Assembly (NCBI GenBank): GCA_012727545.1 | Contig: JAAYHA010000090.1 | Span: forward strand, 1-32,282 | Length of the DNA stretch: 32,282 nt | Direction: 5' to 3' | DNA from: Synergistaceae bacterium | GTDB lineage: Bacteria; Synergistota; Synergistia; Synergistales; Synergistaceae | In this document: one piece after another, positions 1-32,282 of the stretch | Layout of the letters: every line of letters begins with the position of its first letter | Position numbering within the stretch: the stretch's first letter is position 1 | The notes under the pieces: model-generated | Seen by the model: only the letters and a program-made list of their open reading frames with translations | Told to the model about the DNA's origin: nothing | Database searches by the model: none | Program-made: the position numbers and the translations under genes

Positions 1-549
1 ATATCGGGCATAAGGGCCGCTGTTAAGGCGAAAATAAGGAACATCAAGCTCAACACCGTGCTCATAAGGGGTTTTAATGACAAAGAAATTGCCGATTTGA
101 TAGCTTTCGCGAAAAGGGAGAAAGTTCTCCTTAGGCTGATAGAATTTATGCCTCTTGAAGATGATGTATGGAACGAAGAAGCGTTTATCAGCGGGGAAGA
201 GATACTTAAGATGCTTCCTGAGGGTGATTCATGGAAGGCCGAAAGGCCTGATTCCGAACAAGCCGGTCCTGCAAAATATTACAGAAATGAGAAGACAGGT
301 GACTCGATAGGAATAATAACCGCTGTTTCAAACCATTTCTGTAAATACTGCAACCGACTTAGAGTCTCAGCCACAGGAAAACTGAGAACATGTCTATTTG
401 CCCCGGATGAGATCCCGATGAGGCCTCTGATACTGAATGGAGACAGCGATGGACTTAAAGCATTGATACTGGACAGCATAAAAAACAAACCGAGATGCTG
501 GAGCGATATCCGGGCTGGACACCAGCACATGTCCGGAATAGGGGGATAA
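1..549 (+). CDS. moaA: GTP 3',8-cyclase MoaA, C-terminal part (5' truncated by window)
   Basis: Frame is open from window start (ISGIRAAVKAKIRNIKLNTVLIRGFND...). C-terminal Fe-S motif CKYCNRLRVSATGKLRTCLF; followed by moaC. Confidence 0.93.
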   Translation: MSGIRAAVKAKIRNIKLNTVLIRGFNDKEIADLIAFAKREKVLLRLIEFMPLEDDVWNEEAFISGEEILKMLPEGDSWKAERPDSEQAGPAKYYRNEKTGDSIGIITAVSNHFCKYCNRLRVSATGKLRTCLFAPDEIPMRPLILNGDSDGLKALILDSIKNKPRCWSDIRAGHQHMSGIGG

Positions 550-551
550 AA

Positions 552-1043
552 ATGGCAGATTACACACACTTTGACAGTGACGGCAGACCTGTACTGGTAG
601 ATGTCAGCAAAAAAAATATAACTTCACGTACTGCCTGGGCAGAAGGATGGATAGACCTTCCGGATGTGATATACGAAAAAGTATCCGCAGGCAGCTTAAA
701 AAAGGGAGATCCTTTCCTTATTGCAGAACTTGCCGGGATCATGGGGGCGAAGAAAACTCCGGAGCTTATCCCGTTGTGCCATACGATAAGGCTTGACAAC
801 GTAGTGGTCAAATGTGATCTGGCTGAAGGAACTAAATCTGTCAGGATCAGTTGCGAAGCTACAGCAAATGAAGTGACAGGTGTTGAGATGGAAGCTTTGA
901 CAGGTGTTTCTGCCGCTGCTCTCTGTTTCTATGACATGTGCAAAGGGTTGGACAAGGGCATGGTTATCAGAGACATCAGGCTTATCAGGAAGACAGGCGG
1001 CAAAAGCGGAGAATGGAACGCTGAAGGAGTGTACAAGGTATGA
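552..1043 (+). CDS. moaC: cyclic pyranopterin monophosphate synthase MoaC
   Basis: MADYTHFDSDGRPVLVDVSKK...; PLCHTIRLDNV and GVEMEALTGVSAAALCFYDMCKG motifs. ORF track start 495 is upstream; ATG at 552 fits the family N-terminus. Confidence 0.95.
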   Translation: MADYTHFDSDGRPVLVDVSKKNITSRTAWAEGWIDLPDVIYEKVSAGSLKKGDPFLIAELAGIMGAKKTPELIPLCHTIRLDNVVVKCDLAEGTKSVRISCEATANEVTGVEMEALTGVSAAALCFYDMCKGLDKGMVIRDIRLIRKTGGKSGEWNAEGVYKV

Positions 1044-1861
1044 GGATTCTTAGATTGTATGCACCATCGCTTATAGGGGATCACACGCTTTGTTATGTTC
1101 ACGCCAATTCATCCGGCGACAGTTGCGTGAATGAGGTGCCGATAGAAATTACATGTGCGTCTGCAGGGACAGATTTAACCTCAGAATACCACTCAGATAA
1201 AATGACAATAGTACTTCCTCCCGACTCACTGCCATCCGAAGGTGATTTTGTTTCTGTCGATAATGGCGATATTCTGCTCAGATGGAACATTGAGGGTAAT
1301 AATTTTAAAGTTTGTACTCCAGGTTTTCTGAGCGTTTCATCCAGGGTCAGCAGATGGAAAACTATCAGGGCTGCCATTCTGACTGTCAGTGATAAAGGAA
1401 GCAGGGGGGACAGGATAGACACGGCAGGTCCTGAATTAGAAAGATTAATAGCTGCCCAGGGTGCTGTGGTTGAAGATAAAAAAATAGTTCCCGATGAAAA
1501 GGATGAAATTGCCGGGGCAGTAAGATCTTGGTGTGAAGAGGGATATAACCTGGTGCTGACGACTGGCGGAACGGGACTTTCGCCGAGGGATGTTACACCT
1601 GAGGCTCTTTTAGGCGTTGCAGATAAAATAGTGCCGGGTTTTGGCGAGATGATGCGCATGAAGACTCTTGAATTTACAGAAAGAGCTTTTCTTACCAGAA
1701 GTGTTGCAGTGATCTGCAATAAAACACTTGTGATCGCTTTTCCCGGAAGCCAGAGGGGAGCAAGACAGTGTTTCGAGGCGATAGTGCCAGCTCTTCGGCA
1801 TGGAATTGAAACTCTGGCAGGATGGGACAGCGAATGCGGGGGGCACTCACACCGGCATTAA
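1040..1861 (+). CDS. MogA/MoaB-like molybdopterin adenylyltransferase domain with an uncharacterised ~105-aa N-terminal extension
   Basis: C-terminal part RAAILTVSDKGSRGDRIDTAGPEL...LTTGGTGLSPRDVTPEA...ALRHGIETLAG is MogA/MoaB-like; start overlaps moaC stop. Confidence 0.88.
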   Translation: MRILRLYAPSLIGDHTLCYVHANSSGDSCVNEVPIEITCASAGTDLTSEYHSDKMTIVLPPDSLPSEGDFVSVDNGDILLRWNIEGNNFKVCTPGFLSVSSRVSRWKTIRAAILTVSDKGSRGDRIDTAGPELERLIAAQGAVVEDKKIVPDEKDEIAGAVRSWCEEGYNLVLTTGGTGLSPRDVTPEALLGVADKIVPGFGEMMRMKTLEFTERAFLTRSVAVICNKTLVIAFPGSQRGARQCFEAIVPALRHGIETLAGWDSECGGHSHRH

Positions 1862-1942
1862 GTCAGTATCAGAATAATTTAATTAGAATTGTAAAAAATC
1901 AAAAGGAATTTCAGATACATTGTTCAGGAGGGGGTAGGGTAT

Positions 1943-2836
1943 ATGCATGATCCTTGCATCACAGGCAAGATCAAAAGATGTGTGATAATAACAGGGATGT
2001 CCGGCGGAGGAAAATCATCCGCTCTCAACGTGTTCGAGGATCAGGGGTTTTATGTTATTGACAACCTCCCTCCGACCCTTCTCCCACAGCTTCTTGATGT
2101 TCTTGAAGGACACCAGTCCGCTGCAAACCACGGAGTTGCCGCGGTCGTAGATGTTAGAGGAGAAGAGCTGCTCAACGATCTTGAGAAAGTGGTCTCCAGA
2201 CTTCGGGAAAAGGTGGAAAAGCTCGAGATCCTTTTTGTTGATGCGACTGATGAGACTTTGGTGAGAAGATTTGAAACGACAAGAAGAAGGCATCCGCTCT
2301 CTCAGAACAAAACGATACTTGGCGGCCTAGCACTGGAAAGAAAGTTGCTTGCACCGATCAGAAAGAATGCCGACATAGTGATTGACACATCAGGGATGAA
2401 ATCAAACGAGTTCAGGACAAAACTGCTTGAGATCATGGGAATGTCTTCAGACAAAACCTCTGTGATACTAAGCTCTTTCGGTTTCAAATACGGTATTCCC
2501 CAGGACTCTGATTATGTTCTTGATGTACGTTTCCTGCCAAATCCTAACTACATTGAAGACCTTCATGCCCTTTCCGGCAAAGATTATGCGGTGCAAAAGT
2601 ATCTTTCAGGATTTGAAAATCTGGATACCTTCATTGAAAAGGCTGAAAACCTGCTTGATTTTGTGTCATCGGTTTATAACAGCACAGGAAAACAGCAGAT
2701 CCACATTGCCATAGGATGCACAGGGGGCAGGCACAGGTCAGTTGCAGTCTCCGAAATGCTTGCGGTCCACCTCAAAAAGAGAGGGAATAATGTGATCCTC
2801 GACCACAGGGATATTGATAAGGGGAACTTGTTGTGA
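1943..2836 (+). CDS. rapZ: RNase adapter / nucleotide-binding protein RapZ (YvcJ)
   Basis: GMSGGGKSSALNVFEDQGFYVIDNLPP; IAIGCTGGRHRSVAVSE; followed by yvcK and whiA. Confidence 0.95.
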   Translation: MHDPCITGKIKRCVIITGMSGGGKSSALNVFEDQGFYVIDNLPPTLLPQLLDVLEGHQSAANHGVAAVVDVRGEELLNDLEKVVSRLREKVEKLEILFVDATDETLVRRFETTRRRHPLSQNKTILGGLALERKLLAPIRKNADIVIDTSGMKSNEFRTKLLEIMGMSSDKTSVILSSFGFKYGIPQDSDYVLDVRFLPNPNYIEDLHALSGKDYAVQKYLSGFENLDTFIEKAENLLDFVSSVYNSTGKQQIHIAIGCTGGRHRSVAVSEMLAVHLKKRGNNVILDHRDIDKGNLL

Positions 2837-3957
2837 GCTTCTTTTCAGCCACACTGATAATAATGGTGATCGCTGCTTCAGCTCTCTCATTTTATGTGCT
2901 GTCTGGAAGAAGCAAGCATCAGAACAAAACAGCTTCCGGGCGCCATGGGATCATGACAAACGCTGTTGAATACAGGCTTTCACTGGGTCCAAGAATAGTA
3001 ACGATAGGCGGGGGCACGGGCCTCTCAACGCTGCTGGCCGGCCTTAAAGGCTTTTCCCGAAATATCACTGCGGTCGTCGCCGTAACGGATGAGGGGGGGA
3101 GCTCCGGCCGTCTCAGGCAGGAGTGGGGAATGCTCCCTCCGGGTGACATAAGAAACTGTATAGTAGCTTTGGCAGAAAATGACAGTTCTTTGAACAGGTT
3201 GCTTAACTTCAGGTTCGACAGGGGAGAGCTTAAAGGACATAATTTGGGAAACCTGATCCTTTTGGCTACGACCGAAATGATGGGGGATTTTCAGCGTGCA
3301 GTTGAAGAACTTAATAAAATGCTTGCTATAAGAGGTCAGGTACTGCCCGTAACAACAGAAAACGTAATGCTTAAGGGTGAAACAAAGGATGGTCGGATCG
3401 TAAAAGGGGAACTTGAAGTTTCCGACAACGGCAGAAATCTTGCAAAACTCTGGATAGAACCATGCAATGCGCCTCCTCTTGAAGGAGTTAAAAAGGCACT
3501 GAGCTCAGCTGATATTATTGTGCTCGGACCGGGAAGCCTCTTTACAAGCGTACTTCCAAACCTCTTGCTCAAAGAGATATCAGACCTTCTGAAAGATTCC
3601 GCTGTTCCCATAGTATATGTTGCCAACCTTGTAACACAGCCCAAAGAGACCGAGGGCATGAACATCCTTGCACATGTGGATTGGGTGGCAAGTGTCCTTG
3701 GCACTGTACCGGACTATCTTCTTGCAAATCAGGCGCCGATACCGGAAGAATTTTTAAACAGGTACAGCAAAATAGGAGCAGAACCCCTATATCTTTCGAA
3801 CGAAGAGGAAAAATATCTGGAATCCCTTGGCACGACAGTTATATACGGAGATTTTGTCACTATCAAGAACGGAGCTTACCTCAGACATAACGCACAGAGC
3901 CTTTCTGAAGCAATAATCAGGCTGGCACGGGAAAACAGGGAGATAAAGGATTTTTAG
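2833..3957 (+). CDS. yvcK: gluconeogenesis factor YvcK/CofD-like family protein (GTG start overlapping rapZ stop)
   Basis: VTIGGGTGLSTLLAGLKGFSRNITAVVAVTDEGGSSGRLR, LGPGSLFTSVLPNLL; gene context. Confidence 0.94.
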   Translation: MSFFSATLIIMVIAASALSFYVLSGRSKHQNKTASGRHGIMTNAVEYRLSLGPRIVTIGGGTGLSTLLAGLKGFSRNITAVVAVTDEGGSSGRLRQEWGMLPPGDIRNCIVALAENDSSLNRLLNFRFDRGELKGHNLGNLILLATTEMMGDFQRAVEELNKMLAIRGQVLPVTTENVMLKGETKDGRIVKGELEVSDNGRNLAKLWIEPCNAPPLEGVKKALSSADIIVLGPGSLFTSVLPNLLLKEISDLLKDSAVPIVYVANLVTQPKETEGMNILAHVDWVASVLGTVPDYLLANQAPIPEEFLNRYSKIGAEPLYLSNEEEKYLESLGTTVIYGDFVTIKNGAYLRHNAQSLSEAIIRLARENREIKDF

Positions 3958-3959
3958 GC

Positions 3960-4868
3960 ATGGAACATTTAAGCTACAAAATATGGGATGAATGGTCTTC
4001 ATTCCCGATCATCCCTCCTGTAGAAGATGAAATCGCGGGTATTCTGGATGGATCGCACAGCAGGAGAGCCGGAAGCGAATATGAGTTTACGTCGGGAAGG
4101 ATATTTGCCTTAAGAAGACTATTGAAGCTGTGGGCAGATTCAGAATACCAGAACGTTGAGACGATCAGGATAATATACGGTGAACAGCAGAAGAGCAGGC
4201 TTAGCTTCTCTCTCAACGCGGAACTTGCCGAAAAGATATTTGACAGGATATCAACATCTTCCCGTAAAAAAAGAAACTGGAACTGGGTCAGGGGTATGTG
4301 GGGCAGCTGCGGTTCTCTTTATGTCCCTAAAACAGGCTACCACCTTGTCCTCCGGCCTCCGATAAGAAACGGAAGTGCTGAGAGGCTTCAGAGTATACTT
4401 AAATCAGCGGGTTTCAGTATAGGGATAAGAAAAAAAAGCCAGATGCGGGAGCTTATGCTTAGAGACCAACAGCAGATAGTGACCTTCCTTTCAAGGATGG
4501 GTTTTGTAAAGACAGTACTTGCTCTTGAAGAGACGGCAATATACAGATCAATGAGAAGCCACGCCAATAAGCTTGTAAACTGTGATTCTGCCAATATCAA
4601 CAAAACACTTGAAGCGGCGGAAAGACAGATGAAATTGATAAGAGAAATGGAGGAGGCAGGCATTCTGGAAGAACTTCCCGATGAACTCAGGGAACTTGTA
4701 ATTGCCAGAAAAAAAAATCCGAGCATTTCTTTAAAGGAACTTGGACAAAATCTACCGAGACCGATTAGCAAAAGTACGGTAGAATATAGGTGGAGGAAAT
4801 GTGAAAATATACTGCATAAGCTGTTGAAGGGGGATGGTGCCCATGTATTTGGGAAAGGCAGACGTTAA
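3960..4868 (+). CDS. whiA: DNA-binding protein WhiA
   Basis: RKRNWNWVRGMWGSCGSLYVPKTGYHL (LAGLIDADG-like part) and C-terminal HTH SISLKELGQNLPRPISKSTVEYRWRKCENI; third gene of rapZ-yvcK-whiA cluster. Confidence 0.93.
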   Translation: MEHLSYKIWDEWSSFPIIPPVEDEIAGILDGSHSRRAGSEYEFTSGRIFALRRLLKLWADSEYQNVETIRIIYGEQQKSRLSFSLNAELAEKIFDRISTSSRKKRNWNWVRGMWGSCGSLYVPKTGYHLVLRPPIRNGSAERLQSILKSAGFSIGIRKKSQMRELMLRDQQQIVTFLSRMGFVKTVLALEETAIYRSMRSHANKLVNCDSANINKTLEAAERQMKLIREMEEAGILEELPDELRELVIARKKNPSISLKELGQNLPRPISKSTVEYRWRKCENILHKLLKGDGAHVFGKGRR

Positions 4869-6816
4869 CACCTATGATAAAGGGGCGGGCAGGGAGTATC
4901 TTGTTTCAAACGGCCGCGGAGGATATGGATTCTCGACGGTCATTGGAGCAAACACAAGAAGAGAGCACGGGCTCCTTGTGGTCCGCCCGGAGGGAGAAAC
5001 ACAGCACTCTGTGCTGGTAAGCAAGATCGAAGAGACGATTTTCCACGAAAAGAAAAAGTACCAGCTTTCCACAAACCGATACAAAGACCTGGTCTATCCG
5101 GACGGGTACAGATACCTTCAGGAATATCAAGGTAACCCATTTCCAAGCATGCTGTTCGTAATACACAGTATCCTCCTCAAAAAATCAATTTTCATGCCTC
5201 AGGGAAAAGCATGTACGATCGTCAAGTACGAACTTCTGGCTGCGCCGGATAAAATTCGTATTGACCTTCGCCCGCTGTTTGCACATAGGATCAATTCTGA
5301 AGTATGCCCGGAACCCCGCAAGGGAGAATTTGACCTTGTTTCGAGCGAAAACTCCACTATCGGAGTCGAAGGCAAGGGGCATAAAAGCTATTTCAAAGCA
5401 ACCTCAGGCACATGGGCTGCAAAGCCCCTGTGGTACGAAAACCTGATATACGAGCAGGACGACATTCCTGAAACTCCGTCAGTCGATCATCTCTGGTCGC
5501 CCGGCTATGTGAGCAATGACATTGCTGAGGGGGATGTCCTCTATGTGATCCTCTCCGACGAACCGATAACGATGACTATAGAAGATATACTCTCTGTTGA
5601 AAAAGAGTGCTCAGAAAGATTTGAAAACATACTTGAACAGGCGAATCTTCCTGCCCTCAGCAGTGCTGAGCAGGACATGATCGCCGCTTCATATCACCTT
5701 ATAGATGATAGGGACGATCCGGTTTCTCCCGTTTACACCGGCTATCCCTCAGTTGAGTTTAAGGCAAGGGACACCTTTGTATCTCTGCCGGGACTTACCC
5801 TTGCTACAGGAAGGGAAAAGATCGCTGAGAGAGCGCTCCGTATCTGGACAGATATATGTAAAGAAAACGACTGGGTAATGCCTGAGCGCATCGCTCCCGA
5901 CAAAAGATGCGTATTTGAAGCAGCGGACAACGGCCTATGGTTCGTATACGCCGCTGATAAATACACGAAGCACGTCGGGATCAGAAATGAAGATTCCGAC
6001 ATCAGGGATGCTGCGAGAAAGATAACAGACAGGTACATAACAGATATCAAAAACCTTGACCTTACCTGCGAGAAAAATATGCTGCTCAAGGTTGACTCAG
6101 ACGATCCCCTGAGGCACTGGATGGACGCTGTCGCTGCAGGAGAGACTGTAGTTCACAGAAGAGGGTACCTCGTAGAAGTTAACGCACTGTGGTACAACGC
6201 GCTGAAGGTCTCTGAGAAATTTGCAGAGGCAGACAACGACATTCCTGCAAAAGAAAAATACGCAGAAATGGCTGAAAAATGTGCAGAGTCTTTCCGTGAG
6301 ATATTCTGGAACAATGAAAAAAAATGTCTCTATGACTGGGTCGATCCGTCAGCTACAGCAAAAGACACCGCAATCCGTCCAAATCAGATATTGGCGGCTT
6401 CCCTCTCTTACAGCCCCATTACAGACGACATGGCCAAAGGCGTAATAAGGATCTGCTGGGACGAACTCTACACGACTTACGGCCTTCGCACGCTTGATCC
6501 GAGGCAGGATAAATTTAAGGGCAGATCAGAAGGAAGGCTCGACCAGAGGATGAAGGCCCGCTTCCGCGGCATGGCATGGCCATGGCTTCTTGGGGAGTTC
6601 ATTTCGGCATTCCTTAAATATAACCCGACAAGAACAGACCTGGGGTGGATCTTTATGCGTCCATTCAACTCACACCTCAGGCACAGATGCCTTGGAGGCA
6701 TTGCCGAGTGTTTTGACGGAATGATGCCGTACAAACCTCATGGAGATGTTCTCAGTGCTATGGCCCTGGGAGAACTTTTGAGAGTTTTGCACGAAAATCT
6801 ACAATTTGATGAGTAA
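4843..6816 (+). CDS. glycogen debranching enzyme / amylo-alpha-1,6-glucosidase family protein
   Basis: N-terminus REYLVSNGRGGYGFSTVIGANTRREHGLLVV and C-terminal GMAWPWLLGEFISAFLKYN, HRCLGGIAECFDG. ORF track start is 4834; ATG 4843 has better spacing from the GAAGGGGG Shine-Dalgarno. Overlaps the whiA 3' end. Confidence 0.9.
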   Translation: MYLGKADVNTYDKGAGREYLVSNGRGGYGFSTVIGANTRREHGLLVVRPEGETQHSVLVSKIEETIFHEKKKYQLSTNRYKDLVYPDGYRYLQEYQGNPFPSMLFVIHSILLKKSIFMPQGKACTIVKYELLAAPDKIRIDLRPLFAHRINSEVCPEPRKGEFDLVSSENSTIGVEGKGHKSYFKATSGTWAAKPLWYENLIYEQDDIPETPSVDHLWSPGYVSNDIAEGDVLYVILSDEPITMTIEDILSVEKECSERFENILEQANLPALSSAEQDMIAASYHLIDDRDDPVSPVYTGYPSVEFKARDTFVSLPGLTLATGREKIAERALRIWTDICKENDWVMPERIAPDKRCVFEAADNGLWFVYAADKYTKHVGIRNEDSDIRDAARKITDRYITDIKNLDLTCEKNMLLKVDSDDPLRHWMDAVAAGETVVHRRGYLVEVNALWYNALKVSEKFAEADNDIPAKEKYAEMAEKCAESFREIFWNNEKKCLYDWVDPSATAKDTAIRPNQILAASLSYSPITDDMAKGVIRICWDELYTTYGLRTLDPRQDKFKGRSEGRLDQRMKARFRGMAWPWLLGEFISAFLKYNPTRTDLGWIFMRPFNSHLRHRCLGGIAECFDGMMPYKPHGDVLSAMALGELLRVLHENLQFDE

Positions 6817-6864
6817 AACGGATTAAATCTGTTTGACTTTAAAGCTATAAGGTAGCACAATGAA

Positions 6865-6894
6865 TTGAGAGCAAAAATTAATCTATGCTCTAAT
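6865..6894 (+). promoter_or_regulatory. putative sigma70 promoter of gap: TTGAGA-N18-TCTAAT with extended -10 TGC
   Basis: -35 TTGAGA at 6865-6870; TG at 6886-6887; -10 TCTAAT at 6889-6894. Confidence 0.55.
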
Positions 6895-6936
6895 ATTCAC
6901 AAGTATTTGTGATAAAAATTTTAGGGGGCAATATTC

Positions 6937-7956
6937 ATGGCAAAGTACAAGGTTGCAATCAACGGTTTTGGACGAATTGGGCGTCTCTCGCTCCGTTCCT
7001 TCTTCATGAACGGAAAGGACAATCTCTTTGAGGTCGTAGCAGTTAACAATCGTACCCCGCCGGCATCCCTTGCATATGTCCTGAAATATGACTCAGTGTT
7101 CCGTCGCTTCCCCGGTGAAGTTTCCGTTGAAGGAGACTGTCTCATCGTAAACGGGCATAAGATCAAGGCAGTGGCAGAGCCGGATCCGGCAAAGCTTCCC
7201 TGGAAAGAACTTGGTGTAGACCTCGTTATCGAAAGCACCGGCCGTTTTACTGATGCAAATGCTGCAAAGGCACACATTACGGCGGGAGCAAAAAAAGTAA
7301 TAATTTCTGCACCTGCTAAAAACCAGGATGCCACGATAGTCATGGGAGTTAACGAGGGAGTCTATGATCCGGCAAAGCATAACATCATCTCAAATGCTTC
7401 CTGCACAACGAACTGCCTTGCCCCTGTCTGCAAAGTGCTTCAGGAGAAATTCGGCATAGTCGAGGGACTCATGAACACCATTCACTCTTATACAAACAAT
7501 CAGGTAACACTCGATTCTCCGCACAAGACTCCTTCCAGAGGCAGAGCAGCGGCGCTTTCGATCATCCCGACTACGACAGGCGCTGCAAAGGCGATCTCAG
7601 AAGTCATGCCGGAACTGAAAGGCAAACTTAACGGATTTGCCCTTCGTGTACCGACTCCGGACGTCTCAGTAGTAGACCTTACAGTTACTCTTGAAAAGGC
7701 CGTTACAGCAGATTCTGTCAACGCGGCCATGAAGGAGTATGCGGAAGGTTCCCTTAATGGCATCCTTGGCTATGAACCGGAAGACCTGGTTTCAATGGAC
7801 TTTGTCGGTGACCCGCGCTCCTCTATCTTTGCTCCCAGACACACACTGGTCATGGGCGACAAAATGGTCAAAGTTCTTTCCTGGTATGACAATGAATGGG
7901 CTTACAGCAACAGGGTAATAGATCTGGCAGACTATATTTTCTCTAAGGGAGTTTAA
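6937..7956 (+). CDS. gap: type I glyceraldehyde-3-phosphate dehydrogenase
   Basis: KVAINGFGRIGRLSLR, SNASCTTNCLAPVCKVL, WYDNEWAYSNRVIDL. Confidence 0.98.
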   Translation: MAKYKVAINGFGRIGRLSLRSFFMNGKDNLFEVVAVNNRTPPASLAYVLKYDSVFRRFPGEVSVEGDCLIVNGHKIKAVAEPDPAKLPWKELGVDLVIESTGRFTDANAAKAHITAGAKKVIISAPAKNQDATIVMGVNEGVYDPAKHNIISNASCTTNCLAPVCKVLQEKFGIVEGLMNTIHSYTNNQVTLDSPHKTPSRGRAAALSIIPTTTGAAKAISEVMPELKGKLNGFALRVPTPDVSVVDLTVTLEKAVTADSVNAAMKEYAEGSLNGILGYEPEDLVSMDFVGDPRSSIFAPRHTLVMGDKMVKVLSWYDNEWAYSNRVIDLADYIFSKGV

Positions 7957-7961
7957 ACTCC

Positions 7962-9152
7962 ATGAAGCTGAAAACTTTTTTGCCCGGTGACATCACCGGA
8001 AAAAAGGTTTTGGTCAGGGTAGATTTCAATGTCCCCCTTGATGGCGCTAAGGTCGCTGATACTACTAGGATATGTGCGCATCTTCCGACCCTCAGGGCTC
8101 TCAAGGCAGCCGGGGCAAAGGTGGCGCTTATTTCGCACCTTGGCAGACCCAAGGGCAAGGCAGACCCAAAGTACTCGCTTGAGCCTGTTGGCGAAGAGCT
8201 TGCAAAGATAACCGGTTGGGATGTACGTTTTGTTCCGGAATGCATCGGTCCTGATGTCCAAAAGGCGTCTGCAGAGTGGGGTAACGAAGTTCTTCTTCTC
8301 GAGAACGTCAGGTTCCACCCTGAAGAAGAGAAAAATGACATGGAATTTGCAAAAAAACTGGCAGAGAACTTTGACATCTTTGTCATGGATGCATTCAGCG
8401 CGGCCCACAGGGCACATTCTTCTACCAGAGCAGTTGCTGAGATCCTCCCGTCATTTGCCGGCCTTCTGATAGTTAAGGAAACAGAGATGCTGGGAGCAGT
8501 CCGTGATGATCCCAAAAAACCATTTGTTCTCATACTTGGCGGTGCGAAGGTTTCAGATAAGATCGCCGTAGTTGAAAACATGATGAAAAAAGTTGACACG
8601 ATCCTGATAGGCGGAGGAATGGCATTTACCTTTTTCAAAGCGAAGGGTTTGGAGATCGGCAAGTCGCTCTGTGAGACAGATAAGATTGAATTTGCATCCC
8701 AAATGCTTGATCAGGCAGAAAAACTGGGAGTAAGAATGCTGTTGCCTCTTGACATCCTGGCAGCAGACGAATTTAAGGCAGATTCTCCCTATTCTCTGGT
8801 TGCTCCGGAAGCGATACCATCTGACAAAATGGGTCTCGATGTAGGGCCTGAAACTATCAAAACATTTACAGATGTAATAACCTCTTCAAAGACCATACTC
8901 TGGAACGGGCCTATGGGAGTATTCGAGATGCCGGCCTTCTCAAAAGGAACGGAGGCAGTCGCTCAGGCTCTCGTAAAGGCAACAGAAATGGGTTCTTTCA
9001 CCGTAGTTGGGGGAGGGGATTCCGCAGCTGCGATAGCTCAGTTTGGATATGAAGACAAAGTCTCTCATGTTTCTACAGGCGGCGGAGCAAGCCTTGAGTT
9101 TTTTGAAGGTAAAATACTGCCCGGAATAGAACCGTACGATGTAACTGAGTAA
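7962..9152 (+). CDS. pgk: phosphoglycerate kinase
   Basis: KVLVRVDFNVPLDG, LISHLGRPKGKADPKYSLEPV, GGGDSAAAIAQFG. Confidence 0.98.
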   Translation: MKLKTFLPGDITGKKVLVRVDFNVPLDGAKVADTTRICAHLPTLRALKAAGAKVALISHLGRPKGKADPKYSLEPVGEELAKITGWDVRFVPECIGPDVQKASAEWGNEVLLLENVRFHPEEEKNDMEFAKKLAENFDIFVMDAFSAAHRAHSSTRAVAEILPSFAGLLIVKETEMLGAVRDDPKKPFVLILGGAKVSDKIAVVENMMKKVDTILIGGGMAFTFFKAKGLEIGKSLCETDKIEFASQMLDQAEKLGVRMLLPLDILAADEFKADSPYSLVAPEAIPSDKMGLDVGPETIKTFTDVITSSKTILWNGPMGVFEMPAFSKGTEAVAQALVKATEMGSFTVVGGGDSAAAIAQFGYEDKVSHVSTGGGASLEFFEGKILPGIEPYDVTE

Positions 9153-9162
9153 AAAATATATA

Positions 9163-9202
9163 AGCGGTTCCGGAAAAGCAAAGACACCGGAACCGCTTTT
9201 TT
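9163..9202 (+). terminator. rho-independent terminator between pgk and tpiA
   Basis: Perfect 11-bp stem AGCGGTTCCGG (9163-9173)/CCGGAACCGCT (9187-9197) followed by T-run. Confidence 0.85.
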
Positions 9203-9228
9203 ATTTAATTTAAGGAGGATCAGAAAAG

Positions 9229-10017
9229 ATGCGCAGAAGATTTATTGCAGGAAACTGGAAGATGTTCAATGGACCGTCAGCTACCTCTGAGTTCATGTCA
9301 GCCTTTGTGCCTAAGCTGGCCTCGTCTGAAGATATCGCCTCAAACATAAATAAGGGAATGATGGAGGTAGCTGTCTTTGCTCCCTTTGTATCCCTTGATG
9401 CAGCAACGAAGGGAAAAGAAGGTTCGCCGCTGATCGTTGGTGCACAGAATATGCATTGGGAAAAAAGCGGGGCCTTTACCGGTGAAGTTTCAGCCCCGAT
9501 GCTAAAGGAACTTGGCTGTACCCACGTGATCATAGGACACAGTGAAAGACGCCATATCTTTCGGGAAACAAGTGAAGACCTTCACAAGAAGCTGTTGGCG
9601 GCCCTGGAAGAGAATCTTACCCCCGTTTTCTGTGTGGGAGAACTGTTGGAGGAACGTGAATCCGGCAGTACTTTTGATGTAATCAGAAAGCAGCTCATGG
9701 CAGGCCTTAAGGTAATGGATGGCAGCGATGTTGCCGACAAGATCATTGTTGCTTATGAGCCGGTATGGGCAATTGGGACAGGCAAGACAGCAAGCAGCGA
9801 AGATGCGCAGGAAGTATGCGCTTTCATCAGAAAATTGCTTGCCGATACATTCGGCGAGGGTGTCGCAGAAAAAACTATAATATTATACGGCGGAAGCGTA
9901 AAACCGGAAAACACAGCATCAATACTTTCAATGAAAGATATTGACGGCGTGCTTGTCGGCGGAGCTTCGTTGAAACCCGACAGCTTTTTGGGGATAGCAA
10001 AAGCGGCTGTCCAATAA
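9229..10017 (+). CDS. tpiA: triose-phosphate isomerase
   Basis: RRFIAGNWKMFNG, IIGHSERRHIF, AYEPVWAIGTGKTAS, LYGGSVKPEN. Confidence 0.98.
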   Translation: MRRRFIAGNWKMFNGPSATSEFMSAFVPKLASSEDIASNINKGMMEVAVFAPFVSLDAATKGKEGSPLIVGAQNMHWEKSGAFTGEVSAPMLKELGCTHVIIGHSERRHIFRETSEDLHKKLLAALEENLTPVFCVGELLEERESGSTFDVIRKQLMAGLKVMDGSDVADKIIVAYEPVWAIGTGKTASSEDAQEVCAFIRKLLADTFGEGVAEKTIILYGGSVKPENTASILSMKDIDGVLVGGASLKPDSFLGIAKAAVQ

Positions 10018-10126
10018 ATAATTGACGGATCAAAATTACTTCTGCATATAATAGGCAAATAAAGACCAATTAATTTATAGTTCATCTATTAGTTGCAATA
10101 TGCTAAAAATATAAGGATAAAAATTG

Positions 10127-10170
10127 GGCGGAGACATGAATCGAGCTTTTTTCAGTCTCCGGCCTTTTTA
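10127..10170 (+). terminator. probable rho-independent terminator after tpiA
   Basis: GGAGAC (10130-10135)/GTCTCC (10155-10160) with GC extension, then TTTTTATTT. Confidence 0.6.
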
Positions 10171-10182
10171 TTTAAAGAAAGC

Positions 10183-10221
10183 AAAAAAAGAAGCCCCTCC
10201 AGGATCGACGGAGAGGGGGCT
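10183..10221 (-). terminator. rho-independent terminator for the minus-strand (hinT) transcript
   Basis: On minus strand: AGCCCCCTCTCC...GGAGGGGCT then CTTTTTTT (plus strand poly-A at 10183-10189). Confidence 0.7.
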
Positions 10222-10456
10222 GACTTATCTAAACAGGTATATTTATACCTCCGAAAAAAACTTAAAAAAGAAGTGAAGCTGAAAATACGCCGATAAAAAT
10301 ATTTAAGGATGATTATCGGACTATCGTTCATTGTAAAAATTACAACAAAAGAAAGAGAGAGAGAATTCAATGTTATAAATTTATAAGACAATAACCAGAA
10401 ATATAAATTATTTTAAAGTAACATAAGATATATTATAGGACATTATAAAATTTAAA

Positions 10457-10822
10457 TTATATATACTTCATTTTTTCGGGAATGACTCCGCGCACACCAC
10501 CGTTTGGAGATTCGGTGTCTCCTGAATATCTCGGGATAAGATGAACGTGCACATGCATAACAGACTGTCCTGAAATTTTTCCGCAGTTGACCCCTATATT
10601 GTAGCCTTCCGGCGAGTAAATCTGATCAAGCATGGGCTTAGCCTCGTCAATAAGATCAAAGATAGCTTCACGTTCTTCCTTCGTAATATCAAAGAAGCTT
10701 TCAACGTGTCTTTTGGTCACGAACAACATATGACCTTTATTGACGGGCGTTTTGTCAAAGATGGCATAGACCAGTTCGTTATCCAGTATATAGTCGTTGA
10801 TCTCGCAGAATATACATTTCAT
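10457..10822 (-). CDS. HIT family protein (HinT-like)
   Basis: CIFCEIN start and HVHVHLIPRYSGD histidine triad. ORF track start 10885 trimmed to ATG at 10822. Confidence 0.93.
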   Translation of the reverse strand: MKCIFCEINDYILDNELVYAIFDKTPVNKGHMLFVTKRHVESFFDITKEEREAIFDLIDEAKPMLDQIYSPEGYNIGVNCGKISGQSVMHVHVHLIPRYSGDTESPNGGVRGVIPEKMKYI

Positions 10823-10839
10823 CTTCTTTGTTTCCTTTG

Positions 10840-11226
10840 TTATTCGTCCTGATCCTGGAATTTCAGTGCGGGAGCGTCTCCCCATAGAGAATCAAGTCTG
10901 TAGTAGTCACGGCCTTCCCTGCTGAGTATGTTCACCACTAAGTGACCTGCGTCCATGAGGCACCAGCGGCTGCTTCCTTCCCCCTCAACTTTGTGCGGAA
11001 GCTTCATTTCATCCAGCATCTCGCTTGCTGTATCAAGCAGCGTCTTTGCGTGGAGGTCAGAACGTGCTATTGCGACTATGAATGCCTCAGTGAAGCCGGA
11101 AACTTCGCTCAGATTGTGTACTGTGACTTCCAGTGCGTGTTTTTCTATCAGGGCATCTACAATAGGCTTGTAAGGTTCGTAGAACTCTTCGATCGTCTTT
11201 GATGATGTCATCATATAAATATCCAC
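10840..11226 (-). CDS. rsfS: ribosomal silencing factor RsfS
   Basis: VHNLSEVSGFTEAFIVAIARSDLHAKTLLD, SRWCLMDAGHLVVNILSREGRDYYRLDSLWGDA. Confidence 0.94.
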   Translation of the reverse strand: MDIYMMTSSKTIEEFYEPYKPIVDALIEKHALEVTVHNLSEVSGFTEAFIVAIARSDLHAKTLLDTASEMLDEMKLPHKVEGEGSSRWCLMDAGHLVVNILSREGRDYYRLDSLWGDAPALKFQDQDE

Positions 11227-11278
11227 CTCGCCTTCTTTGAATTATTATCTTTTTAAAGTAACTTAGATTTTGTAAAGA

Positions 11279-12694
11279 CTATTGTGAGCTTATCTCTATC
11301 AGTTTGTCAATGCGACTGATCAGTTGCTTACTATCATGTCCAATAATAATTGATGGATAAAATGCCTGATTGTTTGCCCTCACCAGGTTGTTAGGTATGC
11401 CAAGTATCTTGCCAAGCGTTTGGGCAGTTTTTTTAACTCCTGATTTGGCATTTATCGGGTATACAACGTTGCTGCTTCTATAGTCGAAATGCTTTGCATT
11501 TGCCGACATGATTACATCTATACCTATCTTTTGAAGTTTTGATGATACTTCCGCACTCAAACCGGACTTCCCTGTCCCATTCAGTACAGCAATTGATTCG
11601 GGCATAGACCGGATAAGGCCCAGCAGCTCTTCGTTGGATATACCAGGTTCACTTTTTTTATCCTGGGCTTTTTCGGTACCCATTACTTCTCCGTTTACTT
11701 TTGTCTCTTCGGCTGCCGAGGAATATGACAGAGAAAGTCCTGCAAAATTACTGGTGTTTTTGTTCTCTGTGATATCTCCTGAGATGAGCATTTCGATCGG
11801 TGTGTTCAAAAATTCATTGGCTGCCTTAGTGTCACCCACCCAATAACTCAGGTTATTGACAATGGCAGCCTGTCCATGAAGGGTGGAAAAGAATATTCGT
11901 TCCCTTCCAAGCTCGTTCTGAGCGAACCCGGCAAGCTGGATCGAGAGAGCGGGAGACATATCAGTCTTAAAAAGTTTCATCATCTGTGCTGTAAGTTCAG
12001 GTATCTTGACCAGGATCCTTGGGTCATAGACTTTCTTCAGGAGAGCTTTGATAAATTGCTGCTGCCTGTGTACCCTTCCGATGTCTCCAAGTGCATCCAT
12101 TCTGAAACGGACATAGTGCAGAGCGGTCTTGCCATCCATTACCTGGAGTCCGGGCTGTATGTTGATGTCAAGTTTTCCTGCCCTGTCAACATACCGCATC
12201 CTTTTCTGGACGTCTATCTCTACCCCGCCCAGTATATCTACTACCGCAGGAAAACTTACATAGTCGATTATTACATAATATAGTATCGGCTGTCCGAGAT
12301 ATTTTTCAACAGTGGCCTTAAGCAGATCAGGGCCTCCGTAAGCGAACGCGTGGTTAAGCTTCTGTACACCGTGTCCGGGTATCTGTACACGTGTATCTCT
12401 TGGGAGGGACAGTATTCTCATGTTTTTATCGTCTATGTCTATAGTTGCGAATAATATAGTGTCAGACCTTCTGGAGCCCTCCACATCATCCTCACCCATT
12501 ATTAGTATGTTGAACCTCCCCTGCTCTTTCAGGGCCGCATACTGCGCACTGCCGCTGTCGATCGAGCTCTCAATGGTACCAAGGATGTCCTCTGATTTTG
12601 TGTGAAGTATCGTATAGACTTTCAGACCGGCACCTGCAGCAATTCCCAATATTGCCAGAAGCACGATCATGATTATAGATTTAGAAAGTTTCAA
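11279..12694 (-). CDS. LytR-CpsA-Psr (LCP) family protein with C-terminal LytR-type domain
   Basis: NILIMGEDDVEGSRRSDTILFATIDIDDKNMRILSLPRDTRVQIPGHGVQKLNHAFAYGG, IDYVSFPAVVDILGGVEIDV; C-terminal IAVLNGTGKSGLSAEVSSKLQKIG. Confidence 0.93.
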   Translation of the reverse strand: MKLSKSIIMIVLLAILGIAAGAGLKVYTILHTKSEDILGTIESSIDSGSAQYAALKEQGRFNILIMGEDDVEGSRRSDTILFATIDIDDKNMRILSLPRDTRVQIPGHGVQKLNHAFAYGGPDLLKATVEKYLGQPILYYVIIDYVSFPAVVDILGGVEIDVQKRMRYVDRAGKLDINIQPGLQVMDGKTALHYVRFRMDALGDIGRVHRQQQFIKALLKKVYDPRILVKIPELTAQMMKLFKTDMSPALSIQLAGFAQNELGRERIFFSTLHGQAAIVNNLSYWVGDTKAANEFLNTPIEMLISGDITENKNTSNFAGLSLSYSSAAEETKVNGEVMGTEKAQDKKSEPGISNEELLGLIRSMPESIAVLNGTGKSGLSAEVSSKLQKIGIDVIMSANAKHFDYRSSNVVYPINAKSGVKKTAQTLGKILGIPNNLVRANNQAFYPSIIIGHDSKQLISRIDKLIEISSQ

Positions 12695-12717
12695 AGGCCC
12701 TTACCTCCATGCGAGTA

Positions 12718-13335
12718 TCAAATATCTTTGTAAAGAGAATACTTCCTGATAAAATGTTCAACTGAGGGAGGAACAAGAAATCTGATGCTTCTCTCTTTTC
12801 TTACCCTTTCCCTGAGTCCTGTACTTGATATTGCCAGTAGCGGTATTTCAAGTGGAATTATTGCAGACCTCAACTCTTCGGGCAATTCTTCCATTTTAGT
12901 ATGAGTGTATCCGTGCCTGCTAACTGCAACAAATTTACAGAGACTCATTATCTCTTCCGGGTTTTTCCAGGAAACTATATCCAATACGGCATCGAGTCCT
13001 GTTATAAAATAAAATTCTGTGTCAAAGTATTCAGGCATTGACTTGAGCTGCCTAAGAGTGTCGATAGTATAGCTTTTGTCAGCCTTGTCTATTTCTATTC
13101 TTGAAACAGAAAAGTATGGACAGTCAACTGTAGCTAAAACAGTCATCATGAATCTTTTGTATGCCGAAGATACCCTCTCCCCTGCCTTATGGGGTGGGTG
13201 GCCTGTCGGCACAAAAATAACTTCGGAAAGACCGAATGCTGCGTGAGCTTCGTCTGCAGCTCTGAGATGTCCGTAATGTATCGGGTCGAAGGTGCCGCCC
13301 ATTATACCTATTCTTCTCTGACAGCTGTTTGTCAT
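12718..13335 (-). CDS. nadD: nicotinate-nucleotide adenylyltransferase
   Basis: RIGIMGGTFDPIHYGHLRAADEA, FVPTGHPPHK, ISSTGLRERVRKERSIRFLVPPSVEHFI. Confidence 0.95.
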   Translation of the reverse strand: MTNSCQRRIGIMGGTFDPIHYGHLRAADEAHAAFGLSEVIFVPTGHPPHKAGERVSSAYKRFMMTVLATVDCPYFSVSRIEIDKADKSYTIDTLRQLKSMPEYFDTEFYFITGLDAVLDIVSWKNPEEIMSLCKFVAVSRHGYTHTKMEELPEELRSAIIPLEIPLLAISSTGLRERVRKERSIRFLVPPSVEHFIRKYSLYKDI

Positions 13336-13354
13336 TTTTTATGCCTCTTTTTTC

Positions 13355-14734
13355 TTATTGGTTTAGGTCCGGATCTGTTTTTGTGGAAGCATCATCTTCA
13401 TCAGGTCCTTCGGTTCCCTCGAAATCAGAAGGATAATAATCAGGATAGAAAATGAAATCCTTGGGTCCTATAGTTATCTGATCTCCCTCTTTTGCTCCTG
13501 CGGCTTCAAGAAGATCCTCAACTTTATACTTTCTCATAAGCATTGTAAATCTTGCAGCGTTTTCATCCTGGCTCAGGTCGTAACGTTCGACAGCTTTCTC
13601 AAGACGATGGTGAAGTACCCGGTATCCTCCTCCGTGGAGTGAGACGATCTGGATCTTGTTTCTTGACCTGACAGGTGTCTGAATATCTTCTGCATTGTCA
13701 AGAGCATAGAGCCTTACCTCGCTCCTGGGTCTAGGATTCTTTTCAGTAAAGTCTATTATATGTTTTACCAGTTCAGGTATACCTTCTTCAGTCAGAGCGC
13801 TCACAGCACAAAAACTGACCCCGATCGAAGCAAAATGTTCGGACAGCCTCACAAGAAGATCTTCATTCTTTTCCAGTTCATCAAGCTTGTTTGCAACTAC
13901 AAAATATGGACGTGTATCAAGGTCCGGATCATAAGATCTCATCTCATTGCGTACAGTGTCAAGCTCTTCTGTCAGTTTATCAAATTCCTGGCACTCAAGG
14001 CTCAAAACGTGGATAAGCAGCCTGCTGCGAGCTATGTGCCTGAGAAACTGTATTCCGAGTCCTTTATTCATGTGCGCTCCCTCGATAAGTCCTGGGATGT
14101 CTGCTATTACGATCCTTTCGTACCCTGTTGTAAGAACCCCCAGGTTCGGGGAAAGGGTGGTAAATGGATAATTTGCGATCTTGGGCTGAGCGTTCGAAAT
14201 AGCGGCCAGGATGCTTGATTTGCCTACGTTGGGAAGCCCTACGAGCCCCACGTCTGCAATAAGCCTGAGTTCAAGCCTTATTTCAGCTTCTTCTCCGAGA
14301 TCACCGTTCTCACAAAACCTTGGGGCTTTTCTGGCGGAACTGGAAAAATAGCGGTTTCCTCTTCCCCCCCTGCCTCCCCTTGCTGCAAGAAAACGGTCTC
14401 CCGGTTCGACCAGGTCAGCAAGACCTTCGTTTGTCATGGCGTCGTATACGATAGTACCACAAGGTACTAAAACAACAGTGTCTTCACCTATTGCTCCGTT
14501 TCTTGCGCTTCCCTTGCCATGTGTTCCGTTGTTTCCTTTTATATTTCTCTGATATTCCAGATCAGCAAGCGTCTGAAGGTTGGTGGTGGCTTCGAAAATA
14601 ATGCTTCCGCCTCTGCCTCCGTTGCCGCCGTCCGGTCCTCCGTTAGGTCTGCACCTTTCACGGAGGAAACTCATACAGCCGTTTCCTCCTCTGCCTGCCT
14701 TAACGGAAAGACGCATTGAATCAATAAATTTCAT
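13355..14734 (-). CDS. obgE: GTPase Obg/CgtA with C-terminal OCT domain
   Basis: KFIDSMRLSVKAGRGGNGCMSFLRERCRPNGGPDGGNGGRGG, GLPNVGKSSIL, ADIPGLIEGAHMNKGLGIQFLRHI. Confidence 0.97.
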   Translation of the reverse strand: MKFIDSMRLSVKAGRGGNGCMSFLRERCRPNGGPDGGNGGRGGSIIFEATTNLQTLADLEYQRNIKGNNGTHGKGSARNGAIGEDTVVLVPCGTIVYDAMTNEGLADLVEPGDRFLAARGGRGGRGNRYFSSSARKAPRFCENGDLGEEAEIRLELRLIADVGLVGLPNVGKSSILAAISNAQPKIANYPFTTLSPNLGVLTTGYERIVIADIPGLIEGAHMNKGLGIQFLRHIARSRLLIHVLSLECQEFDKLTEELDTVRNEMRSYDPDLDTRPYFVVANKLDELEKNEDLLVRLSEHFASIGVSFCAVSALTEEGIPELVKHIIDFTEKNPRPRSEVRLYALDNAEDIQTPVRSRNKIQIVSLHGGGYRVLHHRLEKAVERYDLSQDENAARFTMLMRKYKVEDLLEAAGAKEGDQITIGPKDFIFYPDYYPSDFEGTEGPDEDDASTKTDPDLNQ

Positions 14735-14764
14735 AATGTTACCCCGTCCCTAAAATACTATAAA

Positions 14765-14789
14765 CGGGGGCCTTATATATAGGCCCCCG
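14765..14789 (-). terminator. strong hairpin between rpmA and obg; possible attenuating terminator
   Basis: CGGGGGCCT/AGGCCCCCG 9-bp perfect stem, 7-nt loop; only a weak U-tract (GTTTATAGTATTTT) downstream on minus strand. Confidence 0.5.
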
Positions 14790-14814
14790 GAATCAAACTC
14801 AGACTTATTGTTGT

Positions 14815-15072
14815 TTAGAGCGTTTCAGGCTCAACAGTTACAAATTTGCGATCTGCTCTGGTCAGGAAACGAACCTTACCTGTCGCAAGAGCGAAAAGTG
14901 TATAGTCGCGTCCAATTCCTACGTTCTGCCCGGGGTGGAATTTGGTGCCGCGCTGACGCACTATTATCGTTCCTGCGTTAACGAATTGACCGTCACTGCG
15001 TTTTACGCCGAGATATTTGGGCTGACTGTCCCGGCCGTTAGTGCTGCTTCCTTGACCTTTTTTATGTGCCAT
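14815..15072 (-). CDS. rpmA: 50S ribosomal protein L27
   Basis: [52 protein letters not shown]. Confidence 0.98.
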
Positions 15073-15106
15073 GACTTATAGAATACCTCCTCTTTAGGGT
15101 GTTGCT

Positions 15107-15418
15107 CTAGCCTTTGATACCGTCGAACTCGACAAGAGTATACTGCTGACGGTGTCCGCGGAATTTGCGGTAGTTTTTCTTTCTGCGGTACTTGAAGACG
15201 ATGACCTTGTCATCTTTGCCGTGCTCAAGGATCTTAGCTGTTACGACCGCTCCGTCAATATAAGGAGTGCCGATCACGGGTCCGTCATCCTTACCGAGAA
15301 GGATCACCTTGTCAAAAGATACCTGCTCGCCTTCTTCTGCGTGGATCTTTTCAAGGCGCAGTTTGTCTCCTGCTGATACTCTGTACTGCTTACCACCTGT
15401 TTCGATAACTGCATACAT
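15107..15418 (-). CDS. rplU: 50S ribosomal protein L21
   Basis: MYAVIETGGKQYRVSAGDKLRLEKI...VIVFKYRRKKNYRKFRGHRQQYTLVEF. Confidence 0.98.
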   Translation of the reverse strand: MYAVIETGGKQYRVSAGDKLRLEKIHAEEGEQVSFDKVILLGKDDGPVIGTPYIDGAVVTAKILEHGKDDKVIVFKYRRKKNYRKFRGHRQQYTLVEFDGIKG

Positions 15419-15500
15419 TCTAAATTTTCCTCCCTCCGCTGCGTGTCAGGCAGCCTTATGGCTTTTATGGCCTGCACCAAGCGCATTCTACAACCTGCGT

Positions 15501-15529
15501 ATTATAGTTAAAATTTTAGGTTTAGTCAA
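15501..15529 (-). promoter_or_regulatory. sigma70 promoter of rplU-rpmA: TTGACT-N17-TATAAT
   Basis: Minus strand -35 TTGACT (15529-15524), 17-nt spacer, -10 TATAAT (15506-15501), located just after the recN stop. Confidence 0.8.
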
Positions 15530-15548
15530 TAAGAGCTGTCCCATCCGG

Positions 15549-17219
15549 TCATTCCGATGCCGCACCGTTCTGGCTTGTATTCAGCAGGGACCTTGCATGC
15601 TCCAGCGCTTCATAGGAATTATCATCGCCTGCAAGCATCCTTGCAATTTCTTTTTCACGATCTTCATCCATTATCATGAGGATTGAGGTATCTTCTCCAT
15701 CTCTCTTTACAAGGAAATGCTGATCTGCCATGGAGGCTATTGCGGCCTCGTGTGTAATGAGGATGGTCCTGCATCGTTTGGAAAGCTCTCTCAGTTTGTG
15801 TCCTGCCAACAATGCTGTTCTGCCTCCAAGACCTGCTTCTACCTCGTCAAATACAAGCGTCCCGGGAAGCCGGTCATCTCCCAGTGAGAGCTGGAGTGCG
15901 ATAAGTATCCTGCTGAGTTCTCCCCCTGAAGCTGTTTTGCCCACCGGCAGCGGAGATTGGTCCGGCATGCTTAGTTTGAAAGAGACAGCTTCTGCGCCGT
16001 TTGAACGAAGTTTGACTTGTTCCTCTATATCTATGGAAAAGTGAGCCTGCTCCATGGCTAGGTCCCTGAGGTGGCTGTTCACTCTCAAAGCAAGCTCAGC
16101 AGCCGCGTTTTTTCTTAATTTGCGAAGCTCTATCGCGAGGTTTTTTGTCTTTTTTTTCTTTTCCGCTGCGGCATTTTCGAGTTCATCAAGTTCTACATGG
16201 CTTTCTTTCAGCCATGCCATCTCCTCTTTTGCTTTATTTGAGTATTCGATGAGCTGTCTGCAATTTACCAGATCAAGTGAACGCTTAAGTTTTCTGAGCA
16301 TGCCGATCTTTTTTTCAAGGCGTTCTTTTGCTTCTTCTATGCTTCCTTCAGCAGAAAGATCGTGCAGCTCTTTTTGAAGCATCCTGGCTACTGACTGGCA
16401 TGAAATGAGCATGTTTTCGATGCTCTCTTTCCAGATTTCTCTCTTTGAAGGAGATGATTCGTATATATCCCTGCATACTGATTCAAGTTCTTCTATTAGT
16501 CCACCGCAGGCGGTACCGCCAGATAATCTTTCGTTAATTTCAGCAAGGGCCGCTTTTTTTGTCTCCTTTGTATCCAGTTCTTTAAGTTCCGCTTCCCATT
16601 TTTTTTCGCTTTCTTCGTCTATTTCAAGCGCTTTTATCATTTGCAGAACGGTTTCCGCGCCTTGGTAAAGTTCTTCTGTCTCTTCCCGTCTTTTTTTCAG
16701 TCCGACGATTTTGCGCTCAGTGGCTATGGTTTCGCAGAATGTTTTCTCAAGCTCTTTTTTTACCTGGTCCAGAAGGTCTCCCCCGCAGGAATCTACAAGG
16801 TCCAGCTGTATTGCAGGATCAATAAGTCCAAGCTGAGCAAACTGGCTCTGGATGACAAGTTCCTTCTCCATTGCCGAAGAGAGCAGGTTAAGTGATACGG
16901 GGTTGTTTTGGATCATGCTTCTGCCCCTGCCGTTACGGCTGAACTGACGTCTGACGATAAGAGTGCCGTCCTGGGGCTGGTATTCCTGATCAAGACCGGG
17001 GATACGGTCGGCAGAGAGAGTCATCAGAACGTCAGCGGAGTCTTCAAGTGCATGTATGTAGTTTGTATGGGCACGTTTTCCGGAGATGAATTCCATTGCC
17101 CGAACGAGGCTGCTCTTGCCCGAGCCGCTTTCTCCTGTTATTACAATGAAGTCACCTTTTAGCGATAATTCGGCTTCTTTGATGCCGCCGACTCCACGGA
17201 CGCGGATCTCTTCTATCAA
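15549..17219 (-). CDS. recN: DNA repair protein RecN
   Basis: FIVITGESGSGKSSLVRAMEFISGKRA, ASGGELSRILIALQLSLGD, LVFDEVEAGLGGRTALLAGHKLRELS. Confidence 0.94.
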   Translation of the reverse strand: MIEEIRVRGVGGIKEAELSLKGDFIVITGESGSGKSSLVRAMEFISGKRAHTNYIHALEDSADVLMTLSADRIPGLDQEYQPQDGTLIVRRQFSRNGRGRSMIQNNPVSLNLLSSAMEKELVIQSQFAQLGLIDPAIQLDLVDSCGGDLLDQVKKELEKTFCETIATERKIVGLKKRREETEELYQGAETVLQMIKALEIDEESEKKWEAELKELDTKETKKAALAEINERLSGGTACGGLIEELESVCRDIYESSPSKREIWKESIENMLISCQSVARMLQKELHDLSAEGSIEEAKERLEKKIGMLRKLKRSLDLVNCRQLIEYSNKAKEEMAWLKESHVELDELENAAAEKKKKTKNLAIELRKLRKNAAAELALRVNSHLRDLAMEQAHFSIDIEEQVKLRSNGAEAVSFKLSMPDQSPLPVGKTASGGELSRILIALQLSLGDDRLPGTLVFDEVEAGLGGRTALLAGHKLRELSKRCRTILITHEAAIASMADQHFLVKRDGEDTSILMIMDEDREKEIARMLAGDDNSYEALEHARSLLNTSQNGAASE

Positions 17220-17221
17220 TA

Positions 17222-18103
17222 TCAGTCTCCCCCGTCAGTAATGCCGTTGAAGCCCCAGCGAAGTTTTTCCCTGAGAAGGTCGTAGTAGCTCCTGTCTTTG
17301 AGCTGAATGATGTTGATATGTATGTCAGGATCCAGCATTGCTTCAAGGTGATCATCCGGCAGCAGTTCGTAACAGAGCTGTCCGTCCTGGGTGAGGATGA
17401 GGTTCCTGTTGTCTCCCTTAGGTGTTACATAAGCCCTGTCAGTGCCGCTAAGGACTACGGGGCGCGCGTAAAGAGTATGCGCGCATATCGGTGCAAGAAG
17501 CATGCATGGAACATGAGGCGGAACTATGGGGCCGCCTGCCGAAAGGGCATATGCTGTAGACCCTGTAGGGGTAGATAGGATAAGTCCGTCAGCAAGGAAG
17601 AGAGAAAGTATCTCATCCCCTACTCTTACTTCAAGGTCGATGACCCTCGCAAGGTTTCCCTTTGAAATGACAAGGTCGTTGAGTGCGTGAAGTTCGTATA
17701 CGACACGTTCTCCCCTCCATACGAGACCCTTTATCAGATGTCTCTGCTGAAGCATGAAGTTGTTTTCCAGTATCGAGGTGATATCTTCCTTGGCACATTC
17801 CGGGTCTCCTGTAGCAAGGAAGCCCAGTCTTCCCAAATTTATTCCGTAAAGGGGGATAGGGTATCCGAAAGTATATCTGGCTGCTCGCAGAAAAGTGCCG
17901 TCTCCACCCAGTATTACAGCGAACTCAACATCTTCTCTCCAAACATTGTCGGGAGTTTCCGGTATGCTCAGTGCTGATGCTTCGTGCGGAGGAAGCATAA
18001 AATTGATCCCGCTCTCCCTGCCCCATGCATAGAGCTTAGCGGCAAGGTTGATCGCTTCAGGTTTTTGCGTGTTAAAAAGAAGCCCGATGTTGTTTGTCTT
18101 CAT
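17222..18103 (-). CDS. nadK: NAD(+) kinase
   Basis: [55 protein letters not shown]. Confidence 0.95.
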
Positions 18104-18119
18104 TTGATGTCGCCTGCCT

Positions 18120-18935
18120 TTACTGTGTAGCTTCGTGTGCTTCTTCGACCAGTTTCATAAAGTCTATATTAACATGTTTCAATATTGTATTGCTCTTTGT
18201 CCCTAAAAGAAAGAGAAATTCTATGTTGCCCTCAGGTCCTTTGATTGGGGAATAAGTGGCGTTAAAAAGGTCAAGGTCTGTCTCTGTATCAATGAATGAC
18301 GCAAGGTCCCTTAATGTTTCCTCATGCAGAAGCGGGTCATGGACTACTCCCCTTCCAACTTTATCTCTTCCGACCTCGAACTGTGGCTTTACCAGAACTA
18401 TCATCGTGCTCTCTTTGCCCAGCAGTGACTCCAGCGGCTTTAAAAGAAGCTTCAGCGATATGAAAGAGGCGTCAGATACTATCATTTCAACTTTTTCGCC
18501 TTCAAACATCTCCAAGGTAAGATGGCGGGCGTTAGTCCTTTCCATGACGACGACCCTTGGGTCGTTTCTCAGTTTCCAGGCAAGCTGTCCGTACCCCACG
18601 TCAACAGCGAAAACTTTTTTTGCCTCTCTGGAAAGCAGCACATCGGTAAATCCACCTGTTGAAGCTCCTACGTCGATGCAGGTCAGACCTGAAGGGTCGA
18701 TATCAAAGTGATCCAATGCTCTGATCAGTTTATGGGCTCCCCTGCTTACCCATTCCTTCTCAGGGGCATCCACGCTTATATTGGAATCAAAAGGTACCAT
18801 TGATGCAGTTTTCTTTATCGTTATCCCTTCAACTTGAACCCTTCCCTCTTCAATGTAGTTCTGGGCAAGAGTACGTGAAAGGAGCATCTGTCTGTCTACG
18901 ATCAGCTTATCAAGCCTCACAAGTTTTTTTTTCAT
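18120..18935 (-). CDS. tlyA: TlyA family rRNA (cytidine-2'-O)-methyltransferase / hemolysin A-like
   Basis: S4-like N-terminus [84 protein letters not shown]. Confidence 0.94.
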
Positions 18936-20806
18936 TTTAATCTCTTAATTGCAGTGATTATGTTTTCCGGTGTAAGTCCACATTCGGTCCATTGCTCTGA
19001 TCTTGTTGCATGGGAGATGTATCTGTCCGGTACTCCAATGTTGATGACAGTGCAGTTCGGATGGTTGTTGCATGCGTGATCCGATATTATCTTTCCGGAT
19101 CCCCCGTTCAGGAAATTTTCTTCAGCTGTGACAACGATACTGTGCTCTTTTAGTATTTCAGAAATGCCGTCAATGTCCAATGGTTTGATAAACCTAAGGT
19201 CGACTACGGTGGGTGTTATCCCTTCTTCTGCACGAAGTTTTTCAGCGGTATTAAGCATGAGCTCAACGGTGCTGCCGATTCCGATAAGGCATACGTCTTT
19301 TCCGCCTGCCATGAGTTCGATCTTTCCCCATCCCGCAGGGATCCTTTCCTGACTGCCCTCGGCCTGTATGGATCGGGGCGCCTTCCCTCTGGGGTATCTG
19401 ACAGCCATCGGGGATCCCGTTTCAAGCCAACCGTTTACAAAAAACCTCAGGTCCACAGCATCTCTAGGGGCTGCTATTGTGATTTCCGGCATTGCACTGA
19501 GCCATGGTACATCAAGCAGTCCATGATGGGTCTCTCCATCCTCACCTACAAGTCCAGCTCTGTCGATACCAATAAATACGGGCAGTTTTGAAAGGCATAT
19601 ATCATGCATTACCTGGTCAGCAGCTCTTTGAAGGAACGTAGAGTATATACAGACTGCGGGTCTCATGCCCCCAGCGGCCATGCCCGCCGCAAAGGTCAGC
19701 ATATGTTCCTCTGCAATTCCTACATCAAAGAATCTGTCGGGAAATTTTTCTGCAAACCCGTTTAGTTTGGTCCCGTCTGTCATAGCAGCAGTGCAGACAG
19801 CGATACGTGGGTCGTGGCAGGCAGCCTCTGTAAGTGTTCCGGACATAACTTCACTCCATGAGGGCTGTGAAGCCTGCTTGTGATTTTGCGGTGCGTCAAG
19901 CGGAGTGTTCGGACCGATCCCGTGGAAGAAGGGTGCGTTATTCTCTGCCTCACAGCACCCCTTGCCTTTTTTAGTCAGGACATGTATCAGCACCGGTTCC
20001 TTGTAATGCCTGGCAAGCCGGAAAACTTCCTCCATCTCCTCAATGTTATGCCCGTCAAAGGGACCCCAGTAACTTATGCCAAGTTCTTCAAATATATTTG
20101 TCGGAAGAAGGAGCGACTTGAGTTTGGACTTGATCTTTTTTAGGGCATCCTCCAGTGCGTCTCCCCTCTTCAACGTATGGCACTGGTCCTTTATGAAATC
20201 TTTGACCTTAAGATACGTCGGGTTTACAGAGAGGCGGGCCAGATGTCCTGCCATCCCGCCTATCCTCGGGTTTATTGACATCTTGTTGTCGTTAAGGACG
20301 ATTATTATCTTTGTTTTGGTGCTTTCAACACAGTTGAGAGCCTCGAAAGAGACTCCGTTAAGAAGGGCCCCGTCGCCTATCACAGCAACAACTTCATGCT
20401 TCTGGCAGCTTATGTCCCTTGCCTTGGCGTATCCCATTGCTGCAGAAATCGAAGTGCTGCTGTGTCCGGTTGTAAAAAAATCATACGAGCTTTCTCCCAT
20501 CCTGGGAAAGCCTGCGATTCCGCCCTTGGTCCGGAGTGTATGAAAGCGGTCCATCCTCTTTGTAAGTATTTTATAAGCATATGACTGATGTCCTACGTCA
20601 AAAATGATTTTATCTCTGTCGGGGTCGAATGCCCTTAAGAGAGCAACAGTGAGTTCCACGGCCCCCAGCGAAGATGCCAGGTGCCCGCCGTTCTTCAGTG
20701 TTACCTGAAGGATCATTTCCCTAATCTCACAGCTTAATTTATTCAACTCACTGTAGGTGAGACCGTTGAGACCTCTGAAATCCCTTACTGATCCAAGCAT
20801 GCTCAT
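18932..20806 (-). CDS. dxs: 1-deoxy-D-xylulose-5-phosphate synthase
   Basis: GHLASSLGAVELTVALLRAFD, DVGHQSYAYKILT, VIGDGALLNGVSFEALN, DRAGLVGEDGETHHGLLDV. Confidence 0.97.
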   Translation of the reverse strand: MSMLGSVRDFRGLNGLTYSELNKLSCEIREMILQVTLKNGGHLASSLGAVELTVALLRAFDPDRDKIIFDVGHQSYAYKILTKRMDRFHTLRTKGGIAGFPRMGESSYDFFTTGHSSTSISAAMGYAKARDISCQKHEVVAVIGDGALLNGVSFEALNCVESTKTKIIIVLNDNKMSINPRIGGMAGHLARLSVNPTYLKVKDFIKDQCHTLKRGDALEDALKKIKSKLKSLLLPTNIFEELGISYWGPFDGHNIEEMEEVFRLARHYKEPVLIHVLTKKGKGCCEAENNAPFFHGIGPNTPLDAPQNHKQASQPSWSEVMSGTLTEAACHDPRIAVCTAAMTDGTKLNGFAEKFPDRFFDVGIAEEHMLTFAAGMAAGGMRPAVCIYSTFLQRAADQVMHDICLSKLPVFIGIDRAGLVGEDGETHHGLLDVPWLSAMPEITIAAPRDAVDLRFFVNGWLETGSPMAVRYPRGKAPRSIQAEGSQERIPAGWGKIELMAGGKDVCLIGIGSTVELMLNTAEKLRAEEGITPTVVDLRFIKPLDIDGISEILKEHSIVVTAEENFLNGGSGKIISDHACNNHPNCTVINIGVPDRYISHATRSEQWTECGLTPENIITAIKRLK

Positions 20807-20853
20807 TTAGAATCTCTCCAAGTTTATATTATTGGGATCAGGCTTATTACCTG

Positions 20854-20884
20854 AAAAAAAGATGCCTGCCGGTACATCGGCATG
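20854..20884 (-). terminator. rho-independent terminator between ispA and dxs
   Basis: Minus strand ATGCCGATGTACCGGCAGGCATCTTTTTTT: GC stem (TGCCG/CGGCA or ATGCC/GGCAT) followed by seven Ts. Confidence 0.65.
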
Positions 20885-20905
20885 TCGTCATAATTATCTA
20901 ATGGA

Positions 20906-21814
20906 TCAATGTGTCCTCCTCAGCAGATATTCTGTGAATTGAGGAAGAAAATCATCTTCAGGAAGTATCTTCAGTATTGAGTTCTTTGCAAGCATTGTCT
21001 CCACTTCTGCCATTTTCGCGGCTTTCTCCATCCCGTATACCGAAACATGAGTTATCTTTCCCTGTTCGGCATCCTTTCCGGGCGTTTTGCCAAGCTCTTC
21101 GGCTGTGCTGGATACATCGAGGATATCATCTATTATCTGGAACGCAGAACCTATGTGTGTGCCATACTCGTAACAGCAGCTGAGAAAATTTTCATCGTCG
21201 GTCCCGAGTGCCGCTCCCCCTGTAACTGCTGCCCTTATCAGCGTGCCGGTCTTAAGCGCGGCTATTTTTCGTACGTAGTCAGGGTCGTTGGCGGCAGGAG
21301 CTGTGTCCATGTCCAGGACCTGTCCTCCGCATACTCCGGCCGGTCCTATAGCGCTGCTGAATATCTGCATTGCCCTCAGTAGTTTGTGAGGTTCAACGTT
21401 TTTGCTGTGGCATAAGGGGAATTCAAGCGAAAGGGCAAGCAGCGCGTCGCCTGCAAGCACAGCAAGAGTCTCTCCAAAAACAGCGTGGTTGGAAGGTTTT
21501 CCTCTTCTCATGTCGTCATTATCCATACAGGGAAGGTCGTCATGGATAAGAGTTGCTGTATGGAGCATCTCAAAGCCAAGGGCCAAAGGGAGTGCATCTT
21601 TGAGAACGCATCCTGATCTTTCTGCCGCGGCAAGGCATAAAACAGGGCGAAGCCTCTTTCCTCCCGCAAAAAGCGAGTAATCCATTGACTCCCTGAGTTT
21701 TTCCGGAACGCCACTGTTTCTCAGCCCTGCAGATGCTTCGAGATAGTCTTCGAAAATATCCCTGTAGCGTTGAAATTCTTTTTTTACCTTTAGATCAGCT
21801 TCGGTCTTGCGCAT
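20906..21814 (-). CDS. ispA: polyprenyl (farnesyl/geranyl) diphosphate synthase
   Basis: GGKRLRPVLCLAAAE, LIHDDLPCMDNDDMRRGKPSNHAVFGE, QIIDDILDVSSTAEELGKTPGKDAEQGKITHV. Confidence 0.94.
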   Translation of the reverse strand: MRKTEADLKVKKEFQRYRDIFEDYLEASAGLRNSGVPEKLRESMDYSLFAGGKRLRPVLCLAAAERSGCVLKDALPLALGFEMLHTATLIHDDLPCMDNDDMRRGKPSNHAVFGETLAVLAGDALLALSLEFPLCHSKNVEPHKLLRAMQIFSSAIGPAGVCGGQVLDMDTAPAANDPDYVRKIAALKTGTLIRAAVTGGAALGTDDENFLSCCYEYGTHIGSAFQIIDDILDVSSTAEELGKTPGKDAEQGKITHVSVYGMEKAAKMAEVETMLAKNSILKILPEDDFLPQFTEYLLRRTH

Positions 21815-21816
21815 TA

Positions 21817-22032
21817 TCAGGCATCCTCTTTCTTCTGAGGCTCGAAGGGAACTTCCCCGTCATCAGCCAGAAGCGCTACCTTCTGTTTTGCTTCTTCTAG
21901 GTAAGCCCGGCAATCCCTTACCAGACCTATTCCCTTCTCAAATTCGGAAAGGGCGTCTTCGAGAGGAAGGGCGTCTCCTTCCAGCTTGCGTAGTATTTTG
22001 TCCAGTTCTGCCATTTTTTCGCTGAAGTTCAT
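21817..22032 (-). CDS. xseB: exodeoxyribonuclease VII small subunit
   Basis: FSEKMAELDKILRKLEGDALPLEDALSEFEKGIGLVRDCRAYLEEAKQKV; adjacent to ispA. Confidence 0.93.
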   Translation of the reverse strand: MNFSEKMAELDKILRKLEGDALPLEDALSEFEKGIGLVRDCRAYLEEAKQKVALLADDGEVPFEPQKKEDA

Positions 22033-22055
22033 CTATTTTCCTCCAATACTTTTAG

Positions 22056-22085
22056 TTGCAAGATTTTAATATCCTATGATACAAT
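22056..22085 (+). promoter_or_regulatory. sigma70 promoter of rpmB: TTGCAA-N18-TACAAT with extended -10 TGA
   Basis: -35 TTGCAA 22056-22061; -10 TACAAT 22080-22085; TG at 22077-22078. Confidence 0.7.
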
Positions 22086-22125
22086 GCACAGGTTGGATGT
22101 TCCAAGGTATAAGGGGGGAATAAAA

Positions 22126-22320
22126 ATGTCCAAGTTCTGTGATTGCTGCGGTCGCGGACCGGCGACGGGAAATGCCGTTAGCCACTCTAACCGTCACACA
22201 AGGCGTCGTTGGCTCATAAATCTTCAGAGTGTACGCATTGATGTAGGCGGCGGAGAGACACGCAAACTTCATATATGCACGAAGTGCCTCCGTTCCGGTA
22301 AAGTCCAAAGAGCCGTTTAG
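22126..22320 (+). CDS. rpmB: 50S ribosomal protein L28 (zinc-ribbon cysteine form)
   Basis: MSKFCDCCGRGPATGNAVSHSNRHTRRRWLINLQSVR...LHICTKCLRSGKV; RBS AAGGGGGG upstream. Confidence 0.95.
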   Translation: MSKFCDCCGRGPATGNAVSHSNRHTRRRWLINLQSVRIDVGGGETRKLHICTKCLRSGKVQRAV

Positions 22321-22336
22321 TAAACGGCTCTTTTTT
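22308..22336 (+). terminator. rho-independent terminator overlapping the rpmB stop codon
   Basis: AGAGCCGTTT-AGT-AAACGGCTCT followed by TTTTTC; the TAG stop lies at the hairpin apex. Confidence 0.85.
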
Positions 22337-22354
22337 CTTGTCACTCTTACCTTT

Positions 22355-24592
22355 TTAGTAGCCATTTTTAGCATTTGTGATCATATCCCTCGCCTCATCC
22401 TCGTCTACAAGGATCTCGCGAGGCTTAGATCCGTCTGCCGGACCGACGATGCCCATCAATTCCATCATGTCTATCAGTCGTGATGCCCTCGAAAAACCGA
22501 CCCTGAGCCTCCGCTGAAGGCCGCTTGCAGACGCTATGCCTGTTGACATAACAGTTTCCACAGCATCTTCCAGCAGGTCGTCGTCAAATGCGGCAGAGTT
22601 ATCCATGCCTGAGGGTCCATTCCCCTGTTTGTCTATTTCGATAAAATCAGGAAGTCCAAAAAGATTTACAAGGTAGTTGAGCCAGACGCAAAGCACCTGT
22701 TCATCTACCCATGGTGACTGGATCCTTATGGGTTTTGGGTGTCTGGTAGAGAGGAAGAGCATATCTCCCTTTCCGAGCAGTTTTTCTGCCCCTGAACAGT
22801 CTATAATAGTTCTTGAATCGACCGAACTGGGAAGTGTAAAGGCGACCCTCGCCGGGATATTCGCTTTTATAAGGCCGGTGATAACGTTTACAGAAGGCCT
22901 CTGGGTAGCCAGTATCAGATGAATGCCGGTAGCCCTTGCCATCTGGGCGAGTCTGCATATATATTCTTCGACTTCCTTGGGAGCCGTCATCATCAGGTCT
23001 GCAAGTTCATCAACCACTATTACTATGTGTGGAAGCCTATCCTTGGGTATTACCTTCTTGTTGAAGTTTTCAAGGTTTCTTACCCTTGCCTTTGCGAACA
23101 TTGTGTAGCGGGATTCCATCTCCCGTATTGCCCATGCAAGCACGTGAACAGCCTTCTTTGCGTCAGTGACGGGAGGAGTAAGAAGATGTGGAAGCTTGTC
23201 GTATATTGCCATTTCGACCCTTTTGGGGTCGACCAGTATCATTCTTAGCTCATCAGGGGCCCTCATTGAACATAGACCGACTATACATGAGTTGATAAAA
23301 ACACTTTTTCCCGAGCCTGTCGTTCCTGCAACAAGAAGATGAGGAAGTTCCTCAAGGCCTGTGATGACAGAATCACCGTTTACCGCGACTCCGAACGGCA
23401 GGGGAAGTGCTGCGTCAGACTCCTGGTAAGCAGGGTCCTCAATGATCGTCCTAAGAGGTATCCCCCTGCGTCTGGGGTTTGGGATCTCAATGCCTACGTA
23501 GGGTTTTCCCGGAATGGGAGCCTCGATCCTTAAACTGGGCACTGCCATGGCAAGTGCTATGTCATTAGAAAGTACTGCAACTTTGTTTACCTTTATGCCC
23601 GGTGCAAGCTGGATCCTGAACTGGATAACAGTTGGACCAACAAGGATCTCTGCAAGCCTTGCATCAATGTTGAACTGTTTGAGAGCTTTTATTATTTTGT
23701 CACCCAGGGGCATGGATTTTTCTTCGTCCATCTCCCCTTCATGGGACTCTTCATTTCCGAATATTTCTATCGGAGGAGGAAAGACGCCCTGCTCGATCCC
23801 ATCATATAAAGGATCTCGGTCCAGGTTGAACTCAGGATCCTGTACCTGTACACCGGAATATACAGAAGCTTCTGACCCTTGCAGGCCTAACCCTGTAACA
23901 GTAACAGGCGGCTCATCTATATCTTCTCCGGCCGGTCCGAAGTAATCCGAGCCCTCATATTCAGAAATATTGATCGCCTCATCCCGGGATGTTTTTTCCG
24001 ACAAATGTTCTCCTGAACCCTTCGCCTTTTTCTGGAAAAGAGTGAATATGGATGAACCGGGCAGTTTTATATTAGAGAAAATAGGAATATTGTAAAGTAA
24101 AATAGAAATATAGATTGAAAGAGCTCCAGCTATAAATGTGCCGAATGCTCCAAGCATTGAGAATGCCTGCTCAGCGAAAGAATTTCCGAATTTTCCCGGA
24201 GAAAGCCACATCGGATAGTTTGTGTTATCTGATGTCATAGTGTTCAGCCCGAGGAGCAGGGATGCCGTTAAAAACAAAAGCAGGGTACCCGCAGACTGTC
24301 GTATGAGGTGTGGTACTTTTCTTGAAAGTAGCTTTGAAATGCTGAAATATAGTGCAAAAAGGATGGGTATTATAGAAGAACCGCCGACCGTTTCAAGGAT
24401 CGCTGAAGATATATTCTTTCCCAGTGTGCCGGTCCAGGGGGTATAAAAAGATGCGGTAAGATAAAGAGAGATCAGTACAAGGACAATGTATGCAAGCCTT
24501 GTCCATGCTCCGCCGCCTGTAAGCTTTGCCTTTGTTTTTGGCTGACGTGAAGCAGGTTTTTCATCCCTCTTGCTTTTTTTTCCGAAGATCAT
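22355..24592 (-). CDS. ftsK: DNA translocase FtsK/SpoIIIE
   Basis: LPHLLVAGTTGSGKSVFINSCIVGL, ILVDPKRVEMAIYDKLPHLLTPPVTD, HLILATQRPSVNVITGLIKANIPARVAF; N-terminal TM segments; C-terminal gamma domain. Start trimmed from 24604 to the MIFGKKSK ATG. Confidence 0.95.
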   Translation of the reverse strand: MIFGKKSKRDEKPASRQPKTKAKLTGGGAWTRLAYIVLVLISLYLTASFYTPWTGTLGKNISSAILETVGGSSIIPILFALYFSISKLLSRKVPHLIRQSAGTLLLFLTASLLLGLNTMTSDNTNYPMWLSPGKFGNSFAEQAFSMLGAFGTFIAGALSIYISILLYNIPIFSNIKLPGSSIFTLFQKKAKGSGEHLSEKTSRDEAINISEYEGSDYFGPAGEDIDEPPVTVTGLGLQGSEASVYSGVQVQDPEFNLDRDPLYDGIEQGVFPPPIEIFGNEESHEGEMDEEKSMPLGDKIIKALKQFNIDARLAEILVGPTVIQFRIQLAPGIKVNKVAVLSNDIALAMAVPSLRIEAPIPGKPYVGIEIPNPRRRGIPLRTIIEDPAYQESDAALPLPFGVAVNGDSVITGLEELPHLLVAGTTGSGKSVFINSCIVGLCSMRAPDELRMILVDPKRVEMAIYDKLPHLLTPPVTDAKKAVHVLAWAIREMESRYTMFAKARVRNLENFNKKVIPKDRLPHIVIVVDELADLMMTAPKEVEEYICRLAQMARATGIHLILATQRPSVNVITGLIKANIPARVAFTLPSSVDSRTIIDCSGAEKLLGKGDMLFLSTRHPKPIRIQSPWVDEQVLCVWLNYLVNLFGLPDFIEIDKQGNGPSGMDNSAAFDDDLLEDAVETVMSTGIASASGLQRRLRVGFSRASRLIDMMELMGIVGPADGSKPREILVDEDEARDMITNAKNGY

Positions 24593-24593
24593 C

Positions 24594-25964
24594 TCAGGCC
24601 TCACTACCTCCTACTGTCATCCCTTCGATCAGCATTGATGGCTGTCCGTCAGTAACAGGTACTCCCTGTCCTGATTTTCCGCAGACACCGGGATCCATGT
24701 ACAGGTCTTTTCCCAGTGAAATAATATTTTTCAGTACGTCGGGTCCGTTGCCCGTGAGTATTGCACCCTTTACCGGGTATGATATCTTGCCCTTATTAAT
24801 TATATACGCTTCGGATACATAAAAGACAAAATCACCGGTAGTGGGGTTGACTTCCCCACCTCCCATTTTTTTGACAAGAAGTCCGCTCTCGGTCTGAGCC
24901 AGCATTGACTCAAAGTCAGAATTCCCGGGAGCAAGAAGTGTGTTGCTCATCCTTGGCACAGGAATATTTCTGTATGACTGTCTCCGGCCGTTTCCTGTCA
25001 GCGGCAGGCCTGACGCTTTTGAAGAAAGAATGTCAGTCAGATAAGCTTTCAATACTCCGTTTTCTATCAAAACGTTTCTTTTGGCAGGAGTTCCCTCGTC
25101 ATCATATCTGTATGAGCCATACAGGCACGGGATAGTAGGGTCATCTATCATCGTCACCGAATCGTGTGCTACTTTTTCTCCGATCTTGTCCCTGTATATT
25201 GAATGGTCCTTTTCTACTATATCAGCTTCCAGTCCATGTCCGCATGCTTCATGGATAACTGTGCCGCCGGCCTCTCCCGCCAGCAGGACCTTCATTTTTC
25301 CTGCCGGACATGGTTTTGCCTCAAGCATAAGAAGGGCTCTTTCAACTGCCGCGAAAGCGACTTTTTGCGGGTCTGAACCCGACCAGAAGTCAGTGTGCGG
25401 AACTGCCATGCAGCGCCTCTCCGATGCTGTCTGCAATGTTCCGTCTTTTTCTGCTATTATCTGCGCAGAAAAACTGCAGTATGTCCTGGTGTCCTCCGCG
25501 CAGATGCCGTCAGACCTTATTATAAGGACGTTCCTCTTCGATATGCTGTATCTGAAAGCTGCCTGCCTTATATATAGGGAACTTTTTCTTATCTTAAGAT
25601 CAAGCTCTTTCATATATCCGATCTCCGGAGGCGATATGTGTTCCTCCATCGTCAGGAGGGGTTCCCTGCCCTTTTCGGCATTAAGGGGCGGTGTACCGAA
25701 TGCAGAGGTCTCAGCTTCAGAAATGATCTGTGATATGCCGGATATGGAAGTGCCTGGTGAATGGGAAAAAAATGTTTTGTCTCCTGCGATGATCCTTGCT
25801 CCCGAACCATCTGTGTTTGAGGAAGAGAGTTCTTCTATCCTGCCGTCTTCGTAATGTGCCGAGTGTGCAGTTCCTGCCTGAATAAAAACGTCAGCGTACA
25901 CTGCACCTTTTTTATGTGTTTCGGCAAGCTTCTGCCTGATCATTTCAATTTGCTTTTCCTGCAT
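24594..25964 (-). CDS. tldD: TldD/PmbA family protein (TldD-like metalloprotease subunit)
   Basis: VIHEACGHGLEADIVEKDHSIYRDKIGEKVA (HExxxH), NVLIENGVLKAYLTDILSSKASGLPLTGNGRRQSY. Confidence 0.92.
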   Translation of the reverse strand: MQEKQIEMIRQKLAETHKKGAVYADVFIQAGTAHSAHYEDGRIEELSSSNTDGSGARIIAGDKTFFSHSPGTSISGISQIISEAETSAFGTPPLNAEKGREPLLTMEEHISPPEIGYMKELDLKIRKSSLYIRQAAFRYSISKRNVLIIRSDGICAEDTRTYCSFSAQIIAEKDGTLQTASERRCMAVPHTDFWSGSDPQKVAFAAVERALLMLEAKPCPAGKMKVLLAGEAGGTVIHEACGHGLEADIVEKDHSIYRDKIGEKVAHDSVTMIDDPTIPCLYGSYRYDDEGTPAKRNVLIENGVLKAYLTDILSSKASGLPLTGNGRRQSYRNIPVPRMSNTLLAPGNSDFESMLAQTESGLLVKKMGGGEVNPTTGDFVFYVSEAYIINKGKISYPVKGAILTGNGPDVLKNIISLGKDLYMDPGVCGKSGQGVPVTDGQPSMLIEGMTVGGSEA

Positions 25965-25981
25965 TTTCTCTCTCCTGTCGG

Positions 25982-26209
25982 TCAGCTTATATTGACTATA
26001 TTTATCTCCAGCCCCTCATCCTTAAGGCCTTCTATACATCCCAGCATGTCTCCTAAAAGTTCTGAAGGGGTGAAGACCGTTACTTCTCCTTTTTTAGGGT
26101 CGTCTGTCCTCAGGAGTCCTATGCCTTCGCATGCGTCTATAGTCCAACTGATATAGTATATATCCTTTTGCGGGACCTTAAGCGAGATAACGCTCAGTTG
26201 AGGCTTCAC
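25982..26209 (-). CDS. 75-aa protein resembling the DUF4911 family
   Basis: LKVPQKDIYYISWTIDACEGIGLLRTDDPKKGEVTVFTPSELLGDMLGCIEGLKDEG; start overlaps mltG stop. Confidence 0.65.
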   Translation of the reverse strand: MKPQLSVISLKVPQKDIYYISWTIDACEGIGLLRTDDPKKGEVTVFTPSELLGDMLGCIEGLKDEGLEINIVNIS

Positions 26210-27213
26210 TCGGTCCTCTCCCGCTGTTTTCTAAGATGTTCCTCGTATGTTTTGCTGAATATGTGGCTTCCTTTTGAAGTTGCAAAGAAAAAAAGGTAGT
26301 CTGTCTTAGCGGGCTGAAGCGCGCTTATCCATGAATCTTCCGAAGGAACGGATATCGGTCCCGGGGGAAGTCCGCTGTTTCTATAGGTGTTGTAGGGAGA
26401 ATCGATCTCCAGGTCTTTGTATGTAAGGCTCTTCTTTTTTATTCCCAGTTCGTCCCAGCAATAGATAACGGTGGCGCATGACTGGAGGGGCATCCATTTT
26501 TCTATCCTGTTTAAAAAGATACCGGCAAGAATGGGACGCTCTTCCTTTATCTTTGCCTCGCCCTCGACTATGGAAGCGAGTATCCCTCTCTGAGAAGTGA
26601 ATTTCTTGTCCGCGTTGTCCGGGAGGAACTTCCCCACCCTTTCCATCCATAACCTTGAAGCTCTCTGTACTGTCTGTTCTCCGACACTGTTGCCCGGAGC
26701 CAGGGAATAAGTTTCAGGAAGTAAGAAGACTATCCTGTCCCTTGGATCATCCGGCAGCAGCTCATGAAGCTCAGCGGGGAAATTATTATTTTCAGAGAGG
26801 GCCTTTAAAAGCCTGTCATCACCTTCGGGAAGTCTCAGTGCGGAGTTGATCGTACTGTACCTTGTTCCGGGTATTATCGTTACGTTATGAGTTACAGGCC
26901 TGGCTGCCTTAAGTTGGTTTGCCACAGTTATCTCATCACCGGGGGCAATAAGGTATGTTCCGGGCTTGAGAGTCCTGTCGATCTCAAGCTTGATCATCCA
27001 TTTGATAAGCTTATTGGCATCTTTGACCACGCCGGCCTCTTTCAGCGCCCTTGCGGCCTGTCCTGCAGACATCCCCCCGGTTACAGTGACTTCGATCTTT
27101 TTTGATGAGTAAGCGAACATATCAGGATATATGGCCGGCATAACAAAGCAAAGGAAACAGAAAAGTATCAGGGCTGTTACAGATGGTATCAGGTCTTTTG
27201 TCCTGTTCGTCAA
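26206..27213 (-). CDS. mltG: endolytic transglycosylase MltG (YceG-like)
   Basis: LASIVEGEAKIKEERPILAGIFLNRIEKWMPLQSCATVIYCW, SPYNTYRNSGLPPGPISVPSEDSWISALQPAKTDYLFFF. TTG start at 27213 preceded by GGGAGAG preferred to the ORF-track ATG at 27270. Confidence 0.88.
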   Translation of the reverse strand: MTNRTKDLIPSVTALILFCFLCFVMPAIYPDMFAYSSKKIEVTVTGGMSAGQAARALKEAGVVKDANKLIKWMIKLEIDRTLKPGTYLIAPGDEITVANQLKAARPVTHNVTIIPGTRYSTINSALRLPEGDDRLLKALSENNNFPAELHELLPDDPRDRIVFLLPETYSLAPGNSVGEQTVQRASRLWMERVGKFLPDNADKKFTSQRGILASIVEGEAKIKEERPILAGIFLNRIEKWMPLQSCATVIYCWDELGIKKKSLTYKDLEIDSPYNTYRNSGLPPGPISVPSEDSWISALQPAKTDYLFFFATSKGSHIFSKTYEEHLRKQRERTE

Positions 27214-27331
27214 AAAATTCTCTCCCAACTCTCCACGGCTTGTCCAATGGTCCAATGTTTGAAAGTACACACGTAGGAATTATACCTTTAATGGCGGTAA
27301 GGATAAATAGCGAAGTTGCCTGAAAGATATC

Positions 27332-27375
27332 GCTGAGCAATAGCTGAGCAGTGGCTGAGCAATAGCTGAGCGATC
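27332..27375. repeat. four tandem 11-bp repeats GCTGAGCRRTR
   Basis: GCTGAGCAATA-GCTGAGCAGTG-GCTGAGCAATA-GCTGAGCGATC, contiguous. Confidence 0.9.
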
Positions 27376-27396
27376 GTTAGAACCCAGGGGCAGGAT

Positions 27397-27657
27397 CGGG
27401 GAATTCGCGTCCTGGGGACTCTGGAGAATTGCGGCATAGGGCATGCCGCGGAGAATTTGCCTGACTCTGTCAGGCGGTGAATAAAATCCTTTTATATAGT
27501 TCTCCCCTCTGTTTACTATCGTTTTTGATCTATATCCTTTATTCGTCGTCCCCGATCTCAAAGCGCATTCGAAATGGTTCGAGCACTATGGTTAATTTGA
27601 ACCTCCGCAGCCTTTGGCCGCAATTCTCCGCGATGTGAAGCAAGCAAATTCCCCGCC
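27397..27657. repeat. cluster of five related motif copies (CGSRGAATTxGC type) in direct and inverted orientation, with two perfect 7-bp hairpins
   Basis: CGGGGAATTCGCG 27397; GGAGAATTGCGGC 27423; CGCGGAGAATTTGCC 27447; GCCGCAATTCTCCGCG 27617; GCAAATTCCCCGCC 27644. Hairpins GCGGCAT/ATGCCGC 27431-27449 and GCCTGAC/GTCAGGC 27459-27475. Confidence 0.8.
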
Positions 27658-27686
27658 TTTGCGTTTAACAACGTTTTAAAAAATGC

Positions 27687-27715
27687 TTGACATTTAACTA
27701 AAAGGAGAGTATATA
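27687..27715 (+). promoter_or_regulatory. sigma70 promoter of serine operon: TTGACA-N17-TATATA
   Basis: Consensus -35 TTGACA 27687-27692, 17-nt spacer, -10 TATATA 27710-27715; expected start about 35 nt before the leader ORF. Confidence 0.8.
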
Positions 27716-27756
27716 TGTTAACCATTCAACGGGGACACAAGAAAGGAGCGCTTTGA

Positions 27757-27894
27757 ATGAGGAGACCAGCATATCTTGTTTTTAACGGCATATCGTCATC
27801 TTCTCTCTCTTCCGGCGTTTCTTCCTCATGCGGCGGCTCTGGTTGTCATTGCCGGTCCCGAAACGTGTACCCGATGAATAGAGAAAATAACTAA
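27757..27894 (+). CDS. 45-aa leader peptide rich in Ser/Gly/Cys (attenuator leader)
   Basis: ATG 27757 with RBS AAAGGAG at about 27743-27749. Translation MRRPAYLVFNGISSSSLSSGVSSSCGGSGCHCRSRNVYPMNRENN*; 11 Ser, 5 Gly, 3 Cys codons; followed by terminator/antiterminator. Confidence 0.8.
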   Translation: MRRPAYLVFNGISSSSLSSGVSSSCGGSGCHCRSRNVYPMNRENN

Positions 27895-27958
27895 ATTTTC
27901 TAGAACATCAAGGCGTTTCAGGGACCGGAGGAATTTCTTCCGGTCCCTTTTGTATTTA
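27815..27958 (+). promoter_or_regulatory. transcription attenuator: competing leader pairings upstream of serine biosynthesis genes
   Basis: Antiterminator CCGGTCCC-GAAACG (27852-27865) pairs with CGTTTC-A-GGGACCGG (27914-27928), 14 bp with one bulged A. Its 3' arm is also the 5' arm of the terminator. A second GGCGTTTC copy at 27814-27821 can pair with GAAACGT (27860-27866). Confidence 0.78.
27921..27953 (+). terminator. rho-independent terminator of the attenuator
   Basis: GGGACCGGAGGA-ATT-TCTTCCGGTCCC (12 bp with one G-U) followed by TTTTGT. Confidence 0.88.
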
Positions 27959-27994
27959 AAAAATTTTGATCATCAAAATAAGGAGGAAAAATGA

Positions 27995-29140
27995 ATGAAC
28001 ACGAAATATCTGCTTACCCCAGGCCCGGTGGAACTGCCGGCAGAAGTACTGAGGGCTGGTGCACGTCCGCTTATAGGACACAGGTGCCCTGCTTTTTCAC
28101 AGCTCTTTACCGGGATCGAAAACAAGCTCCGGGAACTGTTAAAAAGCGAAGGACCGGTAATAATACTTCCCTCTTCCGGGACGGGAGCCCTTGAATGCAT
28201 GGCGGTCAATTTTCTTGAAAAGGGCGACAAATTTATTTCTATCTCATGCGGCGTTTTTGGCAACAGATTTCGTGAGATTGCACTTAGAACAGGTGCTGAA
28301 GGCATCAATATCGATGTTCAGTTCGGCGACGCTGTGACACCGGCGATCGCAGCGGAAGCAGTTAAAAACAATCCCGACTGTAAGGTTATGATGATAACCC
28401 AAAATGAAACATCAACAGGAGTTGTCAATCCCATCAAAGAAATAATAGCGGCAATTCCCGAAAAAGATCGCCCTCTCATATTGGTAGACGGGGTCAGTTC
28501 CGTCGGGGCAATGGAATGTTTTCCGCAGGAATGGGGTATCGATGCGATAGGCACTGCTTCTCAAAAAGGGCTGCTGACACCTCCGGGACTCGGCCTCGTA
28601 TGGCTTTCTGAAAAAGCATGGAATGCGCTTGAAGGAAAAACATGTCCCAGTTACAGCTATGACCTGAAACTCCACAGAAAAGACCTGGAGGCGAAATCCC
28701 CCGCAAACCCCTTTACTCCTCCGGTGTCCCTCTACTATGCCCTTGATGAGGCACTTAATGAGATTTTGGAAGTTGGAACAGAGTCCTGGTTCAAATCCAG
28801 AAAGAAGTACGCAGATGCACTGGCGGCCGGACTTGAAGCAATGGGATTCGATCTGTTGGTCAAGAGTCCGGAGGCGCGCTCACCGGGAGTTACAGCCTTC
28901 AGATATCCCGTAGGCGATACAGAAGCAGTTCGCAAAAAACTTCGCGCGATGGGAATAGAAACAGCGGGCGGACAGGGAAAACTTAAAGGAGAACTTATCA
29001 GGGCCGCACATTATAACAATTGGGGATGGCCCGAACTTTGCATCATTCTTGGTTCGCTCTACGCGGCCGCCGATATGGCTAAAGCCATGAAAAAAGACTT
29101 CCTGGCAGAAGCCTGGAATGTATGGAACAGGGAGGACTGA
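27995..29140 (+). CDS. class V aminotransferase (alanine-glyoxylate / serine-pyruvate family); probable phosphoserine or serine transaminase
   Basis: YLLTPGPVELPAEVL, SGTGALECMAVNFLEKGDKF, ILVDGVSSVGAMECFPQEWGIDAIGTASQKGLLTPPGLGLVWLS; directly upstream of serA. Confidence 0.93.
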   Translation: MNTKYLLTPGPVELPAEVLRAGARPLIGHRCPAFSQLFTGIENKLRELLKSEGPVIILPSSGTGALECMAVNFLEKGDKFISISCGVFGNRFREIALRTGAEGINIDVQFGDAVTPAIAAEAVKNNPDCKVMMITQNETSTGVVNPIKEIIAAIPEKDRPLILVDGVSSVGAMECFPQEWGIDAIGTASQKGLLTPPGLGLVWLSEKAWNALEGKTCPSYSYDLKLHRKDLEAKSPANPFTPPVSLYYALDEALNEILEVGTESWFKSRKKYADALAAGLEAMGFDLLVKSPEARSPGVTAFRYPVGDTEAVRKKLRAMGIETAGGQGKLKGELIRAAHYNNWGWPELCIILGSLYAAADMAKAMKKDFLAEAWNVWNRED

Positions 29141-30795
29141 TGGCGATGGCTGAAAATAAAAAATGGAAGGTACTGGTGGCCGAGACAGTTGGCGAGGCCG
29201 GACTTCAGATACTCAGGGATGCCCCTGACATTGAACTTATAGAAGAAGTTGGAATGTCACGCGAAAAACTGCTTAAAAAACTGCCCGAAATGGATGCAGT
29301 CCTAACCAGAAGCGGTACAAAGATGGACGAGGAAGCCCTTAACGCTGCTGTAAAATTAAAGGTAGTTGCCCGTGCAGGTGTCGGCGTCGACAATGTCAAT
29401 GTCCCTGTTGCGAGCCGCAAGGGAGTCGTGGTAATAAATGCACCTACCGGAAACACTCTTGCGGCAGCAGAGTTGACAATGGCTCTGATGCTTGGTCTCG
29501 TAAGAATGGTCCCCCAGGCATTCGGCTCACTCAAGAGCGGTGAATGGGACAGAAAAAGATTCTCAGGCCATCAGCTCAGCGGAAAGAAGGTACTCGTTCT
29601 TGGGCTTGGAAGGATAGGAGCTGCAGTTGCCCAACGCTGCCGTGCTTTTGGAATGGACGTGATGGCATACGATCCTTACACTCCCAAGAAAAAGGCCGAA
29701 TCACTCGGCATACCAATGAGGGAAGACCTTGCCGACGCGCTTTCCGTTGCTGACGTAGTTACCCTTCACATGCCGCTGACATCTGACACTACAAATCTTA
29801 TCGATGAAAAAATGCTGAAGGCATTTAAAAAGGGAGCGTATCTTATCAACTGTGCAAGAGGCGGCATAGTGGACGAAAAGGCTGCAGCTGATGCGGTAAG
29901 GGACGGAAGGCTTTCAGGGATAGCATTTGATGTCTATACTGCGGAACCTCTGTGTGAAGGCCACCCCTTTTTAGCCAAAGACATTGAGGACAGGATCGTT
30001 ATAACCCCGCACCTTGGAGCCAGTACTGAAGAGGCACAGACAGAGGTGGCAAAGATCGCTGCAGAGAACATGATAGCGGCACTGCGGGGAGAACCATATG
30101 AACATGCCGTCAATCTCCCCTTTCTGGAACAGAAACTCAACAAGGCCCAGAAGGCATTCCTGCAGCTTTCAAGGAAAATGGGAATACTCGGTGCAAAACT
30201 TGCGGAAACAGAGTGCGGAGCTGTCCATAGCTGCCACATTATGCTTCGCGGGGACATGTTCAATGAAGATGAACCAATGCCAAACAGGCTTTGTGCTTAC
30301 AGTATAGCTGTACTAAAAGGCCTTTTTGAGGTCAGCCGGGGTCCGGAAGTTTCATACATGCTTGCTCCTCTGCTTGCCAAGGACAGCGGTCTGACAGTGG
30401 AAGAGAGCATCGGAGATCCCAAAACATATAAAAACACTGTTGAGATAATCCTGGATGCCGAGAAATGCAAAGTGTCGCTTATAGGTACCATCACTGAAGA
30501 GGGCCGTATGCGTATCGTAAAGGTAAACGAATATTGGCTCGACTTTGTTCCCAACGGTAAGCTCATACTTTTCCAGAATCATGACAGGCCCGGAGTAATA
30601 GGAAAGATCGGAAATATACTTGGCGAAGCTAAGATCAACATTGCTAATTTTGCCCTTGGAAGAAAGGACAACAGCGGTCTTGCCCTAGGTGCGCTTGAGA
30701 TAGACAGCGACATTGACGAATCGATCAGGAAAAAACTGGAAAAGAGCGGGGACATGCTCTGGCTCACCCTAATAGATTTTACGGACGCTGAGTAG
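29140..30795 (+). CDS. serA: D-3-phosphoglycerate dehydrogenase with C-terminal ACT domain
   Basis: AVLTRSGTKMDEEALNAAVKLKVVARAGVGVDNVNVPVASRKGVVVINAPTGNTLAAAELTMALML, VLGLGRIGAAVAQR; ACT-type C-terminus LILFQNHDRPGVIGKIGNILGEAKINIANFALGRK. ATGA overlap with the aminotransferase stop. Confidence 0.97.
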   Translation: MAMAENKKWKVLVAETVGEAGLQILRDAPDIELIEEVGMSREKLLKKLPEMDAVLTRSGTKMDEEALNAAVKLKVVARAGVGVDNVNVPVASRKGVVVINAPTGNTLAAAELTMALMLGLVRMVPQAFGSLKSGEWDRKRFSGHQLSGKKVLVLGLGRIGAAVAQRCRAFGMDVMAYDPYTPKKKAESLGIPMREDLADALSVADVVTLHMPLTSDTTNLIDEKMLKAFKKGAYLINCARGGIVDEKAAADAVRDGRLSGIAFDVYTAEPLCEGHPFLAKDIEDRIVITPHLGASTEEAQTEVAKIAAENMIAALRGEPYEHAVNLPFLEQKLNKAQKAFLQLSRKMGILGAKLAETECGAVHSCHIMLRGDMFNEDEPMPNRLCAYSIAVLKGLFEVSRGPEVSYMLAPLLAKDSGLTVEESIGDPKTYKNTVEIILDAEKCKVSLIGTITEEGRMRIVKVNEYWLDFVPNGKLILFQNHDRPGVIGKIGNILGEAKINIANFALGRKDNSGLALGALEIDSDIDESIRKKLEKSGDMLWLTLIDFTDAE

Positions 30796-30826
30796 TTTTT
30801 CTTAATTAACATCATAGAACGGTAGG

Positions 30827-30878
30827 CGGCAGGCGGGATAAATGCAGAGATCAACCATTCTCCAGCCTGCCGGTTTTT
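30827..30878 (+). terminator. probable terminator after serA
   Basis: CGGCAGGC (30827-30834)/GCCTGCCG (30865-30872) followed by GTTTTTG. Confidence 0.65.
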
Positions 30879-30923
30879 GTGACACTGCGTGAATTTTTTT
30901 GAAAGACACAGATTTTTTGCCGG

Positions 30924-30953
30924 TTGATTTAATGGCAGCATCTGATCTATGAT
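30924..30953 (+). promoter_or_regulatory. putative promoter of the DMT-type gene: TTGATT-N18-TATGAT
   Basis: -35 TTGATT 30924-30929; -10 TATGAT 30948-30953. Confidence 0.5.
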
Positions 30954-31034
30954 ATCCTGGTCCCGGCCGGAGAGCCCAAAACTTTCTGACCGGTCTGCGA
31001 AGGAAATGGATCTTCCGGGGAGGATAAGAAAGAA

Positions 31035-31460
31035 ATGCTGAACTACTATTGGCCCATAGGATTTATCGTTTTTTCAAATGTTCTGTATCACGTCTGTTCA
31101 AAATCATTATCAGGCGGAGCTGACCCATATTTTTCGCTCCTTGTAACATACCTGGTAGCAGCATCGATCTGCCTGGGCCTCTACCTCTACACCGGCAACG
31201 TCAAGGATATTTCCATTGACGTAAGAGGGATAAAATGGAACAGCATACTGCTTGGTGCAGCTATAGTCTGTCTTGAGCTTGGATTTATAATGATGTACAA
31301 AGTCGGCTGGAACATCAGTATTGGATCGCTGGTAGCCAATATTTGCCTTGCTGTCGCACTGGTACTGATAGGAGTTTTCTTTTACAGGGAAAACCTTAGC
31401 ATGAACAACATCATCGGAATGATCCTCTGCATTTCAGGGTTGATATTTATCAACCGATAA
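31035..31460 (+). CDS. half-size DMT superfamily (EamA/SMR-like) membrane protein
   Basis: 141 aa with about four hydrophobic segments; C-terminal LVLIGVFFYRENLSMNNIIGMILCISGLIFINR is DMT-like. Confidence 0.75.
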   Translation: MLNYYWPIGFIVFSNVLYHVCSKSLSGGADPYFSLLVTYLVAASICLGLYLYTGNVKDISIDVRGIKWNSILLGAAIVCLELGFIMMYKVGWNISIGSLVANICLAVALVLIGVFFYRENLSMNNIIGMILCISGLIFINR

Positions 31461-31501
31461 GTGATCCGGAGGCAGTACATAATATTTTGTTCTGAAAAAG
31501 A

Positions 31502-31540
31502 AAAGGGCTGCCCGGTCTTGTCCGGCCAGCCCTTTAATTA
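31502..31540. terminator. bidirectional terminator between convergent genes
   Basis: AAAGGGCTG (31502-31510)/CAGCCCTTT (31527-31535), inner CCGG/CCGG; T-runs on both strands. Confidence 0.75.
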
Positions 31541-31560
31541 TTAGTTGTTCCCGGTGAAAA

Positions 31561-32190
31561 TTATTGCAGTGCTTTGTCAAGTATCGCTGTTGCCTTCTCT
31601 GCGTTTATGCTTAGCTGCTGAAGAGCCTCTGTCATACGGGCTTTGAAGTCCGCTGCAAAAGTTTCGTCAGTTACGCCGGGAAGATTTATCTTTACATTGT
31701 AAGCTGCAGCTTTTCCGGCCGCTTCTCCCAGAAGTGCAGCGCTTCCTGCATCGCTTATCGTATTGGTGTTTCCGTTTTTTGCTGCCAGATAAGCCAGCTC
31801 AGTCATTTCTACACATGCTTCCAAGGTAAGAAGTGGGACCTCTGTTGCAAGTTTTGAGGCCTCTCCCATGGCTTTTTTGCGGATACACTTCTCTTCCTCT
31901 GTGGCCTTTGGCATTTTCATTGCTGCCATAAAAGTATTGAAGGATTCGGTGTCCCTGTTCATCAGCTCTACGAACTTGAATCTCAGGGACTCGCTTTTGC
32001 CTACTACGTCCTCCATCAGCTGCCAGCTCTCTTTGTATTTTTCCTTGCCTATAGTAAGGTTGGCTACCATTGAAACGAGTGCTGAACCAAGAGAGGCGCA
32101 AAGGGCCGCTACGCTTCCTCCCCCGGGTGCCGGTGAATCGGAGGCAAGTTCGTCGAGAAACGCGCGTATTTCCATTCTTTCAAATTTCAT
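31561..32190 (-). CDS. cyclodeaminase/cyclohydrolase family protein (FTCD C-terminal domain-like; methenyl-THF cyclohydrolase FchA-like)
   Basis: FLDELASDSPAPGGGSVAALCASLGSALVSMVANLTIGKEKY. Confidence 0.9.
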   Translation of the reverse strand: MKFERMEIRAFLDELASDSPAPGGGSVAALCASLGSALVSMVANLTIGKEKYKESWQLMEDVVGKSESLRFKFVELMNRDTESFNTFMAAMKMPKATEEEKCIRKKAMGEASKLATEVPLLTLEACVEMTELAYLAAKNGNTNTISDAGSAALLGEAAGKAAAYNVKINLPGVTDETFAADFKARMTEALQQLSINAEKATAILDKALQ

Positions 32191-32203
32191 AGAGATCCCC
32201 CCT

Positions 32204-32281
32204 CTATCCTTTTACAAGTTTTGTCAGATAATCATCGTCAGCTATAAACGGAACGGTGATGTGTCCGTCGCTTCTCTTGCG
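32204..32281 (-). CDS. C-terminal 25 codons of an upstream minus-strand gene, truncated by window end; product not identifiable
   Basis: Frame ...RKRSDGHITVPFIADDDYLTKLVKG* just upstream of the cyclodeaminase RBS. Confidence 0.5.
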   Translation of the reverse strand, partial: RKRSDGHITVPFIADDDYLTKLVKG

Positions 32282-32282
32282 G

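Follow-up and report, generated by a model that had tools for sequence, protein, structure and literature searches.

Organization of the Locus

The window, meaning the whole stretch of 32,282 nucleotides that was analyzed, is a contig of a metagenome-assembled genome of Synergistota. A putative promoter, a short Ser-rich open reading frame (ORF) and an intrinsic terminator lie in this order upstream of genes for an aminotransferase and 3-phosphoglycerate dehydrogenase (serA). The features, all on the forward strand, are as follows.

27687..27692 (+), −35 box TTGACA of the putative promoter (sequence; TTGACA-N16-18-TATA in relatives)
27710..27715 (+), −10 box TATATA after a 17-nt spacer (sequence; TATA(A/T)-type in relatives)
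27742..27748 (+), Shine-Dalgarno sequence AAAGGAG of the leader ORF (sequence; a Shine-Dalgarno sequence also precedes the leaders of many relatives)
27757..27894 (+), leader peptide ORF starting at ATG 27757, 45 codons with 11 Ser (all UCN), 3 Cys and 5 Gly (sequence and comparison)
27793..27840 (+), predicted Ser control-codon region, codons 13–28, with ten UCN codons (ribosome-masked folding)
27852..27865 (+), region 2, 5′ strand of the antiterminator, CCGGTCCCGAAACG, within the leader ORF (covaries with region 3)
27914..27928 (+), region 3, 3′ strand of the antiterminator, CGTTTCAGGGACCGG, whose 3′ part is the 5′ arm of the terminator (covaries with region 2)
27921..27947 (+), intrinsic terminator hairpin (regions 3:4), GGGACCGGA-GGAATTTCT-TCCGGTCCC, followed by TTTTG (sequence and folding)
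27980..27986 (+), Shine-Dalgarno sequence AAGGAGG of the first structural gene (sequence)
27995..29140 (+), aminotransferase of class V (AGXT-type), presumed to act on phosphoserine or serine (nearest solved chain 2dr1)
29122..30795 (+), serA, 3-phosphoglycerate dehydrogenase (TIGR01327 above cut-off; true start probably 29140 or 29146)

The original prediction had read a TTGACA-N17-TATATA promoter, a ribosome-binding site, a 45-codon ORF and a terminator followed by aminotransferase–serA, and each element was recovered in its place; the leader peptide that it gave for 27757–27894 matches exactly (MRRPAYLVFNGISSSSLSSGVSSSCGGSGCHCRSRNVYPMNRENN). A strict sigma-70 consensus scan of the window alone does not call the promoter at 27687–27715, because TATATA lacks the T at position 6. 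Of 57 relatives, 38 have a TTGACA-N16-18-TATA-type sequence 5′ of the leader (0.1 expected), and this conservation supports the putative promoter in the present genome. The upstream neighbor, mltG (26206–27270), lies on the opposite strand and is divergent from the operon. An upstream 17-mer common to relatives was considered as a repeat and rejected, being single-copy sequence beside mltG.

In relatives that carry the aminotransferase gene on a sufficiently long contig, serA lies directly 3′ of it. The nearest solved chain to the aminotransferase is 2dr1, a hypothetical serine aminotransferase. Of 41 relatives, 37 have no canonical SerC, the present genome being one of them, and this absence suggests that the AGXT-type enzyme is likely the transaminase of the pathway. 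The listed ATG of serA (29122) falls inside the aminotransferase gene; because a stop occurs among the matching upstream codons in two relatives, translation probably starts at 29140 or 29146. Four relatives seem to have in-frame stops in serA; these were discounted, as they lie upstream of the true start or disappear on alignment. Downstream of serA are a gene for a small SMR-like membrane protein (31035–31460, forward strand) and, on the reverse strand, a gene for methenyltetrahydrofolate cyclohydrolase (FchA; 31561–32190), which belongs to one-carbon metabolism, adjacent to that of serine.

Conservation of the Leader in Synergistota

The aminotransferase was detected at E ≤ 1e-95 in 67 of 188 genomes of the phylum, and upstream DNA was taken for all usable loci. 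At 60 orthologous aminotransferase–serA loci (the curated set), a short Ser-rich ORF is followed by a terminator, and almost all relatives have a terminator 3′ of the leader. When ORFs were called blindly (20–60 codons, at least 18% Ser and at least six Ser), 53 of the 60 loci yielded one on the operon strand, compared with 8 for the opposite strand and roughly 7 for shuffled sequences; the loci are related by descent, and these leader counts and the codon counts given below are therefore non-independent. A Ser-rich ORF and terminator also lie directly 5′ of serA alone in nine genomes that have no neighboring aminotransferase gene (G032, G044, G053, G060, G067, G069, G073, G077, and G086). Counting both arrangements, the leaders span nine order-level families. 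Comparison of orthologous upstream regions, the check that the original prediction had proposed, shows that the leader, the mutually exclusive hairpins and the link to serine genes are conserved and co-evolve through the phylum.

Serine Codons of the Leader

The leader peptide has a marked excess of Ser relative to the frequency of Ser in the genes of the window (probability of at least 11 Ser among 44 codons, 6e-5). Across the 60 leaders, Ser accounts for 24.6% of codons, versus 7.2% in the downstream gene, and the ratio of UCN to AGY codons is 478:72 in leaders versus 1263:376 in genes (Fisher p = 3.6e-7). Within the genus, Ser columns vary mostly at the third base and remain UCN, a pattern expected if decoding, not the RNA letters, is conserved. 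The preference for UCN agrees with ribosome profiling of Bacillus subtilis, in which UCN but not AGC or AGU codons become slow during serine starvation (PMC3862929), and with the theory by which an attenuator relies on the codon read by the tRNA that is first to become uncharged (PMC1183508). Serine, having six codons, offers a stringent test of this selective-charging theory, that is, of which isoacceptor a starvation sensor uses, and the leaders prefer UCN.

At the level of the peptide, the core SSxxSSGxSSSCGGSGCxC is kept within the genus, whereas the leaders outside it share only a high Ser content, their length and where they lie with respect to the terminator. Conservation of the core would suit a small functional peptide rich in Ser and Cys, perhaps one that is modified or binds metal, with its adjacency to serA being secondary. 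Such a peptide is very unlikely given how little is retained outside the genus, the overlap of the ORF with an antiterminator strand whose covariation involves the terminator (see below), and the fact that the ORF precedes serA whether or not the aminotransferase gene is present.

The leader had been described as rich in Ser, Gly and Cys. The codon shares bear out Ser as clearly the sensed residue; Cys and Gly are enriched as well, Cys 3.5-fold (5.6% of leader codons versus 1.6% in the downstream gene) and Gly slightly, 1.4-fold (13.2% versus 9.6%), but sensing of either is conjectural. Serine is the precursor of both residues, and the segment SSSCGGSGC is part of the core kept in the genus; the leader might thus sense the whole serine family (Ser, Cys and Gly), so that lack of any serine product would turn the operon on. 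This extended sensing is a possibility that we regard as doubtful. The enrichment of Gly is weak, many relatives' leaders contain just one or two Cys codons, and a ribosome stalled at Cys codon 30 or 32 of the present leader would be near enough to region 2 to mask it and favor termination.

Mutually Exclusive Antiterminator and Terminator

The RNA of the locus folds more stably than shuffled sequences (z = −4.2; 0 of 200 shuffles). The original prediction of a 14-bp complementarity with one bulge between 27852–27865 and 27914–27928 was confirmed at every pair: region 2 (CCGGTCCCGAAACG) and region 3 (CGTTTCAGGGACCGG) form all 14 pairs around one bulged A, and the pairing covaries in relatives. 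As the 3′ part of region 3 is also the 5′ arm of the terminator, antiterminator and terminator are mutually exclusive.

In the alignable group (14 distinct sequences), three strands change together at one position, C to U in region 2, G to A in region 3 and C to U in region 4, and both pairings are kept at this position in all sequences, with one G-U wobble. A further G-C to A-U change occurs in the lower antiterminator helix. The table of pairs for this alignment contains two pairs with double changes, compared with 1.6 expected in shuffles, and the number of paired cells together with the covariation score is hardly reached by shuffles and never by slid controls. Because shuffles reach some of these measures, the claim of co-evolution rests on the three-strand change and on a swap test, which was limited to sequence close to the stop codon and in which terminators were exchanged between lineages.

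Between lineages the strands are wholly different, with CCGGTCCCGAAACG/CGTTTCAGGGACCGG here, CGGTCTCAAAGCG/CGTTTTGAGATCG in G035, CGGCTTCTCGCCTCG/CGAGACGGGGAGCCG in G177 and GGGCTCCC/GGGAGCCT in G054, and each leader fits its own terminator. The mean native helix score is 21.3, versus 17.5 (sd 0.65) with lineage-deranged terminators, and in 5000 derangements the native score is never attained. In some distant lineages, such as families f5 and f8 and the G185/G074 group, the predicted region 2:3 helix scores no higher than helices with foreign partners; these may use another strand. A looser shuffle test, in which the leader was paired with the terminator arm by unrestricted duplex folding, gave p < 0.05 at 23 of 60 loci and is noisy because GC-rich arms pair with anything.

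The hairpin at 27921–27947 has the form of an ordinary intrinsic terminator, as it would if it ended an upstream transcript and had no regulatory role. However, mltG, the gene upstream, is on the other strand, and the hairpin sits between promoter and operon with a 5′ arm that co-evolves with the leader ORF, which makes this origin scarcely credible.

Ribosome Position and the Predicted Choice of Hairpin

The nascent RNA was folded with polymerase at 27936, where region 3 is complete and region 4 is unmade, under a 30-nt ribosome mask placed at each codon; the calculation assumes a ribosome footprint of −16 to +13 and equilibrium folding. For this genome, the predicted probability of the antiterminator is about 0.99 with the A site at each Ser codon as far as codon 28, drops from codon 29, is 0 at codons 32–39 and is back by codon 43. 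In folding of the full leader, the terminator has a probability of 0.01 with the ribosome at Ser codon 28 and of 1.0 at codons 31–42; thus, the last Ser codon before region 2 is predicted to be the last position that favors readthrough. The same masking pattern is predicted in most relatives tested. These constrained foldings accord with the original prediction, in that a ribosome on the Ser codons would leave the antiterminator free; a ribosome past them is predicted to abolish it.

The analogy with trp that had been drawn at the outset, taken strictly, suits most relatives but not this genome. For the majority of the relatives that were folded, three members of the genus among them, the antiterminator is predicted to be lost when a ribosome occupies the stop codon, because this codon comes only a few bases after region 2. 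Here and in the closest relatives, the reading frame runs on for another 25 nt; the stop codon of this genome lies 25 nt beyond region 2, and a ribosome parked there is predicted to leave region 2 unmasked. Repression would therefore depend on ribosome transit time, with the ribosome at about codons 30–42 as region 3 emerges. Also, no stable trp-like 1:2 protector hairpin is predicted in this genome, the antiterminator having a probability of 0.99 without a ribosome, and untranslated leader RNA would thus be expected to read through. Folding predicts protector-like behavior in a few relatives (G036, G022, and G009).

Model for Serine-Dependent Attenuation

We consider that the locus is a serine-specific, ribosome-mediated transcription attenuator, with a probability of about 0.9. 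RNA polymerase would start at the 27687–27715 promoter, and a ribosome would translate the Ser-rich ORF behind it. With ample Ser-tRNA(UCN), the ribosome would pass the Ser codons and cover region 2 while region 3 emerges, so that the antiterminator would be blocked, the hairpin at 27921–27947 would fold and transcription would end ahead of the aminotransferase gene. In serine shortage, the ribosome would stall at codons 13–28, leaving region 2 exposed to pair with region 3; the terminator would then be excluded and the aminotransferase–serA operon transcribed. Translation of the leader, termination in vivo and a response to Ser-tRNA charging are presumed in this scheme. The defining features of the his, leu and trp leader attenuators, namely the codon excess, its position, the terminator, the exclusive antiterminator and the placement of the control codons, all appear at this locus as read from the sequence and from predicted folds.

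A more inclusive formulation would make this a phylum-wide, UCN-preferring and default-on serine attenuator, antiterminated without a ribosome and turned off only after the Ser codons have been passed, which would sense Ser together with Cys and perhaps Gly. In this full form the proposal is tentative and, on balance, improbable.

Relation to Known Systems

Leader-peptide attenuation is textbook knowledge for His, Trp, Leu, Ile/Val, Thr, and Phe, and for serine, T-boxes, repressors or orphan RNA motifs have been held responsible. The his, leu, trp, thr and phe attenuators of Proteobacteria resemble the present locus in having a translated leader rich in codons for the end product before a biosynthetic operon, and a 2:3 antiterminator and a 3:4 terminator that exclude each other, with ribosome position deciding between them. 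The present locus differs from them in its amino acid, serine, in its phylum, Synergistota, in a stop codon that comes 25 nt after region 2 and in the lack of a strong predicted 1:2 protector.

Leader-peptide attenuation beyond Proteobacteria was likewise found by comparison in the case of the His-leader attenuators and T-boxes of Firmicutes, which concern histidine and different phyla; for Synergistota, the his study describes HisR repressors, not attenuators (PMC2965389, PMC9413887). The cysS uORF motif (uORFC-8-2) and the Cys-rich leaders of Actinobacteria similarly consist of a short uORF with the sensed codons and a proposed ribosome-mediated attenuation, but involve Cys only and different genes, and the mycobacterial ones have no terminator hairpin (PMC8632094, PMC1262725). 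The UCN-based sensing of serine in sinR of B. subtilis shares slow UCN decoding in serine shortage, but takes place within a protein-coding gene without a leader or terminator (PMC3862929).

Two RNA elements act in the same pathway. The serC RNA motif of alphaproteobacteria (RF00517) is located upstream of serC–serA; it comprises two short stems for which occlusion of the ribosome-binding site has been proposed, with no leader ORF or terminator described (PMC1273637). The Ser T-box of Paenibacillus polymyxa couples serine biosynthesis to the charging of tRNA-Ser by direct binding of uncharged tRNA, without a leader peptide (PMC8002221). T-boxes also occur in Synergistota, including elsewhere in the present genome, and a T-box, riboswitch or serC-type element might accordingly be in control here, with the ORF being incidental. 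This reading is highly improbable, since no Rfam covariance model matches the locus even at E ≤ 5, including T-box (RF00230), serC (RF00517), any riboswitch and the leader families, and the UCN-rich signal is conserved at the level of coding.

A leader-peptide attenuator for serine was not found in the literature covered, which included attenuator surveys and lay mostly outside subscription journals. The mechanism is known; its specificity for serine and its occurrence in this phylum are likely undescribed. A conserved serine attenuator would add a further amino acid, and a deep phylum, to the range of a known mechanism, and the Ser leaders would constitute a natural reporter for the charging of Ser-tRNA(UCN). 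They also suggest that the stop-codon position, the protector hairpin and the Ser run can drift far while the three-strand switch persists.

Divergent Loci

The Ser-rich leader is absent before the aminotransferase gene in G011, G030, G010, G138, and G150. Two of these genomes belong to genus g5 (G011, locus L013; G030, locus L043), in which the aminotransferase–serA operon lacks a Ser-rich leader ORF. The G030 locus retains a terminator and a matching complementary strand, and looks like a decayed or differently sensed attenuator. In G138 (L063), a tandem array of short AT-rich units (AGGCCTCTTATTTAACTTT...) takes the place of the leader.

The serA-only leaders of family f9 (L098–L101) are of the SCGNGSNSRSWSRNQD type, in which Ser residues are scattered rather than clustered and several Trp and Cys residues occur; control may therefore differ there. 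In the G185/G074/G181/G183 group (L076–L085), the Ser run lies inside a strong hairpin (CTTCCGG...CCGGAAG) and is itself also able to pair with the terminator arm, which suggests a longer, his-like chain of alternative hairpins.

Follow-up and report, generated by a model that had tools for sequence, protein, structure and literature searches.

A 32,282-nt contig of a Synergistaceae bacterium (this whole stretch of DNA is referred to as the window) contains a short open reading frame with a dense run of serine codons upstream of an operon that encodes a class-V aminotransferase and phosphoglycerate dehydrogenase (SerA). A first-pass annotation of this DNA had described the frame as a leader that codes for serine, glycine and cysteine together, using only UCN serine codons, and had suggested that it senses UCN-reading tRNA-Ser isoacceptors with possible integration of glycine and cysteine charging. 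The locus therefore raises the question of whether the frame is the leader peptide of an attenuator that controls serine synthesis and, if so, the charging of which tRNAs it would report. The aminotransferase is probably the serine-pathway transaminase, although it reached no NCBIfam equivalog, and SerA is encoded directly 3′ of it in 30 of the 30 related loci tested.

The leader and the elements around it

Codons 11–32 of the leader ORF occupy exactly positions 27787–27852 and read GISSSSLSSGVSSSCGGSGCHC. As originally described, Ser, Gly and Cys make up 18 of these 22 positions. Scanning all six frames of the window ranks this segment first among stretches of that length for the three residues, and the best count in an annotated-like CDS of the window is 10 of 22 (binomial P ∼1.5e-11). 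Eleven UCN serine codons had been assigned to the same interval, and all eleven are indeed UCN, but ten lie inside it and the eleventh (TCC) is Ser34, which falls outside those coordinates. The background for codon choice was taken from 26 CDS of the window, with 616 serine codons of which 70.1% are UCN and 29.9% AGY. Since 11 of 11 UCN gives p = 0.02 against this CDS background, the exclusive use of UCN is weak evidence when this leader is taken singly and becomes strong when the orthologues are included (see below).

Table 1 Features of the leader region and downstream operon in window coordinates
Feature	Position	Strand	Basis
Promoter: TTGACA (27687–27692), 17-nt spacer, TATATA (27710–27715)	27687–27715	+	Layout common to most orthologous leaders
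Shine-Dalgarno AAAGGAG of leader ORF	27742–27748	+	Sequence; 8 nt 5′ of ATG
Leader peptide ORF, 45 aa, MRRPAYLVFNGISSSSLSSGVSSSCGGSGCHCRSRNVYPMNRENN	27757–27894	+	Ser-rich; matching ORFs in orthologous upstream regions
Candidate control-codon run, codons 13–28: UCN Ser plus Gly20, Cys25, Gly26, Gly27	27793–27840	+	Stall simulation
Antiterminator arm A, CCGGTCCCGAAACG, inside leader ORF	27852–27865	+	Inverted repeats I7/I8
Arm B, CGTTTCAGGGACCGG; pairs with A (antiterminator) or, via its 3′ half, with C (terminator)	27914–27928	+	Inverted repeats, folding
Intrinsic terminator: 13-bp stem 27920–27948 and T-rich tail	27920–27956	+	Terminator scan; similar in nearly all orthologues
Class-V aminotransferase	27995–29140	+	Pfam PF00266
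SerA, phosphoglycerate dehydrogenase	29122–30795	+	TIGR01327, 562.7 versus cut-off of 454 bits; Pfam PGDH_inter and ACT domains

Comparison of orthologues places a TTGACAT-N17/18-TATAA layout 5′ of most leaders. The promoter escaped a generic sigma-70 scan, as this accepts only T at position 6 of the −10 element. Between the promoter and the first gene lies a short ORF with start signals (27687–27894; translation predicted), and its UCN-rich codons 13–28, which are conserved, specify the end product of the SerA operon that they precede. A conserved intrinsic terminator separates the leader ORF from the first gene, its stem ending 46 nt before the aminotransferase start, and an antiterminator arm that excludes it is located just 3′ of the control codons, an arrangement that is not clear in f6/f10-type leaders. 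In the window leader arm A begins ∼22 nt past the last core Ser codon, and A:B complementarity beats 200 of 200 shuffles (z = −4.3). Inverted repeats and folding indicate that the A:B and B:C helices are mutually exclusive in their shared segment, with local folds of −32.6 kcal/mol for the antiterminator and −23.7 kcal/mol for the terminator. RNAalifold applied to a MAFFT alignment of the leaders recovers the terminator alone, since a single structure cannot accommodate both alternatives and group 1 has a bulged A. When the arm search was left unrestricted, the Ser codons themselves were paired with the terminator; limiting the search to the region past the run gave a cleaner result.

The operon, the promoter, the terminator and antiterminator, and conservation throughout the phylum (see below) support the earlier proposal that serine genes are here under leader-peptide control, and we consider it very probable that a ribosome-mediated transcription attenuator controls the aminotransferase–serA operon. 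Serine sensing by the leader is well supported by sequence comparison; the stalling and the direction of the response we infer. According to the proposed mechanism, scarcity of UCN-reading Ser-tRNA would cause the ribosome to stall in the Ser run of the leader, with its leading edge just short of arm A, and A would pair with B once B has been transcribed. With B held by A no terminator would form and RNA polymerase would go on to transcribe the operon. With ample charged tRNA, the ribosome would be passing over A at the time B and C are transcribed, B:C would form and transcription would stop. The Gly and Cys codons in the run specify amino acids made from serine and may extend sensing to all of the serine family.

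The geometry of stalling was modelled by placing a ribosome at each codon, protecting 12 nt past the first A-site base, which is the protection generally known from toeprints. For ribosomes whose A site holds one of codons 11–28, the antiterminator probability in the simulation is 0.85–1.00 before the 3′ arm of the terminator is made; the value at Gly29 is 0.85, falls to 0.61 at Cys30 and is zero at Cys32 and all later codons. Hence, this model admits Ser13–Ser28, Gly20, Gly26, Gly27 and Cys25 as control codons, leaves Cys30 doubtful and excludes Cys32 as a positive control codon, since it is too near the antiterminator arm. Folding predicts readthrough for the untranslated leader RNA, in which this leader differs from that of the E. 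coli trp operon. In the window's genus subgroup the leader stop codon is 27 nt beyond arm A. A ribosome at the stop would thus leave A uncovered, and the switch must rely on timing. This feature and the predicted readthrough of untranslated RNA count against the attenuator.

The position of the stop codon shifts within the genus. In three leaders (L006–L008) GTG TAA directly follows arm A, while in the window (27866–27894) and four others (L004, L005, L009 and L010) GTG is followed by TAC or TGC and eight or more extra codons. Among these leaders, it is only in L006–L008 that a ribosome halted at the stop would lie over arm A.

Conservation across Synergistota

Aminotransferase orthologues were gathered over the phylum, and 65 with upstream sequence lie within the order. 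About 60 of the 65, from 26 genera, have a Ser-rich leader ORF upstream, usually followed by a terminator. At least six Ser in 14 residues are encoded in 45 of 64 real upstream regions and in 1.9% of dinucleotide shuffles, and at least eight Ser in 14 residues in 27 of 64 real regions and in no shuffles. No Ser-rich leader ORF was present at three more distant orthologues from outside the order, and at five loci within it (L033, L034, L051, L067 and L068) neither a Ser-rich leader ORF nor an Rfam riboswitch was recognized. The potential for antitermination also recurs. In 24 of 50 leaders, where 2.5 are expected, the best complement to the 5′ arm of the terminator in the region past the run beats shuffles at p ≤ 0.05 (mean z = −2.0), and the 50 leaders most often have arm A starting 22 nt past their last core Ser codon, which is the spacing that a stalled ribosome needs. 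Among 14 divergent leaders, A:B pairs from the same leader are stronger than cross-pairs (p = 1e-4). In the f6/f10-type leaders simple A:B pairing is not above shuffles; their geometry may therefore differ, and they may use extra hairpins.

An Rfam search of the window and 14 related loci gave no match, and for these loci both a T-box riboswitch and the serC RNA motif (RF00517) are thereby ruled out. The same result makes an undescribed RNA formally possible, with the Ser-rich frame arising by chance in an untranslated leader under protein or riboswitch control. We regard this as exceedingly improbable, given that Ser-rich ORFs are far more frequent in orthologues than in shuffles, that Ser and Gly are conserved at the codon level (see below) and that the spacing from the Ser run to arm A recurs.

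The sequence and length of the leader and the 3′ part of its ORF vary widely, while the Ser count and its position relative to arm A persist. This pattern also bears on a further explanation, that the product is a functional Ser/Gly/Cys-rich small peptide acting in trans or on the ribosome tunnel and does not report tRNA charging. The recurrence of a GIG/GMG/GTG-plus-Ser-run motif across families would fit such a peptide, but the pattern of variation speaks against it, as does the fact that the classic promoter, terminator and antiterminator suffice without a product, and we consider it very unlikely.

Genome G156 has two copies of the aminotransferase (L045 and L062), both preceded by a separate Ser-rich leader. 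The leader ATG in genera g10 and g11 (L040, L044 and L047) is about 9–12 nt past the −10 box, so that, unlike in the window's genus, the leader mRNA looks leaderless, with no room for a Shine-Dalgarno sequence.

Serine codon choice and the other residues of the run

UCN and AGY codons number 354 and 44, respectively, in 54 distinct leaders compared with 1150 and 328 in the downstream genes, corresponding to UCN shares of 89% and 78% and to 44 AGY codons observed against 90 expected (Fisher 2.8e-7, an optimistic value because related leaders are not fully independent). The UCN excess holds separately for T-ending (p = 0.026) and C-ending codons (p = 3e-10), and AGY is lower than in the leader's own gene in 39 of the 54 (sign test p = 0.0015). 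A strictly UCN-only sensor would exclude AGY from orthologous leaders, which is not seen in these 54: AGY is wholly absent from 21 and present in 33, and the UCN preference is therefore a bias and not a rule. Within the window's genus L010 alone has AGY in the leader core. In a 99% complete genus-mate, the tRNA-Ser species for UCN (GGA, CGA and TGA; three genes) are separate from that for AGY (GCT; one gene). Ribosomes of Bacillus subtilis starved for serine are slowed at UCN and at Cys codons and not at AGY (PMC3862929). The strong bias over 54 leaders, the separate tRNAs and the B. subtilis precedent thus support sensing of UCN isoacceptors as a strong bias, while the exclusion of AGY suggested by the single leader does not extend to its orthologues.

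Control by more than one residue is known from other leaders, with thr reading Thr and Ile, and ilv reading Ile, Val and Leu. Gly and Cys account for 28.8% and 10.4% of the non-Ser residues of leader cores, compared with 6.4% and 2.7% in 433 other Ser-dense windows from the same loci, an enrichment of about fourfold over other Ser-dense frames; proline makes up 0.7% in leader cores and 9.4% in the control windows. When only the run and the four residues upstream of it are counted and values are averaged within genera, 23 of 26 genera exceed the control for Gly (p = 3e-5) and 18 of 26 do so for Cys (p = 4e-4). A lack of Gly/Cys enrichment in orthologous leaders had been named beforehand as grounds for rejecting a combined sensor, and over the 26 genera taken together the enrichment is present. 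The two residues differ in how they are maintained. Between related leaders, the synonymous share of changes is 0.49 for Gly and 0.53 for Ser compared with 0.21 for other, mostly fourfold residues, and all four Gly codons occur, their third bases varying as freely as those of Ser. For Cys, which has two codons only, 12% of changes are synonymous, and its positions are not conserved beyond ordinary residues in the same comparison. Thus, both residues are enriched, with conservation at the amino-acid level for Gly and not for Cys: what is kept at Gly positions is either the amino acid itself or the pair GG, the third base being free, and Cys drifts. On these sequence comparisons Gly sensing is plausible and the case for Cys sensing is weaker.

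Trp, likewise made from serine, provides about 4–5% of non-Ser residues in the run and 1.3% in controls (58 loci). Local hairpins in many families pair Ser UCC/UCU codons with GGA AGG of Gly/Arg codons just past the run (L083–L092; 27814–27853 in the window), and such a Ser/Gly-codon hairpin is possibly an RNA-polymerase pause hairpin.

The same predicted pairing of UCC/UCU with GGA/AGG right past the run in many leaders would suit an attenuator that reads serine only, in which Gly codons serve GGN-UCC pairing in a pause or 1:2-type hairpin and Cys residues are neutral neighbours; the absence of amino-acid-level conservation at Cys, and the single base change that converts TCN to TGY in the case of TCT and TCC, also fit. 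We give this reading somewhat short of an even chance. It does not account for the enrichment of Gly before and within the run, where Gly makes up 28% of the non-Ser residues in 26 genera, nothing past the last core Ser being counted. The use of all four Gly codons, with third bases as free as for Ser, and a Cys content of just 2.7% in other Ser-dense frames of the same loci also speak against it. We tentatively suggest, at less than even confidence, a phylum-wide attenuator that reads the whole serine family, mainly through UCN tRNA-Ser and additionally through tRNA-Gly, tRNA-Cys and perhaps tRNA-Trp.

Relation to known systems and significance

The trp, his, thr, leu and ilv attenuators of enterobacteria are ribosome-mediated and control amino-acid operons (PMC1183508, PMC9413887). 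The leader described here shares with them a run of product codons in a leader ORF, an adjoining antiterminator arm, an intrinsic terminator and a biosynthetic operon, and differs in its serine control codons, its occurrence in Synergistota, its preference for UCN over AGY, the Gly and Cys codons mixed in and the lack of a clear hairpin by which untranslated RNA would be terminated. In actinobacterial cys operons (PMC1262725), too, a leader-peptide ORF containing Cys codons is placed ahead of a gene for a serine-derived amino acid, but the Cys runs there are near the stop and no terminator is recognizable, whereas the present leader is dominated by Ser and is followed by a terminator. The serine T-box of Firmicutes serine genes (PMC8002221) serves the same pathway and responds to the same signal, Ser-tRNA charging, but binds tRNA directly, needs no leader translation and is not found here. 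The serC motif RF00517 of alpha-proteobacteria (PMC1273637) is also placed before serC–serA operons, yet consists of two stems by which the ribosome-binding site would be masked and involves no leader peptide. In B. subtilis sinR (PMC3862929), UCN and not AGY codons report serine starvation and Cys codons slow ribosomes too, but the effect is exerted through translation of a full gene without leader or terminator.

A survey in 2010 listed leader peptides from Proteobacteria, Actinobacteria and, newly, Firmicutes only (PMC2965389). A full-text literature search that covered few subscription papers found neither a published serine-codon attenuator nor a description of leader-peptide attenuation in Synergistota. 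The type of switch is thus classic, and its serine-codon version is without an earlier report in the literature searched.

If the proposal is correct, serine joins the amino acids sensed by leader-peptide attenuation, and this form of control extends to Synergistota. The leaders would also constitute a natural, many-times-repeated test of the idea of selective charging, in which evolution has preferred UCN, the codon type responsive to serine starvation in B. subtilis, over AGY. Should Gly and Cys be read as well, one short ORF would integrate the whole output of a branched pathway, and serine synthesis would be turned on whenever serine or an amino acid derived from it becomes scarce.
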